62,538 nucleotides of DNA from Propionispora vibrioides. GTDB lineage: Bacteria > Bacillota > Negativicutes > Propionisporales > Propionisporaceae. Shown here one piece after another: positions 1-62,538 of this stretch. The notes under the pieces were generated by a model. That model searched no databases and was not told the DNA's origin. It worked only from the letters and a program-made list of their open reading frames with translations. The translations under genes and the position numbers were made by a program. Each line of letters starts with the position of its first letter. Positions within the stretch are counted from its first letter, which is position 1. Where the stretch lies: NCBI RefSeq assembly GCF_900110485.1, contig NZ_FODY01000010.1, forward strand, positions 1 to 62,538, read 5' to 3'.

Positions 1-2
1 CA

Positions 3-230
3 TCGACCTATTCCCATATGGAGAAACGCGGTTCCCGTTATTTGCGGTATGCTCTTTTCAATGCCGCTAAATTTGTCTGCAACTGGGATCCCTCTTTTGC
101 CGCCTATCTTGAAAAAAAGCGTGCTGAAGGAAAACATTACAATGTCGCTATTTCTCATGCTGCTAAGAAGCTTGTGCGGCTCATTTATGCCTTAGTCAAA
201 TCCCAATCGCCTTACAATCCTGCCGCCTGA
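3..230 (+). CDS. IS110-family transposase, C-terminal part (cut by window edge)
   Basis: The reading frame is open from the left window edge, so only the last ~75 residues are present; the ATG at 18 is internal. The motif KRGSRYLRYALF followed by a basic C-terminus (AISHAAKKLVRLIYAL) is typical of the transposase_20 domain of IS110/IS116/IS902 transposases, which carry an RNase H-like (DEDD) N-terminal domain and this serine-containing C-terminal domain. IS110 elements lack long terminal inverted repeats, so the element's right end cannot be placed from sequence alone. Whether the copy is intact cannot be judged here. Confidence 0.85.
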   Translation, partial: STYSHMEKRGSRYLRYALFNAAKFVCNWDPSFAAYLEKKRAEGKHYNVAISHAAKKLVRLIYALVKSQSPYNPAA

Positions 231-255
231 CTCTTCCTGACTCTACACTTTTTTT

Positions 256-279
256 GAGCGCCGCAAGACGCTCTTTTTG
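256..279 (+). terminator. Rho-independent terminator after IS110 transposase
   Basis: GAGCG and CGCTC arms flank an 8-nt loop and are followed by TTTTT. It lies 25 bp past the transposase stop. Confidence 0.5.
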
Positions 280-460
280 CTATGCCCTTTTGTCTTCTTT
301 GCCTATTCGTAACTCTTTTGGCTTTTCACCCTTGACTTTTTATAGTTAGTCTTTCTATTAAGAATGACTTATTTTCCGTTTTTATTACTTGATGTCGTGA
401 TTGGCCAAATAAATGTTAGAGATGAATATGAGAGAATAGGCATGTCTTATGACAGTATTC

Positions 461-513
461 AGACATACAAAAAGACGGGTTGGCCAAAAGCTAACCCGTC
501 TTTTTGTATGTCT
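461..513. terminator. Perfect 21-bp inverted repeat, bidirectional terminator
   Basis: Arms 461-481 and 493-513 are perfectly complementary over 21 bp and contain AAAAAGACGGGTT / AACCCGTCTTTTT, giving a U-tract in either direction. It sits 11 bp beyond the stop of the minus-strand YeiH gene and would end its transcript. 280-460 holds no recognisable gene. Confidence 0.75.
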
Positions 514-523
514 TCGTGCCGTA

Positions 524-1516
524 TTACCAGATTTGCAGGTAGTACTGTACGGCCAGTGAAACTGAAGCTACGGCGAACCAGCAGGCTAATCCCAATAAAA
601 CCGGCCGTATGCCGTTAGTTATGAGCTGAGGCAGGCTGGTTTTCAAGCCGATGCCGGCCATGGCGACAATGATGAAAAACTTTCCGGTTTGGGCCAGCAA
701 AAGGCAAATTGCTGGAGGCAGCATTCCCCATGTATTGATGAACGAGGCAAGGATAAAGCCAATAATGAACCAGGGGAAGGTTTTAATAAAATTAAAAGTG
801 CTGTCAGTTTTTTGCCTTCTTGCGGTAATCAGGGAGAGAACAAGCGTGGTGGGAATAATCATTAAAGTACGGGTTAATTTTACAATGGTAGCGTAGTTAC
901 CGGCCGCCTGACTATAGGAATAACCTGCGGCTACCACGGAGGACGTATCGTTAATGGCAGTGCCTGCCCACATGCCAAATCCTGTATCGTTCAGCAGCAG
1001 GGCGTGCCCTAAAAAAGGAAAAAGGAAGACAGCCGCAATGTTAAATAAGAATATAGTGGAGATGGAATAGGCAATGTCTTTTTCACTGGCTCTAATGGCC
1101 GGTGCAGCCGCAGCAATAGCCGATCCGCCACAGATAGCTGTGCCGACGCCAATCAAAATGCTGGATGTACCGGATACTTTTAAGTATTTGCCGGCGAACC
1201 AGGCGGTAAGAAAAGCCGCACCAAGAGTAAATACAATGACATATAAAGACTGTCTGCCGGTAACGAGAATATGTTGCAGGTTCATTTCAAAGCCGAGTAA
1301 GATAATGGAGTACTGCAATACATTTTTGGCGACAAAATTAATGCCTGCATGATTGCTGACAGGTTTTTTCCAGTAGGACCAAAGCATTCCCAGTAAGATA
1401 CCCCATACCGGACCGCCGATCACCGGAAAATATCTACCCAGAAACCAGGCCGGTATGGCAAAGGAAAGTGCCATACCCAGCCCGGTTATCCCTGGGGTGT
1501 TTGCAAATTGTTTCAT
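524..1516 (-). CDS. YeiH/UPF0324 family inner-membrane transporter (putative sulfate exporter)
   Basis: 330 aa, the usual family length, with about ten hydrophobic segments and the glycine-rich stretches of PF03601 (GIGTAICGGSAIAAAAPAIRA, AGTAINDTSSV). The family is often annotated as a sulfate exporter, but the substrate is not established. The ATG at 1516 is preceded by AAGGAGGT at good spacing. It is transcribed divergently from a LysR regulator at 1624, an arrangement also seen for yeiH/yeiE-type pairs, so the neighbour probably controls it. A strong hairpin terminator lies just downstream. Family assignment is firm; function is inferred. Confidence 0.88.
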   Translation of the reverse strand: MKQFANTPGITGLGMALSFAIPAWFLGRYFPVIGGPVWGILLGMLWSYWKKPVSNHAGINFVAKNVLQYSIILLGFEMNLQHILVTGRQSLYVIVFTLGAAFLTAWFAGKYLKVSGTSSILIGVGTAICGGSAIAAAAPAIRASEKDIAYSISTIFLFNIAAVFLFPFLGHALLLNDTGFGMWAGTAINDTSSVVAAGYSYSQAAGNYATIVKLTRTLMIIPTTLVLSLITARRQKTDSTFNFIKTFPWFIIGFILASFINTWGMLPPAICLLLAQTGKFFIIVAMAGIGLKTSLPQLITNGIRPVLLGLACWFAVASVSLAVQYYLQIW

Positions 1517-1591
1517 GGTAAATACCTCCTTGTTACCATGAGCATAACACTGGACTAATGATAAGTAAAATACTATAATTGTTTATATATA

Positions 1592-1607
1592 ATAGGTATT
1601 TACCTAT
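1592..1607. promoter_or_regulatory. Candidate LysR operator in divergent intergenic region
   Basis: Palindrome ATAGGTA-TT-TACCTAT lies between the divergent YeiH and LysR genes, inside an AT-rich promoter-like stretch. LysR proteins usually bind such dyads next to their own gene. This is inferred from position and symmetry only. Confidence 0.45.
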
Positions 1608-1623
1608 AATAAAGGAGCGCATT

Positions 1624-2496
1624 ATGACATTAAGACATTTAACGATCTTTTTAGCTGTTTATGATGAAAAAAATATGACCGCAGCCGCGGAGAAATTGCA
1701 TATTGCTCAGCCGTCGATCAGTCAGGCTGTTGCCGAGCTGGAGTCTCATTATAATATAAAGTTGTTTGAACGGTTGGGGCGTAAACTGTATATCACCCAG
1801 GCCGGGCAGAAGCTGGCAGGCTATGCCCGGCATATCCTGCATTTACACCGGGAAGCCGAGATTGCCATGAATGAAATAACCGACAAGGGATTGCTGCGGA
1901 TCGGTGCCAGTGTGACGGTCGGTACTTGCCTGCTGCATCGTTTAATCAGGCGGTTTATGGCGATAAATACCAATACCAGGATCTATCCGGTGGTAAACAA
2001 TACAAAAATCATTGAGGACATGCTGCTTCTGGATCAATTAGACCTTGGCCTGGTGGAAGGCAAAGTGCATTCACCGCTTTTAGCGGTTACGCCATTTATG
2101 AAAGATGAACTTGTTTTAATTACGGCACCAACTCATCCACTGGCTGAAAAGAAAAAAGTGAATATTGCGGAACTAAATGAGCGTGAATTTTTGGTCAGAG
2201 AGGAGGGCAGCGGAACCCGTGAGTTGTTTGAATCGGTTATGGCCAGTCAGGGGATAGGCTGGACTGTAGCCGGAGTTTATAATAATGCGGAAGCCATTAA
2301 GGAGGCTGTGGCGGAAGGAATCGCAGTTACCGTCATGTCCAGAATGTCCGTACAAAATGAAGTGAAAAGGAAGGATATTGCTATTATCGAGGTGGAAGGA
2401 GTCAGTTTCCAGAGACAGTTTAGTGTGGTGTACCATAAAAATAAATTTATCTCTCCACCGTTAGAGCGCTTCATACAAACCTGCTTTTCCCTGTAG
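1624..2496 (+). CDS. LysR-family transcriptional regulator
   Basis: 290 aa. The N-terminal helix-turn-helix (MTLRHLTIFLAVYDEKNMTAAAEKL, then SQPSISQAV-type recognition helix) is followed by a LysR substrate-binding domain from about residue 85 to the end (GLVEG, REEGSGTRE). The start is placed at 1624 because AAAGGAG lies 5-10 bp upstream; an earlier in-frame codon at 1579 has no ribosome site. It is divergent from the YeiH-type transporter, which it probably regulates. It resembles CysL/YeiE-type regulators in layout, but the effector cannot be read from sequence. Confidence 0.9.
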   Translation: MTLRHLTIFLAVYDEKNMTAAAEKLHIAQPSISQAVAELESHYNIKLFERLGRKLYITQAGQKLAGYARHILHLHREAEIAMNEITDKGLLRIGASVTVGTCLLHRLIRRFMAINTNTRIYPVVNNTKIIEDMLLLDQLDLGLVEGKVHSPLLAVTPFMKDELVLITAPTHPLAEKKKVNIAELNEREFLVREEGSGTRELFESVMASQGIGWTVAGVYNNAEAIKEAVAEGIAVTVMSRMSVQNEVKRKDIAIIEVEGVSFQRQFSVVYHKNKFISPPLERFIQTCFSL

Positions 2497-2716
2497 GCGG
2501 TACGGCGGAACCTCCAGTATTTTAGCTGCATACAATATTTCATACGGATATATCCGAAGCAGTCGGACACTTATCCTAAGGGATCACTGACTTAATTACG
2601 ACAGGTGTCACCGGTTTTGTCAGAAAACCTGAAAAGACCCTCAATTTCTGCTGTTTCTCTTCTTTGTCATGTGAAGAGTCTTTCTTCATGTCAATGTACC
2701 TGCTAAGCAGTGGCTC
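2497..2716. other. Intergenic region without recognised gene
   Basis: Together with the foldback element at 2717-2806 this makes a ~346-bp gap between the LysR gene and gmd. No ORF with a plausible ribosome site and no clear terminator hairpin was recognised in 2497-2716. Confidence 0.4.
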
Positions 2717-2806
2717 CTAGGTACCCTCTGGTTAATTCACGCTGCGCGTCCAGGCGGAAAAATCTCTCGCCAGGCCGGCCGGTTCATTTAAGCAGCGGGT
2801 ACCTAG
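2717..2806. repeat. CTAG-bounded foldback element, short form (90 bp)
   Basis: Begins CTAGGTACCC and ends GGGTACCTAG, a 10-bp perfect terminal inverted repeat. The interior contains AAAAATCTCTCGCCAGG, resembling the 3' half of the long elements (compare 31018-31184). It ends 24 bp before the gmd ribosome site. Confidence 0.6.
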
Positions 2807-2842
2807 AAAGGATAAGAAGTCATGCCGTATGGAGGTGTTTAG

Positions 2843-3865
<1,023 letters not shown>

Positions 3866-3876
3866 GGAGTGAAGCT

Positions 3877-4644
3877 ATGGAATCTCAAGAGTTTGTTACG
3901 GTTGCCATTTTGGCCAAGGATAAAGCGCATGTACTGCCGCTATATCTTGAATTGATTGAGAAGCAAACCTATCCTGCCTCCCAGATAAAGCTCTACATCC
4001 GGACTAATAACAATAACGATAATACTGCACAGTTGCTGCGCCAATGGGTCGAAAAAGTTAAGGACAGGTATTCGGAAATTCATTTTGATGCCAGTGATGT
4101 AGCGGAGCCGGTGCAAGAGTACAGCCCTCATGCCTGGAATGCCTTGAAGTTGATGGTGCTGATTGACCTGCGTCAGCAGTCGGTCGAGTGGGCCAAGGAG
4201 CGAGGGACGCATTATTTTGTAGTCGATTGTGATAATTTTATTGCGCCCGATACGCTGGCGGAACTGTTGGCTACCGGGTTGCCGGTAGTAGGACCGCTGC
4301 TGCGCAATGGCGATGATCCGTCAAGCCAGTACGCCAATTATCACTTTGTTACGGATGACAACGGGTATTACCGGCATTCGCCTTTATATCATGAAATCCT
4401 GAATCAGACAATAAAAGGACTGATTCAGGTGGAAGTCATCCACTGCACCTATCTTGTCCGCCGCGAGGTATTGCCTGTCGTGAATTATAACGACGGCAGC
4501 GGCCGGTATGATTACGTCATTTTCAGCGATACGCTGCGCAAGGCTAATGTACCGCAGTATATCGACAACCGCCGTGTTTACGGTCTGCTTACCTTTTGTG
4601 ATACCGCCGAGGAATTTAAGGCTAAACAAATAAAAATCGTTTAA
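3877..4644 (+). CDS. Glycosyltransferase-like protein (GT-A fold, DxD)
   Basis: 255 aa, cytosolic, no membrane segment. It opens with a strand-loop (VTVAILAKDKAHVLPLYLELIEKQ) followed by RTNNNNDNT, as in family-2-like transferases that describe short conversations between nucleotide sugar and acceptor. VVDCDNFI near residue 117 fits the metal-binding DxD. The layout recalls the Anp1/procollagen-galactosyltransferase-like group rather than classical GT2, but I cannot assign a family with certainty. It lies 11 bp after gmd and is probably co-transcribed, so a deoxyhexose donor is plausible. Confidence 0.65.
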   Translation: MESQEFVTVAILAKDKAHVLPLYLELIEKQTYPASQIKLYIRTNNNNDNTAQLLRQWVEKVKDRYSEIHFDASDVAEPVQEYSPHAWNALKLMVLIDLRQQSVEWAKERGTHYFVVDCDNFIAPDTLAELLATGLPVVGPLLRNGDDPSSQYANYHFVTDDNGYYRHSPLYHEILNQTIKGLIQVEVIHCTYLVRREVLPVVNYNDGSGRYDYVIFSDTLRKANVPQYIDNRRVYGLLTFCDTAEEFKAKQIKIV

Positions 4645-4647
4645 TAT

Positions 4648-4684
4648 AAAAATCACCGCAGCTTGCTGTTGCGGTGATTTTTTA
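4648..4684. terminator. Bidirectional rho-independent terminator
   Basis: AAAATCACCGCA and TGCGGTGATTTTTT arms around GCTTGCTG, between the convergent glycosyltransferase and EAL-HDOD genes. Confidence 0.85.
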
Positions 4685-4688
4685 TTGA

Positions 4689-5921
4689 TCAATTGGTATT
4701 AATAAATTCGTGGGCCCAGATCAGCGCTTTCTGGTAGGATTGTGATACCTGGTATTCCTGGATGGCCATGGCCCGGGTGAACCGGGAAATTGTTTCCCAC
4801 TCGCCCCGCTCATAGGCCTGCATAAGCTTATAGATTAACCCAAGCCGGTTGGGTTTAATGCTGAGCAGCGCATCCTTGATCTCCTCGTCTAACGCTATTT
4901 CTTTCAATATTTCCGGCAGGGGACGGTCCAGCAGGGCATCCAGGTGGGAAAGCATGCCCATCAAAAAGGCATTGGAGGTCTGCTGTTTGGACAGGTTGAT
5001 GCCGGCGAGATTTTCGGCAAACCGGGCTCTGACCAGGGAGTTGAGGATTAATTCGCCGGGTTTATGATTGCCCATTCCCTTAAGTGCCATAAGCGAGGCC
5101 CATTTGCTCAGTTCTTTCTGTCCCAGCAGTGTTAACGCCTGACGCAGTGATTGGATTTTATTGCTTAAGCCAAAAAAGGCTGAATTGATGAATTTAAGGA
5201 GGTTGTAGGAAAGCGATACATCCCGTTTTATGATAGCCTCCAGTTGGGAGAATTCCAAATAGGGCTGGTTGATTTCCCGTAGAATGCTAAGATAGTTGAT
5301 CTTATAGCTGGGAATGTCTTTGCTGGACAGTACAACGGGCTTGCAGAAAAAGTATCCCTGAAAATAGGAGTAGCCCATCTGGAGAGCAGCCTGAAAATCG
5401 GCGTGGGTTTCGACTTTTTCCGCCAGAAATTTGATAGGATAGTTCTTACATCGGTCCAGCAAGGCTTTTCTTTCATCCGGAGGTGTGAGCCGGAAATCTA
5501 CTTTTATAATGTCGGCCAGCTCAACAAAAGGCATAAATTTCGGCTTGAACACGAAATCGTCCAGCACCAGGCAGTAGCCGCCCTGCTTGAGTTTTTGACA
5601 GGCAGCAATGACCGGTTGGTCGGGTTCGATGTTTTCGAGGATTTCAACCGCAATCAGTTCTTTCGGCAGCATGGAGGGAATTTCATTTTTTAAAGAGTTG
5701 GCTGTAAAGTTAATAAAGGCCTTCTTACCGTTGGTCAGGTTCTCCATACCGATGAGCAAAAAGCTGTTGGCCACAACGCTGTTGGTGGCGTGATCGCCGT
5801 CCGTGCCGTCGTAGGCGTTGGCTACCTTGCTGCGAAACAGCAGCTCATATCCAAAGACGTTCTGGTTGCAGTCAAAAATAGGCTGCCGGGCTACATGGAC
5901 TTCTGTTTCCTGGGCCATCAT
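4689..5921 (-). CDS. EAL-HDOD domain signalling protein (YuxH-like)
   Basis: 410 aa. Residues ~8-205 form an EAL-type domain: VARQPIFD start, YELLFR in place of the usual EALxR, FINFTANSL, AVEILENI, LVLDDFVF, IKVDFR, AEKVET and YFQGYFFCKP. Residues ~205-400 form an HDOD domain. In this architecture the EAL part is usually thought to be non-catalytic and to act as a sensor or interaction module, although many metal-site residues (Asn, Glu, Asp-Asp, Lys, Glu, Gln) appear kept here. Start at 5921 (ATG ATG) with AAAGGAG upstream. It lies beside a diguanylate cyclase, separated by two foldback elements. Confidence 0.88.
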   Translation of the reverse strand: MMAQETEVHVARQPIFDCNQNVFGYELLFRSKVANAYDGTDGDHATNSVVANSFLLIGMENLTNGKKAFINFTANSLKNEIPSMLPKELIAVEILENIEPDQPVIAACQKLKQGGYCLVLDDFVFKPKFMPFVELADIIKVDFRLTPPDERKALLDRCKNYPIKFLAEKVETHADFQAALQMGYSYFQGYFFCKPVVLSSKDIPSYKINYLSILREINQPYLEFSQLEAIIKRDVSLSYNLLKFINSAFFGLSNKIQSLRQALTLLGQKELSKWASLMALKGMGNHKPGELILNSLVRARFAENLAGINLSKQQTSNAFLMGMLSHLDALLDRPLPEILKEIALDEEIKDALLSIKPNRLGLIYKLMQAYERGEWETISRFTRAMAIQEYQVSQSYQKALIWAHEFINTN

Positions 5922-5945
5922 AAAAAAGACTCCTTTCCCTTTAGT

Positions 5946-6114
5946 CTAGGGCTTGTTTCTAAATTAACGGAATGACTCATGGCGAGTGACTTTTGCGCCA
6001 GACAAGGGCAACATGTTGCAGGAATAGCGGCCCCCATTTCAAGACATGGTAACAAAGTATGGCATAAAAAGCACCGTCAGGAGGTGTTTCGGATATTTTA
6101 GAGACAAGCTCTAG
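5946..6114. repeat. CTAG-bounded foldback element, ~169 bp, divergent core
   Basis: Ends CTAGGGCTTGTTTCTAAA and TTTAGAGACAAGCTCTAG pair at 15 of 18 positions. The interior differs from the main family (it contains CAACATGTTG rather than GGCATAC/GGTATGCC). It shares its last CTAG (6111-6114) with the next element. The arms resemble those of the 47-bp element at 8225. Confidence 0.6.
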
Positions 6115-6279
6115 TACCTTATAGTCTTATAGCTTTGATCCGGTGAATCTTGGTAGTCTATTTTCCGTATTTCTTCGCTGTCGCCGGGCAGCATACTTCC
6201 GGTATGCCTCTTTCCCCCGCTTTGCGCTGCGACAAATAGCCTTGCCATCATCCTGCTGTCTTAGCCGGGAAGATACTAG
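6111..6279. repeat. CTAG-bounded foldback element, ~169 bp, main family
   Basis: Starts CTAGTACCTTATAG and ends GATACTAG. The core contains TTCGCTGTCGCC, GCATACTTCCGGTATGC and, on the far side, GCTGCGACAAATAGCC. The inner arms TCTATTTTCCG and CAAATAGCC resemble the copies at 12455 and 51064. It lies 29 bp downstream of the diguanylate cyclase stop codon. Confidence 0.7.
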
Positions 6280-6308
6280 TGTACTATAAGGTTTCCCACA
6301 GTTTAAAG

Positions 6309-7220
6309 TCAGGTTGGCCGGGCGGCTACCGTACAATTGCGTCCCGCCTGCTTGGCCTGGTATAAGCGTTTGTCGACCTGATCGACCAGTTGGTGAAAAT
6401 CTGTTTCCTGGCCGGTGAACATGTAGACCCCGAAGCTGGCTGTGATGCACAGTTCGCCGGCTGAAGTGGGAATGGAGGTCTGTTCGATGGTTTTACGAAG
6501 GGTTTCTGTAATATGATAAGCCTGCGCTTCCGAACAATCACTTAAAGCCAATAAGAATTCTTCGCCGCCATAGCGAGCGACCCAGTTTTCCTGTTTATGC
6601 CGCACATGCTCGTGCAACTTCAGGGCAAAAAATTTCAATACTTCGTCGCCGACGGCGTGCCCGTATCTGTCGTTTACCTGTTTAAAATAGTCAATATCGG
6701 TCATGATCAGGGAAAAAGGCCGGTTATTCTGCCGTACCCGGGCAATCTCCAATGGCAGCTGTTTGTCGATATAACGCCGGTTGTACATGGTGGTTAAGGC
6801 GTCGCGAAATACCAGATGGTAAAGATTATTCACAAAGTGATAGGTGAGGGAGTTGGTTTCTTTGGGTGCGGTCAACGCATGTTCCAGCGCCTTGTCTTCT
6901 ACACAGGTAATGAGCTCTAAGGTCTGAAGCTGTCCGGATATTTCCAGCGGAATAGCGGTGATGAGAAAGAATTTTCCCTCCACGGCTTCAATGCGGACAA
7001 GAATTTGCCGGCAGCGGACAGCCTCCAGACACATGCAGTTCTCGCAAAACGACTCGGCAGTTCCGCAGCGGGAAAAAATGGCATGATGAGGAGAAGTCCC
7101 GGGGGACTGGCAGGAAATAAGCGGTTGATGGGGTGCTGTCGGTGAAGCGGAGATAATTCTTGCTATATCGTAATATTTGGCTAATACCTTTAAATCGGTG
7201 GGAAGAAAGTCGCGAATCAA
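6309..7220 (-). CDS. Diguanylate cyclase with Cys-rich N-terminal domain
   Basis: 303 aa. Residues ~130-300 are a GGDEF domain with metal-binding TDIDYFKQVND and the active-site loop RYGGEEFLLAL, so synthesis of c-di-GMP is expected. The position of the inhibitory RxxD site reads KQEN, so product inhibition through a canonical I-site is unlikely. The N-terminal ~125 residues have no membrane segment and carry a Cys cluster (SRCGTAESFCENCMC, then C at ~63 and ITC ~104), suggesting a metal- or redox-sensing input. The start is TTG at 7220, chosen because AGGAGG lies 8 bp upstream. Confidence 0.88.
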   Translation of the reverse strand: MIRDFLPTDLKVLAKYYDIARIISASPTAPHQPLISCQSPGTSPHHAIFSRCGTAESFCENCMCLEAVRCRQILVRIEAVEGKFFLITAIPLEISGQLQTLELITCVEDKALEHALTAPKETNSLTYHFVNNLYHLVFRDALTTMYNRRYIDKQLPLEIARVRQNNRPFSLIMTDIDYFKQVNDRYGHAVGDEVLKFFALKLHEHVRHKQENWVARYGGEEFLLALSDCSEAQAYHITETLRKTIEQTSIPTSAGELCITASFGVYMFTGQETDFHQLVDQVDKRLYQAKQAGRNCTVAARPT

Positions 7221-7564
7221 TGGGATTGCCTCCTAGCAATAAGCCGGCGGACTTACGGCAACGGAACCGAGGTCGGTTACCGGAGGCCGTTTGACGTAAG
7301 GGTGGTTGTTCCGGCACATCTGTGGTACTATATAATAAGGACAATTGTCCAATATTGTTGAAAAATGTTTATAAAGCGCACAAAAAATCTATTATATTCA
7401 TTATGACAGCTAATCAGGCCGCTTACAATCTCTCCTGTGTACAATCATTTTGGGAAAATAGGAAAAAATACTATCCCATGGGGATAGTAAAAAATAGATA
7501 AAAAGGCATGGCTAATGTCCTTTTTTGACAGGCCGGCCTTTTAACGATAAGGGAGGGGGCATGG
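7221..7564. other. Divergent intergenic region, promoters expected
   Basis: 344 bp between the divergent diguanylate cyclase and C39-like genes with no ORF I would support. It contains GTGGTACTATATAATAAGG (TATAAT-like) near 7320 and a dyad TACTATCCCATGGGGATAGTA at 7471-7491 flanked by A-runs, which could be an operator or weak terminator. Confidence 0.4.
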
Positions 7565-8206
7565 GTGATGCAGATCAAACATCCGGATTGGTTGCAGATT
7601 CACCGGCAGCAGTGTGGCGTGCTGTATGGATATAATCAGGACTGGTACAGGACTTCTTTTCAACGGACCCGGGGCTGCGGGCCGACAGCGGCGACTATGC
7701 TGCTGGTATACCTAAACCGGCGTCAGCCCGGTTCGCTGCCTTATGAGGCCGGTAGCCTAACCGCAATTGCCGATATACTGGAAGAGGTATGGTCGTTTAT
7801 TACTCCCGACCGGTTGTTGGGGCTTAACAGCACCGGCAAGTTTTGCGAAGGCGCCGACAGACTGCTCAGCCATTATGGGCTGTCCTGGCGCTGCCAACGG
7901 CTGGGAGTCAACGCCTTGCGCAAGAGAAGACCTTCGTTGGGGGAAATCGTGCGGTTTTTGGAGACAGCCCTGGCTGCCGATTATCCGGTTGCTTTTTTGA
8001 ATTTGCACAGGGGAAAGGTAGCGGAACTGGAAAGCTGGCATTGGATGGTGATTACCGGTTTGCGCTATGAGAACGCTCAAGACCGGTATCAGATCACTTG
8101 CTATGACAACGGGCGCTGCTTGACAGTCGATCTGGGGCTGTGGCTGCAGACGACTCGCTTTGGCGGCGGCTTTGTCTATATTGAGCTGCCGGAAAATCAC
8201 GAATAG
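7565..8206 (+). CDS. Papain-like C39-type cysteine peptidase family protein (putative)
   Basis: 213 aa, no signal peptide or membrane segment. RGCGPTAATMLLVYL near residue 36 fits the Cys-containing active-site helix of C39/C39_2-like peptidases, HWMVITGL near residue 160 supplies the His, and CYDNGR follows where an Asp/Asn is expected. The substrate is unknown. GGGAGGG lies 8 bp before the GTG at 7565; the ATG directly after it (7568) is an equally possible start. A perfect 20-bp foldback follows, then an MFS exporter on the same strand, so a functional link is possible but unproven. Confidence 0.6.
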   Translation: MMQIKHPDWLQIHRQQCGVLYGYNQDWYRTSFQRTRGCGPTAATMLLVYLNRRQPGSLPYEAGSLTAIADILEEVWSFITPDRLLGLNSTGKFCEGADRLLSHYGLSWRCQRLGVNALRKRRPSLGEIVRFLETALAADYPVAFLNLHRGKVAELESWHWMVITGLRYENAQDRYQITCYDNGRCLTVDLGLWLQTTRFGGGFVYIELPENHE

Positions 8207-8224
8207 AGAGGAAGATTGCAAAGG

Positions 8225-8271
8225 CTAGGGCGTGTTTTCAAACTATCCGTTAGTTTGAAAACACGCCCTAG
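8225..8271. repeat. CTAG-bounded perfect foldback, short form (47 bp)
   Basis: Perfect 20-bp inverted arms, both bounded by CTAG (CTAGGGCGTGTTTTCAAACT and its complement), around the 7-nt spacer ATCCGTT. No T-run follows, so it is not a classical terminator. It lies between the C39-like and MFS genes. Confidence 0.8.
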
Positions 8272-8309
8272 ACCGGGCTCCCGGTGTTTGCAACCATATA
8301 AGGTGTGAC

Positions 8310-9506
8310 ATGAATAATCAGGTATTATGGACGTTGGAATTTTTAGGGATGAGTGCCAGCAGTTTTTTTCAGTATATGGCACACTATGCCCTGATCGCTG
8401 CTTTGCCGGTGGTAGTCACCGGCCAGCTAGGCGGCAATGAGTGGCAAGCCGGCTTGGTTATGACCTTTTTTCAAATCGGCGCCGTGCTGTTTCGGCCCCT
8501 GGCAGGTAAATGGATTGATCAGTTTGATAAAAAAGGGATGCTGTTTGCCGTGCTGGCGGTGTTTTTCGCAGTGAGCTTAATGTATTTGGGTGTAACCGGG
8601 CTCGGTTTATATTTCTTATTGTTAATTCGCTTTCTCCATGGCGGCGTGTTTGCCGTAGGCAGTACGGCAGTGGCGGCAACAGCCGCGTTGATTGTGCCGG
8701 AACAGCGAAAAGGGGAGGGAATCGGTTATTTTGCCATGTTTTCCACGCTGGCCATGGTGGTGGGGCCTTTTTTTAGTTTGACGCTGATTTCCCACTACAC
8801 GCCGGAGGTTCTTTTTGCCAGTGTTGTTGTACTGGCCGCCCTTGCTTTTTGGACGGCCAACCGGAATACGCTGGACGGATTGGCCGGCAAGGGAAAAAAG
8901 CCGGGCGGCCGTTCGCTGCGCTGGCATGATTTTATCGAGGCCCGCGCTTTACCGGTAGCCTTCATCGGCGGATTGCTGTTTTTTGCCTATGCCGGTGTGT
9001 TGGTATTTGTGCCGATCTATGCCCGTTTGCTTGAACTGACGCAATATACCAGCCTGTTTTTTGCCGTATACGCGCTATCCATCGTAATCACCCGCCCGCT
9101 GGTAGGCCAGTTATTTGACCGGGCCGGCATGCATATGGTGGTGTATCCGGGGATTATGCTGTTTGTGCTTGGCCTGGTCTGCCTGAGTCAGGTGCAGGGA
9201 GCCGTCGGTTTTTTAATCGCCGCCGCGATCATTGGTGTGGGTTTTGGTGCCCTGAGTCCGACTTTTCAGGCACTGGCCGTTCAAGTTTCGCCCAGCCGGC
9301 GAGCCGGTGTGGCTACGTCCACTTATTTTTTGGCGTTAGATATCAGTGTGGGAATGGGATCCTTTTTTCTTAGTTTTCTGGCTGCCGGTACCGGTTACCG
9401 CAGCATGTATTTATGTACCGCCGTGGTTGTCGGTCTGGCTGCCGTTGCCTACTATACCCTGCGACGGCGGCTTGTCAGCCGTGGCGGTTCTGCTGCTCTG
9501 CGGTAA
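8310..9506 (+). CDS. Major facilitator superfamily transporter
   Basis: 398 aa with about 12 hydrophobic segments in two six-helix halves. The loop-2 motif RPLAGKWIDQFDKKG matches the MFS signature (GxLaDrxGrk-like), and RPLVGQLFDRAG repeats it in the second half, as in YwoG/drug-exporter relatives. A proton-coupled exporter of small molecules is likely; the substrate cannot be read. The ATG at 8310 follows a weak AAGGTGTG ribosome site. A strong bidirectional terminator separates it from the convergent bioB genes. Confidence 0.88.
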   Translation: MNNQVLWTLEFLGMSASSFFQYMAHYALIAALPVVVTGQLGGNEWQAGLVMTFFQIGAVLFRPLAGKWIDQFDKKGMLFAVLAVFFAVSLMYLGVTGLGLYFLLLIRFLHGGVFAVGSTAVAATAALIVPEQRKGEGIGYFAMFSTLAMVVGPFFSLTLISHYTPEVLFASVVVLAALAFWTANRNTLDGLAGKGKKPGGRSLRWHDFIEARALPVAFIGGLLFFAYAGVLVFVPIYARLLELTQYTSLFFAVYALSIVITRPLVGQLFDRAGMHMVVYPGIMLFVLGLVCLSQVQGAVGFLIAAAIIGVGFGALSPTFQALAVQVSPSRRAGVATSTYFLALDISVGMGSFFLSFLAAGTGYRSMYLCTAVVVGLAAVAYYTLRRRLVSRGGSAALR

Positions 9507-9533
9507 GTCAGAAGATTTTTGGTATAGATATAA

Positions 9534-9580
9534 AAAATGCGCCGGTAGGCTTGGCCGCTGCCAAGCTGCCGGCGCGTTTT
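9534..9580. terminator. Bidirectional terminator (MFS / bioB)
   Basis: Long GC-rich hairpin with GCGCCGG and CCGGCGC outer arms and GGCTTGGC / GCCAAGC inner arms, with A- and T-runs on the two sides. Confidence 0.85.
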
Positions 9581-9584
9581 GCCG

Positions 9585-10580
9585 TTAGAGGGACGATCCA
9601 ACCGGTGACAGCCCTAGCTGGGTAATGGTCTGTAAATCGGTGTCGGCGCCGCGGCCGCTGGTGGTCAGGTAATTGCCCAGCAGCATGCCGTTGATTCCCG
9701 ATAAAAAACCTAAAGGCACAAGCTCGCCCAGATTGCGTTCCCGGCCGCCGGCGTACCGGATAATTTTGTCCGGCAGGATAAAACGGAAAATCGCAAAGGT
9801 CTGTAAAATTTCCAGCGGATGCAGGCGGGCGACATTTTCTACCGGTGTCCCTTTAATCGGATTTAAGACATTGATCGGGACCGAATCCACGTTAAGTTCC
9901 TTGAGGGCAAAGGCCAATTCAATCCGCTGCCGCCAGGATTCGCCTAAGCCGATAATGCCGCCGGAACAGACTTCCAGACCGGCCGCTTTGACTTTTTTGA
10001 CGGTGGCTACCCGGTCATCATAGCTATGGGTGGAACAAATTTGACTGAAAAAGCTTTTGCTGCTTTCCAGGTTGTGATGATAACGGGTAATGCCTGCCTG
10101 TTTTAAGGCAGCTACGTGCTCATCGGACAGGATGCCGAGCGAACAGCAGCGTTGTAAGGTTGTTTCGCGGCCGATGCGTTGAATGGCCTGGGTGATATTG
10201 GGGAAATCGGCATCGTTTTTCATGCCGCAGCCGGAGGTAACAATACAAAAACGGTAGGCGCCGTGAGCTTCCGCCTGTTTGGCCGCCGTTACCAAGGCTT
10301 GTTCGCTAAGCAGCGGATAGGTTTCTATTTGTGTGCGATGATGGGCCGACTGGGCGCAAAAGCTGCAATTCTCCGAGCAGTTGCCGGAACGGGCGTTGAC
10401 GATCTCGCAGGTGTCGACGGTTGAGCCGGTAAAGTGAACGCGTATTTTATTGGCCAAACTTAGCAAAACGGGAATATCATCCTCCGTCAGCTCGGTTAAG
10501 GCCAAGGCGTCGTCAAAAGAAAGGGCGGCGCCGCTTAATACTGCCTGAGCCAGATCAAATAAGTCTTGAAGTTTCATCAT
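9585..10580 (-). CDS. bioB: Biotin synthase (second of a tandem pair)
   Basis: 331 aa. It is a radical SAM enzyme that would insert sulfur into dethiobiotin. Visible are CSENCSFC (4Fe-4S/SAM site, ~residues 68-75), RFCIVTSGCGM and RCCSLG (cysteines at the positions of E. coli BioB C97 and C128), EVCSGGIIGLGES (C188 position) and IIRYAGGRE (R260 position). So the classical auxiliary-cluster ligands are all present, plus extra cysteines. The start overlaps the stop of the upstream bioB by ATGA, with AAGGAG upstream, so the two are translationally coupled. Confidence 0.92.
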   Translation of the reverse strand: MMKLQDLFDLAQAVLSGAALSFDDALALTELTEDDIPVLLSLANKIRVHFTGSTVDTCEIVNARSGNCSENCSFCAQSAHHRTQIETYPLLSEQALVTAAKQAEAHGAYRFCIVTSGCGMKNDADFPNITQAIQRIGRETTLQRCCSLGILSDEHVAALKQAGITRYHHNLESSKSFFSQICSTHSYDDRVATVKKVKAAGLEVCSGGIIGLGESWRQRIELAFALKELNVDSVPINVLNPIKGTPVENVARLHPLEILQTFAIFRFILPDKIIRYAGGRERNLGELVPLGFLSGINGMLLGNYLTTSGRGADTDLQTITQLGLSPVGSSL

Positions 10581-11575
10581 AAAGTCTCCTTTGCATAATC
10601 GGCCGGAAGCAGGCCGGCATCGTGAATCATAGTAAAGTCATCGGCCGCCTGGCGGCCTTTAAACGTTAAGTAGTTGCCGATAATCAGCCCGTTGGCGCCG
10701 GCCAGCATGAGCAGGCCCTGCATATCGCGCAGGTTGATTTCCCGCCCGCCGGCGGGGCGGATAATGCGGTCCGGCAGGAGAAACCGAAAAATCGCAAAGG
10801 CTTTTACGATAGTAAGGGCCGGCGGGGGAGCTGTTTTTTCCAGAGCGGTTCCTTTTATCGGATTTAAAATATTGATGGGAACCGAGGCGACCTGCAGTTC
10901 ACGCAGGGTGAGTGCCAGGCTAATCCGATCCTCCCAGCTTTCGCCAAGACCGATGATGCCGCCGGTGCAAAGCTCCAGTCCGGCGTCTCTGGCGGCCTGA
11001 ACGGTTGCCAGCCGGTCCTGGTAGGAATGGGTGGTGCAAATTTCGGAATAAAATTGCCGGCTGGTTTCCAGGTTGTGGGCATAGCGTCTGACGCCGGCAG
11101 CGGCCAGTCGCCGGGCCTGGGGGCCGGAAATGGTGCCCAAGTTGGCGCAGACAGCCAGACCGGTGACGGTGGTAATGCCCTGGATTATTTCCAGAATCCG
11201 TTCAAAATCGGGATCTCCCTCCATTCCTCTGCCACTGGTGACCAGACTGATGCGGGTAGCTCCACTGCGCTGGGCTTCCTGCGCTTTTTTCAGCAGATCA
11301 TCGAAAGATAGCAGCGGATAGACCGGAGCGTCAGTCTGATGATAAGCTGATTGGGCGCAGAACTTACAGTCTTCTGAACAAATGCCGGAACGGGCATTGA
11401 TGATGCCGCACATGTCGACAACCGGTCCGTTATAGTGTTCACGGATTTTGTTGGCGTAGGCTGCCAGCAGCAAGATATCCGAGCCTTCGGCGTCGGTTAA
11501 CTGCAGGGCTTCGTTACCGGTTAGAGCGCCGCCGTCAAGTACTTTTTCGGCCAAGCCTTTAATTAAATCGAGCAT
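10577..11575 (-). CDS. bioB: Biotin synthase paralogue lacking one auxiliary-cluster cysteine
   Basis: 332 aa, first gene of the bioB pair. CSEDCKFC forms the SAM cluster site. At the E. coli C97 position the sequence reads RISLVTSGRGM, so Cys is replaced by Ser, while the C128 (AVCANLG), C188 (ELCTGGIIGLGES) and R260 (IIRPAGGRE) positions are kept. The two copies therefore differ in auxiliary cluster ligands. The start is set at 11575, where AAGGAGGT lies 5-7 bp upstream; an in-frame codon at 11641 lacks a ribosome site. It may be a variant enzyme for other sulfur or oxygen conditions (inference). Confidence 0.9.
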   Translation of the reverse strand: MLDLIKGLAEKVLDGGALTGNEALQLTDAEGSDILLLAAYANKIREHYNGPVVDMCGIINARSGICSEDCKFCAQSAYHQTDAPVYPLLSFDDLLKKAQEAQRSGATRISLVTSGRGMEGDPDFERILEIIQGITTVTGLAVCANLGTISGPQARRLAAAGVRRYAHNLETSRQFYSEICTTHSYQDRLATVQAARDAGLELCTGGIIGLGESWEDRISLALTLRELQVASVPINILNPIKGTALEKTAPPPALTIVKAFAIFRFLLPDRIIRPAGGREINLRDMQGLLMLAGANGLIIGNYLTFKGRQAADDFTMIHDAGLLPADYAKETL

Positions 11576-11599
11576 AAGGACCTCCTTTACTGGCGAAAT

Positions 11600-11627
11600 G
11601 CTAACTTTGTTGTATAGTCGGTTTACG
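11600..11627. promoter_or_regulatory. Possible degenerate BirA operator upstream of bioB pair
   Basis: GCTAAC and GTTTAC half-sites are separated by 15 bp, matching the spacing of BirA sites but with imperfect symmetry. The clear BirA site before bioY (13251-13292) makes biotin control of bioB plausible. Confidence 0.35.
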
Positions 11628-11755
11628 ATTCGGATATACATTGATTAAGTAGGATGAAATAAAAGCCTTGTAAGACAATTTGCCGGCGGCAGGAACCGGC
11701 CGGTTTAACGAGAAATATCTATATAATTTATCATTTGCGGTGAAGGGGTGTTGGC

Positions 11756-12415
11756 ATGAAAAAGGTAGGCGTGGTTTTAGCGGGCTGTGGCGTGTTAGAC
11801 GGCTCCGAAATTCATGAAGCAGTATTGACCTTGCTGTTTCTCAGTCAAATGCAGGCTGAGGTGCAGGTCTTTGCTCCCGATAAGAAGCAGCGTCAGGTCA
11901 TTAATCATGCTACGCAGCAGGAGACGACGGAAAGCCGGAATGTGCTGGTCGAGTCCGCCCGCATCGCTCGCGGCAATGCACTGCCGCTTGAAAAACTGGA
12001 CATGGCGGTGCTTGACGCCGTGATTTTTCCCGGCGGGTTTGGTGCGGCAAAAAATCTGTGCACCTTTGCGATTGACGGTCCGCACAGCGTAATTGATTCG
12101 GCAGTGGCCCGGGTGATTCGCGAGGCCCACCGGCGGGAAAAGCCGATTGGCGCCATGTGCATTGCGCCGGTGCTGGTGGCGCTGGCCTTTAAGGAAACTT
12201 CGGTGCGGCCCCGTTTATCGGTCGGCTCCGACCAGGAGGTTCATGCCGTCCTGGCAGCCTGGCAGGCAGAGACGGTCTGTGCCGGGGTGGCCGATGTAGT
12301 AGTTGATGAAAAGAATAAAATTGTGACAACGCCTGCTTATATGCTTGGGCAAACTATTGCCGAAGTGGCCGCAGGTATAGAAAAACTGGTCCAAGAAGTG
12401 TTAAGGCTGGCCTGA
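11756..12415 (+). CDS. elbB: ElbB-type DJ-1/PfpI family glyoxalase-like protein
   Basis: 219 aa, the normal ElbB length. The first strand (KKVGVVLAGCGVLDGSEIHEAVLTLL) and the nucleophile-elbow region (PIGAMCIAPVLVALAF) with a Cys are diagnostic of the ElbB branch of class-I glutamine amidotransferase-like proteins; DAVIFPGGFGAAKNLC is a second conserved segment. E. coli ElbB has weak glyoxalase activity and was linked to isoprenoid metabolism; its physiological role is unsettled. It is divergent from the bioB pair and has a GAAGGGG ribosome site. It ends about 40 bp before a foldback element. Confidence 0.9.
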   Translation: MKKVGVVLAGCGVLDGSEIHEAVLTLLFLSQMQAEVQVFAPDKKQRQVINHATQQETTESRNVLVESARIARGNALPLEKLDMAVLDAVIFPGGFGAAKNLCTFAIDGPHSVIDSAVARVIREAHRREKPIGAMCIAPVLVALAFKETSVRPRLSVGSDQEVHAVLAAWQAETVCAGVADVVVDEKNKIVTTPAYMLGQTIAEVAAGIEKLVQEVLRLA

Positions 12416-12454
12416 TATAAATTATTACAGACGGCGGAAAACTGGACTTGGAGC

Positions 12455-12613
12455 CTAGTGTCAATCCTAAAACTGTAGAATAATGGCGAGGCTATTTTTC
12501 GCAAGGCAAGGCGAAGGAAGGAGGCATACCGGCAGTATGCCGACTGACGACAACGAAGGCTTGCGGAAAATAGACCGTCAGTATTCACAGGATTAGGGTT
12601 GATAAGGTACTAG
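12455..12613. repeat. CTAG-bounded foldback element, 159 bp (reverse orientation)
   Basis: CTAGTGTCAATCC at the left pairs with GGTTGATAAGGTACTAG at the right. The core reads, on the complementary strand, GTTGTCGTCAGTCGGCATAC with GGTATGCC and CCTTCGCCTTGCC. It lies between the convergent elbB and bioY genes. Confidence 0.75.
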
Positions 12614-12632
12614 GTGTTCCGGGTCTATTTTG

Positions 12633-13202
12633 TCAGGCCGAATTTTTGATGAAGCCGGTACGGCGCAAAATGGCGAGGACTTTTACCCCGGTGGCGGCAA
12701 TCAGGACCGATAAGATCATATCGGGTATAATGTAGGGGATAAAGCCCACGGCCAGGGCCTTGCTCAGGGCCATGCTTTTGCCAAGATATAGGTTGACAAT
12801 CAGATACAGATAGGGAACTCCTATCAGATAAATCAAAAACAAGCCAAGCAGTACGGCGCCGAGCAATTTGACAAAAGTGACGGCGGCGCCGAAGCGTTCC
12901 ATACATTTGCCGATGACATAGGCACAGAGGGCAAAGCCCAGCAAATAACCAAAGGTGGGCTGTAATATGTAGGCGGGACCGCCGCCGTTAACAAACACCG
13001 GAATGCCGATCAGTCCGAGCAAAATGTATAAGGCCTGGGAATACAGCCCCTGTCGGGAGCCCAGCAGGATGCCGGCATAAGCACAAAATAAAAACTGCAA
13101 GGTGTAGGGAACGATGGGCGTCGGAATTTTAATAAAGGCGCCTACAGCCGTCAAGGCGGCAAAGATGGCGATTAACAGCATGTCGCGCAGGGAAAGCTTC
13201 AT
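12633..13202 (-). CDS. bioY: BioY biotin transporter (ECF S component)
   Basis: 189 aa integral membrane protein with about six hydrophobic segments. It shows the BioY signature: IFAALTAVGAFIKIPTPIVPYTLQ near the N-terminus, LLGSRQGLYSQALYILLGLIGIPVF, and GGGPAYILQPTFGYLLGF. It binds biotin and works alone or with the shared EcfAA'T module, which is not in this window. The start is set at 13202 by GGAGGT 7 bp upstream, removing 18 N-terminal codons of the longest frame. A perfect BirA-type operator lies 49-90 bp upstream, so biotin should repress it. Confidence 0.93.
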   Translation of the reverse strand: MKLSLRDMLLIAIFAALTAVGAFIKIPTPIVPYTLQFLFCAYAGILLGSRQGLYSQALYILLGLIGIPVFVNGGGPAYILQPTFGYLLGFALCAYVIGKCMERFGAAVTFVKLLGAVLLGLFLIYLIGVPYLYLIVNLYLGKSMALSKALAVGFIPYIIPDMILSVLIAATGVKVLAILRRTGFIKNSA

Positions 13203-13250
13203 AGAGATACCTCCAGATTTATAGTGTTTTAGGGCAAACTGAAAAATAGA

Positions 13251-13292
13251 TACCATTGTTAACTGTTGTTTTGCAACTGGTTAACAATGGTA
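13251..13292 (-). promoter_or_regulatory. BirA operator of bioY
   Basis: TACCATTGTTAAC and GTTAACAATGGTA form a perfect 13-bp inverted repeat with a 16-bp spacer. This matches the Firmicute BirA box (TTGTTAAC-N14..16-GTTAACAA) and lies directly upstream of bioY. Confidence 0.9.
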
Positions 13293-13520
13293 TCATACAC
13301 TGAAACGGGTTAAAAGTAAAGGCTGCAGAATAACCGGAGGCTTCCGGGTTATGGTTAAAAATAACAAGAGATAAATATATCGCATATTATTTTAAGGATA
13401 AACGACTTTTTAGCTTATTTTTCGATTATTTTCAAAGAATATCGACAGATGAGCAAGTTTTTGATATGATTAGATTCATGAATTGATGCCATAGCCAGTT
13501 CAATCTGTTGAAGAGTGACC
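13293..13520. other. Intergenic region without recognised gene
   Basis: AT-rich stretch between the BirA operator and the foldback element before nspC. It contains a small dyad ATAACC-N9-GGGTTAT near 13332-13353. No ORF with a ribosome site was found. Confidence 0.4.
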
Positions 13521-13604
13521 GGATGGGTTCCGTAACACGTGTTGTCGCTAAGCGGCATACTTCGGTATGTTCCGTTTCGCCACCCTTTTTACGAAACCTG
13601 TTCT
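13521..13604. repeat. Degenerate foldback element with family core
   Basis: The core GTTGTCGCTAAGCGGCATAC-TTC-GGTATGTTCCG matches the family. GGATGGGTTCCGTAA and TTACGAAACCTGTTC pair at 11 of 15 positions. No CTAG ends are seen, so this copy is truncated or eroded. It lies just upstream of nspC. Confidence 0.5.
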
Positions 13605-13669
13605 TTTCATGTGCTTGCTGCTGGCAATTGGTCAGGTTTCATTATCTTTTTAATAGCAGGAGTTTGATG

Positions 13670-14773
13670 ATGAAGATAACCACGCCTTATTATTTAATTG
13701 ATGAAAATAAATTGCTGCGCAATATGGAAATCATCCGGCAGGTACGTCAGCTTTCCGGTGCCAAATCGGTATTGGCTCTTAAATGTTTTTCCACCTGGTC
13801 GGTCTTTGAATTAATGCGCCAGTATATGGATGGTACGACATCCAGCTCATTGTTCGAAGCCCGGCTGGGTTATGAAAAGTTCGGCAAGGAGACCCATGCT
13901 TACTGTGTCGGTTATTCGGCGGAAGATATCCGGGCGGTAACGGCGTTTGCCGATAAGGTGATTTTTAATTCCGCTTCGCAACTGGAGCGGTACTATGAAC
14001 TGGTAAAGACAAAAAAAGTCGGCCTGCGGGTCAACCCGGGTATAAGCCATTCTCATTTTGATCTGGCCGACCCGGCCCGGCGCCATTCTCGGCTGGGCGT
14101 AACTGACAAGGCGGTGCTGGCGGCGCAGTTGCCGCGGCTTAGCGGCTTCATGTTTCACTATAACTGTGAAAACGATGACTATCCTGCCTTTGTCCGCCAG
14201 CTTGACTATATCGGCGAACAGTACGGAGATATGCTGAAGGAACTGGAGTGGATAAGCCTGGGTGGCGGCATCTACTTTACCAAGGAAGGCTATCCGGTGG
14301 AGGCATTTAGCCGGACACTGGCTGATTTTGCCAAGACCTATGGAGTGCAGATTTATCTGGAACCGGGCGAGAGCGCCATAACCGGTGCCGCCGAATTGGT
14401 GACCCGTGTCGTCGATATTGTGCAGAACGAGATTAATATTGCCATTGTCGATGCCTCGGTGGAAGGGCATATGCTGGATTTATTAATCTACCGTCTGGCT
14501 GCCAAAATGGAGGCGGAACAAACCACAGGGCATTCCTATATGGTGGCGGGCCGCTCCTGTCTGGCCGGTGATGTTTTTGGCACCTTTCACTTTGCTGACA
14601 GACTGGAGGTTGGCAGTGAAATCCGTTTTGCCGATGCTGCCGGCTATACCATGGTGAAGAAGAACTGGTTCAACGGTCTCGCCATGCCGGCCATTGCCGT
14701 GAAGCGGCTGGACGGTACGCTGGAGGTTGTCCGAACCTTTGATTATGCAGATTTCTTAACTAGTTTATCATAA
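13670..14773 (+). CDS. nspC: Carboxynorspermidine/carboxyspermidine decarboxylase
   Basis: 367 aa PLP enzyme of the alanine racemase-fold decarboxylase group. It would decarboxylate carboxyspermidine (or carboxynorspermidine) to spermidine (or norspermidine). Visible: TPYYLIDENKLLRNM start, SVLALKCFSTWS with the PLP lysine, GFMFHYNCEND, ISLGGGIYF and YLEPGESAI for phosphate binding, and GRSCLAGDVFG with the Cys near the C-terminus. The start is 13670 (AGGAG 7 bp upstream); an ATG directly before it is possible. The next gene encodes the preceding enzyme, so the pair makes polyamine without S-adenosylmethionine decarboxylase. Confidence 0.92.
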   Translation: MKITTPYYLIDENKLLRNMEIIRQVRQLSGAKSVLALKCFSTWSVFELMRQYMDGTTSSSLFEARLGYEKFGKETHAYCVGYSAEDIRAVTAFADKVIFNSASQLERYYELVKTKKVGLRVNPGISHSHFDLADPARRHSRLGVTDKAVLAAQLPRLSGFMFHYNCENDDYPAFVRQLDYIGEQYGDMLKELEWISLGGGIYFTKEGYPVEAFSRTLADFAKTYGVQIYLEPGESAITGAAELVTRVVDIVQNEINIAIVDASVEGHMLDLLIYRLAAKMEAEQTTGHSYMVAGRSCLAGDVFGTFHFADRLEVGSEIRFADAAGYTMVKKNWFNGLAMPAIAVKRLDGTLEVVRTFDYADFLTSLS

Positions 14774-14804
14774 ATATCTTTTTTTAAAATTTAGGAGGAG
14801 AGAA

Positions 14805-16064
14805 ATGAGAAAAAATGTTTTAATTGTAGGTGCTGGGGGAGTAGCGCATGTCGTAGCCCACAAATGCGCTATGAACAACGATGTATTGGGGGATATCTGC
14901 ATTGCATCGCGTACCCAGCAAAAATGTGAGGCTATCATTGAAAGCGTATTGCGTAAGAATCATCTGAAAGATCCTGCCCGAAAGTTATACGCAAGACAAG
15001 TGGATGCCCTAAATGTTCCCGAGTTAGTCAACCTGATTAAAGAAACTAAATCTGAAATGGTCATCAATGTGGGGCAGTCGTACATTAATATGTCCGTTTT
15101 GGAAGCTTGTATAGAGACAGGTGCGGTATACATGGATACTGCCATCCATGAAGAACCCGACAAGGTTTGTGAAAATCCGCCCTGGTATGCCAACTATGAA
15201 TGGAAACGCAGGGAGCGCTGTGCCGCTCAGGGAGTTACCGCCATTTTGGGTATCGGTTTTGATCCCGGAGTGGTAAATGCCTGGTGTGCGCTGGCCCGCG
15301 ATGAATATTTTGATACCATTGATACCATTGATATTCTGGATGTTAACGCCGGCAGTCATGGTAAATACTTTGCCACCAACTTCGACCCGGAGATCAACTT
15401 TAGAGAATTCAAAAAGGTGTGGACCTGGGTGGATCGCCAATGGGTACAGCAGAAAGTTCACTCCATCCGGGTCGATTATGATTTCCCCGTGGTGGGAAGC
15501 TGCCCGGTTTACCTGACCGGACATGATGAACTGCATTCGCTTTCCAAAAATATAGATGCCAATTCCATCCGTTTCTGGATGGGTTTTGGCGATCACTATC
15601 TGAATGTGTTCTCGGTGCTGACCAATATCGGTCTTACTTCGGAGAAACCGGTCAAAGTAGCCGAAGGCGTGGAAATTGCCCCGCTGAAAATGTTGAAGGC
15701 CTTGTTGCCCGATCCCTCCTCCCTGGCACCTGGCTATACCGGCAAGACTTGCATCGGTAACTTCATCCGCGGCACAAAAGATAATAAACCGCGCGAAGTT
15801 TTTATTTACAATACCTGTGATCATGCGGAGTGTTATCAAGAAGTGGAGGCCCAGGCCATCAGCTATACAGCGGGAGTTCCGGCTGCGGCTGCGGCGATCC
15901 TGGTCGCCCGCGGTGACTGGGATGTGAAAACAATGGTCAATGTGGAGGAACTGCCACCCAGACCGCTATTGAACCTGTTGGATAGCATGGGCTTGCCGAC
16001 CGTGGTCAGCGAAAAGCCGGTGACCTTTACGGCGCCCGTCATTGAGCATGTAGCTTCGGTATAA
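14805..16064 (+). CDS. Carboxynorspermidine/carboxyspermidine dehydrogenase (saccharopine dehydrogenase family)
   Basis: 419 aa. The Rossmann start NVLIVGAGGVAHVVAHKCA and the Lys1-like body (INVGQSYINMSVLEACIETGAVYMDTA, GIGFDPGVVNAW) match the CANSDH group. It would reductively condense aspartate semialdehyde with putrescine (or diaminopropane) using NADPH, giving the substrate of NspC. It lies 31 bp after nspC with GGAGGAG before ATG and ends in a strong terminator, so the two genes form a compact operon. Confidence 0.92.
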   Translation: MRKNVLIVGAGGVAHVVAHKCAMNNDVLGDICIASRTQQKCEAIIESVLRKNHLKDPARKLYARQVDALNVPELVNLIKETKSEMVINVGQSYINMSVLEACIETGAVYMDTAIHEEPDKVCENPPWYANYEWKRRERCAAQGVTAILGIGFDPGVVNAWCALARDEYFDTIDTIDILDVNAGSHGKYFATNFDPEINFREFKKVWTWVDRQWVQQKVHSIRVDYDFPVVGSCPVYLTGHDELHSLSKNIDANSIRFWMGFGDHYLNVFSVLTNIGLTSEKPVKVAEGVEIAPLKMLKALLPDPSSLAPGYTGKTCIGNFIRGTKDNKPREVFIYNTCDHAECYQEVEAQAISYTAGVPAAAAAILVARGDWDVKTMVNVEELPPRPLLNLLDSMGLPTVVSEKPVTFTAPVIEHVASV

Positions 16065-16079
16065 ACGAATGAACATCGT

Positions 16080-16120
16080 CCCCTATGTTTACGGGAAGCG
16101 TAAACATAGGGGATTTTTAT
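16080..16120 (+). terminator. Terminator of nspC operon
   Basis: 14-bp perfect stem (CCCCTATGTTTACG and its complement), GGAAG loop, then ATTTTTATT. Confidence 0.92.
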
Positions 16121-16199
16121 TCCCTTAGGGCTTATAGATTTTTTCATTATCTTTTTCGCAACGGGCAGTATACTTTTGCTGTTGTCTGTAATATAATAC

Positions 16200-16225
16200 A
16201 ATATATGAATACGTGTTCATATATT
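16200..16225. promoter_or_regulatory. SmtB/ArsR-type operator
   Basis: AATATATGAA and TTCATATATT arms around TACGTG form the classical 12-2-12 hyphenated SmtB/CadC box (11 of 12 symmetric positions). It lies between a TATAAT (16192-16197) and the regulator gene's ribosome site, so the regulator should repress its own operon. Confidence 0.88.
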
Positions 16226-16235
16226 GGAGGTGTTG

Positions 16236-16604
16236 ATGGTGACATCTGATTGTACAATGGATACCTGCGAGGAATTGTGTGAACATCCCCAGGTAGTATG
16301 TCTGGCCAGAAAGGACGCTTTGCCGGAAACGGAAGCGCAGCAGGTGGCCGAAACTTTTAAACTATTAGGGGATGCCACACGGATAAAGATGCTGCATGCC
16401 TTGGCTAAACGGGAGCTATGCGTATGTGATCTGGCCGCCGTGGTGGAGATGGGCCAATCGGCTGTTTCGCATCAATTGCGGCTATTGCGCAGTGCCCGTT
16501 TAGTCAAATATCGTAAGGAAGGAAAGATGGCCTGGTATTCACTTGACGATACTCACATTGAATCATTACTGGCTCAATGTGTGGAGCATACCAGACATCG
16601 CTAA
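16236..16604 (+). CDS. ArsR/SmtB-family metal-sensing repressor
   Basis: 122 aa winged-helix protein. ELCVCDLA in the recognition-helix region carries the Cys pair of CadC/CmtR/ArsR-type sensors, and the N-terminus holds further cysteines (CTMDTCEELC). QSAVSHQLRLLRSARLV is the DNA-reading helix. Metal binding (likely Cd/Zn/Pb) would release it from the operator immediately upstream. ATG 16236 is chosen with GGAGG 5 bp before it; a TTG at 16224 would sit inside the operator. Its stop is 11 bp before the P-type ATPase gene, which it surely co-regulates. Confidence 0.92.
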   Translation: MVTSDCTMDTCEELCEHPQVVCLARKDALPETEAQQVAETFKLLGDATRIKMLHALAKRELCVCDLAAVVEMGQSAVSHQLRLLRSARLVKYRKEGKMAWYSLDDTHIESLLAQCVEHTRHR

Positions 16605-16615
16605 GGAGGCGAACA

Positions 16616-19120
16616 ATGCGCGATTCACATAGTGAAAGTCATGAAATCTCCTGCCGGCGGGACTGCTGTGACGGACGGGTGGCACCGGCCGCCGCCATTT
16701 GCAGTTGCTCTGGTGAAAGTGTGGTGGCTGTGGAACCGGATACGGCGGACTGCTGCCGGGCGGATTGTGGTCCGGCGGTGACGGCAGACCAAGCTATTGC
16801 CCGGTTTACGCTGGAAGGGCTGGATTGTGGCGATTGTGCCGCCAAGCTGGAAAAGGCCTTAAGCCGGCTGACGGGTGTCAGCCAGGCCAGCGTGTCTTTC
16901 GCAACGGCTAAGCTGCAAGTGACTTATGATCCGGAGCTGACGGATACGGCAGCAATCCTTGCCGCCGTGCGGGGCTTTGGCTACACGGGCCGGCTACTCG
17001 ACGGGCCAGGACAGGTAACAGACAGAAAAAGCATGGTGTTTGTTATTTCCGGCATGGATTGTGCCGATTGCGCCAAGGGACTGGAAAAGCGGATTAGCAA
17101 GCTGACCGGCGTATACGCGGCACAGGTGAACTTTGCCACCGGCAAGCTGCTGGTGGAGCATAGTCTGCCGGTGGATGCCATTTATCAGGCGGTGGAACAG
17201 GCCGGCTATAAGGCAAGGCTTGAACTGAAAGGAACGGATGTTTCGCCAGGGACGGCTTGGTGGAAGCATGCCAGAACCGGAGCTACCGCGCTGGCCGGCA
17301 TCCTGTTGGTTGTGGCAACCCTGGCAAATTGGCTGGGCTGCGATGAAGCTGTTGTTTCTTTTCTTTATGTTGCCGCTGCCGTTGCCGGTGGTTATCATAC
17401 GGCAAGAAGCGGTTTATACGGAGTCCGGTCGCTGACCTTCGATATGAATTTTCTTATGACGATTGCCGTTCTTGGGGCTTTTGCCATCGGTGAAGGGAGC
17501 GAAGGGGCTACGGTAGCATTCTTATTTTCCTTTGGCAATACGCTGCAAGCGTATACCGTGGATAAAACCCGGCAATCCATCCGGGCTTTAATGGAATTGG
17601 CACCACCGGAAGCGCTGGTGTTGCGGAACGGACAGGAACTGCGGCTGCCGGTAGAGGAGATTGTAGTCGGTGATATCCTTTTGGTGAAGCCCGGTGAACG
17701 GATTGCTATGGACGGCATCGTGGCGGAAGGAATATCAGCCGTTAATCAGGCGGCCATTACCGGGGAATCCATTCCGGTAGAAAAGCAGGCGGGCGATACC
17801 GTCTATGCCGGCACTCTGAATGAGAACGGTGCTTTGTCTGTCCGGGTAACCAGAGCAGCCGGCGATTCTACTTTGGCCAGAATTATGAAACTGGTGGAAG
17901 AAGCACAGGCGCAAAAAGCGCCTTCCCAGCAATTTGTCGATGTATTTTCTAAATATTATACTCCGGCCGTACTGTTGGGGGCACTGGGGGTTATGCTGAT
18001 TCCCTGGCTGGCGTTCGGATTATCTTTTACCGAATGGTTTTATAAAGGTCTTGTGTTATTGGTGATTTCCTGCCCCTGCGCGCTGGTTATTTCCACGCCG
18101 GTTTCCATTGTAGCGGCCATCGGCAACGCGTCCGCCAATGGAGTTTTGATTAAAGGCGGTGCCTATCTGGAGGAACTGGGAGCCATTGAGGCCATTGCTT
18201 TCGATAAAACCGGCACGCTGACGACGGGCCAGCCGGTGGTGACCGGTTTACTGCCAGTGCAGCCGGTAACGGAACAGGAACTTTTGCAGATTGCCGCTTC
18301 CATTGAGAAGTTTTCAGAGCATCCGCTGGCCGCGGCTATTTTACAGAAGGCGGCGGGACTTTCCCTGCTGCCGGCGAAAGGTTTTACAGCGCTGGTTGGA
18401 CGGGGCGCGCAAGCCGAACTGGCGGGAAATACCGTATATATCGGTAATCGACGGCTGATGGAAGAACTGGGGCTTTCCACGGCGGTTTGCGAGCCGGCCG
18501 TCACTACCTGGCAGCAACAGGGGAAAACGGTCATGTTTGTCGGTAACCGGCAGGAATTGTTCGGTGTCATCGCCGTGGCCGACACGGTCCGGGACAATGC
18601 CGGCGAAGCGATCGCGGCACTGCGCCGAACCGGCATGAAGCACACGGCTATGCTTACCGGCGATCAGACCGCCGTGGCCGCCTGGATCGCCGGCAGTTTG
18701 CAGCTTGATTCCTATTATAGTGAGCTGCTGCCGGAAGATAAGGTGGCGATTGTTAAAAAACTGGCGGCAGACTATGGCCGGGTTGTCATGGTGGGAGACG
18801 GGGTGAATGACGCTCCGGCCCTGGCGGCGGCCAATATCGGGATTGCCATGGGCGTGGCCGGCTCGGATACTGCTTTGGAAACGGCCGATGTAGCCCTGAT
18901 GGCCGACGATCTGGGTAAGTTATCTTATGTAATGCGTCTGAGCCGCAAGACGGTAGCCATTATCAAGCAGAATATCGGCTTTTCCGTACTGATAAAAGCG
19001 CTGTTCATCTGGCTGACACTGGCCGGTCATGGCAATCTGTGGATGGCTGTGTTTGCCGATACGGGTTCCTCCATCCTGGTTACGCTAAACGGCATGCGCC
19101 TTATGCGCAAGCTGGCTTAA
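16616..19120 (+). CDS. cadA: Zn(II)/Cd(II)/Pb(II)-exporting P1B-type ATPase
   Basis: 834 aa. The N-terminus (~residues 1-55) is Cys-rich (CRRDCC, CSCS, DCCRADC), followed by two heavy-metal-associated domains with GLDCGDCA and GMDCADCA. The catalytic body has TGES, the membrane metal site SCPCALVIS, DKTGTLT phosphorylation motif, SEHPLA and GDGVNDAPAL. This is the ZntA/CadA (P1B-2) pattern rather than copper type. It pumps divalent soft metals out of the cytosol. The start is 16616, where AAGGAGG precedes ATG. It lies in an operon with the ArsR-type sensor. Confidence 0.93.
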   Translation: MRDSHSESHEISCRRDCCDGRVAPAAAICSCSGESVVAVEPDTADCCRADCGPAVTADQAIARFTLEGLDCGDCAAKLEKALSRLTGVSQASVSFATAKLQVTYDPELTDTAAILAAVRGFGYTGRLLDGPGQVTDRKSMVFVISGMDCADCAKGLEKRISKLTGVYAAQVNFATGKLLVEHSLPVDAIYQAVEQAGYKARLELKGTDVSPGTAWWKHARTGATALAGILLVVATLANWLGCDEAVVSFLYVAAAVAGGYHTARSGLYGVRSLTFDMNFLMTIAVLGAFAIGEGSEGATVAFLFSFGNTLQAYTVDKTRQSIRALMELAPPEALVLRNGQELRLPVEEIVVGDILLVKPGERIAMDGIVAEGISAVNQAAITGESIPVEKQAGDTVYAGTLNENGALSVRVTRAAGDSTLARIMKLVEEAQAQKAPSQQFVDVFSKYYTPAVLLGALGVMLIPWLAFGLSFTEWFYKGLVLLVISCPCALVISTPVSIVAAIGNASANGVLIKGGAYLEELGAIEAIAFDKTGTLTTGQPVVTGLLPVQPVTEQELLQIAASIEKFSEHPLAAAILQKAAGLSLLPAKGFTALVGRGAQAELAGNTVYIGNRRLMEELGLSTAVCEPAVTTWQQQGKTVMFVGNRQELFGVIAVADTVRDNAGEAIAALRRTGMKHTAMLTGDQTAVAAWIAGSLQLDSYYSELLPEDKVAIVKKLAADYGRVVMVGDGVNDAPALAAANIGIAMGVAGSDTALETADVALMADDLGKLSYVMRLSRKTVAIIKQNIGFSVLIKALFIWLTLAGHGNLWMAVFADTGSSILVTLNGMRLMRKLA

Positions 19121-19214
19121 GACGGTTTGTTGTGTTGAACAGTTGCATAAAAACGGCATTTGCCATAAAATAGAGGATATATTTTTTAATTGCACCAAAT
19201 AGTGAGGAGACCTT

Positions 19215-20438
19215 ATGAACGATTCACAGAATATAGCGGCCGAAAGGACAGCCGAAACAAAGCGGGCTGTCCTCTGGATTGCCTGCCTGCTGGGCTGGCT
19301 GTCCGCCTTCGGGCCGTTATCCATTGATATGTATCTGCCGGCTATGCCTCATTTGGCCAATGACCTGCAGGCCAGCACTTCCCTGGCCCAGCTTAGTTTG
19401 ACCGCCTGTCTGCTGGGGATTGCGCTGGGACAGATCTTCATCGGACCCCTTAGCGACACCTACGGACGGCGGGGGCCCTTATTGGTTGGGTTAGCCATTT
19501 ACGCTGCCGCCTCGTTTTTATGTGTCATGGCGCCAACGATGGAACTGTTTGTTGCCATGCGGTTTGTTCAGGGGCTGGCCGGCTCCGCCGGGGTGGTTAT
19601 TTCCCGGGCAACGGTCAGGGATCTTTACTCCGGACCGGCGATGACCCGCTTTTTTGCCCTGCTGATGTTGATTAACGGCTTTGCTCCCATTTTTGCACCG
19701 GTCTTGGGTGGTCAGATTCTGGCGTTTACTTCCTGGCGGGGAATTTTTATTGTCCTTGCCGGTATTGGCCTTGCTATGCTGGCCGGCGTTTTTTTCGGGT
19801 TACGTGAGACGCTGCCGCTTAAGCGGCGTTCCCGGGGTGGTATTGCCAATAGTTTGCGGACATACCGCAGCTTGCTGAGCAACCGGACCTTTATGGGTTA
19901 TGCACTGGCGCAGGGCTTTGTCTCGGCGGCGATGTTTGCCTATATTTCCGGTTCTCCCTTTGTATTGCAGGATATTTATGGTGTTTCGCCGCAAATGTTC
20001 AGCGTTTATTTTGGCATAAACGGCTTAGGCATTATCCTGGCCGGGCAGATAACCGGCCGTCTGGCCGGGCGCATCAGCGAGACCAGGCTGCTGATTGCCG
20101 GTCTGGGGATTTCCTTTGTGGGAGGAGCGGCGCTGCTCCTGATGATTTTGCTGCAAGGCTCGTTATATATGATTCTGGTTCCATTATTTTTGGTCATTGC
20201 CAGTGTGGGGATTGTCGGCACCAGTTGTTTTGCCTTGGCCATGCAGGATCAGGCCAAGGCAGCCGGCAGTGCCTCGGCCTTGATCGGGTTGTTTTCTTTC
20301 GTGTTCGGCGGAATTATGGCGCCCTTGGTTGGTATCGCCGGCAGCCGGACGGCTGTGCCGATGGGTGTGATCATTGCTCTGGCGGAGACGGCCGCTGTAT
20401 TAAGTTATGTCTGGCTGGTAAAGCATAAACAAGATTGA
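19215..20438 (+). CDS. Bcr/CflA-family drug:H+ antiporter (MFS)
   Basis: 407 aa with 12 predicted membrane segments. The first segments match the Bcr/CflA subfamily: GPLSIDMYLPAMPHLANDL, GPLSDTYGRRGPLL (MFS loop motif) and RFVQGLAGSAGVVISRATVRDL (motif C region of DHA1 antiporters). It probably exports hydrophobic drugs or metabolites. The ATG follows GTGAGGAG. It lies 94 bp after the metal ATPase, which could allow read-through, but no shared role is implied. A long GC-rich hairpin closes the unit. Confidence 0.9.
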   Translation: MNDSQNIAAERTAETKRAVLWIACLLGWLSAFGPLSIDMYLPAMPHLANDLQASTSLAQLSLTACLLGIALGQIFIGPLSDTYGRRGPLLVGLAIYAAASFLCVMAPTMELFVAMRFVQGLAGSAGVVISRATVRDLYSGPAMTRFFALLMLINGFAPIFAPVLGGQILAFTSWRGIFIVLAGIGLAMLAGVFFGLRETLPLKRRSRGGIANSLRTYRSLLSNRTFMGYALAQGFVSAAMFAYISGSPFVLQDIYGVSPQMFSVYFGINGLGIILAGQITGRLAGRISETRLLIAGLGISFVGGAALLLMILLQGSLYMILVPLFLVIASVGIVGTSCFALAMQDQAKAAGSASALIGLFSFVFGGIMAPLVGIAGSRTAVPMGVIIALAETAAVLSYVWLVKHKQD

Positions 20439-20455
20439 TCACGGACAAAGAAATA

Positions 20456-20502
20456 CAGGCAAAAGGCGCGCCGGGCGGTTAACGCGGCGCGCCTTTTGCC
20501 TG
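20456..20502. terminator. Bidirectional terminator (Bcr / HD-GYP)
   Basis: 17-bp perfect arms CAGGCAAAAGGCGCGCC and complement around GGGCGGTTAACGC, between convergent genes. Confidence 0.8.
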
Positions 20503-20517
20503 TAGCGGCAGTATCTA

Positions 20518-21576
20518 TTATCTTATGATATGGCTGATGCGTATATCACCGCCATCATTTAAATCCAGCACGGTGCCGTCCTCCAACTGGACTATCGAGC
20601 GGGAGGGCCAACGCTTGTTTGTGCAGACGACGCGCCCCTTGCTGCCGTTGGTCAGCATGACCGGGTCGCCGGTCAGAAAATTGGTCATGTGACTGATGAA
20701 GGTGAGACAGGCTTTGGGGTCCAGGCGGTATACCTCGTGCTGCAGCTTCTCAATACTACAGTAAGGGCTCAGCATGCCCGGATCGCGATTGATAGTCAGT
20801 GCTTCATCGTAGAGATCGGCAATGGCGATGATTTTAGCGTAGGGATGAATGTCGGTACCTGACAATCCCTGCGGATAACCGCTGCCATCCTCCCTTTCAT
20901 GGTGATCGGTCACACCCAGGCGGACGCTTTCGGCAATACCGGGAACCTTGCTAAGCAGTTCATAACCTAACGTAACATGCTGCTTATAGGCTTCATAATG
21001 GTCGGTCGAGAGTTTATGGGGCCTGTTGACCAGCTTGGGCGGCAGAAGGGATTTGCCGACATCATGCAGCAGGCCGGCCAGTGAAATGGCATGGATGCTT
21101 TCCGGCGGGTACTTGAGCCACAGTGCAATCAGGCCGGCAATGACACTGACATTGACGCTATGGCGAAACGTATAGTCATCGCAGGGTGGTAAATTATATA
21201 ATTGATCAATGACATTGCCGGCGGTGGTCAGGTTTTGAGCCAGATCATCGGCTGTTTTCCGAAAGGTGGCGAGAGGGAGCATACGGGTTTGGCGGATTGT
21301 ATCAAAGGCCTGCTCTACCACATCGACCGATTGGTTGTAGGTGTTTAAAAATTTTTGGAGAGCCGGATCGGCAATGACCTGTTCCGTGACTTCGCTCCAG
21401 ATAGATACGTTTTGGATGTTCCAGGTTTCCAGCTTTTTTATAATAGGTTGTGTAACTACTGTGCCCTGATTAATCAGAACATTACCGTACTCCGAATAGA
21501 CATCCTTGGCCAGTTCGGTGCCGGACACTAAAAAGGCTACCGGTTGCTCGACAATTTTTCTTGCTGTTTCTGTCAT
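20518..21576 (-). CDS. HD-GYP domain c-di-GMP phosphodiesterase
   Basis: 352 aa, cytosolic. The N-terminal ~110 residues resemble the DUF3391-like/uncharacterised leader of many HD-GYP proteins (GTELAKDVYSEYGNVLINQGTVV). The HD-GYP domain (~150-315) shows HDVGKSLLP, KQHVTLGYELL, VTDHHEREDGSGYPQGLSG and IIAIADLYDEA, i.e. the metal-binding HD and the GYP signature. It should hydrolyse c-di-GMP. The last ~60 residues are β-rich. The start at 21576 has GAGGT 9 bp upstream. Confidence 0.9.
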   Translation of the reverse strand: MTETARKIVEQPVAFLVSGTELAKDVYSEYGNVLINQGTVVTQPIIKKLETWNIQNVSIWSEVTEQVIADPALQKFLNTYNQSVDVVEQAFDTIRQTRMLPLATFRKTADDLAQNLTTAGNVIDQLYNLPPCDDYTFRHSVNVSVIAGLIALWLKYPPESIHAISLAGLLHDVGKSLLPPKLVNRPHKLSTDHYEAYKQHVTLGYELLSKVPGIAESVRLGVTDHHEREDGSGYPQGLSGTDIHPYAKIIAIADLYDEALTINRDPGMLSPYCSIEKLQHEVYRLDPKACLTFISHMTNFLTGDPVMLTNGSKGRVVCTNKRWPSRSIVQLEDGTVLDLNDGGDIRISHIIR

Positions 21577-21670
21577 ATGCTTGCACCTCAACCTCATTTT
21601 CCTTAGTGGCATTGGTAAAAATTTTCGCTGTGCTGGAAATAAACCCTTCTTTTTTGCAAAAATTTCTGCT

Positions 21671-21897
21671 ATGGTGCAACCGGCGAATAGCGGAATAAAA
21701 AACAGACCAAGTCAGTTGACCGGTGGCTATTTCGTGCTGCCTACCTATCCGGGGGATTTGGCCTGTATCGGATTTGACTGTCCGGTACGACGAAAATCGA
21801 CAAGTTCATTATTAATCACAGTTTTGTTCTGCCTGGTATTATCGGTATGATAACAGGCTGTATTGCGGGCTATATACTGGTAAGCATATTATTTTAA
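21671..21897 (+). pseudogene. Possible frameshifted small membrane-protein gene
   Basis: The region between the HD-GYP gene and the riboswitch holds two overlapping frames: 21671-21850 (59 codons from ATG, no clear ribosome site) and a downstream frame ending at 21897 with TTKIDKFIINH followed by a hydrophobic glycine-zipper tail (GIIGMITGCIAGYILV). A good terminator starts 8 bp later, which suggests a real transcript ended here. Joining the frames would need one frameshift near 21780-21800. No family was recognised; it may be chance. Confidence 0.25.
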
Positions 21898-21904
21898 GTG
21901 CGGG

Positions 21905-21931
21905 AAAAAGGTCTGTTGTCAGGCCTTTTTT
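21905..21931 (+). terminator. Rho-independent terminator
   Basis: AAAAAGGTCTG / CAGGCCTTTTTT with loop TTGT. No confident gene ends before it (see 21671-21897). Confidence 0.65.
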
Positions 21932-22021
21932 GTATACCGTGATAAATGATTTCTAGTTGACAAATTATTACTTTTACTGGATACTAAAAGAGTGTCAATT
22001 GTGCAAATCAGTTAAAAAAGT

Positions 22022-22160
22022 GAATATTGGGCAAACCTGCCGAAAGGCAGGGACGCAAAGCTACGGGTCTAACGACAATGAATTTTGCCTATGATCGCCA
22101 TGCCGCCAAATAACCGAAGGGTTAGTTGTTTTGTAGGACAGGGCTATACCTGTCTTTTTT
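22022..22160 (+). ncRNA. c-di-GMP-I (GEMM-I) riboswitch before chemoreceptor gene
   Basis: Conserved aptamer segments: GGGCAAACCTGCCGAAAGGCAGGGACGCAAAGC is present in parts (P2 CCTGCC-GAAA-GGCAGG; GGACGCAAAG with the intercalating A), then GGGTCTAAC and CTATGATCGCC. The G at the guanine-recognition position (middle of GGG) is kept, favouring c-di-GMP over cGAMP. A terminator (GACAGG-GCTATA-CCTGTC-T6, 22137-22160) forms the expression platform. The sense of the switch is not clear. Confidence 0.9.
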
Positions 22161-22208
22161 GCATGGTCAAAAGAACATAACCTGTCTGATCGTTAGACCG
22201 GTAAGTAG

Positions 22209-22264
22209 TTGCCAGACTTCTGCGGCGTTGCGGAACAAGGCATGAGTCCTTGGTGCGTCTGGCG
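22209..22264 (+). other. Structured leader hairpin between riboswitch and chemoreceptor
   Basis: GCCAGAC and GTCTGGC close a ~54-nt stem-loop with an inner CAAGG-CATGAGT-CCTTG hairpin. No U-tract follows, so it is not a terminator. It is part of the ~200-nt leader after the riboswitch terminator; its function is unknown. Confidence 0.4.
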
Positions 22265-22365
22265 GGAATGATGGGAAGGAGGCGGTTAAGACTGAGCGAC
22301 AAGGTGATGGTTCCCAGTTTTTGGTGTAGAGGAAGTAAAAACGGGTAGAGGAGATTCAGTGAACA

Positions 22366-24057
22366 GTGAAATTAACGATAGGTAAAAAGATTTTTGGGGC
22401 TTTTCTGGTTATTATTAGCGGCATGGTTCTCTTAAGCGGATATACTTACTATAAAATTGGCCAGATTAATGAAGAGTACCAGTCTACTACAACGATAAAC
22501 ATTGAAAAACTGATCTTGGCGGAGGAACTGTCCAATAATATTGTGGAAGAAGCCGCGACAGTCCGTAAATTCAATCTTACCGGCGATCCGGCGGCACGGG
22601 AAGAGTTTGCTGCTATCCAGAAGGAATCAAACGGCAGAATTGACCGGATGGAGCATATCTTTGTAACGGAAAGTGCGAAGAAAAGCATAGCCGAGATTAA
22701 GGCGGCCAAGGCGGAATACGAACAATTGGCCACACAGGCCATGCAGGCCGGTCTGGCCAATGACCAGCAAGCTTTGAAAACCATCATCCAACAGGGGGCT
22801 GTTCCCTATGCAAAGGTAACCAAGCAAACGGATGAACTGGTTGATATGATCAAGGAGTATGTTAAAGCAGAACAGGCTAAAATCGGCGACAAAGCAACAA
22901 CCAATCAGCGGGTTCTTTTTATTATTAACGGCCTGATTATTGTGCTGGCTGTTGCCATCAGTATTAAGCTTAATAGCTCCATCTCCACGGCGGTCGGCCA
23001 ATTGGTCCGGGCAGTTACGGAGATTGCCGGCGGGAAAATTACCCGGGACAGTATTCGCGTACAGTCAAATGATGAAATTGCTGATTTGGCTGCCGCGATA
23101 AATACGATGAAAACCAATATGCGGACGATGATTCAGCAGGTTATGGATTCAGCCGAGCTATTGGCCGCTTCTTCGGCGCAGTTAAAGGATAATTCCGGCC
23201 AAATGGCGCAAGCCGGCAGCCAGGTGGCAGACTCGATCAATGCTATTGCCTCCGGGGCCGAACAGCAGTTGGCTTCCGTCGATGCGACGGCGGCGGTGAT
23301 TACTCAGATGTCGGCGGGAATTCAACAGGCTGCGGCCAATGCGGCGGAAATCAATGAACGGTCGGGCGAAGCGGCGGAAACGGCAATCGTTGGCAGTGAA
23401 TCGGTAAAAGGCGCTATCCTGCACATGAATAAAATAGAAGAAAATGTTGCCCATTCGGCTGAGGTAGTCACGCAATTGGGCATGCGGTCAAAAGAAATTG
23501 GACAAATTATCGACACGATTTCGCAAATTGCCAGCCAGACCAATCTGTTGGCGCTGAATGCGGCGATTGAAGCGGCACGGGCCGGGGAACAGGGCAGGGG
23601 GTTTGCCGTAGTAGCTGAGGAAGTGCGCAAGCTGGCCGAACAATCACAGGATGCGGCCAAGCAGATTGCCGGGTTGATCGGTATGATTCAGACCGATACC
23701 GACAGGGCTGTTGCCGTCATGAACGAAGGACCGGAACTGGTCAGTCAGGGGGCGGATGTTGTGCAGATGGCCGGACTGGCTTTTCAGGACATCAACGATC
23801 TGGTACAAACCATTCATGAACAGATGCAGCAAGTGTCGGACACGTTGCAGCAAATTTCTACAGGCAGCCAGCAAATTGTTTTATCGGTAGAACGTATTGA
23901 TCAGCATAGTAAACTGGCGGTAGGCAAGACGCAGGCTGCTTCGGCGGCTACAGAAGAACAGTCGGCCTCGTCGCAGGAGATTGCGGCAGCCAGTGAGGAA
24001 TTGTCCAGCACAGCAGAGGAGCTAAAGCGTATTGTCGACCGGTTTCAATTAAGTTAA
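22366..24057 (+). CDS. Methyl-accepting chemotaxis protein
   Basis: 563 aa. TM1 at residues ~8-27, a helical four-helix-bundle (4HB_MCP-type) sensor to ~185, TM2 ~186-205, a HAMP domain ~208-260, and a signalling domain with the invariant hairpin tip ([41 protein letters not shown]). It would relay periplasmic cues to CheA/CheW. The start is GTG at 22366 with AGGAG ~13 bp upstream. A c-di-GMP-I riboswitch lies in its leader, linking receptor level to c-di-GMP, a common pairing in Firmicutes. Confidence 0.93.
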
Positions 24058-24095
24058 ATAGCGGCGGTTCTGCAAGCTATCGGCCAAGGATAAGG

Positions 24096-24131
24096 AAAAC
24101 CCCAGGCGAGTTGGTTCTCGCCTGGGGTTTT
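24096..24131. terminator. Bidirectional terminator (MCP / GrlR-like)
   Basis: 15-bp stem AAAACCCCAGGCGAG and complement, loop TTGGTT, T-run on the plus side and on the minus side. Confidence 0.9.
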
Positions 24132-24134
24132 ATG

Positions 24135-24464
24135 CTATTCTAGATCTAAGATCTTTGTTAACTCCATCGTTATTTTAAGCAAGGGGTTTTCCACCATATA
24201 GCCGGATAAAGTCATTTGATCTTCTTTCCTGTGGCCGGTTAGTGACAGGGTGTAGGAATGAATGGCACCGAAGAAGGAAGGGCCTGTACCATGCTTGTTG
24301 ACACAGACAGAACCGGTGATGGCATCATTTTCGAAAGAAAGTTTGCCAACGTGATAAAATGAAGCATCGCCGCCAATAAGCTGATCGCCATCAAGTACGG
24401 CGGTACCGGCGCCAAAGGACAGGTTTTTGGTGCGAAATTGAAAGGACCAAATACTCTTCGACAT
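24135..24464 (-). CDS. GrlR-like small β-rich protein
   Basis: 109 aa, no signal or membrane segment. The pattern SFGAGTAVLDGDQLIGGDASFYHVGKLSF, then a second strand-rich half, resembles the GrlR fold family (T3SS negative regulator GrlR and many homologues of unknown role outside pathogens). No type III secretion genes are present, so a regulatory role in secretion is not implied. It shares a bidirectional terminator with the chemoreceptor gene. The call rests on pattern recognition only. Confidence 0.55.
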   Translation of the reverse strand: MSKSIWSFQFRTKNLSFGAGTAVLDGDQLIGGDASFYHVGKLSFENDAITGSVCVNKHGTGPSFFGAIHSYTLSLTGHRKEDQMTLSGYMVENPLLKITMELTKILDLE

Positions 24465-24555
24465 ATGATTACCCCCTCTTAATCGTTATATCATATACTT
24501 TTGCCATATAGTTACAAAATCCTGCCAAATAGGACGGCATTTTTCGATAATTGAT

Positions 24556-24586
24556 CATAAAAATAACGCGGCAGGTTTGCCGCGTT
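24556..24586 (-). terminator. Terminator for the 46-aa gene (minus strand)
   Basis: AACGCGGCA / TGCCGCGTT stem followed, in the minus direction, by ATTTTTATG. Confidence 0.65.
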
Positions 24587-24681
24587 GGTAGGGCATGTCT
24601 TTCAGTATGTCGACTGACGAGACGGATGATGAAATTTTGTCCGTCCAGCAATTTCTGCTTTCAGGGCTGGTGGAGCATTAG
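24587..24681. repeat. Partial foldback element (reverse orientation)
   Basis: Contains GGCATG-TCTTTCAG-TATGTCGACTGACGA (degenerate core) and an arm GTCCAGCAATTTCTGCTTTCAGGGCTGGTGG that matches the complement of the arm at 31184-31215. Only one arm is recognisable. It lies 2 bp past the stop of the 46-aa gene. Confidence 0.5.
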
Positions 24682-24683
24682 TT

Positions 24684-24824
24684 CTATTCTGCCGGGGTAT
24701 CGTCGGTGTCCGGCAGTTCGGTTGCCGCCGGTGGCTCCTCCTGCATGGTTTCTTTTTTAATGTTATGCATAACCAGTTCGGCATCGGAGATACTTGAGAA
24801 TACACCGTTTAGCAGCTTTTTCAT
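24684..24824 (-). CDS. Small acidic protein (46 aa), unknown
   Basis: MKKLLNGVFSSISDAELV start, then an acidic, Pro- and Thr-rich tail. GGGAGGT lies 6 bp before ATG 24824; an ATG two codons earlier would be too close to the ribosome site. No known family was recognised. It belongs to a run of very short minus-strand genes with good ribosome sites and their own terminators. Confidence 0.6.
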   Translation of the reverse strand: MKKLLNGVFSSISDAELVMHNIKKETMQEEPPAATELPDTDDTPAE

Positions 24825-24939
24825 TGACATACCTCCCTTAGTTTTGCGTAAACTTCGCCACAATATATAGTATATGCGGTAAATATGCAAATATGCCCGG
24901 AAAAAATTTCTATTGCCTGTTGCCAGAAGGTTAAAGACG

Positions 24940-24968
24940 ACCAAATAAATAAGGTGGCATAGCCACCT
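24940..24968 (-). terminator. Terminator for the 38-aa gene (minus strand)
   Basis: AGGTGGC-TAT-GCCACCT on the minus strand followed by TATTTATTT. Confidence 0.7.
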
Positions 24969-24971
24969 CGG

Positions 24972-25088
24972 TTACTCCTTATTAGAGTTCTTCTCCGCCT
25001 TGTTCTCGCTTTTGGATGCTGCGACATTTTGTGCCTTGTTCCGGGCATTTTGGCGGCTTTTAAACTGATCGAACGTTTTTCCTCCCAT
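24972..25088 (-). CDS. Small basic hydrophilic protein (38 aa), unknown
   Basis: Translates to MGGKTFDQFKSRQNARNK and a Lys/Asn/Ser-rich tail ending in KE. CAGGAGGTGATTCTT precedes the ATG at 25088, a near-ideal ribosome site, and a terminator hairpin follows within 4 bp of the stop. Composition recalls small hydrophilic sporulation or stress proteins, but no family was recognised. Confidence 0.65.
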   Translation of the reverse strand: MGGKTFDQFKSRQNARNKAQNVAASKSENKAEKNSNKE

Positions 25089-25129
25089 AAGAATCACCTC
25101 CTGTCTTGGGCTCTGCGAAACGTGCCCGC

Positions 25130-25306
25130 CTAGTGGGGCGGTACATCATGCATAAGTGAGTCGGCTTCAATTTCCTTTAATTCCAGATTATTTTGGTAAG
25201 TAAGGGTCAGCGTGCTGGCGGCATCAAAATATGCATCCTCATAATTGCTGGCTCTTACTGTTCTGCCGGTGTCCAGGCCGTCAAGAAAAATACGGTAGCG
25301 TGCCAT
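25130..25306 (-). CDS. Small protein (58 aa), unknown
   Basis: Begins MARYRIFLDGLDTGRTVRAS and continues with an alternating β/α pattern (NYEDAYFDAASTLTLTYQN) to DVPPH. GGGAGG lies 10 bp before the ATG at 25306. It looks like a compact cytosolic fold; no family was recognised. Its stop lies 41 bp upstream of the next gene's start on the same strand, so the two may be co-transcribed. Confidence 0.65.
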   Translation of the reverse strand: MARYRIFLDGLDTGRTVRASNYEDAYFDAASTLTLTYQNNLELKEIEADSLMHDVPPH

Positions 25307-25500
25307 AGCTGGTTTCCTCCCACGGTTGTTTATCGGTACTAGTTTATCCTTTGGCCGGCGCTGTTATACCGGTTGTTAGAAAGCTAAGCCTGCCGTAATG
25401 GGCGTGCCATAGTCTGATGTATAAGCTGTTTTAGTTTACGTAACAATAAGAAGCTTGCGGCATACTATATAATAAATCGAAAAATAGGGGGGCCGTTGCC

Positions 25501-25683
25501 ATGAGAGCCTATGCCCATGGTCCGGGGCGCCTGGTCTATCCGCTGTGTCCTTACTGCCACCGGCCGTATCGTACCGGAATCTGGTACGGCAAGCGTCCAC
25601 CGGATCCTTTTGTCTTTTTTCCTGAACTAGTGGTTGAAACCTCGTATGCGACGTTGTTTCCGGAACTCGTATTCTATCCCTAG
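25501..25683 (+). CDS. Possible small CxxC protein (60 aa)
   Basis: MRAYAHGPGRLVYPLCPYCHRPYRTG start with a CPYCH motif and an aromatic, proline-rich remainder. A G-rich stretch (AGGGGGGCC) precedes the ATG, a plausible but poor ribosome site. The TAG stop is also the start of the foldback element at 25680. Coding status is uncertain. Confidence 0.4.
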   Translation: MRAYAHGPGRLVYPLCPYCHRPYRTGIWYGKRPPDPFVFFPELVVETSYATLFPELVFYP

Positions 25684-25843
25684 TGGTCCACCAGCTCTGA
25701 AAATACAATTGCTTCCCGGGCCTTTTGCCGCAAGGCGTTGTTGTTGTCGGCTCACCGATCATCCGATAGGTGCGTCCGCTCGCCTTGCTTTATGAACAAA
25801 TCCCGCAAATCTAATTTGTACCTTCAAAGTTGGCGGACCACCC
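25680..25843. repeat. CTAG-started foldback element, ~164 bp
   Basis: Starts CTAGTGGTCCACCAGCTCTG and ends TTCAAAGTTGGCGGACCACC; the arms pair. The interior contains GTTGTTGTCGGCTCACCGATCATCCGATAGGTG, a diverged core. The right CTAG is lost (CACCC). Arms are closest to those at 31181-31345. Confidence 0.65.
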
Positions 25844-25858
25844 GCCGGTGGCGTAAAT

Positions 25859-25907
25859 AAAGAGAACAGGCAGCAGCACCATAAGTGTGCTGTTGCCTGT
25901 TCTCTTT
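25859..25907. terminator. Long bidirectional terminator
   Basis: AAAGAGAACAGGCAGCAGCAC pairs with GTGCTGTTGCCTGTTCTCTTT (21 bp, one wobble). It ends the 52-aa gene on the minus strand. Confidence 0.8.
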
Positions 25908-25921
25908 GTATGTAACAATAT

Positions 25922-26080
25922 TCAATGGTCGTGAATCGGGACCAAGGCAATCCAAAGGTCAGGTTTTTTCTTCCATCTCATTAGCCGGTTGTACCTTTGG
26001 GTGGCTTGCAGCAGGCAGCCAACGCGCTTGGTCATGCAAATTCTCCCGTAACGGATATAGATTCCCCAGGCTTTACTCAT
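25922..26080 (-). CDS. Small basic protein (52 aa), unknown
   Basis: MSKAWGIYIRYGRICMTKRVG start, basic middle (RYNRLMRWKKK) and an end in LVPIHDH. AAAGGGGT lies about 8 bp before ATG 26080, and the long terminator at 25859-25907 follows the stop by 15 bp in the direction of transcription. No family was recognised. Confidence 0.5.
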   Translation of the reverse strand: MSKAWGIYIRYGRICMTKRVGCLLQATQRYNRLMRWKKKPDLWIALVPIHDH

Positions 26081-26315
26081 AATACATACCCCTTTCCGGT
26101 TTTACGTAATAAGCAGTAGTAGGATGATAGCAGGGAAGCTCTGCCGGAAAGACGGGCAAACGGTATTGAGCTAAGTGGGTGCAGTGAACCTGCCGGTAGT
26201 CGAATTATAACACGAAAGTTTACATAAGGATAGCGGTGTTTTTTTCCAGCTGGGAAAACGTCAGCCGGCTGTGACCAATACCAACTTGGCGGAATATGGT
26301 GTAGGGGAGAATAAT

Positions 26316-27719
26316 ATGGGATTGAGGGATGGTATGGAAAGAAAGGAATTTAATGATTATGTGAGACAGCTCGTTGTCGGTGTAAATGAAAGGGTGCCGT
26401 TGTTGAACGGAAGCTATAGTACGGCCATTAATTTTGACAATGCAGCCACCACGCCGCCCTTTCACTGTGTCTTAAGGAAAATTGAAGAGTTTTGTCCCTG
26501 GTATTCTTCCGTACACCGCGGCACCGGCTACAAGTCGGTGACCACCTCTGACTGGTACGAAGCGGCGAGGGAGGAAATCAAAGCATTCGTTCATGCAGAC
26601 GAGGAAAAGGACATTCTTATATATACGAAGAGTACGACCGAGGCGATTAATGTTCTGGCCCATACCCTGTCCCAACAGGACGGCCGGACTGTCGTTCTTT
26701 CCTCGGAGATGGAGCATCTGGCCAATGATTTGCCGTGGCGGAATGCTTTTACCACCGACTATGTGGCCGTTGACCGGAGTGGCCGTCTAGTCCTGGCAAA
26801 CCTGGAGAAAAAGCTGCGGCAATACGGCGGCAGTGTAAAGCTGGTTGCCGTAACGGGAGCTTCCAATGTAACAGGTTATATGAATCCCATACATCAAATA
26901 GCCGCCATCTGTCATCAATACGGAGCGCAGCTTTTAGTCGACGGAGCGCAGCTTGTGCCGCACTGTCCTGTGGATATGAAGCCTCATTCATCGCGGGAGC
27001 ATATTGATTTTCTGGTTTTTTCGGCCCATAAAATGTACGCTCCCTTTGGTGTGGGCATCCTGATCGGCCCCCGTAAGGCCTTTCACGATGTCAGCCCCCT
27101 GTGTAAAGGGGGTGGAGCGGTCAAACTGGTAGGCCGTCAGTTTGTCGATTGGGATGATTCTCCCTATAAGGAGGAGGCGGGCACTCCGAATGTGATCGGG
27201 GTGGTGGCCCTGGTGGCAGCCATTCGCCTGATGACGCAGCTTGACGTCAGGGAAATTCACGATTATGAAAGAGAACTGACTGAGTATATTATGACAGGGC
27301 TGTCGGAAATTCCCGGCATTCGTCTGTTCGGCCGGACCCGGAGCGGGGAGGATCGGGTAAGCCTTTTTTCCTTCCAGGCGGAAGGGCTGGACCACCGGGC
27401 TTTTGCCAAAATGCTCTCTTATGAGGCGGGGATTGCGGTGCGCAGCGGACTATTTTGCGCCCATCCCTATGTGGAAAATTTGCTCGGTGTCACGGAAAAG
27501 GAACTGAACTATTATCATAAGCACCAGGAGGCGAGGGTGCCGGGGCTGGTACGGGTCAGTCTGGGTGTATACAATACATGCCGGGAGGCCGACGTATTCC
27601 TGGAGACAGTCGGTCATATCATCAGACATAAAGACCATTACAAACAAAAATATGAAGCGCTGGACAGCCAGGCCGGTTCGGGGAACGTGCCGTTCTGGGT
27701 AAAGCGGCATGTACCGTGA
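26316..27719 (+). CDS. Class V aminotransferase / cysteine desulfurase-like protein
   Basis: 467 aa, longer than SufS (~405 aa). The PLP lysine lies in VFSAHKMYAPFGVGILIG, and RSGLFCAHPYVENLLG supplies a Cys at the place of the SufS persulfide Cys (RxGxHCAxP). YLD-type N-terminal (INFDNAATTPPFHCVL) is present. Sulfur transfer from cysteine is plausible, but no suf/isc genes are nearby, so another β-lyase role is possible. The start is 26316 with GGGGAG 6 bp upstream rather than the frame start at 26271. It carries an extra ~50-residue C-terminal tail. Confidence 0.8.
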   Translation: MGLRDGMERKEFNDYVRQLVVGVNERVPLLNGSYSTAINFDNAATTPPFHCVLRKIEEFCPWYSSVHRGTGYKSVTTSDWYEAAREEIKAFVHADEEKDILIYTKSTTEAINVLAHTLSQQDGRTVVLSSEMEHLANDLPWRNAFTTDYVAVDRSGRLVLANLEKKLRQYGGSVKLVAVTGASNVTGYMNPIHQIAAICHQYGAQLLVDGAQLVPHCPVDMKPHSSREHIDFLVFSAHKMYAPFGVGILIGPRKAFHDVSPLCKGGGAVKLVGRQFVDWDDSPYKEEAGTPNVIGVVALVAAIRLMTQLDVREIHDYERELTEYIMTGLSEIPGIRLFGRTRSGEDRVSLFSFQAEGLDHRAFAKMLSYEAGIAVRSGLFCAHPYVENLLGVTEKELNYYHKHQEARVPGLVRVSLGVYNTCREADVFLETVGHIIRHKDHYKQKYEALDSQAGSGNVPFWVKRHVP

Positions 27720-27789
27720 CCTGGCAAGGTCGGGTGTGTCAGCACTCCCTAACGGGTAAAATTGCCGGGCCATCATGTAGGCAGACAGC

Positions 27790-27823
27790 AAAAAGGCCGT
27801 TCCGGAAATTCCGGGACGGCCTT
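27790..27823. terminator. Bidirectional terminator
   Basis: AAGGCCGTTCCGG / CCGGGACGGCCTT hairpin with A- and T-runs, between the desulfurase-like gene and the convergent Spy-like gene. Confidence 0.85.
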
Positions 27824-27867
27824 ATCAACTGTTTAGAGAGAGAGTATGCGTGCGTTTGGCTCAGGTG

Positions 27868-28653
27868 CTATTGATTCTGGTTGGGATTATCGCCAGGCTG
27901 GCAGGGCGGTTGACCATGATGCGGTCCATGGGGCGGACGGAGAGCGTCAGCCACTTTTTTCGCCTGCTCATCGCTTAGTCCGGCAGCTTTTTTCAGGTCT
28001 TTTACCATGTCGGGCCGGTCTGATGCTTTTTGTTCAAAATAAGCGTGGCGTTCTTCCGGGGTCATGTTTTTGGTTTGTTCGAATTCGGCTTTTCTTTCCT
28101 CGGCCTTGGCGGCGAAGAATTGCTGGATCTTATCTGATTGTTTTTGGGTAATGGTGCCGCCTTGGACAAGCTGAGTTACTTTATTTTTCAGGTCGGGAAA
28201 GCCTTTCTCCGGACCGGCGGGACGGGGCGGACGCATGGCATCGGCCACTGCTTTGGCCTGGTCATCGCTCAAGCCGGCCGCGGTCTTGATATCGCCGATA
28301 AAGTCGGGACGGGTGCCTTTCTTTTGTTGGAAATAGGTGCGGCGGTCAGCTTCCGACATGGCTTTCACTTTTTCAAATTCCGCCCGGCGTTCGTTATCCT
28401 TTGCCTGGAAGAAAGATGTGAGCTTATCGGCCTGATTCTGGGTAATGGTTCCTGCGCTTACCAACTGGGTAAGCGCGTCAGTCATGTGCTGCCGCATATC
28501 CTTGAAGCCAGGTGGCGGGCACTCCCGGCGGGCTTCATAATCCGGCGGCGGTGCGGCGGTATCGGTGGCGGCCAGGGCCAGTCCCCCCAGGGAAAGCAGG
28601 ATCGTTCCGGCGAGTAAGCCGCCGATGGTCTTTTTTGTTAATGATATTTTCAT
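27868..28653 (-). CDS. Secreted two-repeat protein, Spy/CpxP-like (putative)
   Basis: 261 aa. A signal peptide (MKISLTKKTIGGLLAGTILL, cleavage near ALA-AT at ~28) precedes two copies of a ~87-residue helical repeat (~55-140 and ~145-230): TQLV..GTITQ.Q.DK...FF.AK..ER.AEFE..K.M, then RPD...D.K.AAGLSD.QAK.VADA.RPP. The C-terminus is His/Pro-rich (PPHGPHHGQPPC). The charged helices and position next to a two-component system recall periplasmic Spy/CpxP proteins, though the LTxxQ motif is only approximated. It is on the same strand as the sensor kinase, 90 bp downstream. Confidence 0.6.
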   Translation of the reverse strand: MKISLTKKTIGGLLAGTILLSLGGLALAATDTAAPPPDYEARRECPPPGFKDMRQHMTDALTQLVSAGTITQNQADKLTSFFQAKDNERRAEFEKVKAMSEADRRTYFQQKKGTRPDFIGDIKTAAGLSDDQAKAVADAMRPPRPAGPEKGFPDLKNKVTQLVQGGTITQKQSDKIQQFFAAKAEERKAEFEQTKNMTPEERHAYFEQKASDRPDMVKDLKKAAGLSDEQAKKVADALRPPHGPHHGQPPCQPGDNPNQNQ

Positions 28654-28743
28654 AGGGCATTCTCCTTTGCCGTATAATGTTGTCTTGCTTGATTCTTATT
28701 ATGCAGGAGAATTGTTACAACTTTGTTACAAACTTGTGTAAAA

Positions 28744-30267
28744 TTAGCCTGATTTTGCATTTGTCACATCAAACCAGAAGCTAACTCCCTGATCATGATT
28801 GGCAACTCCATAGGCGTTGCCGTGCAGTTCCTGGATGGCCCGGACGATAGACAGGCCCAGGCCGTAGCCGCCGTGTTCACGGGAACGGGATTTATCCACC
28901 TTGTAGAAGCTTAGCCAGATTTTATCAAGGCTTTCAGATGGAATGGGCTGGCCGGTATTGGAGACCGAAACGCGGATATGGCTGCCCGTATCTTCAGCAT
29001 TGATCTGAAGGCGGCGGGCTCCTTCGGTATGATCCAGGGCGTTGTTGACCAGATTGCATAGGATTTGCTCAATACGGAGCGGGTCGCCAAAAACCTGTAG
29101 TTGTTCCGGAATGTCCGCAATGAGTGTGATCTGCTTTTCCGTCAGCAGCGATTGGTATTTCAGCGCAATATCGCCCAGCAGGGCAGAAAGATCAAAATTG
29201 CTTTGGTTTAGCTTAAAAAAGCCTGATTCAATTTGCGACAGGTTTAGCAGGTCTTTGACCAGTCTGTCCATTTTTTCCGCTTCGTCAATGATGACGGAGC
29301 AATAAAAATTGCGGTCCTCTTCATTGACGGCGATATTTTCTTTTAAACCTTCGGCATAGCCCAGCAGCAGCGAAAGCGGTGTTTTTAATTCGTGAGATAC
29401 ACTGGACACAAAGTCCTGACGCATTTTATCCAGTTTCCGTTCTTTCTCGACATCGGCCATCAATTGCTGGTTTTTTTGATGCAGCTCGGCAATGGCCGTC
29501 CCCAGTTGGGCGGATAAGTGATTAATACTGTTACCCAGTTCGCCGATTTCATCGGTGCGGTTGATGGTGCAGGTCTTGGAAAAGTCAAGCTGGCTCATGT
29601 TTTGGGCGATTTGCTTAAGTTCCAATATGGGCGAAGTGAATTTCCTGGCGAAGAAGTAGGCCCAGAGAGAGCCGAGCAGAATGGAGAGCAGACCGGTCCA
29701 GGCGATGAATTGGGCTGCGATACCGGCACTTTCCCATACCGGGGCCAGCGGTTGACGAAGCAGGAGCAGATCGCCGTTGCGTAGCTGGTATTCCAGCACT
29801 ACCGAATCAAGATTCAGTTCCGGACTGTGCTGGATTTCCAATTTGGTGCGGCTGTCGATGGTCTCTTTGGATTTAACGACAGGTGCCGGCGGCCGGCGGA
29901 GATTGTTATCCCTGGGAGCCGGCGGATTATTTTCGTTGCCGTGCCGCAGGGGCGGCGGAAAGGGCTCCTGGAATTTCGCATTAATAATGCGGCCGAAAGA
30001 GCTGTATTTAACCGAATTATCCTGAGCGATAATGACGATGCCGGCGCCAAGCGTGTTGCCGATCCGTTCGAGATCCAGGGAGATGTCTTCCGGGTTTCCG
30101 GCATAAAGTTCGTCGATCTGTCGGCAGTTTTGAATCAGCACCGCTTTCTTCTGCCAATAATAATAATCTTCCAGACCCGTGGAAGTGAGGCCCCAGGAAA
30201 GCAGGGTAAAGAAGAGCAGGAGTGCGGTGAGGCTGAGAAACAGTCTGGTACGAAGTGAGAGTTTCAT
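28744..30267 (-). CDS. Membrane sensor histidine kinase
   Basis: 507 aa. TM1 ~9-30, an extracytoplasmic domain to ~185 containing a Pro/Asn-rich insert (~105-130), TM2 ~190-210, HAMP ~210-262, then a HisKA/HATPase core: phospho-acceptor SSVSHELKTPLSLLLGYAEGL, N-box CNLVNNALDHTEGA, and YGLGLSIVRAIQELHG. The start overlaps the stop of the response regulator by ATGA, so they form one operon. The periplasmic sensor has no recognised family. The downstream secreted protein may be the signal modulator or a target. Confidence 0.92.
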   Translation of the reverse strand: MKLSLRTRLFLSLTALLLFFTLLSWGLTSTGLEDYYYWQKKAVLIQNCRQIDELYAGNPEDISLDLERIGNTLGAGIVIIAQDNSVKYSSFGRIINAKFQEPFPPPLRHGNENNPPAPRDNNLRRPPAPVVKSKETIDSRTKLEIQHSPELNLDSVVLEYQLRNGDLLLLRQPLAPVWESAGIAAQFIAWTGLLSILLGSLWAYFFARKFTSPILELKQIAQNMSQLDFSKTCTINRTDEIGELGNSINHLSAQLGTAIAELHQKNQQLMADVEKERKLDKMRQDFVSSVSHELKTPLSLLLGYAEGLKENIAVNEEDRNFYCSVIIDEAEKMDRLVKDLLNLSQIESGFFKLNQSNFDLSALLGDIALKYQSLLTEKQITLIADIPEQLQVFGDPLRIEQILCNLVNNALDHTEGARRLQINAEDTGSHIRVSVSNTGQPIPSESLDKIWLSFYKVDKSRSREHGGYGLGLSIVRAIQELHGNAYGVANHDQGVSFWFDVTNAKSG

Positions 30268-30929
30268 TTGGCCGCCTCGAATCGATAGCCATAGCCCCGA
30301 ATGGTTTGAATCAGGGTATGTTTGTCCTGTAATTTGGCCCGGAGGCGGTTGATATGGGTGTCGACTGTTCGCAAATCGCCAAAGTATTCATAGTCCCAGA
30401 CATGATCGAGAATTTGCTGGCGGCTCAGTGCCTTTCCCTTATTTTCAGCCAGATAGATCAGCAGATCATATTCTTTCGGACTTAAATCGAGGAATTGATT
30501 GGCAATGAGGACCTGACGGGCTGTCGGATCAATGGTCAGACCATCATAGGAAAATTGTTTGTCCCGGTCCAGCCGCCGGAAGAGAGAATTGACCCGGGCG
30601 GTCAGAATTTTGGGACTGAAGGGCTTGGTTATGTATTCGTCGGCACCGATCTCGAAGGCGAATAACTGGTCGATTTCCTCGCCGCGGGCGGTGAGCATGA
30701 TGACCGGAATATTTGACTTCTTGCGAATTTCCCGGCAGACAGTCAAGCCGTCCTGTTCGGGCATCATGACGTCCAGGATAACTAAATCAACCGCCGCCTG
30801 ATCAATCATATCCAGCGCGATCCTGCCATTTTCAGCTTCCAGGATGGCATAGCCTTCGCGGGAAAGAAAATCGGCTACCAGTTTTCTCAGGCGCGATTCA
30901 TCGTCGACAATTAATACGGTTTTATTCAC
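30264..30929 (-). CDS. OmpR/PhoB-family response regulator
   Basis: 221 aa. The receiver domain (1-118) has the acidic pair (VDDE), phospho-acceptor Asp in LVILDVMMPEQDG, Thr in VIMLTARG and Lys in YITKPFSP. The C-terminal winged helix (~130-220) has LSPKEYDLLIYLAENKGKALSRQQILDHVW and RTVDTHINRLRAKL. It pairs with the overlapping kinase gene and likely controls the secreted repeat protein downstream (inference from gene order). Confidence 0.94.
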   Translation of the reverse strand: MNKTVLIVDDESRLRKLVADFLSREGYAILEAENGRIALDMIDQAAVDLVILDVMMPEQDGLTVCREIRKKSNIPVIMLTARGEEIDQLFAFEIGADEYITKPFSPKILTARVNSLFRRLDRDKQFSYDGLTIDPTARQVLIANQFLDLSPKEYDLLIYLAENKGKALSRQQILDHVWDYEYFGDLRTVDTHINRLRAKLQDKHTLIQTIRGYGYRFEAAK

Positions 30930-31017
30930 GGAAGAAATTCTCCTTATGCAGGTATTGGGGGTATCTGTTTATACAATAAGATAGTTATAAAGCATAAGTC
31001 AATAACCTATTTTGGCG

Positions 31018-31184
31018 CTAGTACCGTGTAACATCTAAAACCATACTATTCTGGCGGAATATTTCTCGCCAACCTACGTTGTCGTCAATCGGCGTAGGAA
31101 CCGCTACGCCTCCTTCCTCCGCCTTGGCTGGCGAAAAATCTCCTCGCCAGCCTATGTATGGTTTTAAAGGTTACAAGGTACTAG
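31018..31184. repeat. CTAG-bounded foldback element, 167 bp
   Basis: The best preserved copy: CTAGTACCGTGTAAC at the left pairs with GGTTACAAGGTACTAG at the right, and the pairing continues through AAAACCATAC / GTATGGTTTT. Inner arms GGCGGAATATTTCTCGCC and GGCGAAAAATCTCCTCGCC. The core is GTTGTCGTCAATCGGCGTAG...CTACGCCTCCTTCC. Its apex loop (GGCGTAG/CTACGCC) differs from GGCATAC/GTATGCC but keeps complementarity. Confidence 0.8.
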
Positions 31185-31345
31185 TGGTCCGCTGACCTTG
31201 AAAACAGAAATTGCTGACGGTCGAATTTTCGTCGTCCATCATTGTCGTCAGCCGACGTACTGGCGTTATGCCTCCCGCCTCCGCCTTGGCTGACAAAATT
31301 TTGTCTCGCCACCATCTTCCTGTTTCAAAGTTGGTGGACCGCTAG
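31181..31345. repeat. CTAG-bounded foldback element, 165 bp, sharing CTAG with its neighbour
   Basis: Starts at the last CTAG of the previous element: CTAGTGGTCCGCTGACCTTG pairs with CAAAGTTGGTGGACCGCTAG. The core contains ATTGTCGTCAGCCGACGTAC-TGGC-GTTATGCC and CCTCCGCCTTGGCTGAC. Confidence 0.75.
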
Positions 31346-31360
31346 TGCCGGCAAGGATAA

Positions 31361-31390
31361 GAAAAAAACAGCCACAGGTGTGGCTGTAAA
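31361..31390 (-). terminator. Terminator of the YjcZ-like gene (minus strand)
   Basis: ACAGCCACA / TGTGGCTGT hairpin; on the minus strand a run of seven T follows. Confidence 0.8.
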
Positions 31391-31408
31391 AGGGTGAAGC
31401 TTTTTTTG

Positions 31409-31519
31409 TTAGCAGGTAGGACTGCAGTCATTATTATCAAAGCAGCAGAAAAGCAGCAGGATGATAATGATGATAATCCAGCACCCATTGCCGCGGCCGC
31501 CGCCAAATCCGAAACCCAT
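31409..31519 (-). CDS. YjcZ-like small sporulation membrane protein (36 aa)
   Basis: MGFGFGGGRGNGCW, a single hydrophobic segment (IIIIIILLLFCCF) and a short DNNDCSPTC tail. Gly-rich head plus one membrane helix is the pattern of YjcZ-family sporulation proteins (24-50 aa). The ATG at 31519 follows GGAGTGGATTTTT, and a terminator lies 19 bp past the stop. It supports a spore-forming host. Confidence 0.7.
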   Translation of the reverse strand: MGFGFGGGRGNGCWIIIIIILLLFCCFDNNDCSPTC

Positions 31520-31693
31520 AAAAATCCACTCCTTTTACTGTAAGTAATCTGTTGCTCTATATCCTATGACGGAGAGTGGCCGGTTGCTATTCTCCACCAT
31601 GGTTTTTTTGCTGCGATCGTTTCCATAACAACAAACAATTTATAGCAGGAAAATGTTGATTTTTGTCTAAATATATCGAATAGGAGGAGTGCT

Positions 31694-31831
31694 ATGCAAT
31701 CGTTAATTGGTTTAAGCTTAAGGGGACAGCAAATGAAATACCGGAGCAAAGGGCGGCTCAATCGCCGGCTGGTGGCGCTAATCGTCGCAGTTGTGGCGGC
31801 AGGCCTGCTGGTCAGGCAATATTTCATGTAA
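31694..31831 (+). CDS. Small single-span membrane protein (45 aa), unknown
   Basis: MQSLIGLSLRGQQMKYRSKG, a basic stretch, then one hydrophobic helix (LVALIVAVVAAGLLV) and a short RQYFM end. AGGAGGAG precedes the ATG at 31694 by 5 bp. It lies 57 bp before an L,D-transpeptidase gene on the same strand. No family was recognised. Confidence 0.55.
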   Translation: MQSLIGLSLRGQQMKYRSKGRLNRRLVALIVAVVAAGLLVRQYFM

Positions 31832-31888
31832 TAGGCGGCAGTGTAGCCTTTTCTACTCTCTTTACATAAAATGAAGAGAGGTGAGGAG

Positions 31889-32221
31889 ATGGCCTACTCC
31901 ATTGTTATCAGTCGTGCCAACCGGCAGTTGACGCTTTATCAAAACGGTAAGATCGTTCAGGTTTATCCGGTTGGCGTAGGAAAGTTTTCCACGCCGACAC
32001 CAGTTGGCCGGTTTCAGATTGTCAGCAAGGTGCCCAATCCGGGCGGTCCCTTTGGTGTGATGTGGATGGGGCTGAGTCAACCACATTACGGAATTCACGG
32101 GACTAATAATCCGGCTTCCATCGGACAGCACGTGTCCCATGGCTGTGTCCGCATGCAAAACAGCCACGTGCTTGCCCTGGCCCGGCTGGTGCCTATCGGA
32201 ACACCGGTGAGTATTCAATAA
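31889..32221 (+). CDS. L,D-transpeptidase (YkuD domain)
   Basis: 110 aa, essentially only the YkuD catalytic domain: [18 protein letters not shown] start, YGIHGTN with the conserved His, and SHGCVRM with the catalytic Cys. It would form 3-3 peptidoglycan crosslinks or attach proteins. There is no signal peptide and no LysM domain, which suggests either action after mother-cell lysis, a spore role, or export by another route. The start at 31889 is chosen for the GAGGTGAGG ribosome site. Confidence 0.9.
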
Positions 32222-32286
32222 GGATATTGTGGAACAATGGCAGGATTTAGCGAGCATCCTGCCTAATCTTTTTTATAGGTGATTAA

Positions 32287-32526
32287 ATGAGTGAGCGACA
32301 GATGGTCAGCGCAACAGAACTGGCTAAAATGGGAAAATGTGAGCAGCAGTTGGTTTATGATGCACAATACGGTGAGGATAAGAAGCTGACCGAGGAATAC
32401 ATTCGTCGGGGAAACCGGAGTCATGAGCAATTTGCCTGCCACCTTATGGGTGTTAGGCAAGGCTGGTTTAGCCGCTTGCTGGCTTGGCTGCTGCGTCTGT
32501 TGTGCGGCCGCGGGAGACGGCCGTGA
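32287..32526 (+). CDS. Split Cas4-like nuclease, N-terminal gene
   Basis: 79 aa. VSATELAKMGKCEQQLVYDAQYG with one Cys, followed by RRGNRSHEQFA, resembles the start of Cas4/Dna2-type PD-(D/E)XK nucleases (S..D......CPR.......G...H). It ends in a basic hydrophobic tail (FSRLLAWLLRLLCGRGRRP). Its TGA stop overlaps the next gene's GTG (GTGA). The upstream spacing shows a weak ribosome site. The nuclease lobe is encoded by the following frame. Confidence 0.6.
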   Translation: MSERQMVSATELAKMGKCEQQLVYDAQYGEDKKLTEEYIRRGNRSHEQFACHLMGVRQGWFSRLLAWLLRLLCGRGRRP

Positions 32527-32993
32527 GCGGCGTCTTTTGTCTGCTGCTGGGTGGTGCTTTTTATCTCTGGTACCGGCGGCGGCAGGCCAGGCTCACGGTG
32601 TACCGGCTTGAACCGTATCTGAAGATCCTGGAGCCTATTCCGCTGTGCGGTGCGCCCGATGTCGTCTGGCGACGGAAAGGCAGTTCGACCTTGATAGTCG
32701 GCGATTACAAGAGCCGAGCCAATCACCGGATTTACGAGTCCGACATCATCCAACTATCGGTATACCGGTTTTTATTGCTGCATACGCAGGAAAAGGCTGT
32801 TGCCGATTACGGGTACATTCATTTTAACGATGGCAGCCGCCGGCGGGTCAAGCTGCTGCGGGAAAAGCAGATCAGTAAGTTGTATGAACGGTACAGAAAG
32901 GTTCTTGCCGGCAACATCGAACCGTCGAAAGTCTGCCGGAACGAATATTGCCGCCATTGCTCTCACCGGGCGATTTGTAATAAAAAGAATTAG
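32523..32993 (+). CDS. Split Cas4-like nuclease, C-terminal gene with membrane anchor
   Basis: 156 aa from a GTG that overlaps the previous stop. Residues ~3-18 are hydrophobic (VFCLLLGGAFYLWY), a likely membrane anchor. GAPDVVW and LIVGDYKSR form the PD and (D/E)xK motifs of the nuclease core; IIQLSVYRFLL supplies the QxxxY motif; and the C-terminus has CRNEYCRHCSHRAIC, matching the iron-sulfur cysteines of Cas4/Dna2/AddB proteins. No cas genes or CRISPR array are present, so a repair or RNA/DNA-processing role is more likely. Confidence 0.7.
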   Translation: MSGVFCLLLGGAFYLWYRRRQARLTVYRLEPYLKILEPIPLCGAPDVVWRRKGSSTLIVGDYKSRANHRIYESDIIQLSVYRFLLLHTQEKAVADYGYIHFNDGSRRRVKLLREKQISKLYERYRKVLAGNIEPSKVCRNEYCRHCSHRAICNKKN

Positions 32994-33099
32994 GAAAACT
33001 AGCAAGGGGAATTTTTGCCGGAGGCATTTTTTGTCATAGTTTTGCCATATATCAAGGCTATACTTAGGCCAGTAAGAACAGTATAGGAGGTAGAACAGA

Positions 33100-33306
33100 A
33101 TGCACGGTCACATCCCTTTTTTCGGTATGGCTTTTGGCGGATTTCATCTGATTTTTGCCATCGTCTTTTTGTATTTGTTTTATAATATATCAAAATCCCT
33201 GCAGCGTATTGCCGCCGGGATGGAAAAGAAAGAGATAAAGCTGCAGTTATTGGCGAATGATGAACTGGATCAAGCAAAGGACAAGAGCGAAGAAGTTAAG
33301 CCGTAA
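33100..33306 (+). CDS. Small membrane protein (68 aa), unknown
   Basis: MHGHIPFFGMAFGGFHLIFA and a single hydrophobic segment to ~residue 30 (FAIVFLYLFYNI), then an amphipathic charged tail (KSLQRIAAGMEKKEIKL, KDKSEEVKP). AGGAGG lies 9 bp before the ATG. It may be an envelope or sporulation-related small protein. No family was recognised. It is convergent with a CorC-type gene and shares its terminator. Confidence 0.65.
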   Translation: MHGHIPFFGMAFGGFHLIFAIVFLYLFYNISKSLQRIAAGMEKKEIKLQLLANDELDQAKDKSEEVKP

Positions 33307-33332
33307 CCGCATTGGCTACCGTTAAGGTAAAC

Positions 33333-33361
33333 AAAAAGAACCGGAATACCGGTTCTTTTTT
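33333..33361. terminator. Bidirectional terminator
   Basis: AAAAAGAACCGG-AATA-CCGGTTCTTTTT between convergent genes. Confidence 0.9.
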
Positions 33362-33397
33362 GTTGCGTACTTAAAGTGGCTGGCCCACGAAGCCGCT

Positions 33398-34705
33398 CTA
33401 TTCGTCAGGCAGTTTGGTGACAATGATCTTGTCAATCCGCATGCGGTCCATATCGACGATTTCAAAGGAAAGTCCCGACCATTCGAAGGTCTCGCCTGTT
33501 TTGGGCATGCTGCCCAGGTAGGAGGTGATAAAACCGCCGAGTGTCTGATAATGGTCCCTGTCTTCGCCCGGCATCTCCTGGATATGAAACAGCTCTTTAA
33601 ATTCTTCAATCGACAAAAGTCCGTCCAGCAGCCAGGAACGGTCATCCCGTTGCACAATTTCCGGATCGTCCTCTTCTTCCTGCGGCAGCTCACCGACTAA
33701 ATGCTCCAGTATATCGTACAAGGTGACCAGGCCGATCATGCCGCCGAATTCATCCATAATAAAGGCAATATGCGTGCCGGATTGTTGAAACTGTTCCAGA
33801 AGTTTAAAGGCCCGCAGGCTGCGGGGAACAAACAGCGGCTCCTCTGTGTGTTCCGCAATGGGCAGGGGAGACTGGCCGCGGGCTAGAAATAAATCTTTGA
33901 TGTAGACGACTCCCACCAGTTCATCCAGACTGCCCCTGGCAACCGGCAGGCGGGAGTGATGGCTGCTAACCAGGACTTGCCAGATTTCTTCCTCCCCGTC
34001 TTCCAGATCAATCCAGTCGATTTGTGTACGGGGAGTCATCAAGGCCGAAACCCGCATATCGCCCAGGCGGAAAACCCGGTCCACAATGTTTCTTTCCGCT
34101 TCTTCAAAGGTTCCAACGGCGGTCCCTTCGGCAAGCATGATTTTTATTTCCTCTTCGGTTACACCGGCATCCTGTGGTTCCCGGATATTAAGCAGGTTTA
34201 GGACAAATTCGGTAGATAGGCTCAGCAACTGGACCAAAGGGGAAAATAGTTTGGAAAAAAAACGCATAGGAATGGCAATGGCGACGGCAACCGCCTCCGG
34301 TGCATTCAGGGCAATCCGTTTAGGGACTAATTCGCCAATAATCAAAGAGGTATAGGTAATCAGTGTGACGACAATAAACATGCTGACGGCGTAACTATGG
34401 GGACCGAGCACCGGCAGCGGCGCAAGATAGCCGGCCAGTACCTGGGCGAAGGTGGCGCCGCCGTAAGCTCCGGTGACCACGCCGATAACGCTGATGCCTA
34501 CCTGCACGGTGGACAGCAACTGGGTCGGTTCATTCGCCAGTTCCCAGGCGGTTTTGGCGGCCGTGCTTCCCTCCAGCGCCTGTTTTTCCAGGCGTGTTTT
34601 GCGGGAGGAGACAATAGCAATTTCGGTCATGGCAAACAGGCCATTGGCAATGATCAAGATTAGTATAATCAAAAGTTCCCAACCGATAGACGGGTCTGCT
34701 TCCAA
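33398..34705 (-). CDS. CNNM/CorC (HlyC) family transporter-associated membrane protein
   Basis: 435 aa. A DUF21 (CNNM) membrane domain covers ~5-200 with about four hydrophobic segments (NGLFAMTEIAIVSSRKTRLE, GIGVISVIG-type turns). Then comes a CBS pair (~215-335: LMTPRTQIDWIDL, VGVVYIKDLF, FVPRSLRAFKLLEQF) and a CorC_HlyC domain (~350-430). CNNM relatives take part in Mg2+/Co2+ efflux or homeostasis; calling it a hemolysin is historical. The start is ATG 34705 with AAAAGGAGTTGG upstream. No magnesium transporter gene is adjacent. Confidence 0.9.
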   Translation of the reverse strand: MEADPSIGWELLIILILIIANGLFAMTEIAIVSSRKTRLEKQALEGSTAAKTAWELANEPTQLLSTVQVGISVIGVVTGAYGGATFAQVLAGYLAPLPVLGPHSYAVSMFIVVTLITYTSLIIGELVPKRIALNAPEAVAVAIAIPMRFFSKLFSPLVQLLSLSTEFVLNLLNIREPQDAGVTEEEIKIMLAEGTAVGTFEEAERNIVDRVFRLGDMRVSALMTPRTQIDWIDLEDGEEEIWQVLVSSHHSRLPVARGSLDELVGVVYIKDLFLARGQSPLPIAEHTEEPLFVPRSLRAFKLLEQFQQSGTHIAFIMDEFGGMIGLVTLYDILEHLVGELPQEEEDDPEIVQRDDRSWLLDGLLSIEEFKELFHIQEMPGEDRDHYQTLGGFITSYLGSMPKTGETFEWSGLSFEIVDMDRMRIDKIIVTKLPDE

Positions 34706-34782
34706 TGAAAAACCAACTCCTTTTAATTTTACATTATAACAATAGTTTTTCCTTTTTTAAAGAGTGAGAGGCTGCCGGCCAT

Positions 34783-34811
34783 TTGATAAAAATTCCTGTA
34801 CAGTATATAAT
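34783..34811 (+). promoter_or_regulatory. σA-type promoter of ywbE
   Basis: TTGATA (34783-34788), 17-bp spacer, TATAAT (34806-34811), about 78 bp before the ywbE start codon. Confidence 0.65.
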
Positions 34812-34888
34812 AGCTTATTCATAGCGTGGCGTGACACCGGCACACCGTCGGAAAAGAGGTGTGCGGCGCTTGGCAGAGGAGGCAGAGT

Positions 34889-35086
34889 ATGGACGGGACA
34901 GAAAGAAAGAATATCCGGCGGGGTTGCAAGGTGCGGATCGTACAGAAGCAGCATCAGCGGACCGGTGAGTTGACCGAAGGGATAGTCAGGGATATTTTGA
35001 CCAATAGCCCGGTGCATCCCCGGGGAATTAAAGTCAGGTTGGAAACAGGGCATATTGGCAGGGTTCAGGAGGTCTTGTCCACCTGA
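34889..35086 (+). CDS. ywbE: YwbE family protein (DUF2196)
   Basis: 65 aa, the family length. GCKVRIVQKQHQRTGELTEGIVRDILTNSPVHPRGIKVRL and GRVQEV match YwbE proteins along their whole length, a small β-barrel with no established function. GGAGG lies 7 bp before ATG 34889; the frame is open further upstream but has no better site. A σA-type promoter is visible upstream. Confidence 0.9.
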   Translation: MDGTERKNIRRGCKVRIVQKQHQRTGELTEGIVRDILTNSPVHPRGIKVRLETGHIGRVQEVLST

Positions 35087-35169
35087 GTCACCAGACAGAA
35101 AAAGAAGGATAATATCTTTTTACGAATAACTTAGTAAGTAAAGCAGTTTTATAAGAACGGGGGAGTTTG

Positions 35170-35991
35170 ATGAGGATACGATGGTGTGTTTGCGATGTGG
35201 ACGGTACGCTGATGAACTCGGCGAATCATTTGACGGAAGAAACTATGCTGGCCGTACGTCAAATGCAGGAGGCCGGGGTCGAACTTATTTTATCTACCGG
35301 CCGAAGCCCGCTGTTTATTAAAGAGCTGGTGGCTAAGCTCAACCTGGGCGGACCGGTAATTTGCTGCAACGGTGGTCTTATCCGGCATGTGGGAACGAGA
35401 CAAACGTTGTTCAGCAAGGAAATTCGCCGGGAAACCGTACTGGCCTTGGCGGCTGATTTTTTGGACAACGGCGTTGACGCCCTTATGTATTCGGACGAGC
35501 ATATTTATTATAACCGCGGCAGCAAACGGGCCCAGCTATATTTCCGGTTCAACCAGGAAAAAGAGCCGGAGTTTCAGGTGCCGATGATTGAAATTACCCG
35601 GGCAGAGGAATTGCCCGATCGGATCATAAAATTTTTTGTCTGGGATGTCGATGCTGCCTTGGCGGAGCGGATTACGACCATTCACAATAAGCAGGGAGAT
35701 TTGTATATTGTGCAATCGATGAAAGGTTCCCTGGACGTTATGGCCAGTGGTGTCTCCAAGGGAGAAGCGCTGCGGTTTTTGGCGCAGCAGGGACGGCTAC
35801 AATTGGCACAGACTGCCGTTTTTGGTGATAACTACAATGATGTCAGTATGTTCGAGTTGGCCGGCTTGCCTATTGCGATGGCCAACGGGGAGGCTGCCGC
35901 CAAACAGGCAGCTAAATTTGTCGCCCGCTCCAATGATGAGAACGGTGTGGCTCATGCCATCCGGCGCTATATTTTGGAACAGCCCGTTTGA
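35170..35991 (+). CDS. Cof-type HAD-IIB phosphatase
   Basis: 273 aa. Motif I CDVDGTLMNS holds the nucleophile Asp, ILSTGRS is motif II, KGEALRFL gives the Lys of motif III, and VFGDNYNDVSMFELAGLPIAMANG is motif IV; the C2-type cap lies in between (~90-185). Such enzymes remove phosphate from sugar phosphates, pyridoxal phosphate or FMN precursors; the substrate cannot be told. GGGAG lies 5 bp before ATG 35170. A terminator follows. Confidence 0.9.
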   Translation: MRIRWCVCDVDGTLMNSANHLTEETMLAVRQMQEAGVELILSTGRSPLFIKELVAKLNLGGPVICCNGGLIRHVGTRQTLFSKEIRRETVLALAADFLDNGVDALMYSDEHIYYNRGSKRAQLYFRFNQEKEPEFQVPMIEITRAEELPDRIIKFFVWDVDAALAERITTIHNKQGDLYIVQSMKGSLDVMASGVSKGEALRFLAQQGRLQLAQTAVFGDNYNDVSMFELAGLPIAMANGEAAAKQAAKFVARSNDENGVAHAIRRYILEQPV

Positions 35992-36015
35992 TAATGGAAA
36001 AAAGATAGTATAGAC

Positions 36016-36042
36016 GGCCGGCTTTGCCGGCTGTGTTTTTTT
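36016..36042 (+). terminator. Terminator of HAD gene
   Basis: GCCGGC-TTT-GCCGGC stem, then TGTGTTTTTTT. Confidence 0.8.
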
Positions 36043-36237
36043 CGGTTACGTTAACATAGCAAATCGGAACTTTCTTGGAATATAACCGGCATGACAGCCA
36101 GGGAAAACGGGAAACTGATTTTTTCGCGATATATTGTAACTGATAAAAAAATAAATACTATATCTTGTGTTTTTTGCAGGAAAATGGCTGTTTAAGGCGA
36201 AACAATCAATAAAAGTAATCTTATGGAGAGGATTGTC

Positions 36238-36537
36238 ATGCTAATCAGGAATGTATTGGTGGAAAACCCTGAGGCTTTGCCGGAAAAAGAAGTACAGGCC
36301 TATGTGGCTGAGGAAATGGCTATTTGGCAAAAGACGGGCAAGACTTTGGGCCGTGTTATTCTTTGCCTGGAAGGGAATGATGTGGTCATTCAGTCTTTTG
36401 AGCAATCGCCGATCAAAAGAACGCGCCGGATTACCGGTTATCTCAGCACAGTGGATAAGTTTAATGATGCGAAACAGCGGGAATTGGCCGATCGTTTGCC
36501 CCATAACCAGGAACGGGAAACAGTGCTGTTGGTGTAG
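36238..36537 (+). CDS. Stand-alone NRDD-like small protein (anaerobic RNR C-terminus-like)
   Basis: 99 aa. RRITGYLSTVDKFNDAKQRELADRLPH resembles the segment near the C-terminus of anaerobic ribonucleotide reductase NrdD (R.TGYL...D.fN..K..EL.DR), and small proteins of this type are often annotated as NRDD domain proteins. The catalytic barrel is absent, so it is not an active reductase by itself. An N-terminal α/β part (MLIRNVLVENPE...GRVILCLEGNDVVIQ) may be a separate small fold. GGAGAGG precedes the ATG at 36238. A zinc-ribbon gene follows after 23 bp. Confidence 0.65.
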   Translation: MLIRNVLVENPEALPEKEVQAYVAEEMAIWQKTGKTLGRVILCLEGNDVVIQSFEQSPIKRTRRITGYLSTVDKFNDAKQRELADRLPHNQERETVLLV

Positions 36538-36560
36538 GAAAATACAAGGAGGGATAATCC

Positions 36561-36734
36561 ATGTCTCAGTTGAAAGCCATCTGCCCCCATTGTGACAGTG
36601 AACTGGTCAAACAGGCTGTGACGGTGGACTTGGTTGTGTTTAAATGCGTACAGTGCAATCGCGAGTTTGGTCCGTTGCCGGCAGCCTGCACGCAGGACGA
36701 GCTGGACCAGCTCTTGCGTGAGTCCGACCGGTGA
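36561..36734 (+). CDS. Small zinc-ribbon protein (57 aa)
   Basis: ICPHCDSEL and FKCVQCNREF form two CxxC knuckles about 20 residues apart, the pattern of a zinc ribbon; a charged helix (QDELDQLLRES) follows. AGGAGGG lies 8 bp before the ATG. It probably forms an operon with the NRDD-like gene, ending in a terminator that starts at the stop codon. Nucleic-acid or protein binding is plausible. Confidence 0.7.
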   Translation: MSQLKAICPHCDSELVKQAVTVDLVVFKCVQCNREFGPLPAACTQDELDQLLRESDR

Positions 36735-36761
36735 AAAAACGCCTGGCAAGGCGTTTTTTTT
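36735..36761 (+). terminator. Terminator after zinc-ribbon gene
   Basis: AAAAAACGCC-TGGCAA-GGCGTTTTTTTTT. Confidence 0.9.
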
Positions 36762-36865
36762 TATGACTGAAAACAGGCTTGCTAAAATTGGAGAATAACT
36801 AACAAAGCAGATAGTTATTGACGAGTTTGGTAAAAATATGTAATATGTTATAGGGATCTAAAAAA

Positions 36866-36995
36866 ATATTGGGTAAACTTATCGAAAGGTAAGGACACAA
36901 AGCCATGGGTCTAAGGATGTATGCATCTATGATTGCCAGGTTGCCTGTTTTCTATCAAAACGGTTTAGTAGGCCAGGCGACCCCTGGCCTTTTAT
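36866..36995 (+). ncRNA. c-di-GMP-I riboswitch before GGDEF-EAL gene
   Basis: Aptamer: GGGTAAACTTATCGAAAGGTAAGGACACAAAGCC, i.e. P2 CTTATC-GAAA-GGTAAG, then GGGTCTAAG and CTATGATTGCC. Compared with the other three, C becomes T at 36874 and G becomes A at 36897, positions that should pair, so the change is compensatory. The Gα-recognising G is kept. Terminator: GGCCAGG-CGACC-CCTGGCC-TTTT (36971-36993). GGTTGCCTG (36939-36947) can pair with CAGGCGACC (36974-36982), which would block the terminator. Confidence 0.88.
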
Positions 36996-37055
36996 GTTTT
37001 TGTGAGGATTAGGTCGTGCATAATTCTAAGGTGGTGGCAATACGGAGGAGCGAAA

Positions 37056-39290
37056 GTGAACAAAGGCAAGCTGTTTTTTTTCTTACAACAAATGGGGCAG
37101 GCCAGAGGAAGATGGGTTTTCTTGTTTATGGCTGCTTATATCGTTTTGTTTTTTGCTTGGAGCGTTGGCTGGGCTGAAGCAGGAAGCCTGCGCCTGGCAG
37201 GTTGCGGTGCTTTGGTTTTCGCCAGTGTGGCGGTTACAAGCGGGCTTTTATTTCAAACCTACCGGAAGGTCAGGGAAGATTCGCTGTTTTGGCTGTTGTT
37301 GTTCCTGGGAATTAGCAGTTCAGCCGGTGGTATTCTTCTGGGAGGGTATTACCGGATTGCGTTACAGATCGATTTTCCTCTTCAAAGCTGGGATAATTTA
37401 TTTTATGTGACAAGTTCACTTTTGACGTTGGCAGCTTATGTCTCCCTGCTTTGGCAGCGCCGGGGAGCCTGCTTTTGCTTTAAGGCGCTGTTTGATATTA
37501 CGTTGCTCCTGGTTGTTGTTTTTGCGGTAAGCTGGGACTATATCCGGATGTATTTTGCTTTTCCCAATGAACAGGCCTTGACTAATATGCTTTTTCTGGC
37601 ATATCCTGTTATGGATTTAGGCTTGCTGTTCGGGATCGCCAGATTTTATCTTCAGTTTAAACGGTTCAACCGGCCTATGCTGCATTGTTTTTTGGGGAGT
37701 ATTATTTTTTTCTTTATTGCCGATACGGCTTTTTTATACGGCTCTTTGATGGAGGTTAATTCTGCCGGCACCTGGTATCACATGCTCTGGGGTATGGCCA
37801 ATCTGCTGATTGCCTTGGCAGTGTCGTTCCGGCAGGGCGAGTATGCGATTGGGCAGGAAGGCAACTTAGAATATAATCCCGACACCATGTGGCTTTGCCT
37901 TTCCTATGGCGTTGTGGCCGGACTGTTCCTGCTGCTGCTGGTAAAGCTGGAGGAGTTTGTCAGCGTGGCTGTCGGGTTGTTCATTTGCCTGCTGCTGATC
38001 AGCGTCCGCCAGGTGTTTTCCTTTTTGGAAAATAAGCGGCTGCTCCAGTCGTTGCAGCAGAAGAACGCCGAATTGCTGACCATGGCTTATACCGATCATC
38101 TGACCGCCATGCCTAACCGGTTCCGGTTTCTGGAAGATATTAAAGTAAAGCAAAAACCTTGTGTGGCGATTATCAATATTGAAAATTTCCGGGCTATTAA
38201 TGAATTTTACGGCTGTCAGGCAGGTGATAAGGTGCTGCGCGATGTAGCCGCCTGCATCCTGCAGGAAGCGGGCCGTTGCGGTTATGAGGTATACCGGCTG
38301 TCCGGTGACGAATATGCCCTGTTGGCTGACAGTGTGGAGCCAAACCTGTTTAAAAGAAATATTCTGGACATGTATGACTGTATTGAACAAACCAAGTTTT
38401 CAATCCATGGACAACTGCATCCTGTTTTTGTGAGCATTGGCCTGTCCTTCACTGCCGAAAGTCCGCTGGAAAAGGCGCAAATGGCCCTTCGGTATGCCCG
38501 CCAGCGTCACCTTAAGGTCCAGGTATATGGTGACGACCTGCCGGTAAAAGACAGTTATCACCATAATTTATACTGGGTGCAGGAAGTGCAGGAAGCCATT
38601 GAAGAGGACCGCATTTTGCTTTATTATCAGCCGATTTTGGACCTTTGCACCGGCCGGGTTACCAAGTATGAGGCCTTAGTGCGCATGCTGTCCCGGCAGG
38701 GAGAGATTATTTCTCCCGGCTGTTTTCTGCCGGTGATTAAAAAAACTAAAATATATCCCCGGCTAACAGAAGTTATTTTGGAAAAATGCTTTGCCTATTT
38801 TCAGGACAAGGATGTTGAGTTTTCGATTAATTTGAGCGCAGCCGATATTGCAGACTGCAAGGTAACGCAGCGGATACTTCGGTTGTTGGCCGGTTCGGGA
38901 TTGGCTGGCCGGGTCACTTTTGAATTTGTCGAATCGGAGGAATTTGAAAACCCCGAGGAACTGCTGCGGTTCATCACTGCAGTCAAACGATATCATGCCA
39001 AGATTGCTATTGATGATTTTGGCAGCGGCTATTCCAATTTTGCCCATATTTTTACGATGGGCGCCGATTATATCAAAGTTGACGGGTCACTGGTAAAGGA
39101 GATTGCGGACAATCCGTCGGTACTGGCGGTGGTGGAAAGCATCGTCTATCTTGCCCGCAAACTGAATATCAAAGTCATTGCGGAATTTGTCTGCTGTGAA
39201 ACCATCTACCATACGGTTAAAGATATGGGATTGGATGAAGTACAAGGCTATTTTATCGGTGAACCGAAACCGCATTTGCTGCAGACCTAG
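37056..39290 (+). CDS. Multi-span membrane GGDEF-EAL protein, degenerate GGDEF
   Basis: 744 aa. About eight to nine hydrophobic segments occupy residues ~15-310, a MASE-like sensor of unassigned type. The GGDEF domain (~355-480) is altered: the metal site reads IINIENFRAINE (not DxD) and the active loop reads RLSGDEYAL, so synthase activity is doubtful. The EAL domain (~510-740) keeps YEALVRM, INLSAADI, FEFVESE, IAIDDFGSGYSN, IKVDGSL, VIAEFV and VQGYFIGEP, so c-di-GMP hydrolysis is likely. GTG at 37056 with GGAGG 7 bp upstream. A c-di-GMP-I riboswitch precedes it. Confidence 0.9.
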   Translation: MNKGKLFFFLQQMGQARGRWVFLFMAAYIVLFFAWSVGWAEAGSLRLAGCGALVFASVAVTSGLLFQTYRKVREDSLFWLLLFLGISSSAGGILLGGYYRIALQIDFPLQSWDNLFYVTSSLLTLAAYVSLLWQRRGACFCFKALFDITLLLVVVFAVSWDYIRMYFAFPNEQALTNMLFLAYPVMDLGLLFGIARFYLQFKRFNRPMLHCFLGSIIFFFIADTAFLYGSLMEVNSAGTWYHMLWGMANLLIALAVSFRQGEYAIGQEGNLEYNPDTMWLCLSYGVVAGLFLLLLVKLEEFVSVAVGLFICLLLISVRQVFSFLENKRLLQSLQQKNAELLTMAYTDHLTAMPNRFRFLEDIKVKQKPCVAIINIENFRAINEFYGCQAGDKVLRDVAACILQEAGRCGYEVYRLSGDEYALLADSVEPNLFKRNILDMYDCIEQTKFSIHGQLHPVFVSIGLSFTAESPLEKAQMALRYARQRHLKVQVYGDDLPVKDSYHHNLYWVQEVQEAIEEDRILLYYQPILDLCTGRVTKYEALVRMLSRQGEIISPGCFLPVIKKTKIYPRLTEVILEKCFAYFQDKDVEFSINLSAADIADCKVTQRILRLLAGSGLAGRVTFEFVESEEFENPEELLRFITAVKRYHAKIAIDDFGSGYSNFAHIFTMGADYIKVDGSLVKEIADNPSVLAVVESIVYLARKLNIKVIAEFVCCETIYHTVKDMGLDEVQGYFIGEPKPHLLQT

Positions 39291-39451
39291 TGTCTTGACC
39301 AGGTTAAATCTTAGTCTATACAGCCTATCTTTTTCCGTACTGCTGCGTTGTCGTCGGCTTACATATGGCCGATATGCGCGCCTCCTCCGCCTTGCATTGC
39401 AGAAAAATCTATACTGTATAATTCTAATTCATAACTTTGCCAAGACACTAG
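39287..39451. repeat. CTAG-bounded foldback element, 165 bp, overlapping a stop codon
   Basis: CTAGTGTCTTGACCAGG at the left pairs with GCCAAGACACTAG at the right; the first CTAG contains the TAG stop of the GGDEF-EAL gene. The core is GTTGTCGTCGGCTTACATATG-GCCGATATGCGCGCCTCCTCCGCCTTG, with inner arms CAGCCTATCTTTTTCCG and GAAAAATCTATACTG. Confidence 0.75.
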
Positions 39452-39562
39452 GTACCCACTGCCTTATTCGCATTGTGCCTCTAGCCGTTTTTTTATGTCT
39501 GGCTGTTTCGGTAAAATCCTGAAATAGCCCAAACTGTTTCTGCGGCTTTAATTTCCTGTCAG

Positions 39563-39579
39563 ACGAGAAATTTTCTCGT
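39563..39579. other. Short palindrome
   Basis: ACGAGAAA-T-TTTCTCGT, an isolated 8-bp dyad upstream of the 86-aa gene; possible operator. The rest of 39452-39672 shows no gene. Confidence 0.3.
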
Positions 39580-39672
39580 TATGCCGGCCGGCTCATTAAA
39601 TCGGTGGCTTCCGAGAGGAACAGGGCTTCATCGTAGCGAAACATATCTAAAAATAAGCTGCGGGAGTATAGT

Positions 39673-39933
39673 ATGCGGGAAACGGTAAAGAAATTGTTGA
39701 TTACCACCGAATTGCCTTTTGATCAACTGGAGATTCTTATGCGCATTCATCTTGCCAACCGGACAAGCTTTTCCGTTACTTGGGTAAAGCGGGTTCAGGC
39801 AACTAATTTCAGCTATTACTGCTATGTGGTGATGGAAGACGCCCGCCGGGAAGCGGACATTTGCGCGGCTCTGGAGCTTGTCTGTGTGGAGGTGCTGCGG
39901 GCAACGAAATGTGTCTGGCAGCCCATCACGTAA
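39673..39933 (+). CDS. Conserved-looking hypothetical protein (86 aa)
   Basis: Starts MRETVKKLLITTELPFDQLE and runs through SYYCYVVMEDARREADICAALELVCVEVLRATKC. It has four cysteines and an α/β pattern, no signal or membrane segment. GCGGGAG lies 8 bp before the ATG. No family was recognised, and no neighbour hints at a role. Confidence 0.55.
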   Translation: MRETVKKLLITTELPFDQLEILMRIHLANRTSFSVTWVKRVQATNFSYYCYVVMEDARREADICAALELVCVEVLRATKCVWQPIT

Positions 39934-39998
39934 AAACATCCCGTTTGAATCGGACAAGACGGTATTGCTTTGGTGTGCCTGGCGAACTATTAATGCTA

Positions 39999-40039
39999 TA
40001 AAGCAAAAACTCCCCCGTGAAGGGGAGTTTTCTGCTTTA
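39999..40039. terminator. Bidirectional terminator (htpG)
   Basis: AAAGCAAAAACTCCCC / GGGGAGTTTTCTGCTTT hairpin, 9 bp before the htpG stop. Confidence 0.85.
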
Positions 40040-40047
40040 TAGGCTGT

Positions 40048-42000
40048 TTATTTTCCACTGTGAGCCATTAAATTGGCCACTTTATTGGCAAATCCGATGG
40101 GGTCGTCCGGCAGGATGCCTTCGATAAGCAGCGCCTGGGTATAGAGCAGGTCGCAGTAGTCGGTGAAGGCCGTGGCTGTAGGATCGGTTTCATACACTTT
40201 TTTCAAAGCGGTGAATACTTCGTGATGGGGGTTCAGCTCCAGAATGCGGCTGGCCTTGAAGGGGGCTTTATTCATTTCGGCCAGAATCTGTTCCATCGAC
40301 AGGCTGATGCCGTTGTTGTCACTGACCAGGCAGACGGCGCTTGATTTTAGGCGGCTGCTGATCTTGACATCGGTAATTTTTCCGGACAGTTTTTCTTTAA
40401 TGGCCTGCAGAAGCGGCTCATTTTCTTTGGAAAGGCTTTCGGCATCCTGCTTGGCTTCCGGTGATTCCAAGTCGTCCAGTTGCAGATCACCGCGGCTGAT
40501 TGACTGGAACTTCTTCTCTTTAAATTCCTGTAAGGCGTCAATGGTGAATTCATCGACCCGGTCAAATAGAAAGAGTACTTCGACTCCTTTTTCCTTCAGC
40601 AGTTCCATTTGCGGCAGCCGTTCCACTGAGGAGCGGTCTTTGCCGGTGGCATAGTAGATAACTTTCTGTTTTTCCGGCATCCGTCCCACATATTCGTCAA
40701 GCGAGGTAAGGCCGTCGGCGGAATGGGAGGAAGGGAAGAGCAGCAGGCCTTTTAGCTTATCCCGGCTTTGATAGTCGGAATAGACGCCGATTTTCAGGGC
40801 CTGGCCAAATTCTTTCCAGAAGGACTCGTATTGGGGACGATCCTTAGACAACAGGTTCTCCAGTGTTTTCAGTACGCTTTTTTCCAGGTTTTTACCGATC
40901 AGTTTTAGCTGTTTACTGTGCTGCAGCAATTCCCGGGAGATATTGAGCGAGAAGTCAGGCGAATCCACCAGACCGCGGACAAAACGCAGGTACTCCGGCA
41001 GCAGGTCCTGGCATTTTTCCATAATGAAAATATGCTTGGAGTACAGCCGGATACCGCCGGTGGCATCCCGGTCATACAGGTCGAACGGGGCCCGGGCCGG
41101 CAGGTATAAGAGGCTGGTATATTCCACGGTGCCTTCCGCTTTGGAATGAATGACCTCCAGCGGGTTTTCCCAGTCATGGAACAAATCCTTATAGAAAGAA
41201 TCGTATTCTTCCCGGGTGATTTCGTTCTTGTTTTTCGCCCAGAGCGGGGTCATCGAATTTAAAGTACGGACTTCTATTGTTTTTACAGCGTCGGCACCTT
41301 CAATCGGTTTGCCGTCGGCATCTTTGGGCTGTTCCTCTTTGGTAACGTTCATTTTGATCGGATAACGGATATAATCAGAGTACTTCTTGACCAGTGATTG
41401 CAGGGTGTATGTATGTAAGAAGTTTTCTTCGGCAGTACGGAATTCTTCCTTCAGGGTGAGGATGATGGTAGTACCTCGTTGCTCCTTATCGCATTCTTCG
41501 ATAGTATAGGTTCCGTCGCCGGTGGATTCCCAGCGGATTCCATTGGCCTCCCCGGGCGCACGGGTTAATAGGGTTACTTTTTCCGCGACCATAAAGGCGG
41601 AATAAAAACCAACACCGAACTGGCCGATCAGTTCCTGGTCAGGGGACGTTTCTTTTTCTTTTAGTTTGGCAAGAAAGGCTTTCGTACCGGACTTGGCAAT
41701 GGTGCCAATATTTTCAACGACTTCCTCATAGGTCATCCCCATACCGTTATCGGAGATTGTCAGGGTGTGGGTGGTTTCATCAGGCACTAAGAAAATTTCA
41801 AAGTCCGAATTGCCTTCCAGCAGCGCCGAATTAGTCAAAGACTCAAAACGTACTTTGTCAATCGCATCCGATGCGTTGGAAATAAGTTCGCGCAAGAAGA
41901 TTTCCCGGTTGGTATAAATAGAGTGAACCATTAAATCCAGCAGTTGTTTGGTTTCGGCTTGAAACTCCCGCGTTTGTTTAGGTTTTGTTTCTTGAGTCAT
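40048..42000 (-). CDS. htpG: Hsp90-family chaperone HtpG
   Basis: 650 aa. The N-terminal ATPase domain shows REIFLRELISNASDAIDKVR, ISDNGMGMTYEEV and GQFGVGFYSAFMVA; the middle domain has NISRELLQHSK and the C-terminal dimerisation domain is present. It folds client proteins under stress in the cytosol. The ATG at 42000 follows AAAAGGAG. A CIRCE operator lies 36 bp upstream, so HrcA repression is expected. Confidence 0.95.
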   Translation of the reverse strand: MTQETKPKQTREFQAETKQLLDLMVHSIYTNREIFLRELISNASDAIDKVRFESLTNSALLEGNSDFEIFLVPDETTHTLTISDNGMGMTYEEVVENIGTIAKSGTKAFLAKLKEKETSPDQELIGQFGVGFYSAFMVAEKVTLLTRAPGEANGIRWESTGDGTYTIEECDKEQRGTTIILTLKEEFRTAEENFLHTYTLQSLVKKYSDYIRYPIKMNVTKEEQPKDADGKPIEGADAVKTIEVRTLNSMTPLWAKNKNEITREEYDSFYKDLFHDWENPLEVIHSKAEGTVEYTSLLYLPARAPFDLYDRDATGGIRLYSKHIFIMEKCQDLLPEYLRFVRGLVDSPDFSLNISRELLQHSKQLKLIGKNLEKSVLKTLENLLSKDRPQYESFWKEFGQALKIGVYSDYQSRDKLKGLLLFPSSHSADGLTSLDEYVGRMPEKQKVIYYATGKDRSSVERLPQMELLKEKGVEVLFLFDRVDEFTIDALQEFKEKKFQSISRGDLQLDDLESPEAKQDAESLSKENEPLLQAIKEKLSGKITDVKISSRLKSSAVCLVSDNNGISLSMEQILAEMNKAPFKASRILELNPHHEVFTALKKVYETDPTATAFTDYCDLLYTQALLIEGILPDDPIGFANKVANLMAHSGK

Positions 42001-42036
42001 GGTGCGAGTCTCCTTTTCGTCAGTCTTAACAAGTTG

Positions 42037-42063
42037 TTAGCACTCAATCTTCTTGAGTGCTAA
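42037..42063 (-). promoter_or_regulatory. CIRCE (HrcA operator) of htpG
   Basis: TTAGCACTC, 9-bp spacer, GAGTGCTAA: exact match to the CIRCE consensus. Confidence 0.97.
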
Positions 42064-42222
42064 CTTTGTTTATATCATAACCGGATTGGCGGTGTAAATC
42101 AATTGTTTTTGTGGGGCTTTTTACTTTTTTATGGGAATTTTATTGCCTGTTAACTAAAATAGCTGTACCAATTACCAAGATTCTAATTTTTTTGTGGTTG
42201 TTGATATTGCGGACATTTTGAG

Positions 42223-42286
42223 GGTTAGCAGCCCCGTTGCTGTCTGGGGGAACCTGTAAAAAAGGAGTATGATCGGATTGGTCGAA
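42223..42286 (+). other. Structured leader of queT, possible preQ1-type element
   Basis: GGTT and AACC enclose AGCA-GCCCCGT-TGCT and a downstream GGGG that can pair with the loop CCCC, an H-type pseudoknot, followed by GTAAAAAAGGAG. queT genes are often under preQ1 riboswitches, but this leader does not match the preQ1-I or -II consensus closely enough to name it. Confidence 0.35.
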
Positions 42287-42328
42287 TAGGGGGAATGAAA
42301 TATTCTATTTATATGAGGAAGGATTATG

Positions 42329-42775
42329 ATGAATCAGAAAAAATTAATGAAGGCGGCTGTGATCGCCGCCATTTATGTAGTGCTTTCCGTGGTATTTCAG
42401 CCCATCTCCTATGGGGTCATCCAATTCCGGATTGCCGAGGCGCTTACTGTGCTGCCTATTTTATATGCCGAATCGGTATGGGGGCTGTTTGTCGGTTGCC
42501 TGCTGGCCAATATGATTGGCGGCGCCGGCGTGATGGATGTGGTCTTTGGCAGTCTGGCCACACTGGCGGCAGCCTGGCTGACCCGGCGCTTTAAAGACAG
42601 CAAGGCCGCCTATGTCTTCCCGGTGATCATTAATGCCGTCGTGGTCGGCGCTTATTTGGCTTATCTGTTTGCTATGCCCTATTGGTCGGTATTTGGTTCT
42701 GTCTTTATCGGCGAGGCGGTAGTCATTGGAACGCTGGGGGTTATTTTGATTAAAGCCGCACAAAGGATTCAGTAG
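42329..42775 (+). CDS. queT: QueT-family transporter (queuosine precursor ECF S component)
   Basis: 148 aa membrane protein with about five hydrophobic segments. IAAIYVVLSVVFQPISYGVIQFRIAEALTVLPIL is the QueT signature, and WGLFVGCLLANMIGG and VFGSLATLAAAWLTRR follow in order. It would take up a queuosine precursor (preQ0/preQ1) with the shared ECF module. AGGAAGGA precedes tandem ATGs at 42326/42329; the second gives better spacing. Confidence 0.88.
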   Translation: MNQKKLMKAAVIAAIYVVLSVVFQPISYGVIQFRIAEALTVLPILYAESVWGLFVGCLLANMIGGAGVMDVVFGSLATLAAAWLTRRFKDSKAAYVFPVIINAVVVGAYLAYLFAMPYWSVFGSVFIGEAVVIGTLGVILIKAAQRIQ

Positions 42776-42889
42776 TTTGCCGTTGATGAATCAAGCTATA
42801 TTGACTACAGCTTGAACAAATGATAAAATGTTTACTATATTTGTGTAGTCTAAACGGATAGCGTCCGGCCGCCAATTGTTGGCTGGAGC

Positions 42890-43005
42890 GAGCGGAATCG
42901 GGCAAACCTGTCGAAAGACAGGGACGCAAAGCTAAGGGTCTAAAACATTTTTGTTATGGCAGCCGGGTTGCAAAGTACGAGAACTTTGTAATTCGGCTGT
43001 TTTTG
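42890..43005 (+). ncRNA. c-di-GMP-I riboswitch, first of a tandem pair
   Basis: GGGCAAACCTGTC-GAAA-GACAGG, GGACGCAAAGC, GGGTCTAAAAC and GTTATGGCAGCC are all present, with the conserved G and intercalating A. The terminator's 5' arm (CAGCCGGGTTGCAAAG, 42960 onward) overlaps the aptamer's 3' strand and pairs with CTTTGTAATTCGGCTG before TTTTT. Aptamer folding would therefore exclude termination, making this an ON switch. Confidence 0.93.
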
Positions 43006-43149
43006 TCTGTTGCAGTAAATGTTTGTCACTGGAAGAATAAAAATCCTGTTGACGTAAATCGAAACAATTGATAGAATAACTAATGTATTTATTTTGAATA
43101 AATGGGTTCATCTAGGTGCTTAACCTGTTTGTTACATATTGGTAATGGT

Positions 43150-43266
43150 ATATATAGCGGGCAAACTTGTCGAAAGGCGGGGACGCAAAGCTCAGGGTCT
43201 AAAACATTTTTGTTATGACAGCCGAGTTGCAAAGTGCTAAGAACTTTGTAACTCGGCTGTTTTTTT
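43150..43266 (+). ncRNA. c-di-GMP-I riboswitch, second of a tandem pair
   Basis: GGGCAAACTTGTC-GAAA-GGCGGG, GGACGCAAAGC, GGGTCTAAAAC and GTTATGACAGCC. The terminator is CAGCCGAGTTGCAAAG / CTTTGTAACTCGGCTG followed by TTTTTTT. From GGGTCTAAAAC to the terminator it is nearly identical to the first copy, so it looks like a local duplication. Same overlap of aptamer and terminator, hence also an ON switch. It lies ~100 bp before pgaA. Confidence 0.93.
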
Positions 43267-43367
43267 GTTTTTGACAGTGCATTTTGCCGGTGATAGGTGG
43301 GAGGGATGGAAAAGACGCACTTCGATCGTGAAAGCGAAAGATAAAAGCTATTGTTAGGGGAGTGTAC

Positions 43368-45671
43368 ATGAGGATCAAGCGAGTATTGGCATTACTTACT
43401 TTAGTGTTTTTTTTAGGAAGTGCGGTGTGCTACACACCTGTTAGGGCAAAAGAGGAACCGTCACCAGCCACACTTGGGCAATCAGCTGAAATGTCATATA
43501 AGAACCGGGAAGCAGCACGGGAATATGCGGTTACCTTGGCAAGGGACGGGGAGTATCGGCCGGCGTTGGCGATACTGGAAAATTTGGCGGCTGACCGTGA
43601 GGCAGAAGAGGATATTGTATCCGATTATGCCGTCGTTGCAGCCTGGGCCGGAGAATATACAAAAGCGATTCAGTTGTATGAAGAACGAATAAAAACATTC
43701 CCGGCCATGCCTGATTATGTGAGAATCAATGTGGCCCAGGCATATTTTAAGACCGGACGCTTTAACGACGCCTGGCAGTTATATCATCAATCGGCCATGT
43801 CGGGAAATAAGAAAGCCCGCTTATGGGAAGCGGAAAGTCTGGTACATATGGAGCGTTTTGACGAAGCGGAGCGTATTTATTCGACCTTGCTGGAAGAACA
43901 ACCTGACAATTTAGCGGCTTACAGTGGCAAAGCTAATATATTACTGGCACGCGGTGATGCAGACGGAGCGGCTAAGCTAATAGAAACTGCCGTAGCTTTT
44001 GTTGACGGACAAAGCGATCCGGCATTAAAAGCTTCGTTGCTGGCGTTGCGTGGCGGGATGGCGGCTCAATTTATTAGACATGATGCATACCGGCAGGCTA
44101 TTGTACTGCTGCGGCCTGCAATCCGTGATAAAAGTGCGACTGTTCAGATGCAATGTGACTACGTGCTGGCATTATTTTTGTACGGTGATTATCAAACCGC
44201 GGTTAAAGCAGGGGAGCAATTATGGCCCAATTACCGGGAGATTCCTGCCTATGGGCGGCGCGCGTTGGCGGACTCTTATTTACGACTCAATCTGCCCAAA
44301 CAGGCCATAAGTATTTATTGCAGTATTCTGGAGCAGGGGGAAAGCTTGCCCAGCGATAGGCACAGCCTGGCTTATTCGTATATGTTGACCGGCTCCAAGG
44401 AAAAACAGGCGATGGCGTTGTATCAGGAACTTATCAATATGGCTGCAGAACAGGCCATGAGCATTACCGGGGATGCCGATTCATTTTTTACAATGGGGCG
44501 GTATGAGGCCGGAAAGAAGCTGTATCAAGCCATAATCCATGCCTATCCTGATTGTGCGGCGTTTCGCCAGCAGTTTGCTGCGATACTTTATCGCCAGGGG
44601 CTGATCAGAGAAGCTTACGGACAATATCTGTCGTTGGCTGCTTTGCCGGGTACACAGCCTGCTGCCAATAGTGGTATTGTTAATACGGCTGTGCTGGGAG
44701 GCGATTATTATTCTGCCAGGCTGGCCGCAGCAGGATTGGACAAGTATAGTGCAAATCCAATAGCGGCTCAGGCGCTGAGGACCTTTGAAGGACGTTGGCA
44801 GGGCAGTCTGGCAGTTAACGCTACCGGTAGCAGCGATTATAAGGGAAATAAGGATCATGGCATACAATTGACCGGCGAACAGCGGGTGACAGACCGGGTA
44901 GATATATTGGCAGGAATCGGCAGTACGTGGATTTCTGACGGCCAGGGAGAAACCGTATTAAGAACAAACTCTGTTGGCGGACGATACACCGATATGAAAC
45001 ACATGGTACAGTTGTGGCTGGATCAGGGCCGTAGTCACGGCAGGATGGATGGGTATCGCCTGACCACGAGTCGCTATTTTGGTGAACAAAGCAGAGTTGA
45101 TTTTAATATAAGCCGTACACCGGTAATGGATGCGGAGGCGTTGCCCGGTCATATGATGACGACAGAGTATCAGCTGGCGTATAACCGGCAAATTGGACGC
45201 AAAGACAATCTGTCTGTCATGATGGCAACCGCAAATTATCCGGACAGCAACCGGCGGCGCGATATAAACCTGGACTGGGACCATGTGATGGTTGATACCG
45301 GAGCAAAACAACTGTCTTGGTTTGGTTATGCCGACAGAACAGGCTTTAAAAAACAGATGATTGATGGGTTGGAGCCGGTTTACGAAAGTCCCCGTTGCCG
45401 GGAAGCCTATGGTCTTGGCCTTCGTCAGCGTTGGAATTTTACCAAGCATTATTGGGAAACTTCCTTTGAGATAGGAGTGGGACGTGATCAGCCGGAGCCG
45501 ATGGATACCAGTTCTTCACTTCGGGCCGAGTATGGTTATCATATTTCCCGTAATCAGGCACTTGCTGTTAGTGTGGACTATGGATTGCGTACTGGTTATT
45601 CAACTGGGACGGGCGGAAAACCGCAGTTTTCTGACCGCCAATACAATGTGAGCTACCAGCTTTCCTGGTAG
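43368..45671 (+). CDS. pgaA: PgaA-like poly-β-1,6-GlcNAc outer-membrane export porin
   Basis: 767 aa. Signal peptide (MRIKRVLALLTLVFFLGSAV, cleavage near VRAKE ~30), then about ten TPR-like helical hairpins to ~residue 470 (ALAILENLAADRE, AIQLYEERIK, GRFNDAWQLYHQSAMSG, AEVIYSTLLEEQP-type), then a β-barrel of ~290 residues ending in SYQLSW with a terminal aromatic. That is PgaA architecture. It would guide partly deacetylated PNAG across the outer membrane. The start is ATG 43368, GGGGAG 6 bp upstream. First gene of the operon behind tandem riboswitches. Confidence 0.88.
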   Translation: MRIKRVLALLTLVFFLGSAVCYTPVRAKEEPSPATLGQSAEMSYKNREAAREYAVTLARDGEYRPALAILENLAADREAEEDIVSDYAVVAAWAGEYTKAIQLYEERIKTFPAMPDYVRINVAQAYFKTGRFNDAWQLYHQSAMSGNKKARLWEAESLVHMERFDEAERIYSTLLEEQPDNLAAYSGKANILLARGDADGAAKLIETAVAFVDGQSDPALKASLLALRGGMAAQFIRHDAYRQAIVLLRPAIRDKSATVQMQCDYVLALFLYGDYQTAVKAGEQLWPNYREIPAYGRRALADSYLRLNLPKQAISIYCSILEQGESLPSDRHSLAYSYMLTGSKEKQAMALYQELINMAAEQAMSITGDADSFFTMGRYEAGKKLYQAIIHAYPDCAAFRQQFAAILYRQGLIREAYGQYLSLAALPGTQPAANSGIVNTAVLGGDYYSARLAAAGLDKYSANPIAAQALRTFEGRWQGSLAVNATGSSDYKGNKDHGIQLTGEQRVTDRVDILAGIGSTWISDGQGETVLRTNSVGGRYTDMKHMVQLWLDQGRSHGRMDGYRLTTSRYFGEQSRVDFNISRTPVMDAEALPGHMMTTEYQLAYNRQIGRKDNLSVMMATANYPDSNRRRDINLDWDHVMVDTGAKQLSWFGYADRTGFKKQMIDGLEPVYESPRCREAYGLGLRQRWNFTKHYWETSFEIGVGRDQPEPMDTSSSLRAEYGYHISRNQALAVSVDYGLRTGYSTGTGGKPQFSDRQYNVSYQLSW

Positions 45672-45683
45672 ACAGGGGGAGTC

Positions 45684-47549
45684 ATGGCTATTATGAATAA
45701 AAAAATTGTTGGTGCCCTTGTTTTTTGTATGCTAATTCTGTTGATCTGCTCTCCTTCCCTGGCTAATGCCAAGGAGGTTCTTGTATTGTGCTATCATAAT
45801 GTAACCGATCAACCGGGGCAGGATATATATGCTGTAACACCGGCAAATTTAAAAAGTCATTTGACGTATTTAAAAGAACAGGGGTATACGCCGATCTCAC
45901 TTAAAGAATATATTGCTGCCAGCCAAACTGGTGCCGCATTACCGGATAAGTCCGTGCTGCTCACGTTCGATGACGGGTATCAGTCGGTGTATACCAAGGT
46001 GTTTCCGTTGTTGAAAGAATATCGTTATCCTGGAATGATAGCCATTGTTACTTCCTGGCTGGATTATGCGCCGGCTGAACTCGGACCGCTGGTAACCTGG
46101 CAGCAAATAAGGGAAATGGAGAATTCCGGCTTAATTGACGTAGCTTCTCACTCCCATGACATGCATCGATTTACTGTGGTTACACCTCAGGGCGATCGTG
46201 GTCCGTTATTAAGCAGGCTGCAATATAAAAACGGCCGATATGAGACGATTGCCGAGCAGCGTGAGCGGGTAAGGCGGGATTTACATGAATCCCAGGCTGT
46301 TTTTAACAAGGAATTGGGCCATACGGTGCAAGCCGTGGTCTGGCCTTATGGAGCCTATACGCCATTTGCCGTCACAGATGCCCTGCAAGAGGGTTTTGAA
46401 GCTTGCTTTACCTTAAATGATGGAGTAAACCATCCGGGAGAACAGGCCCTGCAGGCAGCTAACCGCCTGATTATAACAGGTAATCCGTCGAAAGAGCATT
46501 TTGCCAGTTTACTCAAGGCCAATAGTGAAGCGGCCAAGGTCCCGGTTAAAGCAATACAACTGGACTTAGATATGATTTATGATCCCGGCAGTGCGGTTCA
46601 AACAGAAGAAAATCTGAATCTGGCGATAGAACGGATTCGCAGTTCAGGGGCAAATACCATTTATTTGCAGTCTTTTAGTGATGAGGACGGATCGGGTAAT
46701 AGTAAGAGTGTCTATTTTTATACGAAAGAGGCACCGGTCAAGGCTGACTTATTTTCTCACGTAATTGGCCGGCTGCGGGAAGAGGGAAGGTTTAGTATTT
46801 ATGCGTGGTTTCCTACGTTGGCGGCCCAATGGCTGCTGGAAGACTCGCCGCAAGATGCCGTTGTAGCTTATGATGAAAAAAACAAGGGCTGGTACCGGCG
46901 GGCGACTCCCTTCAGTTCCCGGGTGAGTGACCGGCTCAGCGCCCTGGTTGCCGATCTGGCAGCTTATAATGATATCAATGGCATTTTATTTCAGGATGAC
47001 GTATATTTAAACGATTTTGAGGATTTTTCACCTGCTGCGCGTCAGGTGTTTAAAGAACAGACCGGGTTTGAGCTGTCGCCGCAATTGCTCAAGGAAAGAC
47101 CGGAACTAAACGAACGGTGGGTTCGTTTGAAAACGGACAGGTTAACCGGGCTGACGGTAAAGCTTTGGGAAACAGCCGGGAACTACCGTTCTAACCTTGG
47201 CAGTGCCCGCAATATATATCCCATTGTGATTACCAGTCCGGCGGCCGAAGAATGGCTGGGGCAGAATTACGAACAATATCTTAAGACATATACCTATACG
47301 GTAATCATGGCCTATCCTTACTTGGAAAAGGCTTATCAAAATCCGGACGGCTGGTTGGAGAACCTGGCGACGGCTGCTTTGAGTAACCGGGAAAATGCCC
47401 AAAAGACAGTGTTTAAGCTGCAGACTTATGACTGGAATAAAAAACACTGGTTGAGCGAAGCCGAAATACGCAGACAGACTGAAGTTCTCAGAAAAAAGGG
47501 TGTTATTCATATAGCTTATTATCCGGAAAACGTGTATTCCGAGCAATAA
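45684..47549 (+). CDS. pgaB: PgaB-like poly-β-1,6-GlcNAc N-deacetylase
   Basis: 621 aa. N-terminal hydrophobic signal/anchor (KIVGALVFCMLILLICSPSLANA). The NodB-type deacetylase domain (~30-270) has LCYHNV, LTFDDGYQSVYTKVFPLLKE, ASHSHDMHRF and VVWPYGAYTP; the C-terminal GHL13-like domain (~290-620) follows (IQLDLDMIYDPG, DDVYLNDFEDFS). It deacetylates PNAG in the periplasm, needed for export through PgaA. It begins 12 bp after pgaA. Confidence 0.92.
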   Translation: MAIMNKKIVGALVFCMLILLICSPSLANAKEVLVLCYHNVTDQPGQDIYAVTPANLKSHLTYLKEQGYTPISLKEYIAASQTGAALPDKSVLLTFDDGYQSVYTKVFPLLKEYRYPGMIAIVTSWLDYAPAELGPLVTWQQIREMENSGLIDVASHSHDMHRFTVVTPQGDRGPLLSRLQYKNGRYETIAEQRERVRRDLHESQAVFNKELGHTVQAVVWPYGAYTPFAVTDALQEGFEACFTLNDGVNHPGEQALQAANRLIITGNPSKEHFASLLKANSEAAKVPVKAIQLDLDMIYDPGSAVQTEENLNLAIERIRSSGANTIYLQSFSDEDGSGNSKSVYFYTKEAPVKADLFSHVIGRLREEGRFSIYAWFPTLAAQWLLEDSPQDAVVAYDEKNKGWYRRATPFSSRVSDRLSALVADLAAYNDINGILFQDDVYLNDFEDFSPAARQVFKEQTGFELSPQLLKERPELNERWVRLKTDRLTGLTVKLWETAGNYRSNLGSARNIYPIVITSPAAEEWLGQNYEQYLKTYTYTVIMAYPYLEKAYQNPDGWLENLATAALSNRENAQKTVFKLQTYDWNKKHWLSEAEIRRQTEVLRKKGVIHIAYYPENVYSEQ

Positions 47550-47668
47550 ATAAGCTGTTTTGCTGGCACTTCTGCCAGAACTATAGTTGCTATGAGTAGA
47601 TAAGAATGCAGTTCTTTCCTCAACTGGTTTTATAGGTTGTGGCAGAATAAAAATTCGTGAGGTGAAAC

Positions 47669-48919
47669 ATGCTGGATTCCTATAGTTTACTGGAATTTTT
47701 AGAGGATTATGTTTTTTACTATCCGCTGGCTATGAGTATTATCTGGATGATTGGCGCGTCATACTTCTATATGCGGCGGGAGCAAGGCCGGAAAACGCTG
47801 CCGGAATTGGAAGAATATCCGCTGGTTTCCGTGCTGGTGCCCGCACGCAATGAAGAGAAAGCAATCGGCAGCACCTTAAAAGCAGTGCTGGCCTCTTCGT
47901 ATCCCCATCTGGAAGTGATAGCTATTGATGATGCCAGCACGGACAGTACCGCAATGATTTTACAGCAGATAGAGTCGGAAGAGGCCAACGTTCGGGTGTT
48001 GATGTTGGATAAAAATATGGGTAAGCCCTACGCGCTGCGTTGCGGCGCCCTGGCCAGTAAAGGTGATATTTTACTCTGCATTGATGCGGATGCTTATCTT
48101 GATCCCTATGCGCTGCACTGGATTGTAGCGCATTTCATCAATGGCCCCCGAGTTGGGGCTGTGACCGGCAATCCCCGGGTTCGCAACAGGACCTCCTTGT
48201 TAGCTAAAATACAGGTTGGCGAGTATTCGTCCATCATCGGCATGATCAAGCGGACGCAGCGAATTTTGGGCAAAGTGCTGACCGTATCCGGTGTCATCGC
48301 CGCATTTCGCAAGCAGGCTGTTTTGGATGTAGGACTATGGGATACCGATATGATTACAGACGACATAAATATTACCTGGAAGTTGGAAAAACGTTTCTGG
48401 GACATTCGCTATGAACCCAATGCGTTATGCTGGATTCTGGTACCGGAGTCTTTTCGGGGTTTATGGAAACAGCGTGTTAGATGGGCTCAGGGTGGTGTGG
48501 AGGTTATCCGCCGTCACCGCGATATATGGAAGAGCTGGAAGCAGAGACGGCTATGGCCGGTTTATCTCGAATATGTACTGTCGGTTATTTGGTCGTACAC
48601 TTATGTTATTTTCGGCTGCATTTGGCTGATTAATCTGGTATATCCGACCGGTTGGCCGGAAGTGCATGTCTTGCCGGAATGGAAGGGTTCCCTGCTGGCA
48701 TTTGTGTGCCTGGTCCAATTTCTTGTCGGGTTAAGTCTTGATAAAAAATATGAGCGGCATATTCCCGGCTATTTATTTTGGGTTATCTGGTATCCCTTCG
48801 CCTATTGGCTGTTGATGGCCCTGGCTACCGTGTATGCAACGCCCCGGGCGCTTTTTCGGAAAATGGGAAAGCCCGCCGTATGGACAAGTCCCGACAGAGG
48901 ATTATTTACCAAATTATAA
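47669..48919 (+). CDS. pgaC: PgaC-like processive β-1,6-GlcNAc synthase (GT2)
   Basis: 416 aa. One N-terminal TM (~18-36), a GT2 catalytic domain with VSVLVPARNEEKAIGSTL, IDDASTDSTA, CIDADAYLDP, TDDINITWKLE and QRVRWAQGG (the QxxRW motif of processive synthases), and three or so C-terminal TMs. It polymerises UDP-GlcNAc on the cytosolic face. In E. coli c-di-GMP binds the PgaC/PgaD pair. GTGAGGTG precedes ATG. 119 bp separates it from pgaB with no terminator. Confidence 0.92.
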   Translation: MLDSYSLLEFLEDYVFYYPLAMSIIWMIGASYFYMRREQGRKTLPELEEYPLVSVLVPARNEEKAIGSTLKAVLASSYPHLEVIAIDDASTDSTAMILQQIESEEANVRVLMLDKNMGKPYALRCGALASKGDILLCIDADAYLDPYALHWIVAHFINGPRVGAVTGNPRVRNRTSLLAKIQVGEYSSIIGMIKRTQRILGKVLTVSGVIAAFRKQAVLDVGLWDTDMITDDINITWKLEKRFWDIRYEPNALCWILVPESFRGLWKQRVRWAQGGVEVIRRHRDIWKSWKQRRLWPVYLEYVLSVIWSYTYVIFGCIWLINLVYPTGWPEVHVLPEWKGSLLAFVCLVQFLVGLSLDKKYERHIPGYLFWVIWYPFAYWLLMALATVYATPRALFRKMGKPAVWTSPDRGLFTKL

Positions 48920-48948
48920 ATTCTTGCAAACGAGAGGAGAGAGTGTAG

Positions 48949-49653
48949 TTGCAAAGAAACGAACGGTGGTATCAGTTTCTTGCCGGTAAGACCGTTGCTA
49001 TTGCTGCCGGTTGTCTGATTGTGGCGACGGCCGTATATTTTGGTTACCGGTCTTCCTATATCAGGTTTCCCGAGCCATTATCGGTAAACAATATACTGGT
49101 ATTTGCCTTTTTGTTTGTACTGGCCGCACTAATCGCGGGACTGCTGTTTCGTAATATAGTACAAATGGTTTTCTTGTCCCGGTTGTTAAAAAAGGAGGTA
49201 CTGTCAGCCGGTCCTGATTTGGTGATTAACCAATCTGTTTTGCAAAAACCGGTTGTTCGCGGTCTGGAAATTCTGGTGTCGGTTTCGGTATGGGGACTTT
49301 TTCTATATTTTTTTCAGTCCTTTTTTACGGCAGTTAGCTGGATTTTAGGAGGAAGGCTATTATATGGCGATTTGTTATCTCCTTCAATGATTGAGGGGAC
49401 TGAAACCATACTGTTGATTTCCTTTCTATTTGCTTTAGCTATGTTTCTGGTCATGTTCAGTTGGTCCCAATGGAATTATTGGCGATTTGGACGGCTGGAA
49501 CGCCGCAAACCCCGTCCTCCTGTGCCATGCTCGGTAATTGCCGCTCAATACGGCATTTCGGAAAGAACAGTGCATAAGGCTGCCGCTGTGAAGGTGGCAA
49601 GAATATTGACACAGGAGGTTGGTTTGGACTTGGAGGTAATAAAAGAAATGTAA
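48949..49653 (+). CDS. pgaD: PgaD-like subunit with extra N-terminal membrane domain
   Basis: 234 aa, longer than the ~140 aa usual for PgaD. The C-terminal part (~80-190) has the PgaD pattern: LVINQSVLQKPVVRGLEILVSVSVWGLFLYFF, a second TM (LLISFLFALAMFLVMFSWSQWNYWRFG) and RLERRKPRPPV. An extra ~75-residue N-terminal segment adds two TMs. The tail has a YGISERTVHKA helix-turn-helix-like stretch. Start is TTG at 48949 behind GGAGAG. It follows pgaC by 29 bp. A c-di-GMP-dependent activator role is inferred from E. coli. Confidence 0.8.
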   Translation: MQRNERWYQFLAGKTVAIAAGCLIVATAVYFGYRSSYIRFPEPLSVNNILVFAFLFVLAALIAGLLFRNIVQMVFLSRLLKKEVLSAGPDLVINQSVLQKPVVRGLEILVSVSVWGLFLYFFQSFFTAVSWILGGRLLYGDLLSPSMIEGTETILLISFLFALAMFLVMFSWSQWNYWRFGRLERRKPRPPVPCSVIAAQYGISERTVHKAAAVKVARILTQEVGLDLEVIKEM

Positions 49654-49676
49654 CTCTCACTTAGACAAATACCCTA

Positions 49677-50552
49677 TCAGCCGTTAACAATCTTGCCGCC
49701 GTTGCAGTGGAGAATCTGGCCGGACATGTAGGCGGAATCGGCAGAAGCTAAAAAGACATAGCAGGGAGCTACCTCAAAGGGCTGACCGGCATGCTGCATC
49801 GGTGTATCTTGACCGAACTGGGCGATATCCTCGTCAGAAAAGGAAGCGGGAATTAGCGGGGTCCAAATGGGGCCGGGTGCCACTCCGTTAACGCGGATGC
49901 CTTGCTTGATAAGTGCCAGCGACAGGGAGCGGGTAAAGGCCACAATTGCGCCTTTAGTGGCTGAATAATCGATAAGCTTCTCGTTGCCGGCATAGGCGGT
50001 GACCGAGGCCGTGTTGATTATGGCAGCACCTGCTTTCAGGTAAGCCAGAGCGGCCTTTGTCAAATAGAAGCAGGAAAAAATATTCGTCCGGAAGGTTTTT
50101 TCCAATTGGGCGGCGGTGATGTTTGGCAGGGTGGTTTGCACATGCTGCTCACCGGCGTTGTTCACCAGAAGATCCAATTGGCCCAGTTTTTTTACTGTCT
50201 GATCGACGGCTTGCCGGCAAAAGGCCTCATCGCCGATATCGCCGGACAATAACAGGCAGCGCCGTCCGGTTTTTTCCACGTACTCTTTTGTCTCCTTGGC
50301 ATCGGCGTCTTCATTTAGGTAAGCGATAGCCACATCAGCCCCTTCTTTGGCGAAAGCGATAGCTACGGCCCGGCCGATGCCGCTGTCGCCGCCACTGATA
50401 AGGGCGACTTTGCCTGTCAGTTTACCGCCGGGCTGGTAATTGGCATCGTCAAAAACGGGACGGGGTTTCATTTGTGATTCGATGCCGGGCTGCTGCGCCT
50501 GATGCTGGGGCGGAAAAGCCGGCTGGCTGTTTGTATTTTGCTGTTGACTCAT
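49677..50552 (-). CDS. Short-chain dehydrogenase/reductase (YhdF/YhxC-like)
   Basis: 291 aa. KVALISGGDSGIGRAVAIAFAKEGADV is the NAD(P) site, LLVNNAGEQHVQ follows, and NTASVTAYAGNEKLIDYSATKGAIVAFT holds the Ser-Tyr-Lys catalytic set. The Gln/Pro-rich N-terminal ~40 residues before GKLTGKVA are typical of the general-stress SDR group (YhdF, YhxC, YgfF-like). The substrate is unknown. The start is set at 50552 (AAGGAGG upstream); the longest frame to 50702 overlaps the divergent gene. Confidence 0.9.
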   Translation of the reverse strand: MSQQQNTNSQPAFPPQHQAQQPGIESQMKPRPVFDDANYQPGGKLTGKVALISGGDSGIGRAVAIAFAKEGADVAIAYLNEDADAKETKEYVEKTGRRCLLLSGDIGDEAFCRQAVDQTVKKLGQLDLLVNNAGEQHVQTTLPNITAAQLEKTFRTNIFSCFYLTKAALAYLKAGAAIINTASVTAYAGNEKLIDYSATKGAIVAFTRSLSLALIKQGIRVNGVAPGPIWTPLIPASFSDEDIAQFGQDTPMQHAGQPFEVAPCYVFLASADSAYMSGQILHCNGGKIVNG

Positions 50553-50691
50553 AATGGCCTCCTTGGAAAGTAATATAGTAGAAGTTTTTCCTGTTCGTCC
50601 TATTGTCATGCGCTGTGCTATTGGCAGCAACCGGCGATAACTGGTATAATGTGGAGGATGAGAGTTAGTTTTCCGAGGGGGCGGCTGTTGT

Positions 50692-51060
50692 ATGAGAAGC
50701 ATTCACTTGTCGCAGGGAAGTGGCCGGACCAAGGTAAATCTGGTATGTGACCGGATGGGAGATAGTCTGGTAGTGCGAATCTTTAATGAAAACGAACACA
50801 TTGGCGCTGTAGCGTTCGGCGAGTATGATCATGTTCGGGAGCGGGCCTCGGGGTCACTGATTAACCGGCTGGGACATAAGGACGATGTGATTGCCTTGCC
50901 GATGGCCCATAAAATTGCCCGCAAAACGAAAAAACCGGTTTGTGTCATTGCCGGCGTTCATTTGGATGATATTACCCCGGAAGAGATTACCGTGCTTACC
51001 GACTACTATGAGGCTATGGTGGATAAACTGTTAGCCCGCCTAGAAGCGGGGATGGCCTAA
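50692..51060 (+). CDS. LpdD-like (PAC4-fold) protein
   Basis: 122 aa. SIHLSQGSGRTKVNLVCDRMGDSLVVRIFNENEHIGAVAFGEYDH, SVINRLGHKDDVIA-type (ASGSLINRLGHKDDVIALP) and KKPVCVIAGVHLDDIT match the family of LpdD, the proposed chaperone for prenylated-FMN decarboxylase, and related PAC4-like proteins. No UbiD-type decarboxylase or UbiX is in this window, so a partner must lie elsewhere. It ends 4 bp before a foldback element. Confidence 0.7.
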   Translation: MRSIHLSQGSGRTKVNLVCDRMGDSLVVRIFNENEHIGAVAFGEYDHVRERASGSLINRLGHKDDVIALPMAHKIARKTKKPVCVIAGVHLDDITPEEITVLTDYYEAMVDKLLARLEAGMA

Positions 51061-51063
51061 TAT

Positions 51064-51225
51064 TAGTACCTTGTCAGCCTTAATTCAGTGAATACTGGTG
51101 GTCTATTTTCCGCACCGCTTCGTTGTCGTCAGTCAGCATACTAACGGTATGTTCCTTCCTTCGCCTCGTGGCTGCGAAAAATAGCCTCGCCATTCTCCTG
51201 CTGCTTTAAGACCGACAAGGTACTA
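51064..51225. repeat. Foldback element, ~162 bp, main family
   Basis: TTAGTACCTTGTCAGCCTTAA at the left pairs with TTTAAGACCGACAAGGTACTA at the right. The core is GTTGTCGTCAGTCAGCATAC-TAAC-GGTATGTTCCTTCCTTCGCCT; inner arms GGTCTATTTTCCGC and GCGAAAAATAGCC. It begins 3 bp after the stop of the LpdD-like gene. Confidence 0.8.
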
Positions 51226-51230
51226 CTGAA

Positions 51231-51287
51231 AAGAAGAAAACAGCCTGCTTTATTTCATTCTGAAATAAGACAGGCTGTTTTCTTCTT
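51231..51287. terminator. Long bidirectional hairpin terminator
   Basis: 27-bp arms (AAGAAGAAAACAGCCTG... and complement, two mismatches) around a 3-nt loop, ending at the stop of the MocR gene. Confidence 0.85.
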
Positions 51288-51288
51288 G

Positions 51289-52734
51289 TTACAGGCGATA
51301 AGTTTTTATCAGTTCGGCCAAACGATGCAGGCCGGTAGCCAGATCGTCCAGACGGGCATACGCATAAGAAATTCGCAGGTTTTGGCTGGCTTGTTTGTCA
51401 TATAGATTGCCGGGATTGAGCAGCAGGCCGTTGTCCAGGGCCGTGTAAAAGAGCCGGTTCAGTGAAACAGGTTTTTTGAGCGTCAGCCATACATAGAAGC
51501 CGCCTTGCGGCACGGTCCAGGTGGCAATATCGGCAAAGTACTGTTCCAGGATTTGAAGGCAGACGGTACGGCGGGCAAGCAGCTTACCGCGCAGGCTGTC
51601 TACGTGGTGGTAGAAGGCGCCGGAAGCCAGCAGACGGTGCACAGCCCATTGTGAGAGGGAGCTGGAACCGTAATCAATCTGATTTTTGATATCGGCCAGC
51701 CGGCTGATAACAGGTTCCGGCCCGGTAATCCAACCGAGGCGCAGCCCCGGACTTAGCGCTTTGGAAAAGCTGCCGATATAAAGGACCAGGCCTTGTTTAT
51801 CCAGTGTTTTTACCGGCAGTGGCGGCGGGCTGTCGAACCACAACTCGCGGTATACGTCATCTTCAATGATTGGCAGCCGTTTGGCGGCGCAGAGATCATA
51901 CAGCTCGGTGCGACGTTTGGCCGTCATAGTTGTGCCGGTAGGGTTCTGGAAACAGGGAATGGTGTACAGGCAGCGGGACGCGGTGGCCGGTACGGCTTGC
52001 AGTGCCTCGGGCGAAATTCCCTCGTTGTCCATAGAAAGGCCGCGCAGCGCGATGCCGGCCGACTGGAAGAGATTGAGGGAAAAAAGATAGGAAGGGCGCT
52101 CCAGATAGAGCGTGGAGCTGCGGTTGAGCAATCCCAGGGAAATAAGCTGCAACGCCTGCAGCCCGCCGGATACGATTAACAGTGAGGCCGGTGTGGCGGC
52201 AATCTGCAGCCGCGCTAAGTAGCGGCAAAGCTCTTCCCGCAGCGGGTACAGGCCAAGCGGTTCCTCATAGCCGAGACTGGTGATATTTTCACCGATGCTG
52301 CGGAGTGTGTCCTGCATCAGTTCCTTGGGATAAAACTCGGGTGACAGTTCGCCGGTACCCAGCCGGATGACACGGTCGTCGAATTCATAGGTATTGATTT
52401 TCTGGATGGTGGACAGGTTGGGCTGCTGTAGTCCCCTATGGGTATAGGGGGTCCACAGGGCGGCAGAGGAAGCCAGGACCGACCAGGAATTATTGGCCAC
52501 TCGCGTACCGCTGCCAACGGCGGCCTCCAGCAGGCCGTCGGCGATTAGCTCGTTGAGCGCCGTATTGATCGTGCTGCGGTTGACCTTAAGCATGTCCGAC
52601 ATGCTGCGCTGGGAGGGGATTTTAGTGCCTGGCGGCCATTCGCCGCTGGCGATCTTGTCTTTGATTTTTTCGATGATTTGTTTGTATAATGTACTTGCCT
52701 GATTTTTGTCAAGCTGCCAGTCGATGGTGTCCAT
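51289..52734 (-). CDS. MocR-family GntR/aminotransferase fusion regulator
   Basis: 481 aa. N-terminal GntR winged helix (~8-80: QIIEKIKDKIASGEWPPGTKIPSQRSMSDMLKVNRSTINTALNEL) and a fold-type I aminotransferase-like domain (~110-480) with VSGGLQALQLIS, PCFQNPTGTTM, and the PLP lysine in GSFSKALSPGLRLGW. MocR proteins sense PLP or amino-acid adducts and usually control a neighbouring gene. It is divergent from a LysE-type exporter, its likely target. Confidence 0.93.
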   Translation of the reverse strand: MDTIDWQLDKNQASTLYKQIIEKIKDKIASGEWPPGTKIPSQRSMSDMLKVNRSTINTALNELIADGLLEAAVGSGTRVANNSWSVLASSAALWTPYTHRGLQQPNLSTIQKINTYEFDDRVIRLGTGELSPEFYPKELMQDTLRSIGENITSLGYEEPLGLYPLREELCRYLARLQIAATPASLLIVSGGLQALQLISLGLLNRSSTLYLERPSYLFSLNLFQSAGIALRGLSMDNEGISPEALQAVPATASRCLYTIPCFQNPTGTTMTAKRRTELYDLCAAKRLPIIEDDVYRELWFDSPPPLPVKTLDKQGLVLYIGSFSKALSPGLRLGWITGPEPVISRLADIKNQIDYGSSSLSQWAVHRLLASGAFYHHVDSLRGKLLARRTVCLQILEQYFADIATWTVPQGGFYVWLTLKKPVSLNRLFYTALDNGLLLNPGNLYDKQASQNLRISYAYARLDDLATGLHRLAELIKTYRL

Positions 52735-52770
52735 ACAAAGCCTCCCCGCCGGATATTTATTGTGTCATGA

Positions 52771-52850
52771 CCTTATTGTAACAAAGTGGCTGGGTATTTT
52801 CCAGAAGGATTGGCTGGTTACAAAGAGCCATTCAGTTATTACAATAAAGA
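52771..52850. promoter_or_regulatory. Candidate MocR operators in divergent region
   Basis: TTATTGTAAC (52773-52782) and TTACAATAA (52839-52847) form an inverted pair, and GTAACAAAGTGGC / GTTACAAAGAGCC form a direct pair at ~52778 and ~52817. MocR sites are commonly paired repeats near the divergent promoters. No experimental match was available. Confidence 0.4.
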
Positions 52851-52874
52851 AAAGCACACATGGAGGATGAATAA

Positions 52875-53522
52875 ATGGTTGGGTATTCTATACAAGGATT
52901 TTTGATGGGCATCGCCTATTTAGCTCCCATTGGCATGCAGAATTTATATGTGATTAATACAGCGCTGCGCAAAACGAGGTTAAAGGCCTACCAGGTTGCG
53001 CTATTGGTAACACTGTTCGATATATCGTTATCCCTTTCCGCCTTTTGGGGGACCGGAAAAGTATTGGAGTCCATTCCGTTTTTAAAATGGGGTTTTTACC
53101 TGTTTGGCAGCCTAATCATTCTGGCCATCGGTATCGGCCTGCTGCGGGCACACCCGGAAAGTTCGGAGGATATCCAACTGGATGAGTCTTTTTATAAGAC
53201 CGTATTTTTCACTTTCAGCGTGACCTGGCTCAATCCGCAGGCATTGCTGGACAGCACTTTTATTTTAGGCGGGTATCGCGCTTCGCTTGACGCCATGGCC
53301 AGTTTCTTCTTTATGTCCGGTGTCATTAGCGGGTCTTTTGTCTGGTTCTTCGGCCTGGTCACGCTGGTGGCCCGCTTCCGTAATCAATTAACGACGGCCA
53401 GGCTGCGGCTGATCAATGTGGTTTGCGGTGTTACCATTATTCTGTTTGGTATCAATCTGGGCTATAAGTTTATCCAGGACGCGTTGGCCGGCTATCCTGT
53501 TTTGGGGCAGGTTTTTTCCTGA
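52875..53522 (+). CDS. LysE-family amino-acid exporter
   Basis: 215 aa with about six membrane segments. GFLMGIAYLAPIGMQNLYVINTALR is the LysE/ArgO start (PxGxQN), and FTFSVTWLNPQALLDSTFILGG the second conserved block. It likely exports lysine/arginine or related amino acids. The ATG follows ATGGAGGAT. It is divergent from the MocR regulator and has a good terminator. Confidence 0.92.
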   Translation: MVGYSIQGFLMGIAYLAPIGMQNLYVINTALRKTRLKAYQVALLVTLFDISLSLSAFWGTGKVLESIPFLKWGFYLFGSLIILAIGIGLLRAHPESSEDIQLDESFYKTVFFTFSVTWLNPQALLDSTFILGGYRASLDAMASFFFMSGVISGSFVWFFGLVTLVARFRNQLTTARLRLINVVCGVTIILFGINLGYKFIQDALAGYPVLGQVFS

Positions 53523-53555
53523 ACGGGCCGGCTCCAGCATATCGTTTGAACAGAG

Positions 53556-53586
53556 GATTTGCCGTCGGGCAAATCTTTTTTTTTTT
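53556..53586 (+). terminator. Terminator of lysE-type gene
   Basis: GATTTGCC-GTCG-GGCAAATC followed by eleven T. Confidence 0.95.
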
Positions 53587-53655
53587 GCAAAAAAAAAGGG
53601 GCAATGAAAGAAAGGGAGAATAGTAATATTTTATTTGCGAAAAGAGGGATGGCTA

Positions 53656-55389
53656 ATGAAACTGATTGAACTTATCAAGCGAGTGAAGCTGGCTAAGTTG
53701 ACAAAACTGACGGTGGGGAAAAAGATTGCCGGCGGCTATGGCATTGTTGCTATACTGGTGGCGCTAATGAGCCTGTTTACTCACTTTAAAATTGGCCAGA
53801 TCAATACCTCTTATGAAGGCATGATTGAAAGTAATTTGCAGAAAATAGAACTGGCTCAGGGGTTTGCCGTCAGTTTTTCCAATGAATCGGTTTCCCTGTG
53901 GCGGTTCAGTTTTACCGGTGATTTGTCGGATGCAGCGACGTTTAATAATTATAGCAAGCAAGCTGACCTGTATCTGCGGCAAATGGAAGAGATTCCAGCC
54001 AGCGAAAAAGGGAAAAACATTCTGCAAGATATGAAAAAGCATAAGCTTACATATGATGAGATGGCCAATAAGGTGATCCAGGCAAAACGAAATAGTGATG
54101 CCGGCTTGGTCAGCCAAGCTATGCAGGAGGCGGGCAAGCCTTACCAGGATACTATTGCTTCCTCGGAGGAGTTATTAAGAACTGTCAGGATGTTTGTTAA
54201 GGAAGAACAGAAGGCTCAACACGAAAAAACCGACCAAATTCAATTTATGCTGTTTGCCATTAGCGCCCTGGTGGCTGTGGTCGGTATCGGTGTCGGGTTG
54301 ACGGTAAGCCGCAAGATATCCCGCCCGATCCGTCTGCTTACCAGCAATGCTAATGAAGTGGCACGAGGCAATTTAGTGCACGACGATGTACTTGTTTATT
54401 CTGACGATGAAATCAGCGAAGTAGCCCATTCCTTCAATACGATGAAGCGGAATTTACAGCAGCTAATTCTGCAGATTGTCAAAACGACCGATCATGTGGC
54501 TTCCTCCTCGGAGGAACTGACGGCCAGTGCCGAACAATCGGCACTGGTCACCAATCAGATTACCACGGCGATCAGTGAAGTGGCGGCGGGGACGCAGACT
54601 GGCGCCAGCGCTATTGAAACAGCCGTTACCGCTGTAGAGCAGATGACGGCGGGCATTCAGCTCATGGCCACTAATGCCGGTCTGGTAGAGGGCGTAACCA
54701 ATAAGACGGTACAGGCCGCGCAATTAGGCGATGATGCGGTAAGCAGCGCTGTCCGGCAGATGGAAAGTATTGAGCAGACGGTTACCGATTCGGCCGGTGC
54801 TGTAGAAAAGCTGGGAGAAAAATCCCATCAAATCGGAAAAATTGTCGATACTATTTCCGGCATTGCCGGACAGACCAATCTGTTGGCACTTAATGCCGCC
54901 ATTGAAGCTGCCCGTGCCGGTGAACAGGGCCGGGGTTTTGCCGTTGTGGCAGACGAGGTGCGCAAGCTGGCTGAACAATCCCAGGAAGCGGCTAAACAAA
55001 TTGCCGGCATGATTGCCCAGATCCAGGCTGAAACCGAGGCGGCGGTAATTTCCATGCACAGCGGCTCGCAGGAGGTCAAGGTTGGTACCGAGGTGGTTCA
55101 CGCAGCGGGACGGGCGTTTCAGGATATTGTTGGGTTAATTAGTATAGTGTCGGCTCAGGTGAAGGAAATGTCCGCCACCATTCAACAAATGGCCGATGGC
55201 AGCCAGCAAATTGTCGGCTCGGTCCATAATATTGATGAAATCGGTAAACATACGGCTGATCAAACTCATACCGTATCGTCTGCAGCGGAAGAGCAATTGG
55301 CCTCTATGCAGGAAATTGCAGCTTCCAGTCAGGCGTTGTCTAAACTGGCGTCAGAATTGCAAGAGGCTGTCCGACAGTTTAAAATCTAA
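53656..55389 (+). CDS. Methyl-accepting chemotaxis protein
   Basis: 577 aa. An N-terminal basic leader ([20 protein letters not shown]) precedes TM1 ~28-45, a four-helix-bundle sensor to ~200, TM2 ~203-222, HAMP and an MCP signalling domain with [41 protein letters not shown]. It is closely similar in layout to the receptor at 22366, but no riboswitch precedes this one. ATG 53656 has AGAGGGA 8 bp upstream. Confidence 0.93.
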
Positions 55390-55401
55390 ATATGTAACAA
55401 T

Positions 55402-55428
55402 AAAACCCGCTTAGGCGGGTTTTATTGT
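55402..55428 (+). terminator. Terminator of second MCP gene
   Basis: AAAACCCGC-TTAG-GCGGGTTTT, then ATTGTTTT. Confidence 0.92.
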
Positions 55429-55453
55429 TTTAGAGGTTGTTTGAAGCAAAGGA

Positions 55454-55513
55454 CTAGTGGTCTGTAAACTCTCTCGTAAGAACACTATAGAATTAGGGTT
55501 TACAGACCACTAG
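55454..55513. repeat. CTAG-bounded foldback, short form (60 bp)
   Basis: CTAGTGGTCTGTAAAC and GTTTACAGACCACTAG are perfectly complementary over 16 bp, with a 28-nt interior. The ends resemble those of the long elements at 25680 and 31181 (CTAGTGGTCC), as if the core had been lost. Confidence 0.8.
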
Positions 55514-55566
55514 CTGTATAAAATGGTCGGGCTATTGTGAAAATAAGGAAGATTACTGACAGATTA

Positions 55567-55618
55567 TTGACTTTTGCAGATAATAAACTATAATATATAC
55601 TATACGGGGGTATAGTAT
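55567..55618 (+). promoter_or_regulatory. Promoter and CsoR operator
   Basis: TTGACT (55567-55572), 16-bp spacer, TATAAT (55589-55594), then ATACTATAC and GTATAGTAT arms around GGGG (55597-55618). This G-tract dyad fits CsoR operators and overlaps the transcription start region. Confidence 0.8.
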
Positions 55619-55631
55619 TGGAGGGCGAAGC

Positions 55632-55901
55632 GTGTTAAACGAACAGGAACAGAAGAATATTAAGGCAAGACTGAGGCGGATTGCCGGCCAGATAAACGGA
55701 ATCGAAAAGATGGTGGAAGACCGGCGGTACTGTGTAGATACGCTGCAGCAGATTATGGCGGCCAGGTCGGCGCTTAATCAAGTGGCACTTATTATATTGG
55801 AAAGCCATACCAAAAGCTGTGTGGTAACCGCTATTCAGGAAAATCGTACGGAAGAGTCGGTTAAAGAATTGATGGATGTATTGTCTAAATTTGCGAAATA
55901 A
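55632..55901 (+). CDS. csoR: CsoR copper-sensing repressor
   Basis: 89 aa all-helical DUF156 protein. ARLRRIAGQINGIEKMVEDRRYCVDTLQQI supplies the first Cys, and ESHTKSCV the His and second Cys of the Cu(I) site. Copper binding releases it from the operator immediately upstream. GTG start at 55632 with GGAGG 7 bp before. copA follows 51 bp downstream. Confidence 0.94.
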   Translation: MLNEQEQKNIKARLRRIAGQINGIEKMVEDRRYCVDTLQQIMAARSALNQVALIILESHTKSCVVTAIQENRTEESVKELMDVLSKFAK

Positions 55902-55952
55902 CAGGTTCTGTTTCTACTAAGAAACTGGAAAGGTTAAGAGGGTGAAACCGGT

Positions 55953-58391
55953 ATGAATAAAATGCAAAGTGAAAACTTAGTAACGTCTTCCTTTAAGATT
56001 GGCGGTATGTCCTGCGCCGCCTGCTCCAGCCGGGTAGAGCGAGGCTTGGCCGGTCTGCCGGGGGTGGCTAAGGCAGCAGTCAATCTGGCAACCGAAAAAG
56101 CTTCGGTTACCTATGATCCTAAACAAGTCAGTCTGCAGGAGCTGGCCCGGAAGGTAGAGGACTTAGGATATCATACGTTTAAGGAAAAATATGAATTTAA
56201 TATAACCGGCATGCATTGCGCCGCTTGTTCTGCCAGAATTGAGCGGGCCGTCGGCAAGCTGCCCGGAGTTTATCGGGCAGTGGTTAATCTGGCGATAGAA
56301 AAAGCCGTTATCGAAGTGAATCCAGCCGAGGTTACCAGCGCAATGCTTATCGCTAAAATTGAAAGTCTGGGCTTTGGCGCGCAACCGATTGCTGTTGATG
56401 CTGACGGAGCGGCCGGTGCCGACCGCGAAAAGGCCGCCCGCCAGCAAGATATAAAACGGCAGCAGTTCCGGCTTATCCTTTCGGCTGTATTCTCGTTGCC
56501 CTTGATACTGGCTATGGTGTTACATCTGATGGGAAGTGACGGACAGGTGACGGAGCTATTAATGAATCCGTATCTGCAGTGGTTTTTGGCAACGCCTGTC
56601 CAGTTTATCGCCGGCGGGCAGTTTTACCGGGGAGCTTATCTGGCTTTAAAAAACGGCGGTGCCAATATGGATGTGCTGGTCGTGTTGGGAACGTCGGCCG
56701 CCTATTTTTACAGCATTGCCAATATGCTGTATTCGCCGCATAATTTGTATTTTGAAACTTCGGCCATACTGATTACGCTGATTATTCTAGGCAAGCTGCT
56801 GGAAGCCAGGGCAAAAGGGCGTACTTCGGAGGCCATCAAAGCGCTCATGGGGCTGCAAGCCAAAACAGCCCGGGTGGTGCGGAACGGCAAAGAAGAGGAA
56901 ATCCCTATTGACCTTGTACAGGTCGGTGATATCTTAGCCGTCCGGCCGGGAGAAAAAATTCCCGTTGACGGCGTGGTAGTGGAAGGAACCTCAACGGTTG
57001 ATGAATCCATGCTGACCGGGGAAAGTTTGCCGGTTGAGAAAAAGGTAGGCGATGCAGTAACCGGCGCGACTCTGAACCGAGTGGGGGCCTTTAAGTTTAA
57101 GGCCGCCCGAATTGGCAAAGACACGGCTTTGGCTCAGATTGTGCGCATTGTGGAAGAGGCTCAAGGGTCGAAAGCGCCGATTCAGCGTTTTGCCGACGTG
57201 GTTTCTGGTTATTTTGTACCGGTAGTGGTAGGGCTTGCCGTGCTTACCTTTCTCGTCTGGTATTTTATCGTGGATGCCGGCCATTTTTCGCGGGCCTTAG
57301 TCAATTTTACCGCGGTGCTGGTCATTGCCTGTCCCTGCGCTTTAGGGTTGGCAACGCCGACCTCGATTATGGTGGGGACCGGCAAAGGGGCTGAAAACGG
57401 CATACTGATTAAAGGTGCCGAGCATTTGGAACATGCCCACCGGATTACCACGCTGGTTCTGGATAAAACGGGGACGATTACCAGGGGCGAACCGGAAGTA
57501 ACCGATTTTACTAATTTGTCCGGTATGGCTGAAGCTGAACTACTGTCGCTGGCTGGCGGCGCGGAAAAAAATTCCGAGCATCCCCTGGCGCAGGCTATTG
57601 TCAGCTATAGCCAAAAACAGGCTGCATCGCTGATTGAACCTGCAACGTTCACGGCGATTCCCGGTCATGGGGTTGAGGCTGTGGTCGCCGGAAAACGAAT
57701 TCTATTGGGGACCCGGAAGCTGCTGCAAGAGCAGAAGATTGACTTTGCCGGGCATATTCCGGCCATCGAAGCGATGGAGCAGCAGGGGAAGACCGTCATG
57801 CTGATGGCGGTCGAGGAAGAACTGACAGGGTTGTTTGCCGTTGCCGATACGGTGAAACCGCGGTCAAGAGAGGCCATCGCCCAATTGCAGGCGCTGGGCA
57901 TCGAGGTTTGGATGCTTACCGGCGACAACGAACGGACGGCCAGGGCCATTGCCGAGAACGTAGGAATCCCCCATGTTTTGGCGGAAGTGCTACCTGAAGA
58001 TAAGGCGCGAAAAGTAACGGAACTGAAAGGACAGGGAAAAATCGTTGCCATGGCCGGCGACGGAATTAACGATGCCCCGGCTTTGGCCACCGCCGATGTG
58101 GGTTTTGCTATTGGGACGGGAACTGATGTGGCCATTGAGGCAGCCGATGTTACCTTGATGAACAGTGAACTGACCGGCATTGTGGCCGCTATACGGTTAA
58201 GCAAAGCGACGATGAAAAATATTAAGCAAAACCTGTTCTGGGCGCTTGTCTATAATTCCTTGGGCATTCCGCTGGCTGCCGCCGGTTACCTGTCGCCAGT
58301 CATTGCCGGGGCGGCGATGGCGTTTAGCTCGGTTTCGGTTGTGTCCAATGCGCTGCGGTTGAAAAACTTCGAGCCTTATCAGAAGCTTTGA
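55953..58391 (+). CDS. copA: Cu(I)-exporting P1B-1 ATPase
   Basis: 812 aa. Two N-terminal heavy-metal domains ([10 protein letters not shown] and [10 protein letters not shown], CxxC), then the ATPase with [15 protein letters not shown] in the membrane site, DKTGTIT, SEHPLA and [20 protein letters not shown] and [11 protein letters not shown] in the last helices are the P1B-1 (copper) ligands. It exports cytosolic Cu(I). It forms an operon with csoR. Confidence 0.95.
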
Positions 58392-58584
58392 GGAATTTGC
58401 CACTGGACCGGAACTTTTGGCGGCAAGTTAACATCGTTCTTCTGTCAGGCTTGTCAGGAAACGGATAGCGCGTAAGAAGAGGCAAGAAGATTAAAAAATC
58501 TTTGAATTGGATTTAAACGGGATATAAGACGTTTTCAACCGACCGCATGATATGATATAGTAAAGGGAACTACTAACCAATAAG

Positions 58585-58613
58585 TGGGTGACTTGCTAAG
58601 TTGCCCATTTTTA
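58585..58613 (+). promoter_or_regulatory. Hairpin plus T-run in heptosyltransferase leader
   Basis: TGGGTGACT / AGTTGCCCA (two wobbles) with loop TGCTA, then TTTTT. It lies 26 bp before the next gene, so it could be an attenuator; as a csoR-copA terminator it is rather distant (~195 bp). Confidence 0.5.
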
Positions 58614-58638
58614 TTTCAGATTCAAGGCGGTACACATT

Positions 58639-59685
58639 GTGACGATAAGAAGCATACTGATTATAAGACTTAGCTCTATTGGTGATGTTCTTCATTGCAC
58701 GCCGGTAGCCAGATCGTTGAGACAGGCCTATCCTGAATGCCGGATTACCTGGCTGGTGGGATCAGTGGCCGCCGATCTGTTGACCTATAATCCCCATATA
58801 GATGAAGTGCTGGTCTGGTCAAGAGAACGTTTTGAAAAACATCTTTGCAAGCTGGAGTTAAGGGAAGCCGTCCGGATGTGGCAAGACTTGAAAGAATTGC
58901 TGGCAGACCGGTATTTTGATGTTGTTTTGGATATTCACGGTCTATTTCTTACCGGCATGATCACCAAGCAAATACAGGCAGGCCGGAAAATCGGCATGCG
59001 CGGGGCCAAAGAGCTAAATACACTGTTCATGACCGAAACCGCCTCATCCTTGGGCAGGCACGTTACGGATAAATACCTGGGCGTACTTCAGGCAATTGGC
59101 ATTACCGAGGTGGACCGGCGCATGCAGCTAACACTTGGCCCGGCGCATGGCGAGTTTGCCGCAGCTTATCTACGGCAGGCGGGCATCTTACCGGAGGAGC
59201 GGTTTGCGGTTGTTGTTCCGGGGACTACCTGGCCTTCCAAGAATTGGCCGGTGGAATTTTTTATCAGAACTATTCAGCGGCTTGCCCCTAAATACCGGAT
59301 TGTACTGGGCGGCGGCAAAGCGGAAGCGCCCCTGGGGAGCGAGATTGAAAGGGCGTGCGGGCCTTCGGTGATTAATGCTATTGGGCAAACAGGACTGTTG
59401 GATTTAGCCGGGTTGATTCAAAAAGCCGCTGTGGTGATTACCGGGGACACAGGCCCCTTACATATGGCGGCAGCGCTGGACATTCCTACCGTAGCAATCT
59501 TCGGGCCTACCGATCCGGCGTTCTTTGCGCCGCTTGGTGAAAAGCATATTGCTCTGACAAGCCGGTTAGCCTGTTCTTTTTGCCATAAAACCAGGTGTCC
59601 CGACGGAAATAATATGTGTATGTATGGTGTTGCGCCGGACGAGGTGCTGCAAGCCGTAAGCAAGGTAGTAGATTTAAAATTCTGA
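58639..59685 (+). CDS. LPS heptosyltransferase-like protein (GT9)
   Basis: 348 aa. SILIIRLSSIGDVLHCTPVARSLRQAYPECRITWL is the ADP-heptose:LPS transferase start; VVPGTTWPSKNWPVEFF and VITGDTGPLHMAAALDIPTVAIFGPTDP complete the GT-B donor site. It would add heptose to the LPS core on the inner face of the cytoplasmic membrane, evidence for an outer membrane. GTG at 58639 behind AAGGCGG. No kdo or other core genes are adjacent. Confidence 0.92.
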   Translation: MTIRSILIIRLSSIGDVLHCTPVARSLRQAYPECRITWLVGSVAADLLTYNPHIDEVLVWSRERFEKHLCKLELREAVRMWQDLKELLADRYFDVVLDIHGLFLTGMITKQIQAGRKIGMRGAKELNTLFMTETASSLGRHVTDKYLGVLQAIGITEVDRRMQLTLGPAHGEFAAAYLRQAGILPEERFAVVVPGTTWPSKNWPVEFFIRTIQRLAPKYRIVLGGGKAEAPLGSEIERACGPSVINAIGQTGLLDLAGLIQKAAVVITGDTGPLHMAAALDIPTVAIFGPTDPAFFAPLGEKHIALTSRLACSFCHKTRCPDGNNMCMYGVAPDEVLQAVSKVVDLKF

Positions 59686-59824
59686 ATAGAATAAAATGCA
59701 GTATTTGTCGAAATGCAGATATTTTTGGAATATTTAAAAAATATTTTCTCTCTTGGCAGGAGTCAAAGACGTTTTGCTGAATTATATAATTAGATATAGA
59801 AAAAGCAAAGAGGAGATGATACCT

Positions 59825-60067
59825 ATGCAGGTTGAGGTCAAATCTAGGGAAGAAAAAGCTATCAGCAAAACAATCTTTGAAATGTTATGCGTGGAAAATG
59901 ATGTAAAAATCCTTTGCAAGCGCTGCGAAGGTGAGATGGTGCTGGCACAGATGACACCTAACAATGATGAAATGCGTTGGTATAGATGCGCGAACTGCGG
60001 TACGTTACGGCTGATCGGCAAAGAGTTTGAAACCAATGAGAGCAATAAGAAAGTCATTATGATATAA
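59825..60067 (+). CDS. Zinc-ribbon-like small protein (80 aa)
   Basis: An N-terminal helix (KSREEKAISKTIFEMLCVEND) precedes two CxxC knuckles: ILCKRCEGEMV and YRCANCGTLRL, a zinc ribbon of about 30 residues. ATG 59825 is chosen because AGGAG lies 9 bp upstream; an ATG at 59816 touches the ribosome site. The role is unknown; a terminator follows. Confidence 0.7.
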   Translation: MQVEVKSREEKAISKTIFEMLCVENDVKILCKRCEGEMVLAQMTPNNDEMRWYRCANCGTLRLIGKEFETNESNKKVIMI

Positions 60068-60089
60068 GCGGACATTTGGCCGGAAACGC

Positions 60090-60124
60090 AGACTGTCAAC
60101 ATTCTTTGTTGACAGTCTTTTTAT
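60090..60124. terminator. Terminator
   Basis: GACTGTCAACA / TGTTGACAGTC stem, then TTTTTATTTT. Confidence 0.92.
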
Positions 60125-60146
60125 TTTACCGTGCATGGCCACCCAA

Positions 60147-61271
60147 TTAATCGACTGTCTCAGGCTGTGGTTCAATAAAGCTCCGTAAAAATTTCCGGTT
60201 ATGGGCGATTCTGGGATCGTCCGGCATATACTTGGCTGCTTGCTCATTATGTTCATGGGCCAACTGATATTTACCGATACGCGAATAACATACACATAGT
60301 TGGAGATGCGGCAGCCAGGTCCTGCAGCTATAATTAACCAGACCCCAGGTTTCAGAGGGCTGTTCCAACTGCGTGGCTGTTTTGTACCAGAAGATAGCCT
60401 GCAGCAATTGGTTGGCCTGCAGGAAATGAAAGCCTAAGCGGCAGCAGAAGTCCGCTCTGGGTGTATCGTAAGTAAAGGAAGTAAAAATATATTTAAGCTG
60501 GTTTTCCGGGTCCGACAAGTGATAGAAGCTGTCGGCCAGCTTGCCGCAGGCGCCGATGTTATCCTCTACCCAACCTTGTTTGGTGGCTAAAAAGCGCTGA
60601 TAATATTCGATGGCGCGGTTATATAACTGATGATCAAGCAGTTCATTGGCAAAATAATATAAGTCACGGGGTGAAAATATTTCACCTTTTTTTTGCCGTT
60701 CCTCATAAATGAGAAGATTGCGGTCCGCATCATGTTCCAGGGGACTGTGTGTAACTGCTATGTCACTGTGGAAAGCCTGGCCTGCAACCGCCAAATATTC
60801 ATGAACGGCACCGACCCATTGGAAGTTATTGGACCGTTTTACCAGACGATTGCGGCGGAGTTGGGAGGTCACCTTGCCATATTGATCGTGGGATAGGTTA
60901 TACAGCATGGTGATGGTGTCAATAGCAGGGTCTAACGGTGCATATTTTAATTGCAAGAATTTGCTTCGGTCTTCCGGTAAAAAAATATCATCGGCATCTA
61001 GCCAGAGAATATAGTCTTTGGTGGCCAGACTAAACGCGAAGTTCCTGGCTGCGGAAAAATCATGGATCCATTGGAAATGGTGAACCGAAGCGGTAAACTG
61101 ACCGGCAATTTCCTGGGTACGGTCAGTAGAACCGGTATCGACAACGATGATTTCATCAGCAATACCGGCTACTGATTCCAGGCAGCGGCCTAACACCTTC
61201 TCTTCATTTTTAACAATCATGCAAAGACTAATGCTGATTGATGATTGCGGCACTTCATTTGCTTCTTCCAC
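60147..61271 (-). CDS. GT2 glycosyltransferase with TPR-like tail (SunS-like group)
   Basis: 374 aa. GT2 domain (~10-200): ISLCMIVKNEEKVLGRCLESV, IIVVDTGSTDRTQEIA, HDFSAARNFAFSLATKDYILWLDADDIF (DxD) and WVGAVHEYL. The rest (~215-340) is helical repeats (ELLDHQLYNRAIEYYQRFL, GFHFLQANQLLQAIFWYKTA). This arrangement is found in protein-glycosylating enzymes. The start is GTG at 61271 with AGGAGG 8 bp upstream. It lies just downstream of, and on the same strand as, the collagen-like protein, a likely acceptor. Confidence 0.85.
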   Translation of the reverse strand: MEEANEVPQSSISISLCMIVKNEEKVLGRCLESVAGIADEIIVVDTGSTDRTQEIAGQFTASVHHFQWIHDFSAARNFAFSLATKDYILWLDADDIFLPEDRSKFLQLKYAPLDPAIDTITMLYNLSHDQYGKVTSQLRRNRLVKRSNNFQWVGAVHEYLAVAGQAFHSDIAVTHSPLEHDADRNLLIYEERQKKGEIFSPRDLYYFANELLDHQLYNRAIEYYQRFLATKQGWVEDNIGACGKLADSFYHLSDPENQLKYIFTSFTYDTPRADFCCRLGFHFLQANQLLQAIFWYKTATQLEQPSETWGLVNYSCRTWLPHLQLCVCYSRIGKYQLAHEHNEQAAKYMPDDPRIAHNRKFLRSFIEPQPETVD

Positions 61272-61419
61272 GTACCTAACCTCCTGAAGTCGTGTTGTAT
61301 TACTACATATGTTATGCTGCCTGAGAGACAGGAGTGACAGAGCTGGAAGCACAAGCGATCGATAAATCCGCCGGCGGTTTGTTAAAGTTCGTTAACTTGC
61401 TTGTGCTGTATAGTGAAAA

Positions 61420-61457
61420 CAAGAAGGATTCCTCTTCGTTTCCCGAAGAGGAATCCC
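61420..61457 (-). terminator. Terminator of collagen-like gene (minus strand)
   Basis: GGATTCCTCTTCG / CGAAGAGGAATCC stem; on the minus strand followed by TTCTTGTTTT. Confidence 0.8.
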
Positions 61458-61488
61458 GGTAATTATAAAAGAATATTGGTTTAAAAAA

Positions 61489-62538
<1,050 letters not shown>

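Follow-up and report, generated by a model that had tools for sequence, protein, structure and literature searches.

The window analysed here is a 62,538-nucleotide stretch of DNA from Propionispora vibrioides (genome G000, rated 99% complete), and it carries two short overlapping genes on the forward strand, to which the window coordinates below refer. The first, ORF1 (32287..32526), starts with ATG and encodes 79 amino acids that correspond to the N-terminal half of a nuclease of the Cas4/Dna2 type followed by a C-terminal amphipathic basic helix. The second, ORF2 (32523..32993), starts with GTG and encodes 156 amino acids comprising a predicted N-terminal membrane helix, a PD-(D/E)XK core and a C-terminal cluster of three cysteines. 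They are joined by a GTGA stop/start overlap at 32523..32526, in which the TGA of ORF1 (32524-32526) runs into the GTG of ORF2 (32523-32525), as the preliminary description of this DNA had claimed; ORF2 is read in frame -1 with respect to ORF1, and the overlap is open in both. A ribosome-binding-like GGGAG, read from the sequence at 32512..32516, stands 6 nt upstream of the GTG.

When the two translations are read side by side, the motifs of the nuclease are found to be divided between them, again as first described. In Cas4-type nucleases, residues of the types discussed here (C18, G42 and H46 on one chain; D46, K63 and the cysteines on the other) bind the Fe-S cluster or belong to the catalytic site. 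ORF1 contains C18 (codon 32338..32340), which aligns with the N-terminal cysteine of Cas4 and is the predicted first ligand of a 4Fe-4S cluster, and the GNRSH sequence G42-x3-H46 (32410..32424), the RecB/Cas4 catalytic histidine motif; its C18, R41-G42-N and H46-E47 are the motifs that would be expected in ORF2 but are absent from it. ORF2 contains G43-x-P-D46 (32649..32660) with the metal-binding aspartate, the (D/E)xK catalytic motif G60-D61-Y-K63 (32700..32711), the motif Q77-L-S-x-Y81 (32751..32765) and the cysteines C143-x2-C146-x5-C152 (32949..32978), which are predicted to be Fe-S ligands 2-4. In an alignment of 16 diverse ORF1s only C18, G42 and H46 are invariant, and the invariant residues of 16 ORF2s are D46, K63 and C146; the Q77-Y81 motif and all three cysteines are invariant in 11 sequences from the class Negativicutes. 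C143 and C152 are absent solely from the ORF2 form of IncC plasmids (see below), so the full cysteine cluster is not universal.

The assignment of ORF2 to the Cas4-like nucleases, also part of the original description, is upheld by matches above the cut-offs of two families, PF12705 PDDEXK_1 (6.9e-11, 43 bits against a cut-off of 22) and PF01930 Cas4 (1.1e-5, 26.1 bits against 22.7). Both alignments begin only in mid-profile, at position 104 of 247 and position 57 of 160, respectively, which indicates that ORF2 lacks the N-terminal part of the domain. ORF1 of the window has no significant family match on its own; profile comparison with Cas4 N-termini gives weak hits (E 0.09 and 0.013) that are nevertheless in register, and the ORF1 of a relative, genome G484, matches Dna2 (PF08696) at 3e-4, slightly short of the cut-off for that family. 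When the two halves of G484 are joined, the Cas_Cas4 score climbs from 33.3 to 41.8 bits and the match then covers positions 3-158 of 160, whereas a control in which a shuffled ORF1 was joined to ORF2 scores 33.6 bits; the gain from joining is small for G000 and for genome G705. Among the PADLOC models the best matches are to Cas4 (7e-11) and then, more weakly, to DruK (1.3e-5), and a sequence search of the PDB with the joined profile gave marginal matches to Exonuclease V and nothing better. The AlphaFold2 model of ORF2, based on three sequences, is weak (pLDDT 56, with core residues 51-120 at about 64-82); Foldseek searches with it place Cas4 from Cas4-Cas1-Cas2 complexes first (E 1.3e-3), followed by AdnAB, ACE1 and Dna2. 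Taken over both chains, the pair thus contains the core, the GxxxH motif with the first cysteine and the three-cysteine cluster of a Cas4/RecB-type nuclease, but at every locus found these elements are split rather than united in one polypeptide.

To establish whether the split is conserved in relatives, we searched 380 genomes of the class for ORF2 and read the neighbouring DNA for ORF1. Strong ORF2 matches occur in the family of the window and in six others; weaker matches proved on reading to be ordinary single-chain Cas4-like genes or were left unclassified. Intact adjacent pairs are present at ten loci in six families, invariably in the order ORF1 then ORF2, and no fused or single uninterrupted ORF1-ORF2 gene was found among the relatives. 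The congener G001 has the identical two frames and GTGA junction at ~90% identity to the window, and comparison of the two (NG86) gives dN/dS values of 0.19 for ORF1 and 0.16 for ORF2, so both frames are translated as protein and both are under purifying selection. The junction itself varies: a 4-nt overlap is seen in G000 and G001 (GTGA) and in G493 (ATGA), G477 has an 18-nt overlap, and elsewhere ORF2 starts 2-4 nt past the stop in different phases. In some relatives the ORF1 stop is followed by an ORF2 start in the same frame, giving three junction phases overall, and several have GGAGG ahead of the ORF2 start where the window has GGGAG. The two halves are, in other words, separate translation units.

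Either half alone was encountered in these ~380 genomes solely in G683, where ORF1 is lost, G476, where the contig ends, and G686, which holds a relic; G471 has a disrupted ORF1 together with a second broken copy of the pair (L019/L052 and L030). The damaged copies in G471, a member of a related genus, suggest ongoing loss of the cassette, and G471, G683 and G686 are all compatible with decay, the pair in G476 being severed by the contig end. No conserved neighbouring genes or operon context were found around the class pairs, the surroundings of which vary by family. In a third congener, G002, the L,D-transpeptidase gene and the 68-aa gene that flank the pair are in order with neither half between them, which marks the pair as an accessory cassette. 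The syntenic site in G002, from the L,D-transpeptidase gene to the 68-aa gene, holds a different tiny ORF, MLIHLPCRGQVIFEHGIGKCSSCGKEIKVKISNK. In the window the 68-aa ORF lies at 33100-33306; it has a hydrophobic N-terminus, very strong interspecies conservation (dN/dS about 0.02) and no credible family.

The same arrangement is found on plasmids of another phylum. A plasmid search with a long ORF1 from the class matched 78 plasmids, and both halves are present at all 14 of the Pseudomonadota loci that we read, including that of a Dyella plasmid, where a CFI-box protein near the ORF2 match proved on reading to be ORF1. The genes share an ATGA overlap on Rhodanobacter, Acidovorax, Burkholderia, Denitratisoma, Marinobacter and Aeromonas salmonicida plasmids and an 8-nt overlap on those of Methylophaga and Vibrio tubiashii; on an A. 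hydrophila plasmid a short gap lies between them, and on a Piscinibacter plasmid ORF2 is immediately downstream of ORF1. On the Dyella plasmid, two Xanthomonas plasmids and a Thioalkalivibrio plasmid, an unrelated gene separates the halves. In the last of these, pTK9001, it is a DUF4326 gene, and two DNA methyltransferase genes follow the pair. Annotated records name the halves separately, as 'CFI-box-CTERM' and as 'PD-(D/E)XK' or 'Dna2/Cas4', and the setting frequently includes mobI, genes for an S49 or M48 peptidase, and TraG genes.

More distant forms are likely to exist on IncC plasmids. A 173-aa relative of ORF2 with about 35% identity is present in 1128 plasmid records, mostly conjugative, and the ORF1 profile weakly matches IncC and Vibrio harveyi plasmids (E 6.5e-4 and 0.005). 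The matching frames read MTASVAATELAKLGKCEA...LRGEFAHF... and MNSVSATEMAKLGKCEK...LRGEFAHF..., respectively, and each has a C-terminal hydrophobic helix. The IncC candidate for ORF1 is a 95-aa protein encoded between mobI and repA in 1093 records; it is likely to be ORF1, with less certainty than the other ORF1s. We had considered the IncC ORF2 an orphan whose partner had been lost, an idea dropped once this likely ORF1 was found beside mobI. WP_000127321.1 (mobI-repA) is likely to be a distant form of ORF1, and WP_000648873.1 one of ORF2. Both proteins have a hydrophobic helix at the end where it would be expected, but they are encoded about 5 kb apart and annotated as hypothetical, and the cysteine cluster of the ORF2 form is incomplete. 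On the IncC plasmid NZ_CP096355.1, for example, candidate ORF1 lies at 1481-1768 and candidate ORF2 at 6865-7386, ~5 kb downstream. Neither half is obviously present in a published TraDIS exclusion list for IncC (PMC11493245, Table 1), in which the matching of gene numbers is uncertain.

Hydropathy analysis shows that the junction is flanked on both sides by hydrophobic and basic segments, as had been noted at the outset. On the ORF1 side this is the C-terminal helix GWFSRLLAWLLRLLC (32461..32505), which is amphipathic and may act as a membrane-surface anchor; on the ORF2 side it is a predicted signal-anchor helix followed by RRR (32529..32573), from which a cytoplasmic C-terminus is expected. 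A hydrophobic N-terminus is present in all ORF2 homologues compared, and in the relatives with a short ORF1 the C-terminal helix has a hydrophobic moment of 0.72-0.92. The preliminary description spoke of an inserted membrane segment. The predicted ORF2 helix at the cut agrees with this, but most ORF1 relatives continue from the Cas4-N half into a CFI-box domain (NF041770; 13 of 16 ORF1 homologues match, with 68.5 bits for G475 against a cut-off of 40), and at that cut-off the domain is not present in the ORF1 of the window. The ORF1s without it (those of the window, G001, G705, G484 and G479) all end in an amphipathic basic helix. CFI-box-CTERM domains also occur on unrelated proteins; on a 5.2-kb plasmid of Acinetobacter lwoffii (locus L077, 919-1782) one follows a TPR-like protein, which suggests that the CFI-box is a general C-terminal module. 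On hydropathy, both halves are thus predicted to be placed at the membrane.

We propose, with a probability of about 0.78, that the locus encodes a two-subunit, membrane-associated Fe-S nuclease assembled from split genes. The main argument is that exactly the Fe-S and catalytic residues of Cas4 are kept on the two chains, which would therefore form one active site. ORF1 would supply the GxxxH motif and the cysteine that is the first Fe-S ligand, and ORF2 the metal-binding aspartate, the (D/E)xK and QxxxY motifs and the remaining three cysteines. Their genes overlap or lie close together, and translation of the two is probably coupled. The N-terminal helix of ORF2 would hold that chain in the inner membrane, with the nuclease domain in the cytoplasm. 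ORF1 would sit on this membrane or within it, attached by whichever element a given relative has: the C-terminal helix, the CFI-box domain or a membrane helix. Meeting at the membrane, the chains may make up a whole Fe-S nuclease of the Cas4/Dna2 kind, which would cut or resect nearby DNA. Of the alternatives put forward in the preliminary description, a membrane-tethered nuclease of two subunits is the one that gains good support, as the split is kept in the ten class loci and on the plasmids of Pseudomonadota.

The competing explanation that survives best, although we consider it rather unlikely, is that ORF2 is a minimal membrane nuclease in its own right and ORF1 a separate protein of Cas4-N-like fold that acts in regulation, inhibition or localisation. 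The 5-kb distance between the likely IncC halves fits this idea, as do the weak match of ORF1 alone to Cas4 and the retention of ORF2 without ORF1 in G683, and an inhibitor of a DNase would be co-inherited too. However, the invariant residues of ORF1 are exactly the ones needed to make the Cas4 cluster and active site whole, which a mere regulator need not keep, and ORF2 begins where the Cas4 N-half stops.

It is very improbable that programmed -1 frameshifting within the overlap yields a single protein, as the -1 position of ORF2 and the two open frames of the window might suggest. The overlap contains no X XXY YYZ slippery heptamer in the window or in the congener, in relatives an in-frame stop precedes a fresh start, or a gap with GGAGG separates stop from start, and the gene that lies between the halves on some plasmid relatives refutes frameshifting for the family.

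We give as little weight to the possibility that the pair serves CRISPR adaptation in trans. Its Cas4-like character and the presence of cas1 in G000, G001, G484 and G705 could be taken in its favour, but five of the nine pair-bearing genomes tested lack cas1, so the pair is not a general component of CRISPR adaptation; moreover, it has no conserved cas neighbour and scores 39.4 bits against the 65-bit cut-off of the cas4 equivalog model TIGR00372. The earlier statement that no CRISPR or cas gene is present is correct for the window as regards cas1, but the organism is not CRISPR-free, as G000 has two cas1 genes, on contigs C9 and C12. A phage origin was also considered and rejected: ORF2 had no phage match, ORF1 had one weak match in its CFI-box part, and no viral contigs were found.

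Cas4 is normally one chain and decayed copies do exist in the group (G471), yet a recent frameshift mutation or assembly error in an ordinary single-chain gene has a negligible chance of being right, given that the same split recurs in a separate genome from a different species, in six families and in another phylum, with varying junctions and with both halves under purifying selection.

The two-subunit nuclease that we propose can be compared with several known systems. Cas4, solo-Cas4 and the pfam12705 Cas4-like nucleases (surveyed by Hudaiberdiev et al. 2017, PMC5704561) share its order of motifs (first cysteine, GxxxH, D, (D/E)xK, QxxxY, three cysteines), its PF12705/PF01930 matches and its solo and mobile-element occurrence. 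Their known members are single chains without a membrane anchor, whereas the window pair has the domain divided after GxxxH and before the metal-binding aspartate, with membrane-associating segments at the cut; the main text of the survey does not mention a split or transmembrane form. The Fe-S domains of ACE1 (the Argonaute-associated Cas4 family), AdnAB/AddB and Dna2 are of the same PD-(D/E)XK fold class, but the nuclease domains of AdnAB/AddB and Dna2 are single-chain and fused to a helicase, and ACE1 is a single chain linked to Argonaute. In literature coverage that leaves out most subscription journals and preprints, the two-gene design is apparently undescribed, and no paper on the 'CFI-box' was found.

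The most likely job of such an enzyme would be to act on DNA entering or leaving the cell, in defence or in competition among conjugative elements. Its presence on conjugative plasmids, the patchy, decaying chromosomal cassettes and the predicted membrane placement favour action on DNA that crosses the membrane, which is probably its role. A Cas4-like nuclease lowers plasmid transfer or maintenance in Synechococcus (PMC10653904), a precedent that makes a role in DNA transfer plausible. More tentatively, the pair may represent a widespread two-component membrane nuclease, with one shared Fe-S cluster and active site, that controls DNA passing the membrane at the site of transfer and occurs on many conjugative plasmids (>1000 sequenced IncC plasmids) and, in this class of Bacillota, in free-standing cassettes on the chromosome.

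A pair that is never fused in distant bacteria and on conjugative plasmids is a real design and not a broken gene. A natural split through the active site and metal cluster of a Cas4-type nuclease, conserved as it is, was unexpected, and it is directly testable because nuclease activity would be expected only with both halves. It provides a functional hypothesis for one carrier of the undescribed CFI-box domain and for the two genes, annotated as 'hypothetical' in the backbone of IncC resistance plasmids, that likely encode the halves there, and it hints at a checkpoint for DNA transfer that is bound to the membrane.
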